From a candidate division LCP-89 bacterium (GTDB lineage Bacteria; Electryoneota; B3-LCP): DNA of 64,000 nt. Where the stretch lies: the NCBI GenBank assembly GCA_025774555.1, contig JALGVT010000001.1, forward strand, positions 1 through 64,000, in the 5' to 3' direction. The notes beneath the pieces were generated by a model. It searched no databases and had not been told where the DNA came from. It was given only the letters and a program-made list of their open reading frames with translations. Shown in pieces: positions 1 to 64,000 of this stretch; position 1 is the stretch's first letter, and every line of letters starts with the position of its first letter. The translations under genes and the position numbers were made by a program.

Positions 1-141
1 TGTCATTATCCCATAGGGATGCCTACGGCACGAACGAAGTGTGGTAATCTCTTAGTGCTTGTAAAATAGGAGATTGCCACGTCATCAGCCGGACGGCTGA
101 TTCCTCGCAATGACTCAATATTCCTTCTTTGGGACAGCCCC
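1..141. repeat. MITE-like element, right part (left end outside window)
   Basis: Core 'acgaacgaagtgtggtaatctcttagtgcttgtaa.ataggagattgccacgtca..ttcctcgcaatgactc' is shared with 10803-10927; ends in tttgggacagcccc, the same terminus as the other copies. Confidence 0.75.
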
Positions 142-198
142 ACCCTTTCAGCCTTTCCAAGAAAGGATAGATACTTCTTTAGCTAAGGTAAAAATATA

Positions 199-1092
199 AT
201 GAACTGGAGTTTCAAACACGACCTGTTATACATGTTCATCTGTCTCGGGCATCTGCCTGATCGCGACCTCAATAAGAAAGAGGCTGCTGTTATCATTTCG
301 CGGTCAAAGAAATGGCTCAGCGATATAGAAGATGCTGATTTCATACAGATCAAGGAGGAAGTCACCGCGAAGTACCTGGCGCTCTCAAGCTTTCAAGCCC
401 GATATGATCAATATCTTAAATCTGCATTCAATCTTAAAGCAGTATTTAACGGAAATGAGATAGAGTTGGTTCATGTCATGACTGACTTGATTCAAATTGC
501 AGATGCAGATCATGAAGTGCGGGAAGAGGAGGTCGCTCTCATAAAAGCGGCGGTTAAGGCGTGGTGGCTCGATATAGATCCACGATTAGAAGCAGAGAGT
601 GAGCTGTTAAACGGCGGAATAAAGACAGATAGTGATGCACACCTTAAGCTCCGCGAAGAAGAGGACTGGACCTATCATCATGATTTGCTTTACATGTTAA
701 TCTGTATGGGTCATCTACCTGATAAGGAGTTCTCCAATGAAGAAGTTTATTCGATAACAAGCATCTGGGATAGCAGGTTTCCGAAGATGTCTTCCGGGGA
801 ATTTCAGCAGATTCGCGCCCGGGTGATGAGAAAATACAATATGTTTGAAGTGGATAACGAGCGTCTTAACCATTTTCTCTTATGCGCTTTGAGAATAAAA
901 GAGAAGCATAAAAGAAAATCGAGAGCGCTTACCTCAATCCTGAAAGATCTGTTTAGTATTGTCAGAGCTGACCGTCATATTCTGCAAAATGAAATCACCT
1001 TGATCGAAGCGGCGGCGACGGTATGGGGATTAGGGATCGAGATCACTCATGATTCTAATAATAAAGTTAAGCTGGTAATACTTCAGGCTTAA
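199..1092 (+). CDS. hypothetical protein with internal duplication, possibly TerB-like
   Basis: Two internal repeats (HDLLYMFICLGHLPDRDLNKKEA / HDLLYMLICMGHLPDKEFSNEEV), each followed by an acidic helical segment. Confidence 0.6.
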   Translation: MNWSFKHDLLYMFICLGHLPDRDLNKKEAAVIISRSKKWLSDIEDADFIQIKEEVTAKYLALSSFQARYDQYLKSAFNLKAVFNGNEIELVHVMTDLIQIADADHEVREEEVALIKAAVKAWWLDIDPRLEAESELLNGGIKTDSDAHLKLREEEDWTYHHDLLYMLICMGHLPDKEFSNEEVYSITSIWDSRFPKMSSGEFQQIRARVMRKYNMFEVDNERLNHFLLCALRIKEKHKRKSRALTSILKDLFSIVRADRHILQNEITLIEAAATVWGLGIEITHDSNNKVKLVILQA

Positions 1093-1238
1093 ACGCCAGG
1101 GTATGTACCAATCCCTAACTCGTTGTGTATCACCGCGTTTCTCCCTGTCCAAAGAGCCCCCTAATTCCTGTTAAGATTCCTTGACTATTTTCTTTTCATA
1201 CCATAGATTTGTTAAAAACTAATAATTTGGAGGCTGTC

Positions 1239-2312
1239 ATGTCCACCATCAATAAAATTACCGAGCTCCTGGGAAGCGATGCTAATAATCTGCTGAATTT
1301 CAATGCGCCTAAAGTACCAAAAGATCAGATACATATCCCGGGACCAGACTGGATAGACCGAATTTTTGCAGGTTCCGACCGTTCTATCCCGGTGTTGAAA
1401 AGCCTCTCCTGGCTGTTTTCGCACGGCAGACTGGCGAAAAGCGGATACCTGTCGATCCTGCCGGTCGATCAGGGAATCGAACATTCCGGTGGAGCATCCT
1501 TTGCGCCCAATCCCATCTACTTCGATCCGGAAAACATCGTCAAACTGGCGATAGAAGCGGGCTGCAACGGCGTCGCTTCGACGCTGGGCGTATTGAGCAT
1601 CGTTTCCAGAAAGTACGCACACAAGATCCCTTTCATCGTCAAGATCAATCACAACGAACTGCTCTCCTATCCCAATACCCATGACCAGATACTCTTTGCC
1701 GACGTTGAACAGGCTTACGATCTGGGCGCGGTCGCGATTGGAGCGACGGTCTATTTTGGATCCGAAGAGAGCAATCGGCAGATCGAAGAGATCAGTGAAG
1801 CGTTCGCTTTAGCGCATGAACTGGGCATGGGGACAGTCCTCTGGTGTTACCTCCGCAATTCAGCTTTCAAAGTGGATGGCGTGGATTATCACACAGCCGC
1901 CGACTTGACCGGTCAGGCAAATCACTTAGGCGCGACCATCGGAGCTGATATTATCAAGCAGAAGCTGCCGGAACTTAACGGCGGTTACAAAGCCGTGAAC
2001 AAAGCGGGCGGCAGCTTTGGTAAATACCACGAAAAGATGTACAGTGACCTCTGCTCTGATCATCCTATAGACCTCTGCCGTTATCAGGTGCTCAATAACT
2101 ACATGGGGCGCATCGGTCTAATCAATTCCGGCGGGGCTTCCGGCGATAACGATCTGGCTGACGCAGTTAAAACCGCGGTTATCAACAAACGCGCTGGAGG
2201 CATGGGATTGATCAGCGGCAGGAAGGCTTTCCAGAAGCCGATGAAGGATGGCATTGCATTATTCCATGCAATACAGGACGTCTTCCTCTGTGAGGACGTT
2301 ACCGTGGCGTAG
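1239..2312 (+). CDS. fbaB: class I fructose-bisphosphate aldolase
   Basis: [46 protein letters not shown] motifs; GGAGG RBS before ATG 1239. Confidence 0.9.
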
Positions 2313-2333
2313 AAGCGGGTTTCCAAAATTGTA

Positions 2334-2467
2334 GGGGCTGTCCCAAAAGAGTCACTCTGAGTAAAACGAAGAGTTTTTAAAGAATCATAAAATAAAGATA
2401 AGTAAGAGATTCTTCGCTGCGCCTTCGGCTTGCTCAGAATGACATTAACCCTTTTGGGACAGTCCCT
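2334..2467. repeat. MITE-like element, GGGGCTGTCCCAAAAG termini, second core type
   Basis: ggggctgtcccaaaag ... cttttgggacagtccc inverted ends; core 'gtcactctgagtaaaacgaagag...gattcttcgc...gctcagaatgac' is itself palindromic. Confidence 0.75.
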
Positions 2468-2575
2468 TTTTATATCGTTGCAGGAATAACGCTTGCATTC
2501 GCAAAATATTTACCTTATATTACTAAAAATTCAATCGGATTTCAAATTTGACAAATAGAAAAAAGGAAGCCAATC

Positions 2576-3835
2576 ATGTCATTATCACCGGAAATCAGAG
2601 ATTTTTTACAGGAAGAAGCCTTAACACGTTTCCTGCGTTACGTAAAGGTACATACTATGTCCGATGAATCGAAGGCAGGAACAACGCCTTCGTCTGACCG
2701 CCAGTTCGATCTGCAGCGCATTCTCGAAGCAGAGTTGAATGAACTGGGGCTTAAAGACGTGGATCTGGATGAGCACTGTTATCTCTATGCCACTTTGCCC
2801 GCCAGCCCGGGCGCCGGCAGCACACCGATCGGTCTGGCTGCTCACGTCGATACTTCGGGCGCAGTATCAGGTGAAAACGTGAAACCGTTTTTCCGCGAGA
2901 ATTATGACGGATCACCGCTCTCATTTCCTGACGATCCCGAATTGAAAGTTACCCTGGAAGATTCACCAGAACTGAAGAACTTCATCGGCGACACAATTAT
3001 CAGCGCTTCCGGTCAGACGCTTCTGGGGGCTGACGATAAATCGGGAATCGCCGAGATCATAGCAGCTTTAGCAGCATTCAAGAAATTCCCGGAATTGAAG
3101 CATGGCGAAATCCGTATCTGTTTCACTCCCGACGAGGAGATCGGAATGGGCACGGCAAAGATCAACACCGATAAGCTGCCCAAGTTCTGCTACACCTTAG
3201 ACGGCGGCGAACCGGGTGAATTGGAAGCAGAATGCTTCGACGCCTGGGGCGCTGAAATAAAATTCAAGGGGATCAGCGTGCATCCCGGTTTTGCCAAGAA
3301 TAAGATGATCAATGCAGCGACTACAGCCGCCCGTTTCCTGGCAGCAATGCCCGATTATGAAACCCCGGAGCACACCGAACTGCGCGAAGGATTTTTCCAT
3401 GTTACCAGCATTTCCGGTTCAGAAGAAGAAGCCTTGATCAAAATGATCGTTCGGGACTTTGAAGTTCCTAAGAATCAGAAGCGGATGGATTATTTGACAA
3501 AATTAGTCGAATACTTTGAAGTACGCTACCCCGGTTTGAAAATCGACCTCGAATTCAAGCACCAGTACGAAAATATGTGGGTAGTGATGGAAAAATATCC
3601 CGAATCCGTCGAATTGGCGAGTAAAGCTATTGAGATGGCAGGGATAGAAGTTCATCAAAAAGCGATTCGCGGCGGCACCGACGGCTCGAAGCTCTCGCTT
3701 ATGGGACACCCGACCCCGAATATCTTTGCCGGCGGTATGCTCTTCCATTCCCGCAAGGAGTGGATTGCCAAATCGGCATTGCTAAACGCGGCAGAGACGG
3801 TTGTTCACTTAGCGGCTCTCTGGGCGGAGAAATAA
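2576..3835 (+). CDS. pepT: peptidase T (M20 tripeptidase)
   Basis: GLAAHVDTSGAVSGENVKP, TLLGADDKSGIAEI, FTPDEEIGMG, GGTDGSKLSLMGHPTPNIFAGG motifs. Confidence 0.93.
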   Translation: MSLSPEIRDFLQEEALTRFLRYVKVHTMSDESKAGTTPSSDRQFDLQRILEAELNELGLKDVDLDEHCYLYATLPASPGAGSTPIGLAAHVDTSGAVSGENVKPFFRENYDGSPLSFPDDPELKVTLEDSPELKNFIGDTIISASGQTLLGADDKSGIAEIIAALAAFKKFPELKHGEIRICFTPDEEIGMGTAKINTDKLPKFCYTLDGGEPGELEAECFDAWGAEIKFKGISVHPGFAKNKMINAATTAARFLAAMPDYETPEHTELREGFFHVTSISGSEEEALIKMIVRDFEVPKNQKRMDYLTKLVEYFEVRYPGLKIDLEFKHQYENMWVVMEKYPESVELASKAIEMAGIEVHQKAIRGGTDGSKLSLMGHPTPNIFAGGMLFHSRKEWIAKSALLNAAETVVHLAALWAEK

Positions 3836-3870
3836 GCCGGCTTAAAGTGAAACACAGAAGTTGAAAAGAG

Positions 3871-4015
3871 GGGGCTGTCCCAAAAGCCTATTTATTGTCA
3901 TTGAGAACGAAGTGGGGCAATCTTTAAGAGTATGTATAATATGAGATTGCCACGTCATCCGTCGGCTGACGGATTCCTCGCAATGACTTAAACGCTTTGT
4001 TTTGGGACAGTCCCT
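3871..4015. repeat. MITE-like element, GGGGCTGTCCCAAAAG termini, first core type
   Basis: Inverted terminal sequences plus 'tgtcattgagaacgaagtg..caatct...gagattgccacgtca..ttcctcgcaatgac' core. Confidence 0.8.
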
Positions 4016-4274
4016 TTTTTATTGGCACTGTGACTGGTTTCTGCTCAGCAAGAACGGTACTCCATGTAATCGGCTAAAACCGTATAAAACCGCGATATAG
4101 AATATTCTAGTAATTTCACGGACAGGCCACCTCACCGTCAATCACTCCCACTGCAATTTTACTTGACTATTGCCTCTAACCTATCTATATTAAAGAGGTC
4201 GATACTGCTATATCACAATCCTTGTATAATCAAGCACATAGATTTACAAAACCCCTATCTTAACCTCAGACCTC

Positions 4275-7200
4275 ATGAGCTTCGTACATCTCCATAATCA
4301 CTCAGATTTCTCGCTGTTAGACGGCAGCGCTAAGGTAAAAGACCTTATCAGTTCAGCCAAAGAGATGGGTATGGACGCCATCGCGCTCACCGATCACGGC
4401 AATCTCTTCGGCGCTATTGAATTTTACCAGCAGGCACGGAAAGCCAAAATCAAACCGATCATCGGCTGCGAACTGTACATGGCGCCCGGCAGATGTCAGG
4501 ATCGCAGCAGCTCCGCCGGAATGCGCGACACCTCTTATCATATCGTGCTTTTAGCCAAAAACGAGATTGGATACCGCAACCTGATAAAATTGAGTTCGCA
4601 CGGTTATCTCGACGGTTTTTATTACCGCCCAAGGATAGACTGGGAACTTCTGGAAAGACACCATGACGGATTGATCTGTTTAACAGCCTGCCTTAAAGGG
4701 CAGATACCACAACTGCTGATACAGGGTAGAGACGAAGAGGCATATCAGATTGCCAGCAGGCTGAAGGAGAACTTCGGTGATGACCTCTATTTCGAGATAC
4801 AGAATCACGGCATCAACGAAGAGGCAATCGCCAATAAGGCGCTGGTTGAACTCGGCAGACAGATGGACGTCAAGCTGGTCGTGACCAATGACATTCACTA
4901 CCTTAAGCAGGAACATGCTGAAGCTCACGACGCCCTGCTGTGTATCCAGACCGGTAAGACTCTGCAGGAAACTCAGCGGATGAAGTTCTCCGGCGCAGGT
5001 TACCATATGCGCACACCTCAGGAAATGGCGGCGCTTTTCAAGGATCTGCCGGAAGCGCTGAAAACGACCGAAGAGATAGCGGACAAATGTAACCTTAAGC
5101 TCGATTTCTCACGCCAGCTTTTCCCTGAATTCCCCGTGCCGCTTGAATTCCAGGATGCAGGCATCGATGGCTACTTTGCCAAACTTGCCGAGGAAGGATT
5201 CCGTTCGAGGTATGCTGAACCGACAGAAGAGGCGCGCACCAGGCTTGATCATGAGATAAAGATTATACAGGATCTCGGCTTTTCAGGTTATTTCCTGATT
5301 GTGAAAGACTTCATTGATTTTGCCCGTTCCAAGAAGATTCCGGTCGGTCCAGGTAGAGGTTCCGCCGCTGGCAGTCTGGCATCCTACTGCCTCGGGATCA
5401 CCAATATCGATCCCCTGCGTTATGATCTGTTGTTTGAGAGATTTCTGAATCCCGAACGAGTGTCTCCTCCAGATATCGACATTGACTTTTCTGATAACCG
5501 CCGCGCGGAAGTGATAGATTACGTCCGCGAGAAATACGGCTCTAATTCGGTTACACAGATTATTACCTTCGGCAAAATGCTGGCAAAGGCGGTGGTTCGC
5601 GACGTCGGCAGAGTATCGGGGATTCCTTATAGTGAAGTTGATCGTCTGGCTAAACTGATCCCGCCGACTCTCGGAATGACTCTCGAACGGGCGCTCGACG
5701 AAGCGCCGGAATTCCGTTCGCTGGTCGATTCCAACCCGGTTTATCAGAAGCTGATTGAGATCAGCAGGGTATTAGAAGGTGTGAACAGGAATGCTTCGAC
5801 TCACGCTGCGGGCGTGGTGATTGCTCCGGGTAAGCTGACCGATTACGTTCCGCTGTTCAGAGCCGCGGAAACCGGTGAAACGACCACTCAGTGGGATATG
5901 AAATGGCTGGACACGGTCGGATTGCTGAAGATGGATTTCTTAGGCTTAAGGACACTCACCGTCATCGAAAGCACGCTGGCGATGCTGCATGACAAAGGGA
6001 TCGACATTGACATCGATGCTGTACCGCTTGATGACGGCAAGACCTTCGAGCTGTTCGGTGATAAGGGGACGGTAGGCGTCTTCCAGTTTGAAAGCTCCGG
6101 CATGAAGGAGAACCTGGCGAAACTTCAGCCCGAAAGACTGGAAGACCTGATCGCTATGAATGCGCTCTACCGCCCCGGTCCTATGCAGATGATCGACAGC
6201 TATATTGCCAGGAAACACGGCAGGGAGAAGATAGCATACCTGCATCCGGCGTTGGAACCGATCCTCGAAGAGACTTACGGCATTATTGTCTATCAGGAGC
6301 AGGTCATACGGATCGCTTCCGATGTTGCAGGGTTTTCTTTGGGCAAGGCGGACATTCTGCGCCGGGCGATGGGTAAAAAGAAGATCAAGGAGATGCAGCG
6401 CCTGAAGGGCGAATTCCAGGAAGGCGCGGAGTCGAAAGGCATCGATGCAAAGATAGCCGGTGAAATCTATGACCTGATAGAGCGTTTCGCCTCTTACGGG
6501 TTCAATAAAAGCCACGCCGCAGGTTACGCGCTGCTCGCTTATCAGACCGCTTATCTGAAGGCTCATTATACTGCCGAGTTTATGGCAGCGTGTTTGACGT
6601 CGGAAATGGGAGAATCGGACCGCGTGGTGCTCTTGATCGACGAATGCCGCCGTCTGAAAATCAACATCCTGCCGCCGGACGTGAATAAAAGTGAAGCCAA
6701 ATTCATCGTGAAAGATGGAGCTATCCGCTTCGGATTAGCTGCCGTAAAGAACGTCGGCGTAGGCGCCGTCGAGCTGATGCTGGAAGCGAGGAACGAGTTC
6801 GGTGAATTCCGCACCATGTACGATATCACCGAGCGTGTGGAAAGTCAGAAGTTCAATCGAAAAGCGCTTGAAAGCCTGATTCACGCCGGCGCTTGCGACT
6901 GCCTTGAAGGACACCGAGCTCAGTTAAAAGCCGCGCTTGACGACGTGCTTCGTTATGGGCAGCAGATTCGTGATGAGAGGAACAGAGGTCAAGAATCCCT
7001 CTTCGGCGGCGGCGGTGGATCTGAAGCTGAAACGGTCGCCAGGCTCGGGCTGCCTCAAGTTGAGCCCTGGTCTGATTCTGAAAAGCAGATGTTTGAAAAG
7101 GAGGCTTTGGGCTTTTTTTTAACAACGCACCCATTGGAACCTTATCGGCTTGAAGTGGCGAATTTCTGCGATCTTCCCTTCAGTGAAATGGATCAGGTAG

Positions 7201-7751
7201 CCGACAACCGTCCCATACGGCTGGTCGGATACGTCAGCGAGATGCGCAAGCTGAACGATAAGAAGGGGCGGCTGATGGCATTCGTTACGCTGATGGATTA
7301 CAACGCGTCTATAGAAGTGATCTTCTTTGCGGACGCTTTGGAAAAGCTCGGTGAGATAGTCAGGAAGGATGCCGCGCTGCTCGTACAGGGAAGGACTTCA
7401 ACCAGAGAAAACGAGGCGGTCAAAGTGATCGCCGAGGAGGCTTTTGCGCTGGAAACGGCGCGAGCACGGCTGACGGAGGGTTTGGAAGTGGTGATCGACC
7501 GCGAGAAGAGCAGTCCGAATCTGGCGGAGAAGATCGAGCGGCTATGTATGCAGCATCCGGGCACGGTTCCGCTGTACATTCGTCTACATGGCAGTAATGG
7601 AGATCAGAAGCGCTATATTGCCGAGAACTTTCAGTTGAAAGTTGGGGATACCTTATTGGATAAATTGACTGAACTGGTGGGCGCTGGGAACGTCCGCTTA
7701 GTCGCCGGAGGATACAATGGCAGCGCAAGAAATGGGAACAAAAGAAAATAA
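4275..7751 (+). CDS. dnaE: DNA polymerase III alpha subunit
   Basis: PHP domain start FVHLHNHSDFSLLDGSAK; GPGRGSAAGSLASYCLGITNIDPLRY; PDIDIDFSDNRR; C-terminal OB region. Confidence 0.98.
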   Translation: MSFVHLHNHSDFSLLDGSAKVKDLISSAKEMGMDAIALTDHGNLFGAIEFYQQARKAKIKPIIGCELYMAPGRCQDRSSSAGMRDTSYHIVLLAKNEIGYRNLIKLSSHGYLDGFYYRPRIDWELLERHHDGLICLTACLKGQIPQLLIQGRDEEAYQIASRLKENFGDDLYFEIQNHGINEEAIANKALVELGRQMDVKLVVTNDIHYLKQEHAEAHDALLCIQTGKTLQETQRMKFSGAGYHMRTPQEMAALFKDLPEALKTTEEIADKCNLKLDFSRQLFPEFPVPLEFQDAGIDGYFAKLAEEGFRSRYAEPTEEARTRLDHEIKIIQDLGFSGYFLIVKDFIDFARSKKIPVGPGRGSAAGSLASYCLGITNIDPLRYDLLFERFLNPERVSPPDIDIDFSDNRRAEVIDYVREKYGSNSVTQIITFGKMLAKAVVRDVGRVSGIPYSEVDRLAKLIPPTLGMTLERALDEAPEFRSLVDSNPVYQKLIEISRVLEGVNRNASTHAAGVVIAPGKLTDYVPLFRAAETGETTTQWDMKWLDTVGLLKMDFLGLRTLTVIESTLAMLHDKGIDIDIDAVPLDDGKTFELFGDKGTVGVFQFESSGMKENLAKLQPERLEDLIAMNALYRPGPMQMIDSYIARKHGREKIAYLHPALEPILEETYGIIVYQEQVIRIASDVAGFSLGKADILRRAMGKKKIKEMQRLKGEFQEGAESKGIDAKIAGEIYDLIERFASYGFNKSHAAGYALLAYQTAYLKAHYTAEFMAACLTSEMGESDRVVLLIDECRRLKINILPPDVNKSEAKFIVKDGAIRFGLAAVKNVGVGAVELMLEARNEFGEFRTMYDITERVESQKFNRKALESLIHAGACDCLEGHRAQLKAALDDVLRYGQQIRDERNRGQESLFGGGGGSEAETVARLGLPQVEPWSDSEKQMFEKEALGFFLTTHPLEPYRLEVANFCDLPFSEMDQVADNRPIRLVGYVSEMRKLNDKKGRLMAFVTLMDYNASIEVIFFADALEKLGEIVRKDAALLVQGRTSTRENEAVKVIAEEAFALETARARLTEGLEVVIDREKSSPNLAEKIERLCMQHPGTVPLYIRLHGSNGDQKRYIAENFQLKVGDTLLDKLTELVGAGNVRLVAGGYNGSARNGNKRK

Positions 7752-7914
7752 AGAAACGGCAGACCTCATCTGCATGCACTGCGTTAAGGCGCGCTTTCCC
7801 GATCCCAAGGAACAGTGCTACAAGTTCGGGGGGTTGATCTGCACGGTAGATGACAGTAACGTTGAGAAATACCAGCAGTGCAAATTCCCGCCGGGGGTGG
7901 GGGAGATGAGGTGA
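7717..7914 (+). CDS. small Cys-rich hypothetical protein
   Basis: ATG preceded by ggagg, overlaps dnaE end by 35 nt; Cys at LICMHC, EQCYK, LICTV, QQCKF. Confidence 0.55.
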   Translation: MAAQEMGTKENKETADLICMHCVKARFPDPKEQCYKFGGLICTVDDSNVEKYQQCKFPPGVGEMR

Positions 7915-8100
7915 CTTCGTCACACTTTTCGCAAGATGCTACGCGATCTCGCGCTTTTACATAACCCTGTGTGGGCGTCAGGTCATAAGGACCCGACGCG
8001 ACGGGCAGAGGAGAAGAGAAAGAAACGGTACTTCATATAACACTGGATTGAAATCCAGTGCCCAGCCATTCGCGTCAAGTCGCTGAAGCGACTGGTGTAA
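7911..8100. repeat. cluster of short palindromes (REP-like)
   Basis: gtgac-ttc-gtcac; gcaagat..gatctcgc; gcgtcaggtc-ataa-ggacccgacgc; cactggat-tgaa-atccagtg; agtcgct-gaa-gcgact. Confidence 0.6.
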
Positions 8101-8248
8101 ATTATAAAGACATTTTTCATAGCTCACGAGTAATATGCTCTTATCACATTTTGTGTTCTTTAAGGTCTTGCGGCGAAGTGGTGTTACCTGATAGCAATGC
8201 TGAAAATTACTTTTATAAACCTCTATAATATTATTTTTCAAACTTCCC

Positions 8249-8854
8249 ATGCCAGCTCCAGACGAATTTATAACCATATCCAAGCCCGGCAGAGCTGAAT
8301 ACCGGGAGAGAGGAAGCCGCTTCTTCGGTTTCGCGCAGCCGGTCAGCAGTGATGCTGATGCAGAAAAGATGCGGGCTGACCTCAGGAAAGAGTATCATGA
8401 CGCTGCTCACCAGCCGTTCGCTTACAGGTTAGCCGGCGGAGAGGAGCGCTCGTCGGACGATGGTGAACCGCGCGGCACTTCGGGACCTTCCATCTTGGCG
8501 CAGATTCAGGCAGCCTCGCTTTTCAACGCGCAGGTGGTCATTGTCAGGTATTTCGGAGGAACGAAGCTGGGTAAGGGAGGGTTAGCTCGAGCATTCGGGG
8601 AATGCGCCAGAGAAGCGCTGTTAAACGCGGGAACGAAAACAGTGCTGAACAGAGGCTTCATTACGGTCAATTTATCGCCCGCCAACGCCAATACCGCCAA
8701 AGGCATCGCCAACCAATTTCAAGCTGAAATCAGTTCTATTTCATACGGGACAAATGCTCATATTCGTTTTGCCGTTCCGGTCAGCCGGATTGAAGATTGC
8801 AGGAAGGCGTTATTAGACCGCTTTGGACCGGAAATATTCGAAGGCGCTGATTAA
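8249..8854 (+). CDS. YigZ/IMPACT family protein
   Basis: SRFFGFAQPV, DGEPRGTSGPSIL, VVIVRYFGGTKLGKGGLARAF motifs. Confidence 0.93.
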   Translation: MPAPDEFITISKPGRAEYRERGSRFFGFAQPVSSDADAEKMRADLRKEYHDAAHQPFAYRLAGGEERSSDDGEPRGTSGPSILAQIQAASLFNAQVVIVRYFGGTKLGKGGLARAFGECAREALLNAGTKTVLNRGFITVNLSPANANTAKGIANQFQAEISSISYGTNAHIRFAVPVSRIEDCRKALLDRFGPEIFEGAD

Positions 8855-10075
8855 ATGGAATTCTGGCTGATCATAGTGTGTCTAATATTAAGTGGATTTT
8901 TCTCAGGAGCGGAAACTGTTTTTCTCTCCGTCAACCGCATCCGCCTCGAAGGATTCTTACATAAGCGCCGCGCCGGGGCGAAATCCGCTGTCTGGCTGAT
9001 GAAGAATCCCTCCCGTTTTATTCTGACTACTCTCGTCGGCACGAATTTAGCGAATATTGCTTTTGCGACCATTTTAACCGCTTATCTGGTGGCGCGCGGC
9101 GTGCCCTCTATGTGGATCACGCCCATCGGAACGCTGGTCATCCTGATTTTCGGAGAAGTGATTCCCAAATCATTGGGACGTGATCTTGCCGATTCAGCGT
9201 CGCTCTGGACGGCGCCGATTCTGCGGTTTTTCTTGGTTCTCTTTTATCCTCTGAATAAGATCGGTGACTGGGTCAGTAAATTCGCTATGAGTCTCTTCGG
9301 TTTTAATCAGTCTGAAGTTAAGACGTTTTTTACCAGGCATGATCTCGAAACGCTGATACGGGAAAGCGCCGAATACGGATCACTGAAGACACGCAGGAAG
9401 TCAGATATATCGAAAATCCTCGATTTCCGTTCACTGAACGCCCGCGACGTCATGACGCCGAGGACGGATATCATCGCGCTGGAATCTTCAGCGTCGCTGG
9501 AAGAACTGCGGCAGACGGCTCTTTCGAGCGGCTTTTCTAAAATCCCGATTTACAATGAAGATATCGATCACATTGTCGGTGTGGCGTTTGCGCGAGATCT
9601 TTTCGATGAACCGGAGGAACTATCCGATATTATCAGACCGATCAATTATTCGCCGGAACAGAGCAAAGCCTGGGAGATATTCAGAGAGCTGCGAGCGAAT
9701 CATCAGTCAATCACCATAATAGTCGATGAATGGGGCGGCACTGCCGGGATCATCACCGTTGAAGACCTAATCGAAGAGTTGACCGGAGAGATTGAAGACG
9801 AATACGATCACGCGCGGTTGACCGCGCAGTGGATGGAGGATGGACGGCTGCTGGTATCCGCCAGAATGGAAGTCGATGAAATCAACCGCCAGTTCGATCT
9901 GGATATTCCCGAAGGCGAATACGAGACCCTGGGCGGTTACCTGATTGATCTGCTGGGCAGGATTCCTTCAAAGGGCGAAATTATTAAACTGGACAAATAC
10001 CACTGCGAAATTTTGAAAGCGACGCGCACCCGAATCCGAATCGTAATTATCGAGAAGTTAGATGGAACTGAATAG
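8855..10075 (+). CDS. CNNM-domain / CBS-pair transporter-like protein (CorC/HlyC family)
   Basis: FFSGAETVFLSVNRIRL, FGEVIPKSLGR, MTPRTDIIAL, VDEWGGTAGIITVEDLIEELTGEI. Confidence 0.93.
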   Translation: MEFWLIIVCLILSGFFSGAETVFLSVNRIRLEGFLHKRRAGAKSAVWLMKNPSRFILTTLVGTNLANIAFATILTAYLVARGVPSMWITPIGTLVILIFGEVIPKSLGRDLADSASLWTAPILRFFLVLFYPLNKIGDWVSKFAMSLFGFNQSEVKTFFTRHDLETLIRESAEYGSLKTRRKSDISKILDFRSLNARDVMTPRTDIIALESSASLEELRQTALSSGFSKIPIYNEDIDHIVGVAFARDLFDEPEELSDIIRPINYSPEQSKAWEIFRELRANHQSITIIVDEWGGTAGIITVEDLIEELTGEIEDEYDHARLTAQWMEDGRLLVSARMEVDEINRQFDLDIPEGEYETLGGYLIDLLGRIPSKGEIIKLDKYHCEILKATRTRIRIVIIEKLDGTE

Positions 10076-10415
10076 GCGGAGAACTTATTTGTTTAAACTC
10101 ATGATTTTTGTCAAACGCTTAGGACCAGAGGCATTTATCTGGACAGCCGCGCTACTGTTTCTGGCTTTTACCTATCCGGACGGGGAGGAGCATTTCAGTT
10201 TTTGCGTTTTTAAGTTCCTGGGATTTGACCACTGCCCGGGGTGCGGACTCGGGCATTCGATTTCGTATCTGCTGCACGGCGAATTTGCCAGATCATTAGC
10301 AGCGCACTGGCTGGGCGGTTTTGCGCTTGTGGTGTTGGTTCTAAGAATTATCTCTCTCGTCAGAAATGCGTTATCGCGCACCTATCCAGAATCAATGAAA
10401 GAAACGATAAATTAA
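10062..10415 (+). CDS. DUF2752 membrane protein
   Basis: FKFLGFDHCPGCGLGHSISYLLHGEF. Confidence 0.8.
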   Translation: MELNRRRTYLFKLMIFVKRLGPEAFIWTAALLFLAFTYPDGEEHFSFCVFKFLGFDHCPGCGLGHSISYLLHGEFARSLAAHWLGGFALVVLVLRIISLVRNALSRTYPESMKETIN

Positions 10416-10433
10416 GGAAATAAAATTCAGGAG

Positions 10434-10790
10434 ATGATTATGGCGAAACTCATTCATTTAATGCCGGACCTTCACGGAGAAGAAGCGATCTACGTCCAGA
10501 AGCTGATTGAAGATATGGATGATGATCAAGCGCAGCTATTTATCAACGCTTATCGAACCCGCCGCCGCGATCCGTTATTAATTCTGCTTACCGGCTGCAT
10601 CGGGCTGGTCGGATTTGCAGGCATCCAGCGTTTTATCATCAATCAGATCGGTATGGGACTGCTCTACTTCTTCACGGGCGGGTTATGTTTGATCGGCACC
10701 ATAGTCGATATGGTGAATTATCAGCGGCTGGCATTTGATTATAACGCCCGCGAAGCGCAGCAGGTGGCGATGATGGTCAAGGGTAATTAG
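10434..10790 (+). CDS. TM2-domain protein
   Basis: GFAGIQRFIINQIGMGLLYFFTGGLCLIGTIVDM. Confidence 0.75.
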   Translation: MIMAKLIHLMPDLHGEEAIYVQKLIEDMDDDQAQLFINAYRTRRRDPLLILLTGCIGLVGFAGIQRFIINQIGMGLLYFFTGGLCLIGTIVDMVNYQRLAFDYNAREAQQVAMMVKGN

Positions 10791-10802
10791 GGAAACCGAG
10801 AA

Positions 10803-10927
10803 GGGGCTGTCCCAAAAGTCTATAAACTGTCATTACGAACGAAGTGTGGTAATCTCTTAGTGCTTGTAATATAGGAGATTGCCACGTCACTACGTTCCTC
10901 GCAATGACTCGATTTGGGACAGCCCCT
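10803..10927. repeat. MITE-like element, complete copy
   Basis: ggggctgtcccaaaa ... tttgggacagcccc; core matches 1-141. Confidence 0.85.
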
Positions 10928-11194
10928 TTGCTAATTTAGAAGCTGATAGAATGATAATAAAACTGGAATAAGCAGGAGATTTCGGTGTATTTATCTCTAA
11001 AATCGCTTGATCATGGCATATCAGATTCTTATATTATACGGTTATCTTTACTTAGATATTGGCTTACTTTTTAAAAATAAAGCAAGACGTAAAGGGAGGA
11101 TTGAAGCATATAATCCTCCATTCGTTGCAAATACGGACTCGATATAACGAGATCGAAACAGGACGAATTCAATCTGTTGGAACGGTAAAAATAT

Positions 11195-12637
11195 ATGCTG
11201 TTTAATTCACTCTCCTTCCTGATATTCTTTCCCATCGTCGTATCTCTCTATTTTGCCATACCTCACCGCTTCCGGTGGTCGATGCTGCTGGTCGCCAGTT
11301 ACTATTTCTACATGTGCTGGAAACCTGAGTACATCGTCCTCATATTTGCTTCGACTATAGTTGACTACTACGCCGGGCTTAAGATGGGGAAGCTTAGTGA
11401 ACGAAAGAAGAGGCGACCCTATTTGATTCTGAGTCTTTTTACCAATCTGGCGCTGTTATTCTCATTTAAGTACCTGGATTTTTTCAATGATTCACTACGG
11501 GTAGTTTTAAATTCATTCAATATATTTTACAACGTCGGCGCTTTTGACGTGTTGCTGCCGGTCGGCATATCATTCTACACCTTCCAGACGCTGAGCTACA
11601 GCATAGATATGTATCGCGGTAAGCGAGAATCGGAAAAACACTTCGGTATTTTTGCGCTGTACGTCTCTTTCTTTCCACAGCTCGTTGCCGGTCCCATCGA
11701 ACGTTCGACCCGTCTTTTGCCCCAGTTGCGCGAAGAGCATAAATTTGAATATGAGAACGTCATTGAGGGCTTGAAATTGATGCTCTGGGGATTTTTCAAG
11801 AAGGTAGTCATTGCGGATCGCGTAGCCGTCTATATCAACCAGGTTTATGGCGCACCGGGGGAATATGGCAGTATAACACTCATCTTAGCCACCTACTTCT
11901 TTGCATTTCAGATTTACTGTGATTTCTCCGGTTATTCGGATATCGCCAGAGGAACGGCTCTGCTGATGGGGTACCGGATCATGAATAACTTCAATCTGCC
12001 CTATTTTTCCCGTTCGATGGCAGAGTTTTGGGATCGCTGGCACATTTCGATGACGTCGTGGTTTCGAGATTACCTCTATTTTCCACTGGGAGGCAGCCGC
12101 TGTTCCAAGCTTCGCTGGCGGTTTAACCTCTTTATAGTCTTCGCGCTGGCGGGATTATGGCATGGGGCGAACTGGAATTTCGTGGCGTGGGGAAGCCTGC
12201 TTGGCTTCTATGTGATAGTATCACCCTTCACATTGCAGATAAGAAAAAAAGTCACACATATACTCCATATCGATCGATCTGTCAATTTCCATGAGTTCGT
12301 CAAGATCATAGTCACTTTTCACATGAATTTCATCGCGCTGGTCTTTTTCAGGTCCAGTTCGATGGCTAATATTATATACACTTTGAAGCAATTTTTTGTT
12401 TTCGATTTTTCGATGCGCGGCATTCTTGCTCCGTTTGGCAAAAGCGAGATGTTAATCGCCATCGGAACCATTATCTTCTTAAATATAATCCAGATTATTC
12501 AGATGCGGCATGGTACAGATCAATTCCTCACTAATGAATCGAAATGGCTGCGGCGTTCTGTCTATATCCTCGTGGCAATAGGTATCGCAGCTTTTGGAAA
12601 ATTCCAGGCGATTGACTTTATCTACTTCCAGTTTTAG
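11195..12637 (+). CDS. MBOAT family O-acyltransferase (AlgI-like)
   Basis: LLPVGISFYTFQTLSYSIDMYRG, FPQLVAGPIER, FWDRWHISMTSWFRDYLYFPLGGSR, GLWHGANWNFVAWG. Confidence 0.93.
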   Translation: MLFNSLSFLIFFPIVVSLYFAIPHRFRWSMLLVASYYFYMCWKPEYIVLIFASTIVDYYAGLKMGKLSERKKRRPYLILSLFTNLALLFSFKYLDFFNDSLRVVLNSFNIFYNVGAFDVLLPVGISFYTFQTLSYSIDMYRGKRESEKHFGIFALYVSFFPQLVAGPIERSTRLLPQLREEHKFEYENVIEGLKLMLWGFFKKVVIADRVAVYINQVYGAPGEYGSITLILATYFFAFQIYCDFSGYSDIARGTALLMGYRIMNNFNLPYFSRSMAEFWDRWHISMTSWFRDYLYFPLGGSRCSKLRWRFNLFIVFALAGLWHGANWNFVAWGSLLGFYVIVSPFTLQIRKKVTHILHIDRSVNFHEFVKIIVTFHMNFIALVFFRSSSMANIIYTLKQFFVFDFSMRGILAPFGKSEMLIAIGTIIFLNIIQIIQMRHGTDQFLTNESKWLRRSVYILVAIGIAAFGKFQAIDFIYFQF

Positions 12638-12645
12638 AGTGTTGC

Positions 12646-13719
12646 ATGCAAAAGGGAATTACGTTAAAGGTTCTACTCTATTTTACGGGAATGGTCTGTC
12701 TATTTCTGTTTTTAATAACGAAGAACGGCTATTTGATGGATTGGCTCACACTTTCCGGCACACCCTACGGCAACCTGTATAAAAACTGCAGAGTTGACGT
12801 CTTCAAAATTCCGATGGAGCCCACCAAACAGCCTCCCGAAACTTACAATCGAACCGACATAGACAGTTGTGATATTATACTCATTGGTGATAGTTTTATA
12901 AGTGAATGTCCGGGGCACCACTATTTCGGCGTCGAACTATCCAAGAGATTGAATAAGAAGGTTTTCCAGTTGGAGATAAAGCCGGATCTTTTTCATGAGT
13001 TGAATCGCAGCGGTATTGGATGGACGGAAAAGGAGAGGATTATATTATTTGAAACAGGCGAAAGCGGTATAATTAAAAACTTCTCAAAATTCCCGGATCT
13101 CAGACCTGTACCTATAGAGCGAACCGATGAAGGTATTAATGCAGATATTAAAAGACAGTCGATACTCACCAAAATCCGCACGAGGTGGTTTGTCGGCACA
13201 GAGAAAAACTATTCTTATTTCATTAAGAATAACGTGATCGTAGAGTCTTTCATAAACGGGTGGCATTCCACGCTTTTTCACAAGTTTGGCATCATATCCG
13301 ATCTGACGCCAGTGTATTCGCTGGATCCGCCTATGTTATTCGAGTCGCGTAATTTCGGCGACAGAATGACCAGTTTTTACTTCGATCATAACGACCGCCT
13401 TATCAATAGAACCACAGATAATATCAAGACCATCAGCGACAGCTTGAAGACGCTGTACAATATCGAGTTCGTCTTTTTAAGCATACCTGATAAGTACACT
13501 CTCTATCACGGGTTTATCAACGATGACGAATATGATAACTACCTTCCCAGGCTGCAGGATGATCTTTTGAAAAAAGGCATACCCACGATAGATCTTTATC
13601 AGCCTTACCTGAATTCGACGGTGATTGTCTATCATCCATCTGACAATCACTGGGTTTCCGAAGGCGTGGCTATCGCGTTAGATGAAACGGTCAAGGGTAT
13701 GACGGATATATTACACTGA
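12646..13719 (+). CDS. SGNH/AlgJ-AlgX-like partner of MBOAT
   Basis: IILIGDSFISE block, late DNHWVSEGVAIA; directly downstream of the MBOAT gene. Confidence 0.7.
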   Translation: MQKGITLKVLLYFTGMVCLFLFLITKNGYLMDWLTLSGTPYGNLYKNCRVDVFKIPMEPTKQPPETYNRTDIDSCDIILIGDSFISECPGHHYFGVELSKRLNKKVFQLEIKPDLFHELNRSGIGWTEKERIILFETGESGIIKNFSKFPDLRPVPIERTDEGINADIKRQSILTKIRTRWFVGTEKNYSYFIKNNVIVESFINGWHSTLFHKFGIISDLTPVYSLDPPMLFESRNFGDRMTSFYFDHNDRLINRTTDNIKTISDSLKTLYNIEFVFLSIPDKYTLYHGFINDDEYDNYLPRLQDDLLKKGIPTIDLYQPYLNSTVIVYHPSDNHWVSEGVAIALDETVKGMTDILH

Positions 13720-13787
13720 AGAGGCGAAGTAATTATTTAGAAAATAACTTGATAAGCATCAAAGATATTTGTAAATTGTTGATATAC

Positions 13788-13861
<74 letters not shown>

Positions 13862-13868
13862 CAAAGCA

Positions 13869-13897
13869 TAAACCCGTTCTACTTGGACGGGTTTTTA
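13869..13897 (+). terminator. intrinsic terminator after tRNA-fMet
   Basis: aaacccgtt ctactt ggacgggttttt hairpin plus T-run. Confidence 0.7.
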
Positions 13898-13898
13898 C

Positions 13899-13994
13899 GC
13901 TCGTTGGGCTCATATCCGCCGCATGGCGGACAGAGGTTCCACCGATGCTCCACAGGAGCAAGGCGTCTCTTCGGGAAAATCCTCTCCCCGCTAC
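13899..13994 (+). repeat. degenerate tRNA-fMet 3'-half copy 1 with palindromic inserts
   Basis: gctcgttgggctcata + tccgccgcatggcgga + cagaggttc + 37-nt insert + aaatcctctccccgctac. Confidence 0.9.
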
Positions 13995-14029
13995 GAACCA
14001 AAAACCCGTTCTTTATGGACGGGTTTTAC

Positions 14030-14125
14030 GCTCGTTGGGTTCATATCCGCCGTACGGCGGACAGAGGTTCCACCGATGCTCCGCAGGAGCAGGGCGTCCC
14101 TTCGGAAAAATCCTCTCCCCGCTAC
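14030..14125 (+). repeat. degenerate tRNA-fMet 3'-half copy 2 with palindromic inserts
   Basis: Same organisation as copy 1 at 131-bp spacing; preceded by a second copy of the aaacccgtt..gacgggtttt hairpin. Confidence 0.9.
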
Positions 14126-14581
14126 AATATAAGAAACAACGGCTTAGAGACGATTCTGAGCCATTGTTTTTCTCTTTAAAAATTAAAATTCCCACCCTAT
14201 TTCCCACCTCCAAGATAATTTTTCGGGACAATCCTGGTAAACAAAATCCTCCTTTACTTACGAAAAAGCCCCCAGGTTGGTACTATCCATGGTAATAATA
14301 TTTTTTTGATTTCTATCATTTTTTTACTGGTGGAGAGGTCACTGGCTTTTGCCAAAAAATTGTTTTACCAAACAATGAGGATATTTCAAAACCGAAGGGC
14401 TGATACAAGAAAAAACATTGCGTAAGAGAATAGTTGAATAGTGCAAAATCATCAACAATGGGTTGGAGCCTATAACTCTTGCAAATGCTAAGAAAATCTT
14501 TTAGCTTTATATAAATCGATCCAACAGGTTTTGACCAAGCATTTCTTATAAAGCCCAAGTCACTAGAAGCAAAGGTTACTC

Positions 14582-15958
14582 ATGACCTCAAGATCCAAGC
14601 AAAATCAGGAAATAACTAACAATGAACTGCTGGCAATGATAAATAGTATTTCCGACGGTGTAATGGCGATCAATCGTCATAAAAGAATTACCTTCTTTAA
14701 TAAGGCTGCCGAAAAAATCACCGGCGTTGAACTGAATGATGCAATCGGAAGAAAATGCTTCGATGTGTTTGGAATTACCGATGGAGAATGTGAGTTATGC
14801 CGTACTCTGGAAACGAATAGGTCGGTGATCAACCACTTTATCCGAATCACTTGTATTGAAGGACGAACCGTCCCTGTCAGCATTTCCACTGCGGTGTTGA
14901 AAGATTCAAAGGGAATAATTACTGGTGCAATTGAAACCTTCCGTGACCTCAGCCAGGTGGAGGCGCTGCGCAAACAACTGGAAAGCAGCTATATGTTTGA
15001 GGACATGATCGGACGCAGCCAGAAGATGCAGGATATCTTCGATCTGTTGCCTATCATAGCTCAAAGTGAATCCACGGTTCTCATCGAAGGGGAAAGCGGA
15101 ACTGGAAAGGAGTTGGTTGTACGAGCAATTCACAACGCCAGCCCCAGAAGTGGAAAGCCGATTGTCACGGTCAATAGCGGAGCGATTCCTGACAACCTAC
15201 TTGAATCCGAACTTTTCGGGTATAAGGCGGGGGCTTTCACCGATGCCAAAAAAGATAAAAAAGGGCGCTTTGCTTTAGCCGAAGGAGGCACTCTATTTCT
15301 GGATGAAATTGGCGATATTTCACCCAATTTGCAGGTTAAGCTGTTGCGAGTGCTACAGGAATATGTCTATGAACCTTTGGGAGGCACAGAATCGATTAAA
15401 GCAGATGTACGTATCATTGCAGCGACCAATCAGGATTTGCTTGAATTAATGAAATTAGGGAGGTTCCGACAAGACCTGTATTACCGCATTAACGTCATCA
15501 AGATCAAGATGCCGCCTCTACGCGAAAGGATGAGCGATATTCCTTTGCTCACCGATCATTTCATCGGTAGATTCAATCATCTGCGTAATAAGGATATTTC
15601 CAGCATTACCGCTGACGCGTTGAAAATCTTGATGAATTTCGATTTCCCCGGCAATGTGCGTGAATTGGAAAACATTATTGAACACGCTTTCGTCTTATGC
15701 CCTGGCGGTGTTATCCAACCTGAACACCTACCAACCTACATCCATGAAACGCGTCCTATTCCTGCTGTGGAAATTGCTTCCAACATCAAGGAGATGGAGG
15801 CTCTGTTCCTGACCGCGGCGCTGCAACGCAACAGATGGAGCCGCCAGGACACAGCGCGGGAACTGGATATCAATCCCTCGACTTTGTATCGTAAGATCAA
15901 GAAATTAGGACTAACCTTTCCCAATTCCCATACCGAATCTGAATCCAGCTCCGACTAA
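14582..15958 (+). CDS. PAS-AAA-Fis sigma54-dependent activator
   Basis: PAS ([33 protein letters not shown]), Walker [15 protein letters not shown] loop, C-terminal Fis HTH. Confidence 0.93.
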
Positions 15959-16004
15959 TTGCATATGCGCACGATACTGTCTATGTATCGTGCGCATATG
16001 CAAT
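15958..16004. promoter_or_regulatory. 20-bp perfect inverted repeat, candidate bEBP enhancer or strong hairpin
   Basis: attgcatatgcgcacgatac tgtctat gtatcgtgcgcatatgcaat, no T-tract following. Confidence 0.65.
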
Positions 16005-16113
16005 CCATCTTTTAATCCTGAGCATAAAACAGTCGCATTCTCCCCCGCTTTTAAGTGTTTATCTCATTAAATATCAATATATTACCACAATGGGAGCCAA
16101 ATTTATGGAAAAT

Positions 16114-16129
16114 CGGCGTGTATATTGCT
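16114..16129 (+). promoter_or_regulatory. sigma54 (-24/-12) promoter
   Basis: cGGCgtGtataTTGCt: GG-N10-GC spacing, close to TGGCACG-N4-TTGCW; upstream of DUF2173/Hdr operon. Confidence 0.75.
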
Positions 16130-16172
16130 TATCATGTACAATAGAAAGGGACAAAACCAGGAGGATGTAGAA

Positions 16173-16535
16173 ATGATCGGTTTAGACAGATTGATGAAAT
16201 TACCTGGCGCTGTGGCGGTAGGGCAGTTTGACGCGGAAGGCAAGATTATCCGCAAACTGGGAAATATTCCTGAAGATGCGCGTCAGCAGATTGCCATGAT
16301 GAATGCTGAACAGACGGAGAACTTAAACGCCAGAGCACAGATCCTCGGTCAGCAAACCGGAATGGAATGGACCCCAATGATCGGTTGGTTGATGTGGGGT
16401 GGTAAGCACATTCTTTGTGTAGTTGACAACAATTGTCTGATCATCGAAGCAAAACATGCTGATCTCAACCAATTGATGGTTGATCTTTTTGGTTCGGGAC
16501 CGAGTGGAGGCAATCCGCCTTTGTCGGGATTATAA
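16173..16535 (+). CDS. DUF2173 family protein
   Basis: MIGLDRLMKLPGAVAVGQFDAEGKIIRKLG...WTPMIGWLMWGGKHILCVV; aggagg RBS before ATG 16173. Confidence 0.75.
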   Translation: MIGLDRLMKLPGAVAVGQFDAEGKIIRKLGNIPEDARQQIAMMNAEQTENLNARAQILGQQTGMEWTPMIGWLMWGGKHILCVVDNNCLIIEAKHADLNQLMVDLFGSGPSGGNPPLSGL

Positions 16536-16602
16536 TTAATAACCGAAAGTTTCAATGGCAAGCCGAGAATAAAGTTCTTATCTATCCGAAGGAGGAAGAA
16601 AG

Positions 16603-16791
16603 ATGGAAGCGAAAGAGGAAAAACCAAAACTGGGACATGGCGTTTATCATCCCAGCGCCAGACCAATGAAGGTCTATGTGGACAACGACGGAGTGATGTA
16701 CCTTTGTGATAAGGACATAGATCCTGACAAGCCTCTCAGAGGACAAGCTTGTTGGACTTGTGACCAGGTTCTATTTACTCGCGGTGGTTAA
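16603..16791 (+). CDS. small conserved-looking protein of the sulfur operon
   Basis: RBS aaggagg; 62 aa with CDKDIDPDKPLRGQACWTCDQ; co-directional in operon. Confidence 0.6.
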   Translation: MEAKEEKPKLGHGVYHPSARPMKVYVDNDGVMYLCDKDIDPDKPLRGQACWTCDQVLFTRGG

Positions 16792-16960
16792 GTCCGCTGA
16801 AATGTATAAGTAATTCCCGAGTTACAAATTCATAACTATCAGGAGGCGATGAGTTGCTTTGCTCGGTGCTCATGTCGCCTCCTTCTTAGAGAGGCGGCAA
16901 CATTTTTTTAGGAATTTGTGATAATTTACACAACCTAATTTACAAACCGGAGACGTAACA

Positions 16961-17221
16961 ATGAACAGTGAAGAGCTTGACAACCTGAAGGTTGATAAAG
17001 TAATTGACGCCAGAGGAACCGCCTGTCCCGGTCCACTGCTGGAAGCTAAACGCGGCATGGCTAAAGTACCGAAGAACGGCGGAATTATGGAGGTACTGTC
17101 ATCTGATGAGGGTACCAACGATGATATTCCTCTTTGGTCAAATAAGGTTAAACATGAATATCTGGGCAATATCGAAGAAGCCGGGTATTGGCGGTTGTTT
17201 ATCAGGAGGGGCAGCCGATGA
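16961..17221 (+). CDS. TusA-family sulfurtransferase-like protein
   Basis: KVIDARGTACPGPLLEAKRGM (CPGP motif). Confidence 0.85.
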   Translation: MNSEELDNLKVDKVIDARGTACPGPLLEAKRGMAKVPKNGGIMEVLSSDEGTNDDIPLWSNKVKHEYLGNIEEAGYWRLFIRRGSR

Positions 17222-17634
17222 ATCCAAGCGGAGGGACTGAAAAAAACCGCCCCAAAATCCTCGCTTTCTCCACGAATAATATCTCCGATCCAGGTATCGA
17301 TCTCGCAGGCAGCGCCCATATGCACTATGATCCGGCTGTCAAGGTTATTAATGTGCCCTGTTCCAGCGGTATCAAGCCAAGCTGGGTATTGCATGCCTTA
17401 AATTCCGGATTCGATGGAGTCTTCATCGCTGCAGATGGAACAGATTGCGCTTATATTGCAGACTGTACTGACCGTACCGGCGTGGTCGTTGCGATGACAC
17501 AGGAGCTGCTTAAAAAGCACGACATTGACCCGCGACGGTTAAAAATGGCGGCAATCTGTTCCGTATGTGCCGAGTCGTTCGTTTCACATATGGAGAAATT
17601 CCAAGAAGCTTTACTCAAACTCGATTCTGCATGA
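17218..17634 (+). CDS. MvhD-like hydrogenase iron-sulfur subunit
   Basis: PKILAFSTNNISDPGIDLAG, VINVPCSSGIKPSWVLHALNSGFDGVFIAADGTDCAY. Confidence 0.8.
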   Translation: MNPSGGTEKNRPKILAFSTNNISDPGIDLAGSAHMHYDPAVKVINVPCSSGIKPSWVLHALNSGFDGVFIAADGTDCAYIADCTDRTGVVVAMTQELLKKHDIDPRRLKMAAICSVCAESFVSHMEKFQEALLKLDSA

Positions 17635-17647
17635 AAGCGCATTTACA

Positions 17648-20359
17648 ATGAACTACGATATTCTCGTCGTTGGCGGCGGCATAGCGGGAATGGAGTCGGC
17701 TCTGATCCTGGGCGATATGGGGTATAAGGTACTATTGGTGGAGAAGGAAGCGAGCATCGGCGGAAAGATGATCCTGCTGAGTAAAGTTTTCCCCACGTTG
17801 GATTGTGCCAGTTGTATCTCCACGCCTAAGATGGCTGCCACCATCAATCACCCCGGCATCACGGTGTTAACCTACAGTCAAATACGCGAAATAAGCAGGA
17901 TGGATGATGGCAGGTTCATCGTCAGACTGAAAAAGGAAGCCACATTTGTGGATTTTGCCGCATGCACCGGCTGCGGTGAGTGTGAGCTGGCATGCACCGT
18001 AGCTATTTCAGATCCGTTCAACTACGATCTTGTTGCCAGCCGATCAGCGCATATCCTATATCCACAAGCAGTGCCTAAAAAAGCCATAATCGAACGTCCC
18101 GGATCTTCACCATGTTCGTTCACCTGTCCAGCAGGTGTAAAAGCACACGGGTACGTCTCGCTTGTCAGGTCAGGCAAATATGAGGAAGCCTTCCATCTAC
18201 ATATGGAGGATGCTCCGCTGCCTGGCACACTCGCCAGAGCGTGCTACGCACCCTGTGAGGATTCCTGTACCAGAAGTGATCTCGAGGGAGCGGTTTCAAT
18301 CCGGGCAATAAAACGTTTTATGGTTGATCGGTATTATAAAGATCATCCTGAACCTGAATATGGTCCACCGGAGAAGTTCTTCGATAAAAGGATTGCTATT
18401 GTGGGTTCCGGTCCCGCGGGACTATCGGCAGCTTATCATTTAGGCAAACGGGGCTATCCGATTACAATATTCGAAGGCGCACCTCAACCCGGCGGGATGC
18501 TGCGCTACGGTATCCCCGCTTATCGTTTGCCTGACGATATTGTAGACAGGGATATTAAAAATATCACTGCTCTTGGCGTAGAGATTAAGACAAAAACCCG
18601 CATTACCTCCATGAAAGCCCTGAAGAATGAAGGGTTTGATGCAGTTTTCCTCGCAGTAGGAACTAACCGAACCTGGAAGATGAAAGTGCCCGGCGAAGAC
18701 CTGAACGGTGTGATGGAGTGTATGGAGTTTCTCACAGAAGCAAATACAGGTTCGATCAAGGATCTCTCTGGTAAGACGGTCGTCGTTGTCGGAGGCGGTA
18801 ATTCAGCCATTGATCCTGCTCGGATGGCGGTTCGTATGGGCGCTAAAAGCGTTGTAATCATGTACCGCCGCAGCAGAAACGAGATGCCGGCGCACGACTG
18901 GGAAGTTAAAGCGGCGCTGGATGAAGGCATAGAACTTCAGGTACTAAAAACCCCTAAAAGCTTTATAGGAGAGAACGGACAATTATCAAAAATAGAAGTC
19001 CTCTCAATGCAACTGGGCGAGCCTGATGAGAGCGGAAGACGGCGTCCGATCCCCAAGAAGGGTTCGGAATTCACACTGCCGGTTGATCTGGTGATCCTGG
19101 CTATTGGACTTCGCCCCTGCACCGAGTCATTTAAGGATGAACTCGAAGAGAACCGCGATGAAACCATCAAGGTCAACGAAGAGACTCTTGAAACGTCGAT
19201 GCCGTCTGTGTTTGCCGGAGGCGATGCCGTAACGGGGGCATCGATGATTGTCAATGCTATCGGTCAGGGGAAAAGGGCGGCTTTTTACATCCACCGGTAT
19301 TTGCAGGGTGAATCACTGGACGGCATCACCTTTGACAGCAGACTTCCGGCGGTTGATAAGAAAGAAGTAATCGGCCGGTCGAGTTCGATTTCGCGGCGGG
19401 AACCGATCATTATGCGAGAACTACCACCAGACGAAAGGAAGCAGGATTTCAAAGAAGTGGAATGCTGCATTTCCGAGGAGGAGGCTCGCAGCGGCGCAAA
19501 CCGTTGTCTTGATTGTGGTGTCTGTTCGGAGTGCAACGAGTGCATAAAGGCTTGTCCCGCAGATGCGATCAATTTTACTATGCGCTCTGAAGAACAGACA
19601 CACGAGATCAGTTCTGTTATTGTCTCCACGGGCTTCAAATTATTCGACGCACATCTTAAAACGTCCTATGGTTACGGTCGTTATCCAAACGTTGTTACGG
19701 CAATGCAGATGGATCGTATCCTATCGCCGACCAGACCCTATAACGCCGTGCTTCGACCTTCGGACGGTAAGATGCCGGATAATATCGCCTTTGTGCTCTG
19801 CACCGGTTCCCGAGACCATACCTTAAACAATCCACTCTGTTCACGTGTATGCTGTATGTACTCGATCAAACAGGCTCAGCTTACCATGGGAGCGTCACCG
19901 CTCGCGGATATAACGATTTACTATATTGATATCCGTGCCTTTGGGAAAGGTTACGAGGAGTTTTATCAGCAGGCGAAGGGTATGGGCACTTTCTTTGTAA
20001 AAGGGCGTGTGAGCGAGATTGAGCAATTGGATAACAGCAATCTGATGTTGCACTATGAGGACATCGAAAGCGGTGAAGGACCGCAAACAACAGAACATGA
20101 TATGGTGGTACTGTCAGTCGGGCTTTTACCCAACATAGAAGCGTTGAGCCTGTTTAAAGACAATCAGCTCGAAGCTGATCACTATGCTTATGTTAAGGAG
20201 GTTGAGGAGGATATCAATCCCGGTAAGACGAGTATCGACGGAGTATTCGTCGCCGGAACGGCATCAGCGCCGCGTGACATCCCCGACAGCATTCTGCATG
20301 CAGGTTCGGCGGCGGCACAGGCAGCGGCTTATATTGAGCGAAATAGGAGGAGTGCTTGA
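17648..20359 (+). CDS. HdrA-like protein with inserted GltD-type NAD(P)H oxidoreductase module
   Basis: HdrA start DILVVGGGIAGMESALILGDMGYKVLLVEKEASIGGKM, ACTGCGECELAC; then SCPAG-like GltD domain, GSGPAGLSAAYHLGKRGYPITIFEGAPQPGGMLRYGIPAYRLP; then CLDCGVCSECNECIKACP and HdrA C-terminal segment. Confidence 0.88.
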   Translation: MNYDILVVGGGIAGMESALILGDMGYKVLLVEKEASIGGKMILLSKVFPTLDCASCISTPKMAATINHPGITVLTYSQIREISRMDDGRFIVRLKKEATFVDFAACTGCGECELACTVAISDPFNYDLVASRSAHILYPQAVPKKAIIERPGSSPCSFTCPAGVKAHGYVSLVRSGKYEEAFHLHMEDAPLPGTLARACYAPCEDSCTRSDLEGAVSIRAIKRFMVDRYYKDHPEPEYGPPEKFFDKRIAIVGSGPAGLSAAYHLGKRGYPITIFEGAPQPGGMLRYGIPAYRLPDDIVDRDIKNITALGVEIKTKTRITSMKALKNEGFDAVFLAVGTNRTWKMKVPGEDLNGVMECMEFLTEANTGSIKDLSGKTVVVVGGGNSAIDPARMAVRMGAKSVVIMYRRSRNEMPAHDWEVKAALDEGIELQVLKTPKSFIGENGQLSKIEVLSMQLGEPDESGRRRPIPKKGSEFTLPVDLVILAIGLRPCTESFKDELEENRDETIKVNEETLETSMPSVFAGGDAVTGASMIVNAIGQGKRAAFYIHRYLQGESLDGITFDSRLPAVDKKEVIGRSSSISRREPIIMRELPPDERKQDFKEVECCISEEEARSGANRCLDCGVCSECNECIKACPADAINFTMRSEEQTHEISSVIVSTGFKLFDAHLKTSYGYGRYPNVVTAMQMDRILSPTRPYNAVLRPSDGKMPDNIAFVLCTGSRDHTLNNPLCSRVCCMYSIKQAQLTMGASPLADITIYYIDIRAFGKGYEEFYQQAKGMGTFFVKGRVSEIEQLDNSNLMLHYEDIESGEGPQTTEHDMVVLSVGLLPNIEALSLFKDNQLEADHYAYVKEVEEDINPGKTSIDGVFVAGTASAPRDIPDSILHAGSAAAQAAAYIERNRRSA

Positions 20360-22092
20360 TGAGTACCGACCGGAAAATCGGCGTTTTTATCTGCCATTGC
20401 GGTGGAAATATCTCCGACTATGTAGATGTGGACAAAGTTCGCGACGCAGTTGAAAAAGAGCCGGGAGTCAGTATTGCAAAGACCACCATGTTCGCTTGCT
20501 CTGATGCAGCTCAGCAGGAGATAATCGAAGACATCAGGAAAGAAGGACTCGATGGTATCGTTGTAGCCTCATGTTCACCGAAATTGCACCTTCTCACCTT
20601 CAGGGCAATGGCTGAACGTTCAGGTTTGAATCCATATCAATACGTGCAGGTGAACCTCAGAGAACAGTGCTCCTGGGCGCATCGCAGCGATATGCAGAGC
20701 GCTACAGAAAAGGGGATCCATCTGGTGCGAGCCGGCATCGCTAAAGCAGCCTTGTGCGACCCGTTAACCGACATGAGGATTGAGACAATACCGAAAGTGT
20801 TGATCATTGGTGCAGGTGTTTCTGGTTTGAGGGCGGCGCTGACTCTATCAGATCTCGGTCTTGCTGTGTTCCTGGTAGAAAAATCTGATAGAGTAGGCGG
20901 GTGGACAGGCAAATTCGGTAAGATGTTCTCACAAAACCTGATCGGTGAAGAAGTAATAGAGAAACTGCTGGGAGAAGTGAAACAGCGGGAGAATGTCACC
21001 CTTTTCACATCAGCAAAGTTGATAGAAAAAAGTGGCAGAGTTGGCGATTTCTCTGTGAAAGTACAGACCCGGAACGACGAGACTATCTCCCTGGACGTGG
21101 GCGCAATTATCGTGGCTACCGGTTTCGATCCCTACCAACCGGCGGAGGAAGAATTCGGTTATGGTCTGAAAGGTGTTATTACGCTGCCTGAGTTCAAGCA
21201 ATTGCTGGACGGTTCTAATGGAGAAATACTTTACGAGGGTCGCAAGATACGCGATATCGTATATATATACTGTGTCGGGAGCCGGCAGGACGAAGACGAA
21301 GAAAGCTCAAACCTGTACTGCTCGAGGTATTGCTGTACATCTGCAGTCCATACGGCTCTCTTAGCGGGTGAAAAGGACGCCGGGTTGAACCAGTTTCATC
21401 TTTACCGCGATATGCGCACATACGGCAAGCAGGAGTTAATCTACGAAGAAGCGCGTATAGAAGGGTCGGTTTTTATCAAGTACGATGATTACGACCTCCC
21501 AAAGGTCGAGTATATCGGCGATAAACTGCGAGTCATGGTTAATGATCTGCTGATCGGTGGTGAAGAGGTTGAAATAGATGCGGATTTAGTGGTTCTGGTG
21601 ACCGGTATGGTACCGCGTGAAAATGATGAACTTACCAGTATCCTTAAACTCCCGATAGGTCTGGACGGGTTCTATAACGAGATTCATCCTAAGCTGAGAC
21701 CGGTTGAAACGGTGATCGATGGGATGTATATCGTTGGAACCGCTCAGGGTCCAAAAACAATGGCTGAGAGCGTTGCTTCGGCATTGTCGGGAGTATCTAA
21801 AAGCGCTTCATTGTTAATGAAGGGATATGTCGATCTTGAGCCGTTCATTGCCCGGGTGAACACCGAACAGTGCAAATGGTGCGACAAGTGTACGGAAGCC
21901 TGTCCTTACGATGCCATCGAGAAAATATTCTGCGAAGGCAAGGAGGTCGCTTCCATTATTCCTTCTTTATGCAAGGGCGGCGGAGCGTGCATCCCGGTAT
22001 GCCCTGAGGATGCAATCGATCTCGAAGGCTATACTGATGCCCAGATCAAGTCAATGATCGAAGCATTAGTTAAAGATGAGGAGACCAATTGA
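20359..22092 (+). CDS. hdrA: HdrA-like heterodisulfide reductase subunit A
   Basis: IGVFICHCGGNISDYVDVD, GAGVSGLRAALTLSDLGLAVFLVEKSDRVGG, CKWCDKCTEACPYDAI. Confidence 0.9.
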   Translation: MSTDRKIGVFICHCGGNISDYVDVDKVRDAVEKEPGVSIAKTTMFACSDAAQQEIIEDIRKEGLDGIVVASCSPKLHLLTFRAMAERSGLNPYQYVQVNLREQCSWAHRSDMQSATEKGIHLVRAGIAKAALCDPLTDMRIETIPKVLIIGAGVSGLRAALTLSDLGLAVFLVEKSDRVGGWTGKFGKMFSQNLIGEEVIEKLLGEVKQRENVTLFTSAKLIEKSGRVGDFSVKVQTRNDETISLDVGAIIVATGFDPYQPAEEEFGYGLKGVITLPEFKQLLDGSNGEILYEGRKIRDIVYIYCVGSRQDEDEESSNLYCSRYCCTSAVHTALLAGEKDAGLNQFHLYRDMRTYGKQELIYEEARIEGSVFIKYDDYDLPKVEYIGDKLRVMVNDLLIGGEEVEIDADLVVLVTGMVPRENDELTSILKLPIGLDGFYNEIHPKLRPVETVIDGMYIVGTAQGPKTMAESVASALSGVSKSASLLMKGYVDLEPFIARVNTEQCKWCDKCTEACPYDAIEKIFCEGKEVASIIPSLCKGGGACIPVCPEDAIDLEGYTDAQIKSMIEALVKDEETN

Positions 22093-22331
22093 TGACAGTT
22101 GAGATTAAACGTGACCTTGTCGAGGTGATGCGGGATGAAAGGGTGATAAGGGATAGTATCATCAATCTGCTTCGCAATGGGCCCAGGACGGTAATAGAAA
22201 TTGCCGAAACATTAAAGCATCCTCCTCATGAGGTTATGATATGGGTGGCGACGATGTGGCGGTACGGCGCAATCGTTGAAACCGGAAAACCGGATGAGGA
22301 AGGATACTATAAATATCAACTTAATCAATGA
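22092..22331 (+). CDS. small winged-helix-like protein in hdr operon
   Basis: RDSIINLLRNGPRTVIEIAETLKHPPHEVMIWVATMWRYGAIVETGK resembles wHTH; overlaps hdrA stop. Confidence 0.65.
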   Translation: MTVEIKRDLVEVMRDERVIRDSIINLLRNGPRTVIEIAETLKHPPHEVMIWVATMWRYGAIVETGKPDEEGYYKYQLNQ

Positions 22332-22340
22332 GGATACGAC

Positions 22341-22652
22341 ATGGCCATTGTCAATACGGAATTTATTAAGAACATAAGTTGTTCAGGGAAATTTAACGCC
22401 TCTGCATGTATGAGTTGCGGCACTTGTACAGCCTTATGTCCGATGGAAATTAACACGCTCCCCAGGCTGATGTTTCGCCATGTAATGTTAGGACTGGAAA
22501 GTAAAGTTATTGAGAACACCGAAAACGTCTTCTCATGTCTTCTTTGCAAGATGTGCGAGGAAAGTTGTCCTTCAAATGTACATATCGCGGAAAATATCAA
22601 GTGTATACGTCAGTATATCAATCAGGAAATCTTTAAACTCGGGAGGAGTTAA
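22341..22652 (+). CDS. hdrC: HdrC-like 4Fe-4S dicluster protein
   Basis: CMSCGTCTALCPMEINTLPR and CLLCKMCEESCPSNVHIAE. Confidence 0.88.
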   Translation: MAIVNTEFIKNISCSGKFNASACMSCGTCTALCPMEINTLPRLMFRHVMLGLESKVIENTENVFSCLLCKMCEESCPSNVHIAENIKCIRQYINQEIFKLGRS

Positions 22653-22655
22653 GCA

Positions 22656-23633
22656 ATGGCAGTTCCAATAAAGCACGTTTTAGGTATTCTTGTAGATAAT
22701 TTAATCAAGCGTGGGAACGTGCTGCCATTATCTCGCCGTAATTCGGTCAACTGGGCGAAAGGACTTAACATCCCCATGGGAGGGAAAACAGTTATTTACA
22801 CTGGTCTAATGTACCAGCTTATGCCGTCCATCATCGCCATGGAAAAAATAAGTTCTAAGTTTGCAGATTCTTGGATCAGCAATTTTTATGGCGTAGGGCG
22901 AATGGTCAATAAAGTAGTTAATATTTCGCATTTTATGACTTGGACTAATGCTGCTGAGAGGGCAAAGTTTGATAGTACTTTACGCAACATTGCTTGTTTG
23001 CTCCAGGTCGCCGGTGTGGATTTCGGTTATCTTTATGGAAAAGAAATGTACGCGGGAGCATTGGTGCATGATGAGGGTATTAATGATGTTTTCGAGGCGC
23101 ATGCTCATAAAGTATATGAACGGTTAAAAAAGCACAACATCGAACAAGTTATCACGGTTGATCCACATACTACAAACATGTTGAAAAGCGTTTATCCAGA
23201 GATTATAAAAGATTATCAACTCGAAGTAAAAAGCTATCTTGAAATTCTGGCTGAAAGCAGCCTGAAGCCAATGAAAACCCTTGAACAGGAAATAGTTATT
23301 CACGATTCCTGTGTCTATGCTCGCTACGAAGGGATAATTGATCAACCCCGTCAACTACTTGAAAATGCAGGGGCAAAGATTATAGAACCAATAAATACAA
23401 AAAATATGACCTACTGCTGCGGAGGTCCGGTTGAGTCGCTCTTCCCGACCAAAGCTCGTATAATTGCCGATAAAAGGATAGAACAACTTGCTTCAGCAGG
23501 GGATAACTCTGTAACTATGTGCCCTATCTGTTTAGTGAATCTCAGATCTGCCGCAATGAAAAGAAATGTCTCAGTTAAAGATATTTCTGAATATCTAGTG
23601 GAAACATACTGTGATCAAACTAATACAATATGA
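22656..23633 (+). CDS. HdrB-like CCG-domain protein
   Basis: C-terminal HDSCVYARYEG...YCCGGPVE...MCPICLVNL; N-terminal CCG motif lacks Cys (VIYTGLMYQL). Confidence 0.82.
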   Translation: MAVPIKHVLGILVDNLIKRGNVLPLSRRNSVNWAKGLNIPMGGKTVIYTGLMYQLMPSIIAMEKISSKFADSWISNFYGVGRMVNKVVNISHFMTWTNAAERAKFDSTLRNIACLLQVAGVDFGYLYGKEMYAGALVHDEGINDVFEAHAHKVYERLKKHNIEQVITVDPHTTNMLKSVYPEIIKDYQLEVKSYLEILAESSLKPMKTLEQEIVIHDSCVYARYEGIIDQPRQLLENAGAKIIEPINTKNMTYCCGGPVESLFPTKARIIADKRIEQLASAGDNSVTMCPICLVNLRSAAMKRNVSVKDISEYLVETYCDQTNTI

Positions 23634-23682
23634 CACAAAAATACATGATTGAACATGGAAGCTAACATTATAGGAGTATCTA

Positions 23683-24060
23683 GTGTCTGACGAAGAAAAA
23701 ACCGAGAAGATCGTTATCATCGCAACTCATGGCAACGAAGACCCTGAGAGATCATCATTACCTTATGTAGTTGGAAATGCCGCCTTAGCCATGGATGTTG
23801 AAGCGGTAATAATCCTGCAGGGAACAGCAGTGACTCTGGCTAAGGAGGGCTGTTATGAGCACGTTTTTGCCGCTGGTCTGCCACCTCTGAAGGAACTAAT
23901 CGAAGATTTCATAGAGTTAGGTGGAAAAATCCTGGTTTGTACTCCCTGCATCAAGGAGCGTCAGATTACAACAGATATGCTTGTTAAATCTGCTAAACCC
24001 GTCGCTTCCGGCAGGGTGGTTACGGAGATTCTTGAAGCTGATGCTGTGTTGAATTACTGA
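23683..24060 (+). CDS. DsrE-family protein
   Basis: KIVIIATHGNEDPERSSLPYVVGNAALAMDVEAVIILQGTAV...GGKILVCTPCIKER; GTG start. Confidence 0.8.
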   Translation: MSDEEKTEKIVIIATHGNEDPERSSLPYVVGNAALAMDVEAVIILQGTAVTLAKEGCYEHVFAAGLPPLKELIEDFIELGGKILVCTPCIKERQITTDMLVKSAKPVASGRVVTEILEADAVLNY

Positions 24061-24224
24061 CTTGCGAATTAAAACCTTTAAGCCGATTAATACTCCTCTT
24101 TCAGGGGGGCGTCAAATCCTATTGGACCAAAAGGGTGTAAAAGCTAAGGTGTGATTTTGGAGCCGCTTTATCAGTGAAAAAATAAGAAGGTATCAACATA
24201 ATTTTAAAATATAGGAGGAAGAGC

Positions 24225-24548
24225 ATGTCTATGTACATTTCCCTGGTATCCTTTACCCAGGAGGGGTACAGAAACCTCAAGGACACCAGAAAGCGAGCTA
24301 ATAGTTTCGCCAAGAACGCCAAGAAAAGAGGCATTACCATAAAAGAAACCTACTGGACTGCCGGCAGGTTCGACATCATCCATGTGTTCGAAGCACCCGA
24401 CGATGAAGCGGCTGCCTCGCTGGCATTCGCTCTCGGTTCGATGGGCAATGTCCGCACGGAGACACTCCGTGCATTCAACGGCGAGGAGATGGAGAAGGTT
24501 CTCGGTGAAGCTTACGAGTTACACGTGGACAGAGGAACGCTAACTTAA
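24225..24548 (+). CDS. GYD-domain protein
   Basis: YISLVSFTQEGYRNLKDTRKRA...YWTAGRFDIIHVFEAPDDEAAASLAFALGSMGNVRTETLRAF. Confidence 0.85.
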   Translation: MSMYISLVSFTQEGYRNLKDTRKRANSFAKNAKKRGITIKETYWTAGRFDIIHVFEAPDDEAAASLAFALGSMGNVRTETLRAFNGEEMEKVLGEAYELHVDRGTLT

Positions 24549-24663
24549 ACGACTGTACCGTTACTTTTCAGTGCAAAGTTTCCACCCTATGAACTTACCG
24601 AAGTTCTAATGTGCAACGTATATAAATAATTCGATTAGAACTCCGACAGAATACCTAAAAAAG

Positions 24664-24706
24664 CCCCAAAACCGGTCGTGTAAAAACGACATGGAATTGG
24701 GGCGTC
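24664..24706. terminator. intrinsic-type hairpin outside attL
   Basis: gccccaa...cggtcgtgtaaaaacgacatgg..ttggggc hairpin. Confidence 0.55.
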
Positions 24707-24730
24707 TTATTGTATAACAGTAGATTACAT

Positions 24731-24780
24731 TGTACGCCCGCCGAGACTCGAACTCGGAACCCTCGGCTTAGAAGGCCGAT
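24731..24780 (-). repeat. att direct repeat (partial tRNA-Arg 3' portion), left end of island
   Basis: 50-bp exact match to 46699-46748: tgtacgcccgccgagactcgaactcggaaccctcggcttagaaggccgat; followed by unrelated sequence, so not a complete tRNA. Confidence 0.95.
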
Positions 24781-24816
24781 AAATTCATGCGTAAAATTGC
24801 CTTAAAACGTACCACG

Positions 24817-24834
24817 TGCAAGGTTTTTGCAAGG
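24817..24834 (+). promoter_or_regulatory. candidate integrase arm-type sites, left
   Basis: TGCAAGG tttt TGCAAGG, 11-bp period; similar pair at 46586-46603. Confidence 0.6.
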
Positions 24835-25092
24835 TAGCATTTGAGAGCCGGACTAATAATCTAAGTCCGGCTTTCTCTCTCCACATCTCAAATTAAAACA
24901 CAACAGATCAAATATCAAGTTCTAATTCTACTAAATGACATCCAATAATTGCCGAATATTTGATTGTAATATTGCATCTGCAGCCGCTTTTTGAATTATA
25001 AAACCTGGCCCATACGAGCCCAAAGACGAGATGGGTCTATGGGCATTAGTTCTCTAAATGCGCTTATTGATTTAAAAAAGATGAAATTTGTG

Positions 25093-25121
25093 TTGACTCT
25101 ATAATAAAAATATCGTATATT
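25093..25121 (+). promoter_or_regulatory. sigma70-type promoter of cargo operon
   Basis: TTGACT-N17-TATATT upstream of tetR. Confidence 0.6.
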
Positions 25122-25172
25122 TGTACAATAAAACCATAATCGTCTACTATATCTATACTGCTAAGCACGTAC

Positions 25173-25192
25173 TCCACCTGTGCATAGGTGGA
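25173..25192. promoter_or_regulatory. candidate TetR operator
   Basis: tccacct-gtgcat-aggtgga perfect inverted repeat upstream of tetR. Confidence 0.55.
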
Positions 25193-25238
25193 ATGAAATA
25201 ACTTGGTAACTTCTGCCTCTCACAATCTCGAGGATTCT

Positions 25239-25820
25239 ATGATGGGTCAAGCAAAGCGGGAAAATATTATACTCACTGCTCAACGACTCTTCGCTCGTTT
25301 TGGGCTTAGAAAGACAACTGTGGATGAGATTATCCGCGTAGCCAAGATCGCCAAGGGAACTTTCTATAAGTATTTCCCTGATAAAGAAGCCCTGTTCCTT
25401 GAAGTTGTAGAAAAGGAAAGTGCCAGCTTGATAACAGCAGTCCGAGAGGCAGTTGTGGAAGAATCCACTCCTCAAGAGAAAATGAAGGCTTATCTCATTA
25501 CCAAGGTGCGTAAAATTTCCGAGCTTGTCAACTTTTATCAGGTAACCAGAGAAACGGTGGATGAATATTGGCCCCGGATTGAAGGTGTCAGGGAGAAATA
25601 TCTACAAGAAGAGCAAAAAATAGTCTTTGAAGTGCTTAAAGACGGCATATCTAAAGGGGAATTAAATGTAATTAATCCAAAGCTCACTGCATACGCCGTA
25701 GTTATCGCTGTGAAGGGTCTTGAGATAACTTGGATGATCGAAGCGAGCCCCATGGAATTGGAGAAGGGTGTAGACCTGCTTCTTGATGTGTTATTTAATG
25801 GTATTTCAGAGAAAAACTAA
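25239..25820 (+). CDS. TetR family regulator
   Basis: ILTAQRLFARFGLRKTTVDEIIRVAKIAKGTFYKYFPDKEALF. Confidence 0.92.
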   Translation: MMGQAKRENIILTAQRLFARFGLRKTTVDEIIRVAKIAKGTFYKYFPDKEALFLEVVEKESASLITAVREAVVEESTPQEKMKAYLITKVRKISELVNFYQVTRETVDEYWPRIEGVREKYLQEEQKIVFEVLKDGISKGELNVINPKLTAYAVVIAVKGLEITWMIEASPMELEKGVDLLLDVLFNGISEKN

Positions 25821-25880
25821 ATTTTTTTCACTTAGAATGACGATAAAACTAATAACGTCTAATATGACAAGGAAGATCAA

Positions 25881-28800
25881 ATGAAAAGATTGGCAGCATG
25901 GATTATTCAGTTCCGGCTTCCCCTGCTTGTCGGGATTGTGCTATTAACCGTCTTCTTCGCCTATCAGTTGACCAAACTTAAAATAGACAGCGATATCCTG
26001 AACTATTTGCCCCAAAATGATCCTGTGGTAGTGCTGTTTCGTGAGGTCGGTGAAAAGTTCGGGGGGAACTCGCTGGCTATGGTCGCCCTGGAAACTGATG
26101 ATGTTTTCAATCCACGCACCCTGACCAGGATCGACTCTATCACCATCCGATTTCAGGACCTTCCCGAAATCAGCCAGGTTTTAAGCCTGACCGATATTCT
26201 CGACATCAAAAAGATTCCAGACGGGATAGAAGTTGGAAAACTAATCCCCAAGGGTCACATTCCCCAGGATATAGAGGAACTTGACAAACTCCGCGAGTAC
26301 ACACTATCTAAGGATATGTACAGTGGAAGCCTCGTTTCTGACGATGGAAGGATAGCTCTGATTATCGCAAGAGTTCGAGAGGGAACAAGCAAAACCGAAG
26401 TGGCCGGGGCAATGAAGGATATTGTTTTATCCACTGAAGGGGAAGAAACTATCTATTATGCCGGGATCCCTTTTCAGATGGTCTTCCTTACCGATATCAT
26501 CACCAGTGATTTAGGACGTCTCATCCCCCTTGTCAGCCTGCTGGTGGTTTTGGTGCTATTTTTGAGTTTTCACAGCCTTCGGGGTGTATTCCTGCCTCTG
26601 GGGACAGTACTGATAAGTACCATCTGGGTGCTGGGGTTGATGGGTTGGATGGGGATTGACCTTACGATTGTCACAGCGGCGATCCCGATACTTCTTATAG
26701 CGATTGGTAGCGCTTACGGTATTCATCTGTTCAGCGCTTATTTGGAAAATAATGGGTCTAATAAAGACAAGCTTGACCATATCCAACAATCCACAGCTGA
26801 TATTGCTCTTCCTATTATATTTGCGGGGGTAACGACATTGGTGGGCTTTCTGGCTTTCATTTTTTCCTATTTAACTATGATGAAAATGTTTGGGGTTTTT
26901 GCTTCATTAGGGGTGCTTCTCGCTATGACGCTGTCGCTGATCTTTATACCGGTTGCTCTTGCCTACCTCCCTGCCAGGAAGCCAAAAATCAATGCAAAGG
27001 GTCAGCAAATAAACTGGGTCACTCGACTCATGATTACACTCGCCAACCTCATTTTGGCTCATGAAAAGTTGATCATCTTTGGGGGTGTTTTAGTGCTAAT
27101 TGCCGCCGTCTTCACCATTCCTCGGTTAAACCGGGAAGTGAATATGGTGGAGTATTTCAAGCACGACAGCGAGATTCGGCAGGCTGAAGATATGATGGAA
27201 AAAAGTTTTGGCGGTGCTATACCAGTACAAATACTTGTGAGCGGCGACATTAAAGACCCTCTGATCCTCAAGCAGATGTTCAATTTCGAGAAGTATCTCC
27301 GCAGTCTCCCTGACATCAACGATCCCCAGTCCGTAGCCGACTTGGTTGCTGAACTGAACGAACAGATGAATGGTCGTCGTACGATTCCGGATACCCGCGA
27401 AGGAGTAGCCAATCTTTGGGTTTTTATTGAGGGTAATAAGGTAATGGATCAGTTGGTTGCTGATAATGATGCGCGGGCTATGATACAAGCCAAGATCGGT
27501 ACGGTTAGCACAACCAGGATTATCGCGATGGTTGACAGCATCAACCAGCATCTCGCAACTGATGTCCCGAGAGATCTATTCAAACTGGAACTCGCCACCT
27601 TACCCGAATCAATCCGCTCTGAAGTTCAGCGGTGGAGAATAAATGACGTCGCCGATATGATCATCCTTGATGCGAAATATCGTGGTAATGGGCATTTGGA
27701 TACCAACAGGGTTCTATCTGTATTAAAAATGGTAGATTCCCCCGAAGTGCAACAGCTATCTCCCCTACAACTGAAGAAAATCAACCAAACCATCGCCGCC
27801 TATTTCCAAAGCGAGGCTTCTGACCTGCCGGTTGATTCCGATTTCATTATCAAGGATGTAATCTCGGGGTTGAAACCTTTGTTCGTTGATTCTACACCGA
27901 ATGAAGCAGGGATAGACTCCGTATTGCGACAGCGAATTCCAGCATCAATGTACGCTGATGATCCGGAAGCTGTTGAGTATGCAGCGTTTGCTTTGCAAAG
28001 CATACTTCATGAAGGCCGCCGTCAAGCCATCGTTGACTATCTGACACACAGAATAGTGGAGATTACATTCGATATGCCAGAAACGGCATTATCTGCCTTC
28101 CAGAAAGATATACAAGGAGACATCTGGACATTAGTAGAAGACTATACAGGTCTGCCTCCTGATAAGTTTTCTTCCACCGGAGCAGTAGGACTTGCTGACC
28201 ATGAACGGGTAGAGCTTACTACCTTACAGACCGGCATGCCGATAATCTTTAAAAATCTGGACCTGAGCATCTTGAAAAGCCAGGTTCTAAGCTTGACTGT
28301 GGCATTTACCCTGATATTTCTTCTCCTCGCATTTCGCTTCCGCTCCTTTACCGGAGGTCTGATCGCATTGGCTCCTATCACAACAACCATTCTCTGCAAC
28401 TTTATCTTTATGTCCATCTTAGGCGTTCCCTTGGACACCGTCAGTGTTTTGATAGGGAGCGTCGCCGTAGGAATCGGGATTGACTACACGATCCACTTCC
28501 TGACCCGTTTTCAAAAGGAATTTCAGGCGGGGAGGTCGGAACAAGAAGCGCTACGCGTGACATTGGAAACGACTGGCAAGGCGATCCTTATCAACGCTGC
28601 CTCGGTGATGATGGGCTTTTTGGTACTTGTCCTTGGAAATATCGTCCCTATGCAAAGATTCGGCTACCTGATTGCTGCAACAATGGTCACCAGCGCCCTT
28701 GGAGCAATCACTTTATTACCGGCGCTTATTCTTGTGACTAAAGCTCGCTTCATCGGCGAGTTCGATCGGGTCGCCGGAAAAATGATGCGCCAGATGAATG

Positions 28801-28904
28801 GATTCAAAACCTTCGTAGAGAAGAATCATAATGTGAATAAGCGACCTATAGTTCTTGAAGATCATCATGAAAATTGTACCTGTAAGAACGAAGAAAGAGA
28901 TTAA
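25881..28904 (+). CDS. MMPL/RND family transporter
   Basis: Two RND repeats: IAIGSAYGIHLFSAYLE and GSVAVGIGIDYTIHFLTRFQKE, large periplasmic domains. Confidence 0.9.
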   Translation: MKRLAAWIIQFRLPLLVGIVLLTVFFAYQLTKLKIDSDILNYLPQNDPVVVLFREVGEKFGGNSLAMVALETDDVFNPRTLTRIDSITIRFQDLPEISQVLSLTDILDIKKIPDGIEVGKLIPKGHIPQDIEELDKLREYTLSKDMYSGSLVSDDGRIALIIARVREGTSKTEVAGAMKDIVLSTEGEETIYYAGIPFQMVFLTDIITSDLGRLIPLVSLLVVLVLFLSFHSLRGVFLPLGTVLISTIWVLGLMGWMGIDLTIVTAAIPILLIAIGSAYGIHLFSAYLENNGSNKDKLDHIQQSTADIALPIIFAGVTTLVGFLAFIFSYLTMMKMFGVFASLGVLLAMTLSLIFIPVALAYLPARKPKINAKGQQINWVTRLMITLANLILAHEKLIIFGGVLVLIAAVFTIPRLNREVNMVEYFKHDSEIRQAEDMMEKSFGGAIPVQILVSGDIKDPLILKQMFNFEKYLRSLPDINDPQSVADLVAELNEQMNGRRTIPDTREGVANLWVFIEGNKVMDQLVADNDARAMIQAKIGTVSTTRIIAMVDSINQHLATDVPRDLFKLELATLPESIRSEVQRWRINDVADMIILDAKYRGNGHLDTNRVLSVLKMVDSPEVQQLSPLQLKKINQTIAAYFQSEASDLPVDSDFIIKDVISGLKPLFVDSTPNEAGIDSVLRQRIPASMYADDPEAVEYAAFALQSILHEGRRQAIVDYLTHRIVEITFDMPETALSAFQKDIQGDIWTLVEDYTGLPPDKFSSTGAVGLADHERVELTTLQTGMPIIFKNLDLSILKSQVLSLTVAFTLIFLLLAFRFRSFTGGLIALAPITTTILCNFIFMSILGVPLDTVSVLIGSVAVGIGIDYTIHFLTRFQKEFQAGRSEQEALRVTLETTGKAILINAASVMMGFLVLVLGNIVPMQRFGYLIAATMVTSALGAITLLPALILVTKARFIGEFDRVAGKMMRQMNGFKTFVEKNHNVNKRPIVLEDHHENCTCKNEERD

Positions 28905-29976
28905 TACCTTCATTGAATTACCATTTCAGCTCTATCGCAACGATCCAAACTGGGTTCCTCCGTTGCGAAGAGAAATGGAGAAGGTATTCCATCCTGAGAG
29001 TAACCCATTCTTAGCACACGCGGAAATCGAACGATTCCTCTGTATTGACAGTTCGCGGGTGCTTGGAAGGGTGGCAGGGATTGTTGATAATAATCACAAT
29101 CAGTTCCATAAAGAAAAGACGGCATTTTTCGGATTTTTCGAGTCAGTCCGTGACATTAATGCAGCGGCTCTGTTGTTAGATACGGTGAAAGATTGGGCAA
29201 GAGCGCGGGGAATGGAGCGGCTACGTGGCCCCATGAATCCCTCCATGAATGCCGAATGTGGATTTTTACTTGAAGGATTCGATTCCCCACCAGTGATAAT
29301 GATGCCCTACAACCCGCCTTATTACTTAGAACACATGGAGGCAATCGGATTTCGTAAAGTAAAAGACTTGTTCGCGTTTTACAAGGATAATACAAAGGGT
29401 ATTCCCGACCGAATGAAACGAATCGTTGAGTTGGTTCGCAAGCGTACCGGTGTAGTTGTACGCCCTCTTAATATGAATAAACTTGAAAATGAAGTAAAAA
29501 TCATTAAGAGAATATACAATGATGCATGGGAAAAGAACTGGGGTTTCGTTCCCATGACCGATGCAGAGATGGATGAGATGGTAAAAATACTGAAGCCCCT
29601 GGCAGTTCCCGATCTGGTGCTTTTTGCGGAAATCAAGGGTAAGCCCGTTGGTGTCAGCATCACTATACCCGACTACAATCAGGTCTTAAAACATTTAAAT
29701 GGGAAACTTGGTGTAGTGGGGCTGGCTAAATTCGCTTATTACCGGAGAAAAATCACAGGTCTGCGTGCGATTGTTTTTGGGGTAGTTAAAGAATTCCGCA
29801 GTGCTGGTCTGCATGCGGTGTTGTATTACGAAACCGAAAAAGCCGCGGTTCGTCATGGATTTCAGAGTTGTGAACTTTCCTGGAATCTTGAAGACAATGA
29901 CGAAATCAACAGCTTTGACGCCGCCCTTGGCGGGGAGATTTACAAGAAATACAGGACATACGAGATAAAAATATGA
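28867..29976 (+). CDS. GNAT-like protein
   Basis: LPFQLYRNDPNWVPPLRREMEKVFHPESNPFL, RGPMNPSMNAECGFLLEGFDSPPVIMMPYNPPYY. Confidence 0.75.
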   Translation: MKIVPVRTKKEINTFIELPFQLYRNDPNWVPPLRREMEKVFHPESNPFLAHAEIERFLCIDSSRVLGRVAGIVDNNHNQFHKEKTAFFGFFESVRDINAAALLLDTVKDWARARGMERLRGPMNPSMNAECGFLLEGFDSPPVIMMPYNPPYYLEHMEAIGFRKVKDLFAFYKDNTKGIPDRMKRIVELVRKRTGVVVRPLNMNKLENEVKIIKRIYNDAWEKNWGFVPMTDAEMDEMVKILKPLAVPDLVLFAEIKGKPVGVSITIPDYNQVLKHLNGKLGVVGLAKFAYYRRKITGLRAIVFGVVKEFRSAGLHAVLYYETEKAAVRHGFQSCELSWNLEDNDEINSFDAALGGEIYKKYRTYEIKI

Positions 29977-30950
29977 AAGTAAGGGATATTAATCAACCCG
30001 TTGGGATCGCCCTTGGCAGCGGTTCAGCCCGCGGATTGGCTCATATAGGTGTATTGAAAGCCCTGGAGGAGGCGGGAATTCGGGTTGGCTATGTGGCGGG
30101 TACCAGCATAGGAGCGTTGATTGGAGGCGCTTATGCAGCAGGGATTTCCATCGAAGAGATGGAAGAGATTACCCGCCAGCTTGATTGGAAAAGGCTATTG
30201 AGATTCTTTATGCCCAAATTTTCAAGAGGCGCTATTATCTCTGACCGTATGGTTATGGATTTTCTTAATTCTCTATATGGTGATATGCGGATCGAGGATC
30301 TTCACCTGCCTTTTTGCGCCGTCGCGGCTGATTTAGTCACGGGAAGTCGTGTCATAATTACCAAGGGAAGACTGGCAGATGCCGTACGCGCCAGTGTTTC
30401 GATACCGATCATCTTCAAGCCTGTTCGGCGGAGAGAGAGAATTCTGGTTGACGGGGGTCTGGTCGATCCGATTCCCGTGGAAGCGGTGCAGAACATGGGC
30501 GCATCTGTTGTTGTTGCAGTTCCGCTTACCAGGCCGCGCCAGCTTAACCAGCATCTCTCACCACCATCAGTCGTTTTAAAAAGGAAGGGTCCCACTCGCT
30601 TTAAGCGTGTTCAAAGAATATCCCCCATTCTTGATCGTCTGTCTCAATTCTTTCACGCGGACAATGAGTTGACCACCGGAAAAACCAATGATGATCAGGC
30701 GGAAACGGTGGCAGAAAATGATTTCAATTTAGTCAAAACTTTCTTGCAGTCAATTAAAGTTGCAGAGAGTGAAATAACCAACTTGCGTCTGGAAGCAACC
30801 TCGCCTGATATTATCATTTACCCTGCTGTTGAAGATCTTCAAGCGTGGGACTTTCACAAGGCTGCGGAAACAATTGCAGCCGGGGAAAAAGCCGCCAGAG
30901 AAGTTTTAGAAAGCTTAAATAAACAAAAAGAAAAGGAGTCAAAATGTTAG
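29973..30950 (+). CDS. patatin-like phospholipase (RssA type)
   Basis: GIALGSGSARGLAHIGVLKAL, GTSIGALIGG, DGGLVDPIPV. Confidence 0.93.
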   Translation: MKVRDINQPVGIALGSGSARGLAHIGVLKALEEAGIRVGYVAGTSIGALIGGAYAAGISIEEMEEITRQLDWKRLLRFFMPKFSRGAIISDRMVMDFLNSLYGDMRIEDLHLPFCAVAADLVTGSRVIITKGRLADAVRASVSIPIIFKPVRRRERILVDGGLVDPIPVEAVQNMGASVVVAVPLTRPRQLNQHLSPPSVVLKRKGPTRFKRVQRISPILDRLSQFFHADNELTTGKTNDDQAETVAENDFNLVKTFLQSIKVAESEITNLRLEATSPDIIIYPAVEDLQAWDFHKAAETIAAGEKAAREVLESLNKQKEKESKC

Positions 30951-31690
30951 TTCGTCGTGGTTCTATCCTAGTTAGCATACTGCTGCTGGCGGGCATCACT
31001 TACACCGTTTCAGCGGTCGAACCAGTCCAAATTTTGCAGGCTGTAGAAGACACTTTGAACGCCCCAAAAGATCGCGAGTTGACCATGACAATGCAACTTA
31101 TCGATAAAGCCGGGGACATTAAAACCAGAGAACTTACTATTCTGCAAAAAGGACCGGATAAGCGACTTATCCGTTTTCTGTCGCCAGCCGATGTCCGAGG
31201 TGTCGGATTCCTGGTACTGGAAGATGATCTTATGTACCTCTACATGCCTGCCTTCGCTAAAGTTCGACGCATTGCCTCCCACGTTAAGAACGAAAACTTC
31301 ATGGGGACCGACTTCACCTATGACGACATGGCTCAAAGCGATTATATTGAGAATTACAACCCTACTCTCAGGGAAGAAACAGAGCAGAATTATATCCTGG
31401 AACTTGTACCGAAGCCGGAATCCGAAATCGACTACGGCAGATTGGTTATGTGGGCGAACAAGGAGACCATGCTGCCTGATAAAGTGGAATTCTACACCCG
31501 TTCAGGACAGCTTCTAAAGATTATGACCCAGACAAATGCGAAGCGAATTGACGGTTATTTAACTCCGCAACACATTGAGATGGAGAATGTCCAAGACAAG
31601 CACAAAACGATCATGGACTTGAAAAATGTAGTGCATGATCAGAATATTCCGGATAAGCACTTCACACAACGTTACCTGAAACGTTTTTAA
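30944..31690 (+). CDS. outer membrane lipoprotein-sorting (LolA-like) protein
   Basis: Signal peptide; RELTILQKGPDKRLIRFLSPADVRGVGFLVLEDDLMYLYMPAFAKVRRIASHVKNENFMGTDFTYDDM. Confidence 0.85.
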   Translation: MLVRRGSILVSILLLAGITYTVSAVEPVQILQAVEDTLNAPKDRELTMTMQLIDKAGDIKTRELTILQKGPDKRLIRFLSPADVRGVGFLVLEDDLMYLYMPAFAKVRRIASHVKNENFMGTDFTYDDMAQSDYIENYNPTLREETEQNYILELVPKPESEIDYGRLVMWANKETMLPDKVEFYTRSGQLLKIMTQTNAKRIDGYLTPQHIEMENVQDKHKTIMDLKNVVHDQNIPDKHFTQRYLKRF

Positions 31691-31755
31691 TGTCTGACAT
31701 CCTGGTGTTTCACAGAATAATTTAAGAACGGGTAAAGAAAAAGACGAGGAAATAG

Positions 31756-33084
31756 ATGGATCATGGAAAAATTCAGCTTGTAATTCTTATCAGCCTTACA
31801 TTTATGGTATCTTCTACCCTGGCTGGTCCGGAAATCGGTGGATTCTTAGGAACGGACAATCGCTGGAGACCCGGTGGCGAAGACGGATATACATGGAACG
31901 AATCCCAACTCGGTATTAAGCTCGATATGCGCTCTGCGGACGCAATATTTCACTCTGAATCTCGGATCAGATATTCCGGCTTTCCTGATGTGGAGACAGC
32001 ATCCCATCTTCACAACAGCGATAATATTCAACCCTGGCGATTTGAGATGTATGAGGCGTATGTCGATATATATGGTCTGCTATTGGATAACCTGGATCTA
32101 CGGATAGGAAAACAGAGGGTTACTTGGGGTACGGCTGACAAGTTGAATGTAGTGGACAACCTGAATCCTGACGACTTGGAGGATATTCTCGATTTTGGAC
32201 GAAAAATTCCGACGATGTCGCTGCGGTTTGACTATTATCCCGGCGACTTCACCATAACTGGAGTTGCGATACCAGTCTTTACGCCAGCAAGGTCACTGTC
32301 TACAAGCTGGGAGACACCTATTTCATTTCCTCTTCCCCCTGAACTGACCCTGCGAACTTTGGACGACGAGATTATCTTACCTGAAAACCGCCCTCAGGAC
32401 TCGGCAACCTTAGGGCTGAAAATTAAAAATACGCTTCTTGGCTATGATTTGTCTCTGTCCTATGTCTACGGACGGGACGACTGGGCGTTGCCGACAATAG
32501 CGGAAATCATCCCGGTGGATACGCTTGGAACCACGGATGTTCATTTGACCTTGGAATACCCAAAACAACATATCGCCGGAATGGATATAGCTGGAACCAT
32601 CGGCGATATTGGGATCTGGGCTGAAGGGGCTGTATTCTTCCCCGAAGAAAAGATATACACAAACGTAACTTCGCCTAATGGGACACAAAAACAGCTGGTC
32701 TTGGATGACGCACCCTATTTCAAGTATGTCATCGGTGGAGACTACACTTTCCGTAATGGATTATATCTCAATGCTCAGTACCTGCACGGCTTTTTCACCG
32801 ACCGCGGTGTTGATAACCTGGAGGATTATTTCTTCGTCGCTATTGAGAAGAAGTTCTTCCACGAAGAGTTAAAGGTGCGAGCAACTTTCGCCGCCGAAAT
32901 AGCAGATTTCGATGACATCGGAAACCATTCCGCTTACTTCGGTGGGCCGGAACTGACATATTACCCTGTAGATAATGTTGAGATCGTCATGGGTGGCTTA
33001 TTGCTTGAGGGCAACTCCTCAACTCAGTTCGGGCAATTCAGTAAAAATGATGAAATCTACATACAGGTAAATTATTCTTTCTGA
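31756..33084 (+). CDS. outer-membrane beta-barrel (DUF1302-like)
   Basis: Signal peptide, DLRIGKQRVTWGTADKLNVVDNLNPDDL, alternating beta pattern, C-terminal IQVNYSF. Confidence 0.75.
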   Translation: MDHGKIQLVILISLTFMVSSTLAGPEIGGFLGTDNRWRPGGEDGYTWNESQLGIKLDMRSADAIFHSESRIRYSGFPDVETASHLHNSDNIQPWRFEMYEAYVDIYGLLLDNLDLRIGKQRVTWGTADKLNVVDNLNPDDLEDILDFGRKIPTMSLRFDYYPGDFTITGVAIPVFTPARSLSTSWETPISFPLPPELTLRTLDDEIILPENRPQDSATLGLKIKNTLLGYDLSLSYVYGRDDWALPTIAEIIPVDTLGTTDVHLTLEYPKQHIAGMDIAGTIGDIGIWAEGAVFFPEEKIYTNVTSPNGTQKQLVLDDAPYFKYVIGGDYTFRNGLYLNAQYLHGFFTDRGVDNLEDYFFVAIEKKFFHEELKVRATFAAEIADFDDIGNHSAYFGGPELTYYPVDNVEIVMGGLLLEGNSSTQFGQFSKNDEIYIQVNYSF

Positions 33085-33127
33085 GCCAATACCAACGGAG
33101 TATTAGTATCTGTTTAAAGGGGATAAA

Positions 33128-34129
33128 TTGTTAAACAAAGGAACAAAATCGATTAAAAGAGCGAGAATCCTCAGCACAGGGAGTTACCTGCCAGAAAAGG
33201 TTCTATCTAATGCTGAGTTGGCTGAATCTATATGCCTTGATGAGGACTGGATTTTGACCCGTACGGGGATAAAGACCCGGCGAATCGCTGCTGACAATGA
33301 GAACACATCCGATTTAGCGGCAAATGCCGCTTTAGAAGCACTTTCGAAGTCCGGGATCGAGGCGTCGGAGGTAGAGTTAATCATCCTGGCGACGATTACA
33401 CCTGATCGTCTCCTGCCATCTACTGCGTCAATCGTCCGGGAGAAAATAGGAGCGTCTCAAGCTCTCGCTTTTGATCTGAACGCCGCCTGTTCAGGTTTTA
33501 TATTCTCGCTGAATGTCGCGGAACAGTTTATTCTTGCAGATACCGTTAAATATGCCTTAGTAATAGTCGCAGATACATTGACCCGCTTCGTAACTCATGA
33601 AGATCCCAAAAACTTTATTCTGTTCGGTGACGGCGCCGGTGGCGCTTTAATCTGTCCTGAGGAAACGAATAGGGGAATAAAAGGACGCCTTTTGGGAATG
33701 GACACTCAATATCCTGCCGATTGGTTGACAATTCCTATTGGCGCAGAATTTATGAATGGAAATTCCGGTGGTAATAATAAATCATCATTTATGATGAACG
33801 GTCGGGAAATATTCCGCTGGGCAGTTAAGACTGTGCCATCGGCTATGCTAAAGTGCCTTGAAAAATATGAAACTTCGCTTAGCGACATCAAATTGATCAT
33901 TCCCCATCAGGCGAATTTGAGAATCATATCAGCTATTGCTAACGAACTAAATCTGCCGATGGACAAGTTTATGGTGACAATCGATAAATATGGTAACAAT
34001 TCTGCGGCTTCAATACCCATCGCGTTGGACGAAGCTCTTGAGACTGGACGATTAAACTCCGGTGATACCGTTATGCTGGTGGGATTTGGCGGCGGGCTCG
34101 CCTGGGGAACTATGATTCTGGAGTTATAA
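33128..34129 (+). CDS. 3-oxoacyl-ACP synthase III family
   Basis: Catalytic triad contexts: AFDLNAACSGFIFSLN (Cys), IPHQANLRII (His), YGNNSAASIPIAL (Asn). Confidence 0.92.
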   Translation: MLNKGTKSIKRARILSTGSYLPEKVLSNAELAESICLDEDWILTRTGIKTRRIAADNENTSDLAANAALEALSKSGIEASEVELIILATITPDRLLPSTASIVREKIGASQALAFDLNAACSGFIFSLNVAEQFILADTVKYALVIVADTLTRFVTHEDPKNFILFGDGAGGALICPEETNRGIKGRLLGMDTQYPADWLTIPIGAEFMNGNSGGNNKSSFMMNGREIFRWAVKTVPSAMLKCLEKYETSLSDIKLIIPHQANLRIISAIANELNLPMDKFMVTIDKYGNNSAASIPIALDEALETGRLNSGDTVMLVGFGGGLAWGTMILEL

Positions 34130-34138
34130 CCGGATTCG

Positions 34139-34630
34139 ATGAACTACATAACCAATATAATAAAGGTGAGAATTCTACAACAGCAGGGTAAAGCAGTTAT
34201 TCATCTCCTTTTACGCGGAACAAAATTCAATCTCGTTGCATGGTTGGGGATGCTGGTCAATTCCGGCTGCCTCTATCTTTTTAAGGGAATTCTAGGGGTT
34301 CCGTTGATACCAGCAAGTTTGATGTCCATCGAAATCGCCATCGTTCACAATTTCATTTGGCATAGACATTGGACATGGGGAGATAGGGATGGTGAACATC
34401 CTCCTCCGTTCCTGAAGCAACTGTTAATCTACAACCTGATGACAGGACTTGTTGATTTGGTGGCAAATGTCACAGTACTTTGGCTATTGACCACCTTCCT
34501 GGATATATATTATTTGATAGCGAATGTCGCTGGAATGATACTGGGTCCTTTCATTAAATTCTGGCTTAATGAGAAGGTTATCTTCAAGAAAAGAGGTAAA
34601 AGTGGAGACCCAAGACAGAAGCACACATAA
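34139..34630 (+). CDS. GtrA family membrane protein
   Basis: KFNLVAWLGMLVNSGCLYLF...SIEIAIVHNFIWHRHWTW...GPFIKFWLNEKVIF. Confidence 0.85.
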   Translation: MNYITNIIKVRILQQQGKAVIHLLLRGTKFNLVAWLGMLVNSGCLYLFKGILGVPLIPASLMSIEIAIVHNFIWHRHWTWGDRDGEHPPPFLKQLLIYNLMTGLVDLVANVTVLWLLTTFLDIYYLIANVAGMILGPFIKFWLNEKVIFKKRGKSGDPRQKHT

Positions 34631-35330
34631 AGAGCGAATAAACAGAATTTCCTTAGGTCCCTTTGAACGTAGGGTATTACCCTGGATGGCCACGCGTTTG
34701 CCAGAGTGGATTGTGCCTGATCATTTGACTATATTAGGGTTGTTTGCCGCTCTTCTAATCGGTATGTCTTATTGGTTGACGAACTACAGCTTAAATTGGA
34801 TTTGGCTGGCTAATTTTGGCTTTATTGTTCATTGGTGGGCAGACAGTCTTGACGGTACTTTAGCCAGAGTGCGACACATCGAACGCGAGCGCTATGGTTT
34901 CTTTATAGATCATTACAGCGACACCATCGCCATATTTCTGATCTGCTTCGGTATGGGATTGTCTTCTATTTTGGACATGAAAGTATCCTTGTTGCTTATT
35001 TCTGCGTACTATAGCATAACAATCCTTGTTTATTTGGTCACAATAACGCGTGACGTTTTCAAGATATCATTCGCTGGAATGGGTCCTACTGAAGTCCGGT
35101 TGATTGTGATAATCGCCAATATAATTGTCTGGTATTTGGACAACCCCCTCATCCGATTTCATCATGCGGAATTCACTTTGTATAGCCTATTTGGACTGGT
35201 GGTTTCCATCATACTGTTCTCCTTTTTTCTGATCTTCGGCGTAATTGAAAGACGCAAGTTGGCCCAGCTTGATCCTCCCAGGTCAAGGGACCTATCTAGG
35301 TCAAAATCCAACGAAAACGTTAAGCATTGA
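34602..35330 (+). CDS. CDP-alcohol phosphatidyltransferase family
   Basis: WWADSLDGTLARVRHIERERYGFFIDHYSDT; likely GTG start. Confidence 0.88.
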   Translation: METQDRSTHKERINRISLGPFERRVLPWMATRLPEWIVPDHLTILGLFAALLIGMSYWLTNYSLNWIWLANFGFIVHWWADSLDGTLARVRHIERERYGFFIDHYSDTIAIFLICFGMGLSSILDMKVSLLLISAYYSITILVYLVTITRDVFKISFAGMGPTEVRLIVIIANIIVWYLDNPLIRFHHAEFTLYSLFGLVVSIILFSFFLIFGVIERRKLAQLDPPRSRDLSRSKSNENVKH

Positions 35331-35431
35331 CTCGATTATATTAAATATATAGAACTTCGCTCGACGATATCAAATTAATCATTCCTGGAAATAAGGCATC
35401 TGAACAATGATAAATTAAGTCGGGTTTATAC

Positions 35432-35887
35432 TTGCCGAACAATGATCCTAAAAAGTTGAGTTTAGAGGACAGGGCGAAAGATTTAACAGATATTTTATTA
35501 AAACTGACCAACAAGTTTCAGTCATTAAAGTGTGACGAATCCCGTTCTGGTTCTGACTGTAACCTACGCGAATTAAGAGTATTGAACTTTCTGAGACAGA
35601 ATGGTCCCAGCAACATGCGGGGAATTGCCGAATATTTCGATATAGCATTAAGTACAGTAACCGACATTGTGGATCGATTAGTGCGAAAAGAATTGGTAAC
35701 GCGAGAGTGGTTGAAAGAAGATCGCCGAGTTGTGAAGGTCGAATTATCAAAAAAAGGCAGAAAAGAGCAACAACAACTTCTTGATCTGTATATAAAATTC
35801 AGTATTGGAGTTCTGCAATCTCTATGTGAAGAAGACCAAAACACGTTTCTGATATTAATGCACAATATCTCTCAAGCGGTCGAATAA
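35432..35887 (+). CDS. MarR family regulator
   Basis: LRELRVLNFLRQNGPSNMRGIAEYFDIALSTVTDIVDRLVRKELVTREWLKEDRRVVKVELSKKGR. Confidence 0.88.
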   Translation: MPNNDPKKLSLEDRAKDLTDILLKLTNKFQSLKCDESRSGSDCNLRELRVLNFLRQNGPSNMRGIAEYFDIALSTVTDIVDRLVRKELVTREWLKEDRRVVKVELSKKGRKEQQQLLDLYIKFSIGVLQSLCEEDQNTFLILMHNISQAVE

Positions 35888-36615
35888 CAGAAACGCTTCG
35901 GCTGTTCCCCATCAGACCTTATTGGACCAAGAGAGGGGCAAAATCCAAGCTGTGAGTCTGGGTTGTTACCCCAAAGAGCCAAAATCTGTATTCTTCTATA
36001 TAACTTCAATGATAACAAATAATACACCCCAATCAATACTAACTCAAGAACATCTCAGAATTCAATTTTCCCACCGTATGTCCCACCTAAGTTGTCATTT
36101 CCCCTGCATATTTGATCGAAATCTTTATTCTATTCTATAGCGAGAACACCAAGGTATAGTAGCGTATTTTATTGGTTCTGGGGCGAGATTGTGTAATTCA
36201 GCGGATTTATACAATAAAATGGGGCCGACTCGCAACGACTGCCGGGACTTAATCGAGGAGATAACCCTTAAGGCCGGGAGAGTTTCATCTATAATACACT
36301 GGCTTGTTTTCAGTTGTCGTGGAACATTTAGGACATCAGATACTTAACCAATGACTCACCCTTATTAAGATCCGTTGCTCTTAATACCTCAATCCTCCAT
36401 GGCGGATTGCCTTCACGTAAACGCCCCTGTTCCAACTGCCTATAAAATCCTGTGTAACTCTGCTCACCTCTTAAATGACTAATTGACATTCCTTATCGAT
36501 TAATATCTTCTATTCTAACTATCTATTACCCGTCTTTTCATACTTTTATATTGCTTTTTAAGATATTGTTTATTATATTATTTACATATCTATTTTTATC
36601 ATCATTGACACCACC

Positions 36616-37614
36616 ATGCGTACTGAATTCCATAACTTTCAGACCAAACCTCTTCCTGCCATCATTTCGCTTGATCAACATTGTAGAACACGTCTTGAAC
36701 ATCCGCCCTTCGTTGATTATAAAGAATTGCTAACATCATTTCTGTCGGGAAAAAGTCCTCAAACGATGAAAGCATATCAACGAGATATTGAGGATTTTCA
36801 TCAGTTCACAGGGCTGCCTGATGCAATTGATGCGCTTAACAAGTTGATCGGTTCGGATTTGGGGAGAGCGAACGGATTGGCTCTCCGTTATAAGGTCGAT
36901 TTGATAAACCGAAACCTGACTCCATCGACTATCAACAGACGGCTATCTGCATTACGATCAGTCGTGAAATTAGCTCGCACATTGGGTTATATCCATTGGG
37001 AACTGGAGGTACAGGGATTAAAGTCCAAAGCCTATCGAGACACACGCGGACCGGGTCAAGGCGGCTTCAGGGCGGTTATCACAGCAGCTCGGAACCAGCA
37101 ACCAAAGAAAGCAGCCAGAGATGTCGCAATCCTATTTTTATGTCGCTATATGGGACTTCGACGCGGCGAAGTTGCCAGCTTGAATTACGAAGATATAGAC
37201 TTTGATCGAAGCGTTCTGTATCTAATCGGTAAGGGGCGACTTGAAGAAGAACCTCTGACGATTCCTCGACGCACACTTGAAGCCATATGTAAATGGCTAG
37301 CTTATAGAGGCAACCATGAGGGCGCATTATTCGTCAATCTGCACCATGATCCGAGTGTTCGTGACCGGCTGACCGGAGATGGTATCTATCATCTAATCGT
37401 CAACCTCGGTAAAAAAGCGGGCGTAAAACTACGACCTCATGGCATACGCCATCTAGCGATTACCAGCGCACTGGATGCTGGAGTGGGAATTAGGGAGGCT
37501 CAGAGATTTTCGAGACACGCTGATCCAAATGTACTGATGCGCTATGATGATAACCGCATGGATCTCGCCGGAAAAGTCGCTCAACAACTGGAAGATCTGG
37601 ATAGCGCCGTTTAG
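36616..37614 (+). CDS. tyrosine recombinase/integrase
   Basis: CRYMGLRRGEVASLNYEDID, HGIRHLAITSALD, FSRHADPNVLMRYDD. Confidence 0.9.
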   Translation: MRTEFHNFQTKPLPAIISLDQHCRTRLEHPPFVDYKELLTSFLSGKSPQTMKAYQRDIEDFHQFTGLPDAIDALNKLIGSDLGRANGLALRYKVDLINRNLTPSTINRRLSALRSVVKLARTLGYIHWELEVQGLKSKAYRDTRGPGQGGFRAVITAARNQQPKKAARDVAILFLCRYMGLRRGEVASLNYEDIDFDRSVLYLIGKGRLEEEPLTIPRRTLEAICKWLAYRGNHEGALFVNLHHDPSVRDRLTGDGIYHLIVNLGKKAGVKLRPHGIRHLAITSALDAGVGIREAQRFSRHADPNVLMRYDDNRMDLAGKVAQQLEDLDSAV

Positions 37615-37655
37615 TCCTTTAAATTGATATTATCGGTAGTAAAATAATACGCTTA

Positions 37656-37702
37656 GAAAAAGCCGTTATACCAGGCTGATAGACCTGGTTTTCGGCTTTT
37701 TG
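37656..37702 (+). terminator. intrinsic terminator after integrase
   Basis: aaaaagccg..accaggctgatagacctggt..cggctttttg. Confidence 0.75.
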
Positions 37703-37837
37703 TTTTATACAAATTAAGGATAACTGACATATATAGTAGACAACTGTAAATATTAATCCATCATTTTTTCGATGTACTAGGGGACATTTACTTGACAATT
37801 GGATTTTTAAGCTCTATCTTATAGCAAAAAGAAAACT

Positions 37838-38791
37838 ATGGAGGAACTATTGAAGAAATGCATAAGAAGAACACTCGAGGATAAAGACTTAATTCAAGAA
37901 ATTATTAAAACTCTTGAGGATGCTTCAGAAGAAGTAGATATGGAAAATCCAGATAATCCAAATAAGTTGCGAAAGATAAAAATCCCGGTATTGCAGGTTC
38001 TCGAGAAGATCGAATTTTGTTTAGAAGAATACGATACTCTGCAACAGATGGAAGCTAATAGACTCCCACGCGTTAAAGACTTTCTTAAAAAAGCATATCA
38101 TCAAGTGTGCGCCCTTTCTAAGTTAATTTATTCTGGTGATGAAGAAGTTTTAGACATAGTATTTAAGCAAAAGGAATTTTTTGGTACTGGTATCTTAATT
38201 GATGGGAATGAGCCTCTCCCAAGAGATGAGATTGAAGTGAGGATTGCCGAGATTAAAAGATATTTCGGTTCAAAGCTCCTCAATCTTGACCCTTATAGTT
38301 ATTTGAGATTGAATTCTGATATGAATGGCGAGAAATTTCCTCTAAAAAAAGATATTAGGCTTCTTGAAAACAGAATTCGTAAAACGAGTACACTCGCTCG
38401 TGATTATATCTTAATACCGGAATTAGTGGAGATCTTTTGCGATATTCTCTGTTCACCACTGAATAGTGATGATACCATAAAATACGATTTTAATTTTGAG
38501 ATGTTAGATCATCTTGGGTTATTTATAGAGGCTGTGCTTAAGGCATATGGAATTGATGCACCAAACCGCCGCATATCTAAAAGGATAATTGGTGAACGGG
38601 GTCAGGGGCGACTAACTCTGATTCTGAAAGAAATCTTAAAGACCGGTAATAAACGGTGCCGTCAGAAATTTTATGATGCAGTTGGTAGATTACCTAAGAA
38701 AGAAGTTATAACAATTGACTGCCCCGAGCACGGGGGGATATTACAAATATGTTTAAATTATAAGAATAACAGTTGCAATGAATCGAACTGA
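37838..38791 (+). CDS. hypothetical protein (island)
   Basis: Long ORF followed by terminator; no family recognised. Confidence 0.65.
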   Translation: MEELLKKCIRRTLEDKDLIQEIIKTLEDASEEVDMENPDNPNKLRKIKIPVLQVLEKIEFCLEEYDTLQQMEANRLPRVKDFLKKAYHQVCALSKLIYSGDEEVLDIVFKQKEFFGTGILIDGNEPLPRDEIEVRIAEIKRYFGSKLLNLDPYSYLRLNSDMNGEKFPLKKDIRLLENRIRKTSTLARDYILIPELVEIFCDILCSPLNSDDTIKYDFNFEMLDHLGLFIEAVLKAYGIDAPNRRISKRIIGERGQGRLTLILKEILKTGNKRCRQKFYDAVGRLPKKEVITIDCPEHGGILQICLNYKNNSCNESN

Positions 38792-38816
38792 GTTCATACT
38801 GACAACATCAACAAGG

Positions 38817-38844
38817 GCACCCTCAAGGCGAGGGTGCTTTTTTG
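38817..38844 (+). terminator. intrinsic terminator
   Basis: gcaccctcaaggcgagggtgctttttt. Confidence 0.85.
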
Positions 38845-39175
38845 GTTTACAATATATTCGTTAAAATGAATCCCAGAAAATATAAACGCCAATTTAAGGA
38901 GTTTCTTATATTTTCTTGCGTGAACAATAATATCCGGTTAGCAAATCGTTATATGAAAAATTGATGTTGAGAAATTGAATTTGTCAACCAAGCAGAAGAA
39001 AATATTCAAAATCTGCATCAGGTATATTTTCAGTTTAGACAAGTAAAGATATAGCCAGACAATATTAAGGAATATAATAATGACATTGCCGCAATTACGA
39101 GAAACTGTCAACAGAGTAATTCGTCCAGTTTTGCAAATTTAAATTACGTTGTGTGGCATTATAAATTAAACAAGG

Positions 39176-41605
39176 ATGGGTAATAATATCGAGAGCAAAT
39201 CGACCCAAAACCCAAATACCGAGAGAATCGCTCATGCAGAAAAATGTGCGAGGTACTATCTTAAGCGCAAGTGGAGTCCAATTCCTATACCATCAGGTGG
39301 TAAAAGACCACGATTGACGGATTGGCCTAATTTTGATCTGACAGATGATTATATCTGGCCTGAGCCGGGTGTGGGAATTATTTTAGGCGAAAGGTCAGAG
39401 GGATTAATCGATATTGATTTGGACTGTGTTGAAGCCATCGCTGCTGCGTCAACCATTCTGCCGAAAACTCTGTATAAATTCGGGAGGAAGTCGAAACCGT
39501 TATCCCACTATCTATATCAAGTCAAAGATCTCGTAGGTCAAATGCCAAGTAAATTCACCGATCCGGAAGACGGTGAGGTGCTTGTTGAATTTCGCTTCAG
39601 CTATTACAAAAACGGGAAACTTAATGGCCTTCAAACTGTTTTTCCTCCCACCATACATCCGAGCGGTGAGATAGTTACCTGGTCAGACAAAGAGGTATTG
39701 TCGACAAATGAACCATCTGAAGAAACTTATAGTGACCTGTCAAAAAGCGTCAAAGAACTCGTAGCGATTTGTCTGGTCGCAAAGCGTTGGCAAAGTGGAA
39801 GCAGACATGATCTGGCACTTGCATTTGGTGGTTTTCTGGCACATGCTGATATGGAAGAGCAGAATGCAACAAGGCTTATGCAAGGGATCTGTTTGGCTGC
39901 AGGAGATCCTGAAGTCGATGATCGCGTTCGTGCGTTATCCGATTCCTATAATAAGCTTGAGGAAGGAGAACCAACTTCAGGTAGTGACAGACTTTCAGAC
40001 TTGTTAAGTGATAAAATAGTGGCAAAGGTCCAACAATTACTCGATATCAAGAGCAGTTATGACAGAGAAAATAGCACGATTGACATCTGTGAGGAACCAC
40101 GCCCCCTTTTGAGACCAATAGAGCCTTCTGATCCTTTTCCGGTCGATTATTTGGGGGAACATCTTTCCGAGGTTGTAAAAGCAATCTGTGAAGTAGTCCA
40201 GGTCCCTACAGCACTCGCAACTGGTTCTGTTCTCGCTACTGCAAGTCTTGCTGTGCAAGGTTTCGCCAACATTGTGTTACCTATAAGCAATGGAGTCGAA
40301 AAACCATTGAGTCTGTTTATAGTCACAGTGGCTCAAAGTTCTGATCGAAAATCAACAGCTGACGAGCTTGTATTAAAACCTATCTGCCGGCGTGAAAAAG
40401 AGCTGGATGCCAATTATAGAAGAGAGGAATTGGAATTTGAAAGAACTAATGAGGTATATCAAACAATCAAGAACGAAATACTTAAAAAGAGGAAAGGCAA
40501 AATAAACAACCCAAAAGATGCTATCGCCGAGTTGGATTCAGAGCTTTCAAAACTCGGGAAGCCACCGGAACGTCCACTCTTTCCCTATCTTATTGTTCAG
40601 GAACCGACCTACGAAGCTCTTCTTCAGCTCTACAAATCCGGTTTACCATCAATAGGACTTTTTTCAGCAGAAGGTGCCCAAATGCTTGGAGGTTACAGTA
40701 TGCGTGATGAAAGAAAATCAGTTACAGCCGCAGGATTAAACGCATTATGGGATGGTTATCCTTTGAAAAGGACACGGGTATTAGATGGCAATTATTCACT
40801 CGACGGGCGCAGATTAGCACTTCATCTCATGATTCAGCCAGGCGTGGCGGCTAAACTCTTTAACGATGCAGAATTAAGGGATATCGGATTATTAAGTCGA
40901 ATGTTAATTACGGCACCAGAAAGCCTGGCAGGGACTCGTAGATTCAAAGAAGCACCTGAATGGGCAATCCTTTTATTAAACCAATTTGAACAAATTATCT
41001 ATACTTTACTCAGCAGACCATTACCGCTAAAAGAAGGGTGTCGTAATATTCTGAATCCAACAGCGTTAAAATTATGTCCAGAATCAAGACAGATCTGGAT
41101 CAAATTTCATGACGAAATTGAAAACGAAATGGGAGATGGTGGTCGATTGGAAGAAATTAAAGGTTTTGCGGGGAAGATGCCAGAACAAGCAGCCCGGATA
41201 GCTGGGATATTAACGCTGATTGACAATATTGAGTCTCATGAGGTTCCATCACCATTCATGGAGTCAGGATGCCGAATTTCTAAATATTATGCAAATGAAT
41301 CACTCCGATTACACAGAACAGGTCTTCTATCGCCCCGCCTAAACGAGGCACAAAGATTACTTGACTGGTTGCATCATTCACAGAGTGAGTCTCAAATCTC
41401 ATTATCTGATATTTATCAGAGGGGTCCAAATTCGATTAGAGACGTCAAAGGAGCCAGAGCGCTTGTGAGCATACTTGAGGAACACGGGTGGCTAAGGAGA
41501 CTACCCGAGGGTACTAAGGTGAAGGGCAAACAGCGTAAAGAAGCATGGGAAGTTATTTTTCCAGAGAATGGTGATATAGAGATTTCATCATTACAACTGT
41601 GCTAA
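39176..41605 (+). CDS. bifunctional prim-pol / DUF3987 replication protein
   Basis: N-term KWSPIPIPSGGKRPRLTDW..GVGIILGERSEGLIDIDLDC (prim-pol); C-term DUF3987-like block VVQVPTALATGSVLATASLAVQG, GLFSAEGAQMLGGYSM, DGRRLALHLMIQPGV. Confidence 0.85.
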   Translation: MGNNIESKSTQNPNTERIAHAEKCARYYLKRKWSPIPIPSGGKRPRLTDWPNFDLTDDYIWPEPGVGIILGERSEGLIDIDLDCVEAIAAASTILPKTLYKFGRKSKPLSHYLYQVKDLVGQMPSKFTDPEDGEVLVEFRFSYYKNGKLNGLQTVFPPTIHPSGEIVTWSDKEVLSTNEPSEETYSDLSKSVKELVAICLVAKRWQSGSRHDLALAFGGFLAHADMEEQNATRLMQGICLAAGDPEVDDRVRALSDSYNKLEEGEPTSGSDRLSDLLSDKIVAKVQQLLDIKSSYDRENSTIDICEEPRPLLRPIEPSDPFPVDYLGEHLSEVVKAICEVVQVPTALATGSVLATASLAVQGFANIVLPISNGVEKPLSLFIVTVAQSSDRKSTADELVLKPICRREKELDANYRREELEFERTNEVYQTIKNEILKKRKGKINNPKDAIAELDSELSKLGKPPERPLFPYLIVQEPTYEALLQLYKSGLPSIGLFSAEGAQMLGGYSMRDERKSVTAAGLNALWDGYPLKRTRVLDGNYSLDGRRLALHLMIQPGVAAKLFNDAELRDIGLLSRMLITAPESLAGTRRFKEAPEWAILLLNQFEQIIYTLLSRPLPLKEGCRNILNPTALKLCPESRQIWIKFHDEIENEMGDGGRLEEIKGFAGKMPEQAARIAGILTLIDNIESHEVPSPFMESGCRISKYYANESLRLHRTGLLSPRLNEAQRLLDWLHHSQSESQISLSDIYQRGPNSIRDVKGARALVSILEEHGWLRRLPEGTKVKGKQRKEAWEVIFPENGDIEISSLQLC

Positions 41606-41665
41606 TCCTGCTAATTCTGCTAATGAGGGTAATGAATTAGCAACTTTAGCAAGATTAGCAAGCAA
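41601..41665. repeat. phased 9-bp repeats arranged as inverted array (iteron-like)
   Basis: GCTAATCCT GCTAATTCT GCTAATGAG ... AATTAGC AACTTTAGC AAGATTAGC: three direct plus three inverted copies. Confidence 0.75.
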
Positions 41666-41900
41666 TTAAAATGAAAATTATGGCGGATTTAGGGATGAGT
41701 TTTCTAACACCAATACGATAAACGACGGGTATTATTTAAGCACGCATCTAATATCAAAGAGTGAAAAAACTCTTCTTATGATAAATAAAATTCGTAACAT
41801 CCTGTAAAAACAATTATATAAATATAGTCTATTAAAATAAACACTTGTATATTAGTGACTTACGTATTATATTACATATAGGATAAAAATAGGATCAGCG

Positions 41901-42326
41901 ATGCTTTACACAATCGGTTATGCAGGGCATAATTTTCTGGAGTTGGTAGAAATTCTGAAAAGGTATGGGATCACACACATAATCGATGTACGCACAAAAC
42001 CATTCTCAAGGGATAAATCGTTCAACCGACCGGTTCTAAGCCAAGCCTTGAGTGAAAGTGGGTTGAATTACATTTGGGCGGGGAAGAAGCTTGGTGGACT
42101 GGGTGAAATTTCAAATGGTAGTATCCAATGGCTGAAGGAGTTCCAGGTTGACAAGACTGCCTGCGTGATGTGTATGGAGAGCGAACCAAGCCTATGTCAT
42201 CGATACTACGTTATAGGAAAACAATTGGAGCTTTTAGGTATTAAAATGAAGCATATCAAGGTTGTTAAACGCCCTGTACCAAAATATTGGATTCTGGGCG
42301 AAGAAAATCAAACCGACATGTTTTAG
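41901..42326 (+). CDS. DUF488 family protein
   Basis: LYTIGYAGHNFLELVEILKRYGITHIIDVRTKPFSR...CVMCMESEPSLCHRYYV. Confidence 0.88.
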   Translation: MLYTIGYAGHNFLELVEILKRYGITHIIDVRTKPFSRDKSFNRPVLSQALSESGLNYIWAGKKLGGLGEISNGSIQWLKEFQVDKTACVMCMESEPSLCHRYYVIGKQLELLGIKMKHIKVVKRPVPKYWILGEENQTDMF

Positions 42327-42340
42327 GAAAGGAGCGACAT

Positions 42341-43702
42341 TTGTTTCAAGGTGTCATGCCATTGAAGTGTATCAACCAGATCCTGCGAGTGATCGATTTT
42401 CAAAAGTGGGAGAAGTGCTTTGTATGTTGTTCAGGGACATTTCGTCTTGAGCGGTTGCTGACTATGACATTTCCTCATTTGGAAATCCATTCGAATGATG
42501 TCAGCCTTTTTTCGACAACCATCGGCCGTTCTGCCACGCGTGAGCCGTTTGAGATCCGTTTCGTCAATCGTTTATCCTTCATCGAAGAACAGTTTCCTGA
42601 GATGGCCTTCGCTGACCGTGTGGCTGCGGTTCACCTCGCCTTTCAGATGAGTCGATTTGTCGGTAACAATCTTTACGCACAGAAGCATTTTCAGTATTTC
42701 ATCGATAATTTTGAAAAGCTTCTTCCTTTGCAGTCGGAAAAGATAACTGGTACAATTCAAGACATGCGAATCAGCAGCTATTTCGCGGGGGATTGGAGAG
42801 ACCACGTACAAAATACAATGCAAACTGAAGGTGCTGGGATCATTGGATTTCCTCCCTTCTTCAAAGCTGGCTATGAACGTCAATTCAAATTCATTGACGA
42901 GAATATCAGTTGGGAGTCCCCACGTTACGAAGTATATGACCCGAAGGATCTGGAAAGCATCATTGATTGGATCGATGCATCAGGCACGCCATTTTTTATC
43001 ATTTCAGATCAGCTTTTCGATGACCATCCACCCTCAACGGAATTCACTAAAGCAGGACGTGCCCCGCATTATGGATATACTAACACCAAACGGTCGAGCC
43101 TGGTTTGCGTGCCGACTAGATCAAAACCGTTCAAATACATCCCAGTAAAGGTGGAGAAACTCCATGAAGAGAGTACGGTAAAGATCGTTCCTTTTGAACC
43201 TGACGAGATGAACTTTTTAAAAGACTGTAATCTGTCGAATAAGATCAAGCACGTTGGTGGCATGTGGAACTTTGCGGTATTTGTAGATGACATGCTGGTG
43301 GGTGGATTGATCCTCAGTTTGGATAAGTTCAATTCTCAGGGCAAGCTTTACCTGTTGTCTGACTTCTCTATAAGCAGAGCAGCGAAGCTTTCTAAGATGG
43401 TGGCAATGCTGTCAACCTCCAAGACGGTGGTTAGACAAATTGATATAAGGCGCCTCACCAAGACTAAAACAATAATGACTACAGCTTTTTCGAACCATCC
43501 AGTCAGTATGAAATATAGAGGAATCTTCAACCTGACTGTGAGGAAGGAATCGCAGAGTGCTGAAACGCGTTATGCACTCAACTATGAATCAGATGTCAGT
43601 GACCTGACTGCACAAGAAATCTACAATAAATGGTGGTACCGATATGGACCCGGATCAGAACGAAAAGGGCGGAAAATTAAAAACCGAAATTCGACGGGTT
43701 AA
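42341..43702 (+). CDS. hypothetical phage-type protein, possible N-terminal DNA methyltransferase-like and C-terminal acyltransferase-like regions
   Basis: CCSGTFRLERLL (motif-I-like), GIIGFPPFFKAGYERQF (PPF-type motif); TTG start with RBS inferred. Confidence 0.5.
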   Translation: MFQGVMPLKCINQILRVIDFQKWEKCFVCCSGTFRLERLLTMTFPHLEIHSNDVSLFSTTIGRSATREPFEIRFVNRLSFIEEQFPEMAFADRVAAVHLAFQMSRFVGNNLYAQKHFQYFIDNFEKLLPLQSEKITGTIQDMRISSYFAGDWRDHVQNTMQTEGAGIIGFPPFFKAGYERQFKFIDENISWESPRYEVYDPKDLESIIDWIDASGTPFFIISDQLFDDHPPSTEFTKAGRAPHYGYTNTKRSSLVCVPTRSKPFKYIPVKVEKLHEESTVKIVPFEPDEMNFLKDCNLSNKIKHVGGMWNFAVFVDDMLVGGLILSLDKFNSQGKLYLLSDFSISRAAKLSKMVAMLSTSKTVVRQIDIRRLTKTKTIMTTAFSNHPVSMKYRGIFNLTVRKESQSAETRYALNYESDVSDLTAQEIYNKWWYRYGPGSERKGRKIKNRNSTG

Positions 43703-44375
43703 GCTGAAAGAACTCAAGCTGCTTGAGAAGAACGCGCGCTACATGACCGAGAGGCAATTCAGTAATCTAGTAGAGAATTTAAAGCATGATGGTCGTTTGA
43801 CTTCCCTCCCCCTTTGTTCACCCGATAACGAGGGACGTTTGGAAGTTCTCAGTGGGAATCACCGTGTACAAGCGGCAATTGAAGCTGGTATTGACGAGGC
43901 TGACGCCATCGTTATTCTAACACCTCTTGACCCTGAACGGAAAGTGGCCATCCAACTAAGTCATAACAGTATAACAGGTCAAGACGATGCAGGCGTGTTG
44001 CTGGAACTTTACAATGAACTCGACCTTGACTGGAAGAAGTATTCCGGGTTGAATGAAGAAGATTTCGACTTCAGCGAGATAGACCTTGGATCATTCAATC
44101 TAGCGTCTGTCAAATATGAGGAGGTCAGCTTTGGATTTCTACCAGTCGAGAAGGAAGCCTTTTTAGAACTGTTTGAAAATATTCAAAAAAGGGCAAAACA
44201 GCACCCCCGATTTGTGGCTCCACGCAGTCAGTTCGATGCCTTTTTCGACGCAGTTGTAGAAGTTAAAGGACGACTGAATATATATAATTCCGCCGTCGCT
44301 ATCGTAGCGATGTGCGAACTCGCTTTAGAACGCCTTGAACAAATTGAAGACGAGAGCGCTGAAAGCAATGATTAA
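43644..44375 (+). CDS. ParB-like nuclease domain protein
   Basis: RRVKLKELKLLEKNARYMTERQFSNLVENLKHDGRLTSLPLC...LEVLSGNHRVQAAIEAGI. Confidence 0.88.
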   Translation: MDPDQNEKGGKLKTEIRRVKLKELKLLEKNARYMTERQFSNLVENLKHDGRLTSLPLCSPDNEGRLEVLSGNHRVQAAIEAGIDEADAIVILTPLDPERKVAIQLSHNSITGQDDAGVLLELYNELDLDWKKYSGLNEEDFDFSEIDLGSFNLASVKYEEVSFGFLPVEKEAFLELFENIQKRAKQHPRFVAPRSQFDAFFDAVVEVKGRLNIYNSAVAIVAMCELALERLEQIEDESAESND

Positions 44376-44385
44376 GCAGCCTAAG

Positions 44386-44458
44386 CGCCGGAAGCATAGT
44401 GGCGATGCACCTGGCACCCAGCCGGGAATGAGGGCGGTTCAATTCCGTCCCGGCGCTC
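44386..44458 (+). ncRNA. tRNA-like cloverleaf (non-canonical A8 and A33; loop CACCCAG)
   Basis: GCGCCGG AA GCAT-AGTGGCG-ATGC A CCTGG-CACCCAG-CCGGG AATGAG GGCGG-TTCAATT-CCGTC CCGGCGC T: 7/4/5/5-bp stems with standard loop sizes. Confidence 0.75.
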
Positions 44459-44480
44459 AAGGTAGAGGGATCGAATAAAA

Positions 44481-45044
44481 ATGGCACGACCGACTAAGTA
44501 CCGACACACACATCCTCTGACCGTGAAAACGCTGATGCGAAAAGGTTGCATCGCAGAAGAGATTGGTGAAGCATTAGGGGTGACCCGAGAGACCATCTAT
44601 CATTGGCGAAAGCAATACCCCGAATTCGATGATGCCTTTCGTGCAGGAAAAATGGAAGCCGACGCAGTCATTGAAGACAGTTTGTATCAGCGCGCCAAAG
44701 GTTTTGAGTATGAAGAAACGAAAACGATAGCTGCGCAAGACAAATCCGGCAAGGCAACTGTTCAGAAGATAGCAAAAGTAAAGAGATACTTAGCACCTGA
44801 TATCAGAGCATGTGAACTCTGGTTACATAACCGTAATCCGAAGGATTGGTCAGGCAGTATGCACCAAGAAATTCGAACTGTAGAGGATGATGCGAACAAG
44901 AAGGAAGATCTGAATATACTGGATCTTGAAATACTTTCAAAGGAAACCTTAGCACTTATCTTAAGAGACATCGAAGATGCTGAAAAAGCAAACGATAAGA
45001 ATGAACTCATAAGAAAATTGAAACCAGACTGTAAACGAGTGTAA
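44481..45044 (+). CDS. phage terminase small subunit-like HTH protein
   Basis: VKTLMRKGCIAEEIGEALGVTRETIYHWRKQYPEFDDAFRAGKMEADAVIEDSLYQRAKGFEYEETK...WLHNRNPKDWSG. Confidence 0.75.
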   Translation: MARPTKYRHTHPLTVKTLMRKGCIAEEIGEALGVTRETIYHWRKQYPEFDDAFRAGKMEADAVIEDSLYQRAKGFEYEETKTIAAQDKSGKATVQKIAKVKRYLAPDIRACELWLHNRNPKDWSGSMHQEIRTVEDDANKKEDLNILDLEILSKETLALILRDIEDAEKANDKNELIRKLKPDCKRV

Positions 45045-45054
45045 TCTACCCGTA

Positions 45055-45387
45055 ATGAAGACTTCACAGACTCCCCCAACACAAACCACCACAGAGAATC
45101 AATCAATGCCTAGAGGTGATTTTGAGGCTAATCAGCAAAAGGACATCAGACAGTTGTTAGAGGATATGCTTGCCGAATTGCGTCGGATAGGCGATAATTC
45201 TACAGAAGTGCGCGAAATCATGACTGTAGAAGAAGCGGCAGTATATCTAAGACTGTCGCCGTTTACCATACGCGACAAAATATCAGCTCGTGAAATACCT
45301 TTCTATAAAGTAGATGGATCAGTCCGCTTCCGAAAATCAAGACTAGATAAGTGGATAAACCGAAATGAGAAACCACTGTCTAACTAA
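45055..45387 (+). CDS. excisionase-family DNA-binding protein
   Basis: IMTVEEAAVYLRLSPFTIRDKISAREIPFYKVDGSVRFRKSRLDKWI. Confidence 0.85.
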   Translation: MKTSQTPPTQTTTENQSMPRGDFEANQQKDIRQLLEDMLAELRRIGDNSTEVREIMTVEEAAVYLRLSPFTIRDKISAREIPFYKVDGSVRFRKSRLDKWINRNEKPLSN

Positions 45388-45551
45388 AGAAATCGAAACA
45401 ATACTTGTTGTAATGGCACAAGGTGATAGTTATATTCAATGTTACCCACACTTGGCTACAGCAGCGTTTTGTTCGCTCTTTGACAGAAAGTGGCAGCAGA
45501 AGTGCACGCCACGGTTCGTTCAGTTTATCACAAAACATCGTAGGAGGAAAA

Positions 45552-46580
45552 ATGGCGACGTTGTTTAAACGCTACCATAGAAATAACTCCTACACGTGGT
45601 ATGTTTCCTTCATGGATCAGGGTAAATCCCGCATGAAATCAACGGAGACGAAGAATCTGAAGTTAGCGGAGAAAGTAAGACTGAGGATTGAGGAAGATAT
45701 TATCAGGACCAAAAAAGGACTTGAACCTCTAGAGCAGGTAGAGCCTATAACATTGTCTGAATTTTGTGAGATCTACTTGGCATTTAGACAAAAAATCGGT
45801 AGAGCTGAGAGGACTATACAAACTGACGAATACTCACTGAGAAGACTCTTATACTTCACTGGTGATTGTAGTCTTTTATCCATCACCCAAAAAGTCGCAC
45901 AAGAATACAAAGAATATAAACTTGAAAGAGTAAATAGCACCTCAGCGAGTATCGAGTTAAGAGCAATTCGGGCAGCATTCAATTGGGCAGTTGAAAAGGC
46001 AGGAATTAAATACCTATACTATAATCCCTTTGCCCAGAAACATCTAATCCCCTCAGCGAAAAAGAACGAGTATCCACTGTGCATGTCACCTGAGGAAAAG
46101 CTCCAGTTCCTTGACGCAATAGCTGTACAAGAACATAAAAATCTTTTCATGTTCTATCTTTTAACTGGATGCAGAAGGAGTGAGGCTCTGAAACTCGAAT
46201 GGGCAGATATTAATCTCAAAGAGAGGAGGATAACATTTCGTCATACAAAAACAAAAAGAGATCGAACAATACCAATGAATCTAGAGTTGATGCAGGTCGT
46301 GATTGCACTCGAAAAATCCAAGGCGCGACCTTTCGAATATAGTCCATCCTGGGTCTCACACCTCTTTCGGAAATACCTAAAAAAGTCTGAAATTAAAAAA
46401 GAGTTTCATCTGCACTGTTTGCGACATACATGCGCAAGTGATATGGTGAGGCAGAATATCCACCTCTCTAAAATCGCCAAGCTCTTAGGGCACACCAGCA
46501 CAAAGACAACTGAGATATACACCCATATCGTAGTTGAAGATTTGCGAGAGGCTGTTGACACTCTTTCTTGTGTAGGCTAA
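45552..46580 (+). CDS. tyrosine integrase of the tRNA-Arg island
   Basis: LTGCRRSEALKLEWADI, FHLHCLRHTCASDM, LLGHTSTKTTEIYTH; aggagg RBS before ATG 45552; lies 118 bp from attR. Confidence 0.95.
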   Translation: MATLFKRYHRNNSYTWYVSFMDQGKSRMKSTETKNLKLAEKVRLRIEEDIIRTKKGLEPLEQVEPITLSEFCEIYLAFRQKIGRAERTIQTDEYSLRRLLYFTGDCSLLSITQKVAQEYKEYKLERVNSTSASIELRAIRAAFNWAVEKAGIKYLYYNPFAQKHLIPSAKKNEYPLCMSPEEKLQFLDAIAVQEHKNLFMFYLLTGCRRSEALKLEWADINLKERRITFRHTKTKRDRTIPMNLELMQVVIALEKSKARPFEYSPSWVSHLFRKYLKKSEIKKEFHLHCLRHTCASDMVRQNIHLSKIAKLLGHTSTKTTEIYTHIVVEDLREAVDTLSCVG

Positions 46581-46585
46581 TTCCG

Positions 46586-46603
46586 CGCAAGGTTCGTGCA
46601 AGG
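46586..46603 (+). promoter_or_regulatory. candidate integrase arm-type sites, right
   Basis: CGCAAGG ttcg TGCAAGG, 11-bp period as at 24817-24834. Confidence 0.6.
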
Positions 46604-46700
46604 ATATTGCACGGTAAATAACCTGAAAATACCTAAAAATGCCCTAATATTACTATCTCCTCCTCTCAAGGAATTTCATAATAATTAGGGTTTTATGCTG

Positions 46701-46773
46701 TACGCCCGCCGAGACTCGAACTCGGAACCCTCGGCTTAGAAGGCCGATGCTCTATCCATTGAGCTACGAGCGC
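46701..46773 (-). tRNA. tRNA-Arg (UCU)
   Basis: Reverse complement GCGCTCGTAGCTCAATGGATAGAGCATCGGCCTTCTAAGCCGAGGGTTCCGAGTTCGAGTCTCGGCGGGCGTA; anticodon TCT. Confidence 0.96.
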
Positions 46774-46979
46774 ATGGAATTTAAAGTTAAAAGTAAAAAG
46801 GTAAAAGGAAAATGTAATATAGCAGCAGAAACAAAGACATTCCTCTGCGAAAAAGCAGAAAGTTTTACACGAAGAACCATCTTATTTCCCGCCGGATGGT
46901 AATATAACTCGAAAATTGCCGAGAGTCAACTGGAATGTCAATATTAGTTAAACAGAGACTGTCCCATAGCGCGCTTTGT

Positions 46980-48713
46980 TTAAAGCTCCATCAATTCACG
47001 GACATATTTCAGAGGTGGAGAACCGAACGATAATAATGTATCGTGAAACTTCTTGAGATCTATATCTGATCCATGTTTAGCCCCATAAACACGCCTGATA
47101 TCATTGACTTCTACATTTCCGACGAAGTATGTAGATAGCTGAGTCGAGGTCAGGCAGGCGCGGCGCCATTTACCGGCAGCTTCTCCCTCTTCTTGAAATC
47201 CTTCTTCTATCAACAGGCGCATCACTTCGTCTTCCGTCATACCCGCAGTGTGTATCTTTTGATCGATTATGGCATTTATCGCGACTCGCAGGTGCATTTT
47301 CAACTGCTGTATCTTGACTTCAAGCCCGCCGTAGCCGTGTTCCATCATAAGCTGCTCGGCATAAGTAGCCCATCCTTCTAAAAAGGATCCGCTGGCAAAG
47401 ATGGCGCGCACTTTCGTCGGCGCTTCGAAGCTGTTGGCGTGAGAAAGCTGTAGATAATGACCCGGCATCGCCTCGTGAATGGTGAGGTCATGAAGCATGT
47501 AATCATTGTGCTCACGGAATGAAGAGAGTGCACGCTCCTGTGACCAGTCTTTCGGTGTCGGGGAGATTGCGTAATATGTCGTCTGATCTGGTTCCAATGG
47601 TCCCGGCGCATCACAGTAAGCCGTGATGACGCCGCGCTGGAATTCCGGCATTACGATGAGGTTGATCGGATCATCGGGAACAGTAACTAAATCATTAGCG
47701 ATCACAAAATCCCTCGCCTCATCCAGACATTTCTCGGCTACCGCAACGATGGTTTCGTTTGTCGGATGCGAATCAGCTAACTTATCGACCACATATTTTA
47801 TAACTTGTTTTCTCTCCTGCGGACTATCCCCGACAACGGCATCTGGCAGGTAGCTTTTATATAGCACAAGCGCAGTTTCAAACATGACTTCGTGTGTTTT
47901 GATAAGATCGAGTTCTGCGCGCTCGAGGATCTCCTCCATAGAAATATCAGATTCCAAGGTGAACCGCAGCTTTGCTCTGAACTTTTCCTCACCCAGACGG
48001 AAATCGCCTGTTGACCGAGGCAGAAGATCGTTCTCAAGCCAGTTTGTATATTCTTCTAACGCTGCAATCGCAGTTTCTCGAGCCGGTTCGATATCAGCTC
48101 TGATTTCAGGAACTTGTTCAATGAATTCCTCGAGCTTATGGCGTATCAGAGATATGCTCCCTCTACTCTGAAGGATAGCTGTTTCTGTGAATATCTTCGG
48201 GGGATTGATAAGGTTAGACCTGGCTTCATTCAATACGCCTGGCACCTCTAACAGACGTTCTTTTACGCTTATCAGGCGCTCTTCCAGTGGCGCAAAGTCT
48301 CGGACAAGCAGATAGTAGATCGATCCTCCAACTTTATAGAATTGCGGGTTCCACTGCTGTTCTTTTAATACCTCCTGACTGAAGATAGATTCCTCGATGT
48401 TATGACTGAGGATGAAATAATCTATCCGATTGACGTTGCTGAGACGTTCCGGATTCACCTTTTCCAGCAATTCAAGATACTCTTTATCAAGTTCAAGAGC
48501 CGCTTTGAAACCTGCCTCACTGTAATCATTCAGGTGATTATCGTACCGATGGTCGCCGAGCGCGGTGGCAGTCTCCGGAAACATCTGCAGAGATTTCTCA
48601 ATGTATTCACCGGCTAATTTTTCAAATCTCTGATCTTCTGTAGGTGAAACTCCACACGATGCAAGCAGCATGATAGTCGATATGGATAGAAACACTATAA
48701 CCATTATTCTCAT
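46980..48713 (-). CDS. DUF885 family lipoprotein
   Basis: Lipobox LLASCG; LTIHEAMPGHYLQLSHAN, FLEGWATYAEQLMMEHGYG. Confidence 0.9.
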   Translation of the reverse strand: MRIMVIVFLSISTIMLLASCGVSPTEDQRFEKLAGEYIEKSLQMFPETATALGDHRYDNHLNDYSEAGFKAALELDKEYLELLEKVNPERLSNVNRIDYFILSHNIEESIFSQEVLKEQQWNPQFYKVGGSIYYLLVRDFAPLEERLISVKERLLEVPGVLNEARSNLINPPKIFTETAILQSRGSISLIRHKLEEFIEQVPEIRADIEPARETAIAALEEYTNWLENDLLPRSTGDFRLGEEKFRAKLRFTLESDISMEEILERAELDLIKTHEVMFETALVLYKSYLPDAVVGDSPQERKQVIKYVVDKLADSHPTNETIVAVAEKCLDEARDFVIANDLVTVPDDPINLIVMPEFQRGVITAYCDAPGPLEPDQTTYYAISPTPKDWSQERALSSFREHNDYMLHDLTIHEAMPGHYLQLSHANSFEAPTKVRAIFASGSFLEGWATYAEQLMMEHGYGGLEVKIQQLKMHLRVAINAIIDQKIHTAGMTEDEVMRLLIEEGFQEEGEAAGKWRRACLTSTQLSTYFVGNVEVNDIRRVYGAKHGSDIDLKKFHDTLLSFGSPPLKYVRELMEL

Positions 48714-49036
48714 TTTACGACTCCTCTTTAAGGTGACAGTTCTATTCTCATTTCAAGGATTTTACAAGTCTCCCGCATAATATAATCCTAAACCAGTCAA
48801 ACTCAAACTGTATAATACAAATAAAGTCGAGATGAGGGCTTATAAATATTATTAAGACTGAGCGATTAACGCAGGATAGCGCTAAGAAGAAAACAGCCTG
48901 CCACTCGGTGTTAAGATTTCAGCTTAGTTTTCTAATCGCAGATTTCCATTGACATTGACATATAAATTATTTAAATTTATTCATATATAGTTCAGTTTTA
49001 TCACTATGCACCCTCCACCATAAATCGCCATCTGTA

Positions 49037-50764
49037 ATGGACAATTTTAATTGGAAAGATTTTATTGAAGCAGATGGCGTTGCCATCATCAATCCGGATC
49101 TGAGAATTACCTATTTCAGCCCCGCCGCGGAACAGCTTACCGGCTATAAAGCCTGGGAAATAGTTTCTAAGAACTGCTCATTCATATTTCGGAAATGGGA
49201 TGAAATCAAGGATCAAATACAGAACGTTCTCGAAGGCGGAGAACCTCGGTCTGATGACTTAATCGAGATTAATAGAGCTGATGGAAAAATAAAAACTCTC
49301 TATGCTTCTTTAACACCGATTTCACTAAATAACCAGCGAGTCCAAGGGACTCTGGTTGTCTTTCAATCGTTAGAAAAAGTGCTTCCCCTTTATAATTCCC
49401 TGCTGGAAAAAACTGCGGAACTGATCAGTGAGCGTAACAAGTTAGACGCCATTTTCAACAGCAGGTTAGAAGGCACTTTCACCATCGATCAAGAATGCAA
49501 TATTACCTCCTTTAACCGCTCGGCAGAAAAGATAACAGGATACGGCAGAGCAGAAGCCATCGGTCAGAAGTGCTGGGAGATCTTCCGATCTGAATTCTGC
49601 CGTGAAGGCTGCAGGAACGGAGGCGACCAGAGCCCCGCTATGCAGGAAAACAGCGCCAGATTCAAAGAACTGTACATTAACAGAAAAGACAACAGAGAAG
49701 TGTTTCTCCGGGTTACCACAGCTCCTTTATTCGATGCTGAAGGTAAGCATATAGGCGCAGTTGAGACGTTTCAAGACATTACAGAACTGCAAAATCTAAG
49801 TTCGCACCTTAACGACCGGTTTCGTCTCAGCAGCATCATCGGGCAGAGTAAGAGTATGGAGAGAGTTTACCGGATGATTGAGAATGTCAGCAAGAGCAAC
49901 AGCACTGTTCTAATCACCGGTGAAAACGGCACAGGAAAAGAGCTGGTGGCGCGGGCTATTCACCTCAACAGTCACCGGCGTTCGGGTCCATTTACTGCCA
50001 TAAACTGCAGTGGGTTCGCTGAAACTCTGCTGGAGAGCGAGCTTTTTGGACACGAGAAGGGAGCATTCACAGGAGCTTATCAGAGCAAACAGGGCAGGTT
50101 TGAGATGGCACAGGGAGGCACCCTCTTCCTTGACGAAGTCGGCGATATATTGCCCTCTGTGCAGGTGAAATTGCTGCGTGTTCTGGAAACACGCCAGTTC
50201 GAACGAGTAGGTAGCAATAAATCCATCAAGATGGACGTCCGCTTGATAGCCGCCACCAACAAAGACATCGCCAAACTCGTCAAAAAGGAAGAGTTCAGGG
50301 AGGATTTTTACTACAGAATCAACGTCATAAACATTCACCTGCCACCGCTGCGTGAAAGAATAGACGATCTGCCCTTATTGCTTCAAAATCTCATAGAAAA
50401 AAATTCATCGAAATTCAACAAGACCATCTCCAACGTATCGCCTTCAGCTCTGAAGCTTTTAAAAGCATACGATTGGCCCGGCAACATCAGAGAACTCGAA
50501 AACGTCCTCGAACACGCTTTTGTCATGTGTCACGGCGACATGATCGACACAGATCATCTACCGGAAAGATTTCTAAACATACACGTCCCTATCGAAGACG
50601 TAGATGATTCATCAGCGCCTGCAGAACCGCTGAAATACGCCGAAAAAATCATAATCAGTCAGTATCTTGAGAAATATCACGGTCACAGGGGGAAAATAGC
50701 TGAGGCTCTGGGCATTGACAAGACAACCCTCTGGCGAAAAATGAAGAAATACGAACTGCTCTAA
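49037..50764 (+). CDS. PAS-PAS-AAA-Fis sigma54-dependent activator
   Basis: Two PAS domains, GENGTGKE, GHEKGAFTGAYQSKQGRF, C-terminal HTH. Confidence 0.94.
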   Translation: MDNFNWKDFIEADGVAIINPDLRITYFSPAAEQLTGYKAWEIVSKNCSFIFRKWDEIKDQIQNVLEGGEPRSDDLIEINRADGKIKTLYASLTPISLNNQRVQGTLVVFQSLEKVLPLYNSLLEKTAELISERNKLDAIFNSRLEGTFTIDQECNITSFNRSAEKITGYGRAEAIGQKCWEIFRSEFCREGCRNGGDQSPAMQENSARFKELYINRKDNREVFLRVTTAPLFDAEGKHIGAVETFQDITELQNLSSHLNDRFRLSSIIGQSKSMERVYRMIENVSKSNSTVLITGENGTGKELVARAIHLNSHRRSGPFTAINCSGFAETLLESELFGHEKGAFTGAYQSKQGRFEMAQGGTLFLDEVGDILPSVQVKLLRVLETRQFERVGSNKSIKMDVRLIAATNKDIAKLVKKEEFREDFYYRINVINIHLPPLRERIDDLPLLLQNLIEKNSSKFNKTISNVSPSALKLLKAYDWPGNIRELENVLEHAFVMCHGDMIDTDHLPERFLNIHVPIEDVDDSSAPAEPLKYAEKIIISQYLEKYHGHRGKIAEALGIDKTTLWRKMKKYELL

Positions 50765-50891
50765 AACCACCACGTTAAACAGGTTTCAGCAAACCCTGCC
50801 CTTCTCATTCCATTGTAAAGTGCATCTCATGTAACCATTTCCAACAAAACCAGCCCTAATCCACCTCTCCCTAATCAATCCAGAATCAATG

Positions 50892-50938
50892 ATTGCAATA
50901 TTGCAATTAGCAATTATTTGTGATTGCATGAATGCAAT
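50892..50938. promoter_or_regulatory. two palindromic candidate enhancer sites
   Basis: ATTGCAATATTGCAAT (50892-50907) and ATTGCAT-GA-ATGCAAT (50923-50938), centres 31 bp apart. Confidence 0.65.
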
Positions 50939-51002
50939 TAATTGTGTGGTTTATAAATATATATATTCAATAATTACTATATATTACAAATACTATCTGC
51001 TA

Positions 51003-51018
51003 TGGCATGCTGTTTGTA
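51003..51018 (+). promoter_or_regulatory. sigma54 promoter
   Basis: TGGCATGctgtTTGTA, close to TGGCACG-N4-TTGCW; 84 bp upstream of ATG 51087. Confidence 0.75.
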
Positions 51019-51086
51019 TAAATATGTCAAACTATGAACCCGCATCTCTTTATTGGCTTCAAATATGCTAATTTGTGGAGGACAAA

Positions 51087-53036
51087 ATGTCACTGAAATA
51101 TAAGCGCCTCCTTGAGCCGGGCAGAATCGGCGGCATCGAAATTCCCAACCGCATTATCAAGGCTCCGCAGTCAACCGGTTTAGGTCAAATAGATGGATCC
51201 GTTTCTGAACGTTTGATTAGGCATTATAAGGAGCTTGCAAGAGGGGGTACCGGGTTGATTATTGTGGAGAGCGCTTATGTGGATAAGATTGCCAGCAAAT
51301 CCTCACATTGTCAATTGAGCATTTGTGATAATGAGGACACTCCTGGATTAGCCTGGCTGGCGGAAACGATCAAAGATCAAGGATGCCGCTCCGCTATTCA
51401 GATCGATCACTGCGGCAGACAGAAGTATCTGGGGACGCCTCCTATTAAATCGGCTTCAGCGGTAACCTGGTCCACGCTCTATGAGCGCGTCGGCGCTGAT
51501 GCAATACCTGAACCCCTGACTCTTAATGAAATTGAAGCAATCGTCGCGGCATTCGGCGACGCGGCTTTGCGCGCCAGGACAGCCGGTTTCGATTGTGTTG
51601 AGATCAACGGAGCTCACGGGTATTTGATAACCAATTTCCTGTCTCCGCACACCAATAAACGCGATGACGTCTATGGTGGATCTCTGGATAACCGCATGCG
51701 ATTGCTTATACAGGTATATTCCAGCATCCGTTCAAAGGTTGGACAAGACTTCCCTGTTATAGCGCGGCTAAGCGGGACGGATTACGAACCTGATGGCTTC
51801 GGAATTGATGAAACGGTCGAAGTATCAAAGGTACTTGTATCAAAAGGCATTGATGCAATTCACGTTTCAGGAGGCGATAATAATCAGATGATTCACCAGG
51901 TGAGCCCTATGTCGATCCCTGCTGGACATAACGTGTGGGCTGCCGAAGCATTGAAGAGAGAGAAAGGTATCAATGTCCCCATTATTGCATCCGGATCTAT
52001 CACAACTCCGGAATTGGCTGATGACATACTGTTTTCCAGCAAAGGCGACTTTATAAGTTTAGGAAGACCGCTCTGGGCGGATCAATATTGGGTGAATAAA
52101 ATCAAGAATGGTAATCCAGAGGATATCAGACCCTGCATTCGCTGCAATGAGGGTTGTCTGGAGAGGACTTTTTACAAGTTCAGGTCGGTGGCGTGCAGCG
52201 TTAATCACACTCTTGGACGCGAGGGTGAGATTAACATAACGCCTGCTGTAAAAAAGAAGAAAATCGCGGTTATTGGAGGTGGACCGGCAGGAATGGAAGC
52301 GGCGAGAGTATGCGCTTTGCGAGCACATGACGTTACCCTCTACGAAAAGCGAAAACTTGGTGGATTCTTAAACGAATCCTCAGCGCCCAGATTCAAGTCT
52401 GATCTCAAACCATTTATGAGGTACCAGCAAACTCAAATAAAGAAATTAAAGATCCCAGTTATCGAAAAAGAGGCGACACTTGAAGTTCTCGCTGATTCAG
52501 GGTATGATTCAATAATAATTGCCACAGGCGCCAAACCGATGAAACTGGACGTTCCCGGTATTGATAAATCTTTCGTGTGTGAAGCCGCCAATGTCTTTGC
52601 TGGGAAAGCTAAACTCGGCAAATTGGTTATCGTCATAGGCGGAAACATGATTGGAACGGAAACAGCCTTGTGGCTTGATGCGCAGGACAAGAACGTGGTT
52701 CTCCTGGAAACCTCAGACCAGATCATGGCTGATGGTAACACAACAGACCGAATCGCCCTCGGTGAAAAACTAACTATATCCAATATTCAGGTGCATACCG
52801 ACTCTCAACTCGAGAAGATAACCAATAAAGGCGTTATTGTCGATTGCAAAGGCAATAAGGCGGAATTTCAGTGCGATTCCGTTGTTTTAGCTGTGGGTTA
52901 CACACCTGATACAACGCTGGCTGAGAAGCTTCGAAAAGAGACAGATATTGATATTCACACCGTTGGTAACTGTGTTCGTACCGGGAAAATCTTCGACGCT
53001 ATTCACTCTGCATATAAAACCGCTATAAGTATTTAA
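51087..53036 (+). CDS. OYE-type NADH:flavin oxidoreductase with FAD/NAD module (2,4-dienoyl-CoA reductase-like)
   Basis: NRIIKAPQST, HPHN-equivalent, INGAHGYLITNFLSPHTNKRDDVYGGSLDNR, CIRCNEGCLER, VIGGGPAGMEAARVCALRAHDVTLYEK. Confidence 0.92.
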   Translation: MSLKYKRLLEPGRIGGIEIPNRIIKAPQSTGLGQIDGSVSERLIRHYKELARGGTGLIIVESAYVDKIASKSSHCQLSICDNEDTPGLAWLAETIKDQGCRSAIQIDHCGRQKYLGTPPIKSASAVTWSTLYERVGADAIPEPLTLNEIEAIVAAFGDAALRARTAGFDCVEINGAHGYLITNFLSPHTNKRDDVYGGSLDNRMRLLIQVYSSIRSKVGQDFPVIARLSGTDYEPDGFGIDETVEVSKVLVSKGIDAIHVSGGDNNQMIHQVSPMSIPAGHNVWAAEALKREKGINVPIIASGSITTPELADDILFSSKGDFISLGRPLWADQYWVNKIKNGNPEDIRPCIRCNEGCLERTFYKFRSVACSVNHTLGREGEINITPAVKKKKIAVIGGGPAGMEAARVCALRAHDVTLYEKRKLGGFLNESSAPRFKSDLKPFMRYQQTQIKKLKIPVIEKEATLEVLADSGYDSIIIATGAKPMKLDVPGIDKSFVCEAANVFAGKAKLGKLVIVIGGNMIGTETALWLDAQDKNVVLLETSDQIMADGNTTDRIALGEKLTISNIQVHTDSQLEKITNKGVIVDCKGNKAEFQCDSVVLAVGYTPDTTLAEKLRKETDIDIHTVGNCVRTGKIFDAIHSAYKTAISI

Positions 53037-53054
53037 TCCGAAGCTGGAAAAAAG

Positions 53055-54686
53055 ATGAATCTACGCTCAAGGATAATTGCAGTTTTATTAACTGTGTCAC
53101 TTCTCCCCATCCTGTTGATGGGTATAAGCGCCTGGTTCGTCTTCGGACAGCTATTAGAGCGCAAATCTTTAGAACTGCAGAATACTGTATTAAAAAGCCA
53201 TGCTGACGCCATTGAATCCTATCTCGCGAAACATCTGAATTCACTCCAACTTTTAGCCAGCACACAGGAACTAAAACAGATCGCAGAGCAGAATACACTA
53301 AATGAAGTATTTACAAGCCTGAACGAGAGCAGCCGTAGCGCTTTCGAGGATCTGGGAGTTATCAGCGCGGATGGAAATCATTTAGCGTATGTCGGGCAGT
53401 ACGATCTAATGGGGAAGAATTACCGGGAAGCAGACTGGTTCAAGCAGGTGATGTTGGAAGGAACCTATATCAGTGATGTATTCTTAGGTTTCCGGAAGGC
53501 TCCCCATTGCATCATCGCAGTTAAAACAACAGACGGAAATCAACCCTGGATACTGCGCGGGACAATCAACAGCAAACAGTTCGATGATCTCGTCTCCACA
53601 GGCGCTTTAGGAGAAACCGGCGATGTTTTCATCGTCAACCGCGAGGGTATTTATCAGACGACGTCCAGATCGGGAATAGTGCTGGAAACATCCGCATTTA
53701 CTGATTCGCACAGCTTTCAAGGCGTACAAGACCGCAAGGTGCAAGTCAATAGCGTTGAGAAAATACAGGTAACTACCTGGATCAAGCATGATAACTGGCT
53801 TTTAGTGGCAGAGCAGGATGCCGCCGAAGTGCGAGCCCCTGTCAACCGGGCTATTGCGAAGGGAGCCTTGATTGTCCTTATCGCCGTTATTTTAATCGTG
53901 GTGACCACTTTTCTGGCAACCAGACACCTGACTAACCTGGTCGATAAGGCAAATGCCCAGCGTGAAGAAATCTTCAGAGCCTTCACACGCTCGGCAAAAC
54001 TCGCTTCTGTAGGCGAACTCGCAACCGGATTAGCTCATGAGATCAATAACCCCTTAGCCATCATCAGCGCAGACCAGACGAACATCAGCGATATAGTTTT
54101 AGAGATGCCTGAAGCCGGCGAAGATCGAATTGAACTGCTCGAATCGGTCAAACGAATTAAACGCCAGGTAGAGCGATGCAGAACTATCACGACCAAGATG
54201 CTCCAATTCGGGCGGAAGAGTGACAGTCAATTAGTGTTGACGAACGCCGCTGTCGCCTTGCGTGAAATAGGCTCACTTCTGGAGCGGCAGGCAAAAGTGC
54301 GCAACGTTGAATTGATTCCGGATATAGAAGAAAATCTTCCTGACGTCATGATCGATCCGCTGGAACTTGAACAGGTTTTGGTCAATCTGATAAACAACTC
54401 ATTGCAGGCTCTTCCGGAGGGGGGAACGGTGCGTATCGTCGGAAAACAAGTAGGCGATGAAGTGTTGATTGAGGTGATAGATACCGGAAACGGCATTCGT
54501 CCAAAAGATCTCCAACGGATTTTCGAGCCGTTCTTTACCACCAAGCCGGTCGGCGAAGGAACAGGTCTGGGCTTGTCCGTCTGTTATGGAATAGTGAAAT
54601 CCTGGGGTGGAATAATTGAAGCGGAAAGCGAAGTCGGGAAAGGAACAACCATGCGTATAAAAATTCCGCTGTCAAACGATTCGTAA
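53055..54686 (+). CDS. membrane sensor histidine kinase with dCache-like domain
   Basis: TM-periplasmic-TM; SVGELATGLAHEINNPLAIISADQ; GTGLGLSVCYGIVKSWGG. Confidence 0.93.
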   Translation: MNLRSRIIAVLLTVSLLPILLMGISAWFVFGQLLERKSLELQNTVLKSHADAIESYLAKHLNSLQLLASTQELKQIAEQNTLNEVFTSLNESSRSAFEDLGVISADGNHLAYVGQYDLMGKNYREADWFKQVMLEGTYISDVFLGFRKAPHCIIAVKTTDGNQPWILRGTINSKQFDDLVSTGALGETGDVFIVNREGIYQTTSRSGIVLETSAFTDSHSFQGVQDRKVQVNSVEKIQVTTWIKHDNWLLVAEQDAAEVRAPVNRAIAKGALIVLIAVILIVVTTFLATRHLTNLVDKANAQREEIFRAFTRSAKLASVGELATGLAHEINNPLAIISADQTNISDIVLEMPEAGEDRIELLESVKRIKRQVERCRTITTKMLQFGRKSDSQLVLTNAAVALREIGSLLERQAKVRNVELIPDIEENLPDVMIDPLELEQVLVNLINNSLQALPEGGTVRIVGKQVGDEVLIEVIDTGNGIRPKDLQRIFEPFFTTKPVGEGTGLGLSVCYGIVKSWGGIIEAESEVGKGTTMRIKIPLSNDS

Positions 54687-54718
54687 AAAAAGTGAAACTA
54701 AAATATCTGAGGTAAAAA

Positions 54719-55552
54719 ATGGCTGATGAAGGTGAAAAAATCAGACTCCTCCTGGTGGATGATGAGGAAGAGTTTCTCACCTCCGCCGCAACCGCTCTAA
54801 AGCGCAGAGGCATAGAGGTGCAAACTGCCTGTGATGGTGAAAGCGCGCTGAAAATCATAGAACAAGATATTTTCGACGTTGTCGTCCTGGATTTGAAGAT
54901 GCCCGGAATCGACGGGACTGAAGTTGCCCGACGTATCCGAGAAAAACGCTATGATCTGCCGGTTATCATACTTACCGGACATGGCACCATCTCCCACGCT
55001 TTTGAAGTTGTGAAAGAGAGCGTGTGCGATTATCTGGCGAAACCCTGCGACATGGACGTTCTGGTTAACAAAATAAGAGAAGTGGTAAAAGCTAATACGG
55101 CGGAGAAAAAGACAGAGAATGCCGGGACGATCAACGTTTTAATCGTGGACGATGAAGAGGAACTGCTCGTGTCCCTGAAAACAGTGCTGGAGCGCCGTGG
55201 CACAACCGTCACAACAGCTAAGAGTGGCAAAGAGGCGCTTTCATTGCTTGGAACGTTGGACACAGAGGTAGTGATACTGGACGTAAAAATGCCGGATATG
55301 GACGGTCTCGAAGTGCTGGAAGCGATCAAGCGAGATCATCCTCTGCTGGAGGTTGTCCTCTTAACAGGACACCCGGATGTGGATAATGCTCTGCGCGGCA
55401 TCAAGATGGGGGCTTGTGCTTATTTAGTTAAACCTCCAGAAATTGAGGATCTGGTAGAAACGATTCGGAAAGCCTTTGATCTCCGCCAGGCAAAGCTGCA
55501 GCGGCAGCAGCAGCAAACTGTCCAGGACATCTTAAAAAAATACCCGGACTGA
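54719..55552 (+). CDS. tandem receiver-domain protein (REC-REC), no output domain
   Basis: LLLVDDEEEF..VVLDLKMPGIDG..ILTGHG..AKP and VLIVDDEEEL..VILDVKMPDMDG..LLTGHP..VKPP. Confidence 0.93.
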   Translation: MADEGEKIRLLLVDDEEEFLTSAATALKRRGIEVQTACDGESALKIIEQDIFDVVVLDLKMPGIDGTEVARRIREKRYDLPVIILTGHGTISHAFEVVKESVCDYLAKPCDMDVLVNKIREVVKANTAEKKTENAGTINVLIVDDEEELLVSLKTVLERRGTTVTTAKSGKEALSLLGTLDTEVVILDVKMPDMDGLEVLEAIKRDHPLLEVVLLTGHPDVDNALRGIKMGACAYLVKPPEIEDLVETIRKAFDLRQAKLQRQQQQTVQDILKKYPD

Positions 55553-55621
55553 GATATTTCTCGTCAATCATTAAGAATCTACAACCACTGATATACCCAC
55601 AACCAGGCGCTGGAGGTCTGT

Positions 55622-57466
55622 ATGGATAATACTCCGAAAGCAAAAAGCTCTGCCTACGATAAGTACATTAATTACAAGCGATTCTCTATCGCAGTCACTG
55701 CGTTTGTCGTCCTTCTGCTTATCCCTATCCCCAACAGCATGCTGGACGTCGCTGTGGAATACACGATGGGCGAGACTTACCTGCTGGATTTCTATACGAA
55801 GGAACTCTTCGATACTCCCATAGACGATGCCGAGCAGTGGCAGGCGCTGACCGCACGCGCCCTGGAAGGGTGCATGCGCCAGGGCGCGCTCGACAAAGCG
55901 AGTGTTGTAAGACGAAGCATGAAGCAGTTGAAGTCGATGGGTGTTGAGACCTCAGAGATACTCTACGGACGGTATCATACATTTATAGAGGGTCTCGATG
56001 AGGCATACGTAAACGATATGATGAAGCGCTCCCATGCCATGCGCCACGACAAATTATCATACCAGATGCTGAGCGAATCACAGCAGAAAGACGTTGACCA
56101 CTCAGCAAGAAACATCCGCATCTGCGTTGCCATGGTGGCGTTCGTGGTGATCTGTTTTGTCACGGAAGCGATGCCGCTGCCGGGAGTGGCTTTTTGTATC
56201 GGGTTAATCCTGGTGTTCTCAGGAATAGTTTCGCGCCGGGAGGTCGCCTCCCTTTTCTGGTCTGACGCCTGCTGGTTCATTATGGGCAGTCTGATGTTCG
56301 CCGCGGCATTCGTTAAGACGGGAGTCGATAAGCGTATATGTCTGCTGATTTTCAGGTCGCTGGCTAAGCCAAGCGTCGGATTCATTACCCTTATTCTAAT
56401 TGCAGTCATAGCGCCCAGCGCATCGTTCATATCCGATCATGCTCTCGCGGCTATTTTCCTGCCTATCGCCATGATTCTGTACAATAACAGTCTCGGAGCA
56501 CATGGGGAAGACACTGAGCTGGCAAAAATGCTCATGATTACCATAGCCATGGCATGCAATATCGGAGGCTTCGGCTCCCCTTCCGGCGGAGCGCGGAACG
56601 TGATCATGATGACCTATATGGAGGATATGTTCGGTATTACCATGGGTTATGGACAATGGATTGTCTATGGATTGCCCTTCGTCCTGATCATGATTCCCAT
56701 CCTATGGCTGGTAATCAACTGGCGTTTTAAACCGAAAATTCGAGATCTGCGCCCGGCGCTGGTTACGTTGAAAGAAGATATCGGTAGAATGGGCGGCTGG
56801 AATCGCAAGCAGATAATCGCGGTGATAATTTTCCTGGTCATGCTCTTCGGCTGGATCACAGAAAAGAATCTGCTGCTCAATCTGTTCGGTGTACGTCTCG
56901 GTATAGGCGTTATTGCAGTAGCCGGAGCGATGGCTTACCTCCTTACCGGCGTAGTCAATTGGCGCGATTATCAGGAGAAGGTTGATTGGGGAGTTGTCTG
57001 GCTCTATGCCGGCGCAATTATCTTCGGTCGCATCCTGGATCAGACCGGAACAGCCTATTGGATGGCTCGTTCAATAGTCGATGGTTTAGCCGGGATCGGA
57101 TTTGACTCGGGTCCAGCGCTATTGGGAGCGGGCACAGCGGTTACGGTTGGTTTGACGAATTTGATGGCTGACGGTCCTGCCGCCGCATCCGTGGGACCTA
57201 TTACGCTGAACATGGCGGCAGTGTCAAACCCCGGAACAACCCTGATACCTTTCATGGGTCTTGCCACAGCCTGCGCTTCTTCCTTTGCCTACCTGTTGGT
57301 GATCGGCACACCACCGAATGCTATCGTCTATTCCAGCGGTTATCTCGAAGCAAAGGATTTTCTGCGTGTCGGTGTTATTATGGCAATAATCGCGTTTGCT
57401 GTATTGTTATTACTCAGTATGTTCTACTGGCCCCTTATCGGTTTCGAGGGAATGCCTTCAGCCTGA
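55622..57466 (+). CDS. SLC13/DASS-like transporter with about 120-aa extracytoplasmic insertion
   Basis: Multi-TM; MACNIGGFGSPSGGARNVI, VIGTPPNAIVYSSGY; SNT-equivalents read SDH and ADG. Confidence 0.88.
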   Translation: MDNTPKAKSSAYDKYINYKRFSIAVTAFVVLLLIPIPNSMLDVAVEYTMGETYLLDFYTKELFDTPIDDAEQWQALTARALEGCMRQGALDKASVVRRSMKQLKSMGVETSEILYGRYHTFIEGLDEAYVNDMMKRSHAMRHDKLSYQMLSESQQKDVDHSARNIRICVAMVAFVVICFVTEAMPLPGVAFCIGLILVFSGIVSRREVASLFWSDACWFIMGSLMFAAAFVKTGVDKRICLLIFRSLAKPSVGFITLILIAVIAPSASFISDHALAAIFLPIAMILYNNSLGAHGEDTELAKMLMITIAMACNIGGFGSPSGGARNVIMMTYMEDMFGITMGYGQWIVYGLPFVLIMIPILWLVINWRFKPKIRDLRPALVTLKEDIGRMGGWNRKQIIAVIIFLVMLFGWITEKNLLLNLFGVRLGIGVIAVAGAMAYLLTGVVNWRDYQEKVDWGVVWLYAGAIIFGRILDQTGTAYWMARSIVDGLAGIGFDSGPALLGAGTAVTVGLTNLMADGPAAASVGPITLNMAAVSNPGTTLIPFMGLATACASSFAYLLVIGTPPNAIVYSSGYLEAKDFLRVGVIMAIIAFAVLLLLSMFYWPLIGFEGMPSA

Positions 57467-57493
57467 ATCCCGCTCGTAAAATAGGAGTTAATA

Positions 57494-58399
57494 ATGAATG
57501 ATAAACACGATAAACAAAACGTTCTGCTGGTCGATGACGAGGAGGATTTCCGAATCGCCACCCAAAAAGCGCTTACGAAGAGGGGTTTTAGGGTCGGCGT
57601 AGCCGCAGGCGGCGAAGAGGCAATTAAATCAATCAGCCAGAACCCGCCCGACATTGTCCTCCTCGACTTGAAGATGCCGGGATTAAACGGCATTGAAACG
57701 CTGCAGAAGATACGCGAAATTGAAAAATCTCTGCCGGTTATTATATTGACCGGTCATGGCAGCATACATGATGCCATAGCCGGCATCAATCTCGAGATCG
57801 TAGATTTCATCCAGAAACCGGTAGATATCGAACTCCTGGTTGTAAGGATGCGCAGGTTTTTTGTGGAAGGCAAAGCGGATACCCTGCGTGAACGCGCTAT
57901 TTCCGAACTGATGGTGTTGCCAGATTTATATCCCAGACTCTATATCGATGAACCGATCAGCACGGCAATGGAGAAGGTTAAAAGCGCTTTCTTTCCTCAT
58001 GAATCAGGAGTTATCCAATCACCCAAAATACGATCGGCGCTGGTTTATAGCCGGGATGAATCCTTCTTAGGGCTGGTACGCTTTCAAGATCTGCTCAAAT
58101 TGGTATTGCCGGACTTCCTCGAAGATTCACCTTACAGTTCCTTCTTTACCGGTATGTTTTTAGCGCAGTGCAAAACGATTTCACAAAAGAGCGTGAAGGA
58201 ACTTTTAGGTAAGCTTGTCTATGTCAACTTTGAGGCGCCGCTGATGGAAGCAGTGCATCAAATGGCTAAACATAATCTGGTAACGCTGCCCGTCATGAAA
58301 GAAGGAAAACTCGTCGGTGTTCTGCGCGAGAGAGACATCATCCTCGAAATCGCTAAAAACTTCGCCACATTTGACGTTCAGCAACTCAGCGAATGGTAA
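57494..58399 (+). CDS. receiver-CBS pair protein
   Basis: VLLVDDEEDF..VLLDLKMPGLNG..ILTGHG..QKP; C-term LMEAVHQMAKHNLVTLPVMKEGKLVGVLRERDII. Confidence 0.88.
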   Translation: MNDKHDKQNVLLVDDEEDFRIATQKALTKRGFRVGVAAGGEEAIKSISQNPPDIVLLDLKMPGLNGIETLQKIREIEKSLPVIILTGHGSIHDAIAGINLEIVDFIQKPVDIELLVVRMRRFFVEGKADTLRERAISELMVLPDLYPRLYIDEPISTAMEKVKSAFFPHESGVIQSPKIRSALVYSRDESFLGLVRFQDLLKLVLPDFLEDSPYSSFFTGMFLAQCKTISQKSVKELLGKLVYVNFEAPLMEAVHQMAKHNLVTLPVMKEGKLVGVLRERDIILEIAKNFATFDVQQLSEW

Positions 58400-58422
58400 A
58401 TATAAAACAAAAAAGGAGAACT

Positions 58423-59046
58423 ATGATAATGCAAAAAGCTGCCAATATCACCTGGCATGAAAGCCATGTCGAACGCGTAGTGAGAACCAGACTTCTGGGG
58501 CAGGAAGGCTGCACTATTTGGTTCACAGGATTACCTTCTTCGGGGAAAAGCACGACTGCATTCACCCTCGAACACGAACTTATCAAGAGGGGCTATCTGG
58601 CTTATGTGCTTGATGGAGATAATATCAGGCACGGCTTGAACAAAAATCTGGGCTTTTCAGCAGAAGATCGGGAAGAAAACATCCGCAGAATCGGTGAAAC
58701 TGCCAGGCTTTTCGCGGATGCAGGGCTGATTACCATGACCAGTTTTATCTCTCCCTATAGAGAGGATCGCAACCGAGCCCGTGAACTGCATAAAAAAGAT
58801 GGGTTGAGGTTTATCGAAATCTACGTTGAAACTCCGGTGGAAATATGCGAAAAACGAGATCCCAAAGGGCTATATCAAAAGGCAAGAAGAGGTGCGATAA
58901 AAGGATTTACCGGCGTTGACGATCCCTATGAAGCGCCGCTGAACCCAGAAATGATTATTAAAACAGGCGATAATTCTGCTGAAAAGATAGCCGCGGATAT
59001 TCTCGATTACTTGGTATCTCATAAAATCCTGTCGGAGTCTGAATAA
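58423..59046 (+). CDS. cysC: adenylylsulfate (APS) kinase
   Basis: IWFTGLPSSGKSTTAFTLEHEL, LDGDNIRHGLNKNLGFSAEDREENIRRIGE, TSFISPYREDRNRAR, IKGFTGVDDPYEAP. Confidence 0.95.
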   Translation: MIMQKAANITWHESHVERVVRTRLLGQEGCTIWFTGLPSSGKSTTAFTLEHELIKRGYLAYVLDGDNIRHGLNKNLGFSAEDREENIRRIGETARLFADAGLITMTSFISPYREDRNRARELHKKDGLRFIEIYVETPVEICEKRDPKGLYQKARRGAIKGFTGVDDPYEAPLNPEMIIKTGDNSAEKIAADILDYLVSHKILSESE

Positions 59047-59120
59047 GGGTGACACTATAACTTTCGTCAAAATAATCACATAGTAGAAGCAAAACACTGC
59101 GCATTTAGAAAGTGGAGCAA

Positions 59121-60458
59121 ATGAACTACCGAAGATTACTATCCATGATTGTAGCATTGACTATTCTGTCAACTATGGCTTCAGCAAAGATTAAAATCGC
59201 TGAAGGCATCAATCTGGACGCCGAATTCAGACCCAGATTTGAGCTGGATAACCGCGACTTCAATAATGCAACAGGTTACGATGCTTACAGCACCTACAGA
59301 ACCCGAATAGGTCTGGAACTCGATGGGCTCATAGAAAAAACAGTTCTGTATATCAAGATCGGCGATTCCCGCACTATGGGCTACGGAGACCCTTATCTTA
59401 TCGGCAATCCTGTGGGTCCAAATCGATTTGATAATAATCTGGGGGTGATTGAAGCATTTATCGAAGTTCACGATGTTATCACCCCCGGTTTTTACCTCAA
59501 GACTGGCAGGATGTCCAACAACCAGGGGCGCTTCCGCCTGTTCGGGTCGGGGAATTGGAATTTCTTCGGCCCCAGAACTTATGACGGCATCAAGATAGGA
59601 TACATCGAAGACGCCTTTTCTTTAAATATGTGGCATTTCTTCGGAGCGAATGGCGACCGACACTGGTACTCGCTGCCGGATGATCCAGCAAAGTATCCTG
59701 ACCCGGATGAAGATTACAAGCGCGACCACACTTTGACAGGGATAGATCTCACTTTGCTGAGCGGCAAGATCAATCTGTTGACATACCTTGACCTTGATCA
59801 GGAACCGGTAGTGGATACGCTGAATAACACGAGTAATGTCGCTGTCAGCCGCATGACAACCGCCTTATACGCTCACGAGAACCTGGGCAGCCAACAGCAG
59901 CATCGCTTTGATCTGGATCTGGCGTATCAATTCGGTACCATGGGACACACTGCCGGGCAGGCGGATATCAGCGCATATCTCCTTGCAGGCGACTGGTCAT
60001 GGCGATTTGAAGAGTGTCTGAAATCGTGGATCGGTTTGGGATTTCATATTCTCAGTGGCGACGATGGTGAAGACCCGGGTAAAGTGAATTACTTCTATGA
60101 TAAATACTGCTCCAAACACCGGGTGCTCGGATATATGGATTACTTCAAGAGTGATACCGGCGTTAAGTCACTTGGAATCAGGGATTTGATCTTGCGGGGA
60201 GGATTCAGCCCTGCAAAGGGGCTGAAGTGTCAGATGGACGCTCACTATTTTGCTGTTGAAAAAGCCTTCTCTTCGTCAGTCGATGGGTCTGACGCGGATG
60301 TTCTGGGGCAGGAGCTGGACATAACGATCAAGTATGCCATTCGTAAAGGGCTGCAGTGCCAGTTAGGCTTAAACCTCTTTCTCCCTACCGAGGATTGGCA
60401 GGGCTCGGAAACAGACACAGCAACACTCTGTTACCTCATCTTAACTGCAAAGATTTAA
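59121..60458 (+). CDS. outer-membrane beta-barrel porin-like protein
   Basis: Signal peptide; RTRIGLELDGLIEKTVLYIKIGDSR; alternating beta pattern. Confidence 0.75.
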   Translation: MNYRRLLSMIVALTILSTMASAKIKIAEGINLDAEFRPRFELDNRDFNNATGYDAYSTYRTRIGLELDGLIEKTVLYIKIGDSRTMGYGDPYLIGNPVGPNRFDNNLGVIEAFIEVHDVITPGFYLKTGRMSNNQGRFRLFGSGNWNFFGPRTYDGIKIGYIEDAFSLNMWHFFGANGDRHWYSLPDDPAKYPDPDEDYKRDHTLTGIDLTLLSGKINLLTYLDLDQEPVVDTLNNTSNVAVSRMTTALYAHENLGSQQQHRFDLDLAYQFGTMGHTAGQADISAYLLAGDWSWRFEECLKSWIGLGFHILSGDDGEDPGKVNYFYDKYCSKHRVLGYMDYFKSDTGVKSLGIRDLILRGGFSPAKGLKCQMDAHYFAVEKAFSSSVDGSDADVLGQELDITIKYAIRKGLQCQLGLNLFLPTEDWQGSETDTATLCYLILTAKI

Positions 60459-60599
60459 ATATGCCTGAATCGAATTTGTAAAATTATATTGTTTTTAAGG
60501 AAAATTCGATTTACATTACGATTGACAAAGCTATTCCTGGTAATTCCCATCATTCCGGTACAAATATTTGAGACTCTAATCAAGTTCCAATAAAAACAG

Positions 60600-62288
60600 A
60601 TGGCAGAAGAAAAAATTAAGCACTCACCCGATACGGGCAGCACCATTCTCCGGGATTCGTACTACCGGGAGCTTATCAAGAGGAACTTTCTCAGATTGGC
60701 GCTGACCTATCTCGCGCCCCTTATTATTCTCATCGTCTATTTCCATTTCCAATATCGGGAATTCCACGAACACAGCCGCCACACTCACCTGCAGGCAATT
60801 GCTGAATATCAAGCAAATACTTTAGATCTTTTCCTGCGTGAACGCATCGTCAACCTGCGGAACCTCATTGACGATCCGCAATTCCAGGCGCCTCCCTCAA
60901 AACCGGCTATGCAACATTATCTGGAAAGGCTTCAGAAAAGCAGCGATACGTTTGTCGATGTTGGCTTTTTCGATTCAACGGGGATTCAGAGAGGATATGC
61001 GGGGCATCTTGACTACCTCGAAGATCAGGATTACAGTGAAGAATCCTGGTTTATCGATCTCAAGGATGATAAGAGCGATTTTATTATAACGGATATCTAT
61101 TTGGGATTTCGACAAAAACCGCATTTCACCATCGGGATCAACCGTATTATTGAAGGTCAATACATCGTCTTGCGAGCCACTTTAGATCCGGAGAAGTTCT
61201 ATGAATATATCATCTCCCATGAAAAAACCAAAGAGGTTAAAATATCAATAGTGAATCAGGAGGGATATTACCAGATCGTTACTGCCCATGAAGGGACGCC
61301 CTCAGGGGATTCATCAATTATTCCGCCGCGAAATCAGAAGATCGGCATCGATAAAGTAGTCCTGGGTAACAATAAAATCGAATATGCGTATGCCTGGCTG
61401 CTTACTGCTGATTGGGCTGTCATTGTGGAATGGGTGGAACAGGGGATACCTCTTCCGGTCTTTGGAACGCAATTCGGTTTAACTGCCTTCTCTTTCGCCA
61501 TTATTCTGCTGCTTTTAGCTATTATTATCATAAGAACAAAAAAGATCGTGGAATTCCAAATCGAAAGGGAAACCACCAAAGCCCAATTTGAACATGCCGC
61601 CAAGTTGGCGTCGGTCGGTGAATTATCCGCCGGCGTCGCTCACGAGATCAATAATCCTCTCGCCGTCATCAGCACTGAAGTGGGATTGATTAAGGACATG
61701 ATGGATCCGGAACTGGGTGGATCATACGAGTTGGATGATATTGTGCCCCATCTGATCAGCATCGATGAAGAGGTTTTCAGATGCCGTGATATCACCCGCA
61801 AATTGATGAGCTTCGTCAGGAAAACAGAGATCAAATTGATGCCGCATAGCGTCAACGTCCTGATCGATGAGATCACTGACGCGTTCTGGAAACAGGAAAT
61901 CGCCGTGTCCAACATTGAAATTGAGAAAAACTATCAGGATAATATCCCGGAGATCGTCACCGACGCCAATCAGATGAAACAGATATTCCTGAACATTCTG
62001 ACCAATGCATTCGATGCCATCACACCGCCGGGCAAAGTTACGATCACAACTTCATCTGACCATGAAGGACATATATCTATAGCTTTTTCTGACACAGGCA
62101 AGGGGATTACTCCACAAGAGATGGATCAAATTTTTATGCCGTTTTTCACCACCAAAGAAGTTGGCAAAGGAACTGGTTTGGGACTCTCGGTCAGTTACAG
62201 TATTGTCAGGAGTCTGGGTGGCAAAATAACAGTGGAGAGCATCCTGGGAAAAGGCAGCGTTTTTACGGTAGTGTTACCCGTCAGGTAA
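60600..62288 (+). CDS. membrane sensor histidine kinase with dCache-like domain, paralogue of 53055-54686
   Basis: SVGELSAGVAHEINNPLAVISTE; GTGLGLSVSYSIVRSLGG; sensor segment IITDIYLGFRQKPHFTIGI parallels YISDVFLGFRKAPHCIIAV. Confidence 0.93.
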   Translation: MAEEKIKHSPDTGSTILRDSYYRELIKRNFLRLALTYLAPLIILIVYFHFQYREFHEHSRHTHLQAIAEYQANTLDLFLRERIVNLRNLIDDPQFQAPPSKPAMQHYLERLQKSSDTFVDVGFFDSTGIQRGYAGHLDYLEDQDYSEESWFIDLKDDKSDFIITDIYLGFRQKPHFTIGINRIIEGQYIVLRATLDPEKFYEYIISHEKTKEVKISIVNQEGYYQIVTAHEGTPSGDSSIIPPRNQKIGIDKVVLGNNKIEYAYAWLLTADWAVIVEWVEQGIPLPVFGTQFGLTAFSFAIILLLLAIIIIRTKKIVEFQIERETTKAQFEHAAKLASVGELSAGVAHEINNPLAVISTEVGLIKDMMDPELGGSYELDDIVPHLISIDEEVFRCRDITRKLMSFVRKTEIKLMPHSVNVLIDEITDAFWKQEIAVSNIEIEKNYQDNIPEIVTDANQMKQIFLNILTNAFDAITPPGKVTITTSSDHEGHISIAFSDTGKGITPQEMDQIFMPFFTTKEVGKGTGLGLSVSYSIVRSLGGKITVESILGKGSVFTVVLPVR

Positions 62289-62349
62289 CCGCTATTGTGA
62301 AATATTGTAGTTGATTGTATAATCACTTAGAAAGTGAGTTCTGGAAATT

Positions 62350-62922
62350 ATGAACAAGAATTCAGAAGCAAAATGGGTGAAGGACGTAATGCTCCCCTTG
62401 GATGACTACGCCGTTGTTCCTGAAGATGCGTCTATGATCGATGCTTATATAGCTCTCGAGGAAGCTCAAGAAAGATTGCCAACCGGTCGCCAGCCCAGCC
62501 GCGCGGTTCTAATCGCCGACAAAGATGGTAAAATCATCGGGAAAGTAGGACAGCTCGCGTTTCTAAAAGCACTGGAACCCAAGTATAATGAAATGGGAGA
62601 TCTAAGCGCATTGTCCCGCGTTGGCTTGAGCACCGATTTCATCAGCACCATGATGGACAACATGAGCCTGTGGAAAGAGAATTTCTTCGATGTTGGTCAG
62701 CGCGCTAGGAACACTAAAATTGCAGAAATTATGCATCCTGTGACCGAAAGCATCGATGAGAACGCCCATTTGAGCGAAGCTGTCCATCGAATCGTCATGT
62801 ACCAGACATTATCACTGCTGGTAACCAGAGATAAGCAGATTGTGGGCATCCTGCGTCTCACCGATCTCTTCAATGAAATCGGTCAACAGTTGAAGTCCTC
62901 TGCCAATAGCGATCCTGAATAA
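62350..62922 (+). CDS. CBS-pair protein
   Basis: VKDVMLPLDDYAVVPEDASMIDAYIALEEAQ...IAEIMHPVTESIDENAHLSEAVHRIVMYQTLSLLVTRDKQIVGILRLTDLF. Confidence 0.85.
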   Translation: MNKNSEAKWVKDVMLPLDDYAVVPEDASMIDAYIALEEAQERLPTGRQPSRAVLIADKDGKIIGKVGQLAFLKALEPKYNEMGDLSALSRVGLSTDFISTMMDNMSLWKENFFDVGQRARNTKIAEIMHPVTESIDENAHLSEAVHRIVMYQTLSLLVTRDKQIVGILRLTDLFNEIGQQLKSSANSDPE

Positions 62923-62942
62923 TACCAGAAAGGTAACTTTAA

Positions 62943-64000
62943 ATGCCTATTATCCTATTAGTCGATGACGAAGATAAATTCCGCACTTCCACGTCGAAGC
63001 GGCTGAAGATGCGGGGATATGAGAATATCACTCTGCCCAGCGGCGAAGACGTCTTAAAAACTATCCGCAAATATGACGATATTGACGTCGTTATCCTGGA
63101 TAGAAAAATGCCGGGGATGACCGGCGAGCAGGTTCTCAAGGAGATAAAGCAGTTTCGACCGGAACTGCAAATCATTATGCTTACAGGTTATGCAAGCATG
63201 GAATCTGCTGTCGAAAGCGGTAAGCTGGATGCCTACTCCTATCTGGAAAAGCCGATTGAAATAGACCGTTTGATCGAAGCTATTGAGGAAGCCCGTAGAG
63301 ATAAGCCCATTGTAATGGAGAAACATGAAATCCCGCAGATCGAAAAGGGATCGCTGAGGAAGTGGCTTATCGGTTCTCATAATTATAGACCAGGCATTAT
63401 TATCCTCGGATTCTTGATATTTGCAGGTTTAGTATTGATGCCCACGCCGGATAAACTGACACACCTGTTATCCTTTGAAAAGAAAGAGAAGATTACCCAT
63501 CCCGAATCCGGCGCCGACGTAATTGATCCTACGGATGAAATCTTCGGCTATGTCGGTCATAAGAAGATGGCAACCGGTGAAACCATTGCTGAGTATTACG
63601 GCAGAGCTTACCAATTAGAAAAGACGGAAATCAGCGCATCGGGAGAAAAAGTCAAACATCCTATGACGACCGAGGATGCCGCTTTTCGAGCGAAAGTAAT
63701 GCTGGGGGTACTAGCTGTGTGCGCCCTGTTCTGGGCGTCGGGAGCGATCCCTATTGGGATCACTGCGCTGCTGGTGGGCGTCTTTATGTATTTAGCGGGA
63801 GTCATGAATCCTAACGATGTGGCTCAAGCTTATGCTAAAGACGCGGTAATCTTTATTTTCGGCGTGCTGGTTATCGCTCATGCCATCAGTAAAACCGGAT
63901 TGGACCGCAGGATAGGGCTGCTTCTATTGGGCCCATCTAATTCACTATGGAAATTGATGTTTATATTCCTCCCAATGGTTGGAGTTACCTGCGCATTTCT
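62943..64000 (+). CDS. receiver domain fused to SLC13/DASS-like membrane transporter (3' truncated by window)
   Basis: Own translation, open to window end: MPIILLVDDEDKFRTSTSKRLKMRGYENITLPSGEDVLKTIRKYDDIDVVILDRKMPGMTGEQ...IIMLTGYAS...YLEKPIEIDRL...RPGIIILGFLIFAGLVLMPTP...AKVMLGVLAVCALFWASGAIPIGITALLVGVFMYLAGVMNP...DAVIFIFGVLVIAHAISKTGLDRRIGLLLLG. Confidence 0.9.
   Translation, partial: MPIILLVDDEDKFRTSTSKRLKMRGYENITLPSGEDVLKTIRKYDDIDVVILDRKMPGMTGEQVLKEIKQFRPELQIIMLTGYASMESAVESGKLDAYSYLEKPIEIDRLIEAIEEARRDKPIVMEKHEIPQIEKGSLRKWLIGSHNYRPGIIILGFLIFAGLVLMPTPDKLTHLLSFEKKEKITHPESGADVIDPTDEIFGYVGHKKMATGETIAEYYGRAYQLEKTEISASGEKVKHPMTTEDAAFRAKVMLGVLAVCALFWASGAIPIGITALLVGVFMYLAGVMNPNDVAQAYAKDAVIFIFGVLVIAHAISKTGLDRRIGLLLLGPSNSLWKLMFIFLPMVGVTCAF

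Follow-up and report, generated by a model that had tools for sequence, protein, structure and literature searches.

A gene at the end of a 64,000-nucleotide stretch of DNA from a candidate division LCP-89 bacterium (contig JALGVT010000001.1, positions 1 to 64,000; hereafter the window) encodes a response-regulator receiver (REC) domain fused to a transporter of the DASS/SLC13 fold. The fusion is real, conserved, and widespread, and it is probably functional. On balance, we favor the reading that the protein is a sulfate importer of divergent DASS fold that a phosphorelay controls directly, via the built-in receiver and a dCache kinase encoded upstream. Two-component outputs are mostly DNA-binding or enzymatic; if this reading is true, transporters would be added to the known outputs. 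Dissimilatory sulfate reduction, a major marine-sediment process, begins with sulfate uptake, and what is available on the regulation of this step so far is mainly expression data and speculation. A receiver borne by the importer would offer a direct, testable control point, at which an outside signal could raise or lower uptake directly with gene expression unchanged.

RESULTS

The fusion is a single, complete gene

The fusion gene occupies positions 62943 to 64000 of the window on the forward strand (residues 1 to 352), and its frame runs from the ATG at 62943 past the window end to a stop codon at contig positions 65010 to 65012, giving a protein of 689 residues. The initial annotation had described this frame as uninterrupted up to the window end and had called for the downstream sequence; the contig confirmed and extended the frame, and the rest of the gene completes a DASS/SLC13-fold transporter after the receiver. 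Pfam domains in the protein were restricted to REC and Na_sulph_symp/CitMHS, with Response_reg matched at residues 4 to 115 (E = 3e-24; 85.7 bits, cut-off 30.2) and Na_sulph_symp (PF00939) at residues 250 to 680 (E = 1e-37; 130 bits, cut-off 27). An AlphaFold2 model built with 65 sequences as input (mean pLDDT 88, pTM 0.81) displayed a receiver fold at the N terminus together with a transporter fold. Altogether, Pfam, the model, and Foldseek recovered the order originally read from the window, i.e., receiver, transmembrane (TM) helix, polar segment, and SLC13-like TM part. A membrane part outside the SLC13 family, one of two doubts raised beforehand, was rejected, as Pfam and Foldseek both matched SLC13/DASS.

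The other doubt concerned a frameshift or assembly error between the receiver and TM parts. Among 85,488 species genomes scanned, 221 stretches encoding relatives were identified, of which the best 80 were retained. Because receiver and transporter lie in one frame in 80/80 of these best loci, all from an independent genome collection, an assembly frameshift or chimera was excluded; the same holds for 14 relatives in the window's phylum (sampled as 38 relatives plus the window's genome), where full-length homologues share 51 to 82% identity and align without gaps over the receiver-TM1 junction. The architecture proposed for the search across genomes, REC plus Na_sulph_symp/CitMHS, is thereby found well beyond the window: the best 80 loci of 221 represent about ten named phyla, with labels, some of them doubtful for MAGs, that include Zixiibacteriota, Electryoneota, Calditrichota, Kapabacteria, Fibrobacterota, Gemmatimonadota, Acidobacteriota, Planctomycetota, Myxococcota, Thermodesulfobacteriota, and Hydrogenedentota. 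Many carriers are uncultured, and most are sulfate-respiring bacteria; contigs of Tariuqbacter and Hatepunaea, relatives of the window, are filed under Candidatus Electryoneota, which points to that phylum for the window as well. Separately, the fusion gene of one locus (L056; G030:C565) is in two frames, with a break near residue 310 that reflects a frameshift or an assembly error. Three features formed no part of the initial annotation: the replacement of canonical transporter motifs described below, the likely sulfate cargo, and the wide occurrence.

The receiver is intact and conserved

The receiver domain (62952 to 63287; residues 4 to 115) was identified by Pfam and by Foldseek matches to 3crn and 3jte. 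It carries the acidic pair D8/D9, the phospho-acceptor D53 (63099 to 63101) within VVILDRKMPG, T81 in LTGYAS, and K103 in EKP, so that the complete receiver claimed at the outset is upheld by profile, alignment, and fold. D8, D53, T81, and K103 are kept in 81/81 sequences, including all of the best 80 loci of 221, and D9 in 80/81. The protein thus has the receiver fold, acidic pocket, aspartate acceptor, threonine/serine, and lysine of a response regulator, and a histidine kinase, HK2 (60600 to 62288), is encoded close by. A degenerate receiver was rejected, the catalytic residues being intact everywhere but in genome G018.

In that genome, the fusion (L169:238-2307; G018:C15) bears D53A, and its receiver is fast-evolving, with a branch of 1.82 changes per column (median end branch, 0.24), compared to 0.55 for its transporter branch. 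No kinase, CBS, or receiver gene was seen on its 19.4-kb contig, where a nearby kinase could be missed because the contig stops 237 bp beyond the fusion gene. The pattern fits a receiver that is maintained only where it is used.

In a receiver tree, the receivers of the fusions form one clade (support 100/100), separate from the clade of stand-alone receivers encoded downstream; derivation of the fused receiver as a recent duplicate of the downstream one was therefore rejected.

The transporter belongs to a divergent DASS branch

The DASS/SLC13 core begins at 63675, with residues 245 to 352 inside the window (63675 to 64000) and the remainder, up to residue 689, on the contig, as delimited by Pfam (Na_sulph_symp, CitMHS), alignment to VcINDY, and Foldseek. 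Its closest solved structures are SLC13/DASS proteins, e.g., NaCT (target TM-score 0.82) and VcINDY (0.79), with NaS1 and Pho90 also matched; family profile and fold thus agree on DASS/SLC13 membership. The score against TIGR00785 (dass), 186.2 bits, falls below its cut-off of 198.6, and the two SNT motifs expected at the hairpin tips are replaced by SEH (residues 354 to 356) and SDG (residues 591 to 593), both encoded beyond the window, which align onto the SNT motifs of VcINDY and are present in 81/81 sequences. For these two reasons, we file the transporter, on its sequence, as a divergent DASS-fold branch rather than a canonical Na+/dicarboxylate DASS protein. In VcINDY, both SNT motifs take part in binding substrate and Na+ (PMC9098524), and since both are replaced here, cargo and coupling ion could differ from those of VcINDY; the acidic residues at both hairpin tips might point to proton coupling. 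The fused transporters form one clade (support 94/95).

A conserved linker joins the receiver to TM1

Between receiver and core lie a linker (63291 to 63389; residues 117 to 149) of near-constant length with the pattern HEIP..EK.SL..WL.G..N.R, TM1 (63390 to 63443; residues 150 to 167, placed by a model helix at 150 to 165 and by sequence), and a polar loop (63444 to 63674; residues 168 to 244) that is probably extracytoplasmic. The receiver is predicted to sit in the cytoplasm, given its nature and the DASS topology. Mean conservation of the linker (0.655) matches that of the receiver (0.677). Among the fused proteins, E129 and W141 are each conserved at 99%, and G144, R149, and the adjacent P150 at 100%; relatives that lack the receiver have no WLxG part. 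Conservation at the level of the receiver, with a WLxG part specific to the fusion, suggests a structured coupling element rather than a loose tether. M125, a possible internal start for a REC-less form, is conserved in only 68%.

The linker bears on whether the receiver acts on the transport cycle at all. Receivers commonly work through phosphorylation-dependent dimerization, and the fused receiver could instead set the amount or placement of the transporter by dimerization, clustering, or regulated proteolysis, to which the dimeric state of DASS proteins (PMC9098524) would lend itself. However, the near-constant length and conserved WLxG of the linker suggest mechanical coupling to TM1, and we regard control of amount or placement as quite improbable.

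A dCache kinase is co-inherited with the fusion

HK2 (562 residues; dCache, HisKA, and HATPase_c by Pfam) is encoded on the forward strand upstream of the fusion, followed on the same strand by a CBS-domain protein (62350 to 62922; 190 residues, Pfam CBS at 124 to 177). A stand-alone receiver of 162 residues is encoded downstream of the fusion at contig positions 65083 to 65571. In 70/80 loci (the best 80 of 221), an HK2 homologue is encoded no more than 1.5 kb upstream of the fusion, either directly adjacent or separated by about 600 nt, a distance that would fit a CBS gene, and the phosphorylatable H348 is invariant among these homologues. HK2-type kinases form a clade of their own (100/100) relative to HK1 types and kinases near REC-less transporters, and groupings within it echo those of the fused receivers and fused transporters. 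HK2 is likely the cognate kinase of the fused receiver. Invariant residues of its sensor include R171, H175, and R192, which would be compatible with an anionic ligand. A CBS gene was found upstream of the fusion in 37/61 testable loci, and a stand-alone receiver downstream in 67/75. In two loci (L049 and L050; G014 and G031), two tandem CBS-protein genes separate kinase from fusion.

Some carboxylate sensor kinases are tuned by transporters, and the transporter here might likewise be a co-sensor: the fused receiver would dock on HK2 and accept phosphate from it, and control would run in reverse, the state of the transporter (substrate bound, transporting) tuning HK2 signaling to the other receivers. 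The stand-alone receiver that follows the fusion in most loci would then be the true output, and SLC5/STAC kinases are a precedent for joining transporter domains to two-component proteins (PMC9100948). Against this, in three loci (L101, L104, and L105), the receiver adjoining HK2 is that of the fusion and the next gene encodes another kinase; in addition, the receiver genes of the window's cluster, which comprise REC-REC, REC-CBS, REC alone, and REC-SLC13, encode no DNA-binding domain detectable by Pfam and thus no DNA-binding output. We consider the co-sensor role unlikely.

Relatives that lack the receiver serve as natural controls for direct control of the transporter by its receiver. In a sample of 298 genomes from the phylum to which a Desulfobacula carrier belongs, few candidates were scored per genome and counts are therefore lower bounds: the full fusion occurs in at least 2/298 genomes (the center genome G089 and G297), and a REC-less relative with 42 to 45% identity and both SEH and SDG in at least 6/298. 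Several of the six REC-less loci have separate receiver and kinase genes alongside; in one (G250), the genes run CBS, receiver, transporter, kinase, receiver, and 18 bp separate the end of the first receiver from the transporter gene. Hence, REC-less forms of the transporter occur, and the position of the fused domain can be taken by a receiver gene. Membership of the G250 upstream receiver in the fused-receiver clade was not supported by the receiver tree, so this split arrangement is positional evidence only.

Sulfate is the probable cargo

Within the window's phylum, 15/16 fusion genomes have dsrA versus 5/23 genomes without the fusion (Fisher p 1e-5, shared ancestry ignored), and 15/16 versus 6/23 have sat (no phylogenetic correction). 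Among another 47 fusion genomes, mostly of other phyla, dsrA was above the cut-off in 39 and missing at that cut-off in 8, which may reflect MAG gaps or other cargo. In individual genomes, dsrA lies about 10 kb (G003) or 27 kb (G005), and sat about 10 kb (G001), from the fusion. Because the fusion co-occurs with dsrA both inside the window's phylum and elsewhere, sulfate is the probable cargo and would feed dissimilatory sulfate reduction; this is the simplest reading.

A different anion, such as sulfite, thiosulfate, dicarboxylate, or phosphate, would leave receiver control unchanged and could be accommodated by the replacement of SNT by SEH and SDG and by the fusion genomes that lack dsrA. 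The strong association with dsrA and sat speaks against it, as do a paralogous transporter (55622 to 57466) near an APS-kinase gene in the window, with its homologue near a sat-APS-kinase fusion in G009, and the treatment of DASS proteins of such clusters, abundant in proteomes, as sulfate importers (PMC11887813). We therefore doubt that sulfate is the wrong cargo.

The surroundings of the paralogue held further observations. This second DASS-type transporter carries a long insertion behind TM1, has SDH/ADG where SNT would be expected, keeps its position between REC-REC and REC-CBS genes, and is 77 to 78% identical in G014 and G015. The REC-CBS response regulator (57494 to 58399) stays beside it in relatives at 57 to 59% identity, and a stand-alone APS kinase gene (58393 to 59046) adjoins the transporter cluster; in G009 (L057), the kinase homologue is fused to ATP sulfurylase. 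In another SLC13/CBS/kinase cluster (G000:C83), L013:5354-6568 encodes a Cytidylate_kin2-like domain with a C-terminal receiver, with a homologue in G005 (L047), and L013:8677-9396, between two receiver genes, encodes a 239-residue protein that has no Pfam match and resembles a degenerate kinase core.

DISCUSSION

What the sequences establish is the architecture, the conservation of the catalytic residues, the co-inheritance of the kinase, and the association with dsr genes. The initial proposal that the transporter is itself the output of a phosphorelay is upheld as far as architecture, conservation, the co-inherited kinase, and REC-less relatives beside receiver genes go, whereas phosphotransfer, gating of transport, and the direction of control are what we infer, together with the cargo and the kinase ligand. 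In the mechanism that we propose, HK2 would sense an extracytoplasmic signal via its dCache domain, perhaps sulfate itself or a different anion, and phosphorylate D53 of the receiver at the cytoplasmic N terminus of the importer. The conserved linker of 33 residues would relay the resulting change to TM1, a helix expected in the scaffold/dimer part of the DASS fold, and the transport rate would go up or down. The CBS protein and the downstream single-domain receiver probably provide further regulatory inputs, the former of adenylate status and the latter by phosphate sharing or competition. We more tentatively suggest that the fusions are a widespread class of response regulators with a secondary transporter as output, in which a sensor kinase would phosphorylate a sulfate importer and switch import within seconds, and in which the invariant E355 and D592 at the hairpin tips may make transport proton- rather than Na+-coupled.

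The nearest published counterpart is a DASS cluster of Desulfobacteraceae with two-component and CBS genes (Dvar_38230-Dvar_38430), whose transporters are abundant and constitutive; in that 2025 study, transcriptional control by WalR-type regulators was proposed and the role of the CBS proteins speculated on (PMC11887813). The window's cluster (53055 to 62922, continuing on the contig to 65571) shares with it DASS transporters, dCache kinases, response regulators, CBS proteins, and a link to sulfate uptake, whereas its receivers include no WalR-type DNA-binding regulators. Here, in contrast, the transporter itself is a response regulator, and the arrangement is spread over about ten phyla; the words "receiver," "fusion," and "fused" do not occur in the main text of that study. 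A 2018 survey defined DASS group Cii as putative sulfate importers of sulfate reducers, with members of up to 691 residues (PMC5840216), which would be compatible in length with a receiver fusion, given fused open reading frames of 691 residues in L101, L104, L110, and L114; this likeness is one of length, and the part of the group Cii account available to us mentions no extra domain. We found no report of a receiver-transporter or SLC13-receiver fusion in the literature searched, most subscription papers and supplements lying outside it.

Compared to VcINDY, NaS1, and NaCT (TIGR00785, PF00939), the fusion has the same fold and family match and differs in SEH/SDG rather than SNT, the N-terminal receiver, the linker, and a loop of about 75 residues after TM1. 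SLC5-STAC kinases (CbrA, CrbS, RpuS) likewise combine a transporter-type membrane domain with a two-component module (PMC9100948), but there a kinase is joined via STAC and the transporter is on the input side, while here a receiver is joined and the transporter is on the output side; Pfam found neither STAC nor a fused kinase in the fusion protein. Yeast Pho90/Pho91 (SPX-DASS; PDB 8r33 was among the structures matched) are also DASS transporters with an N-terminal cytosolic regulatory domain, which limits transport (PMC12653687), but they are eukaryotic, carry phosphate, and have SPX, for which Pfam gave no match in the fusion, instead of a receiver. The fusion thus joins two groups, the DASS transporters with regulatory domains and the response regulators with unusual outputs.
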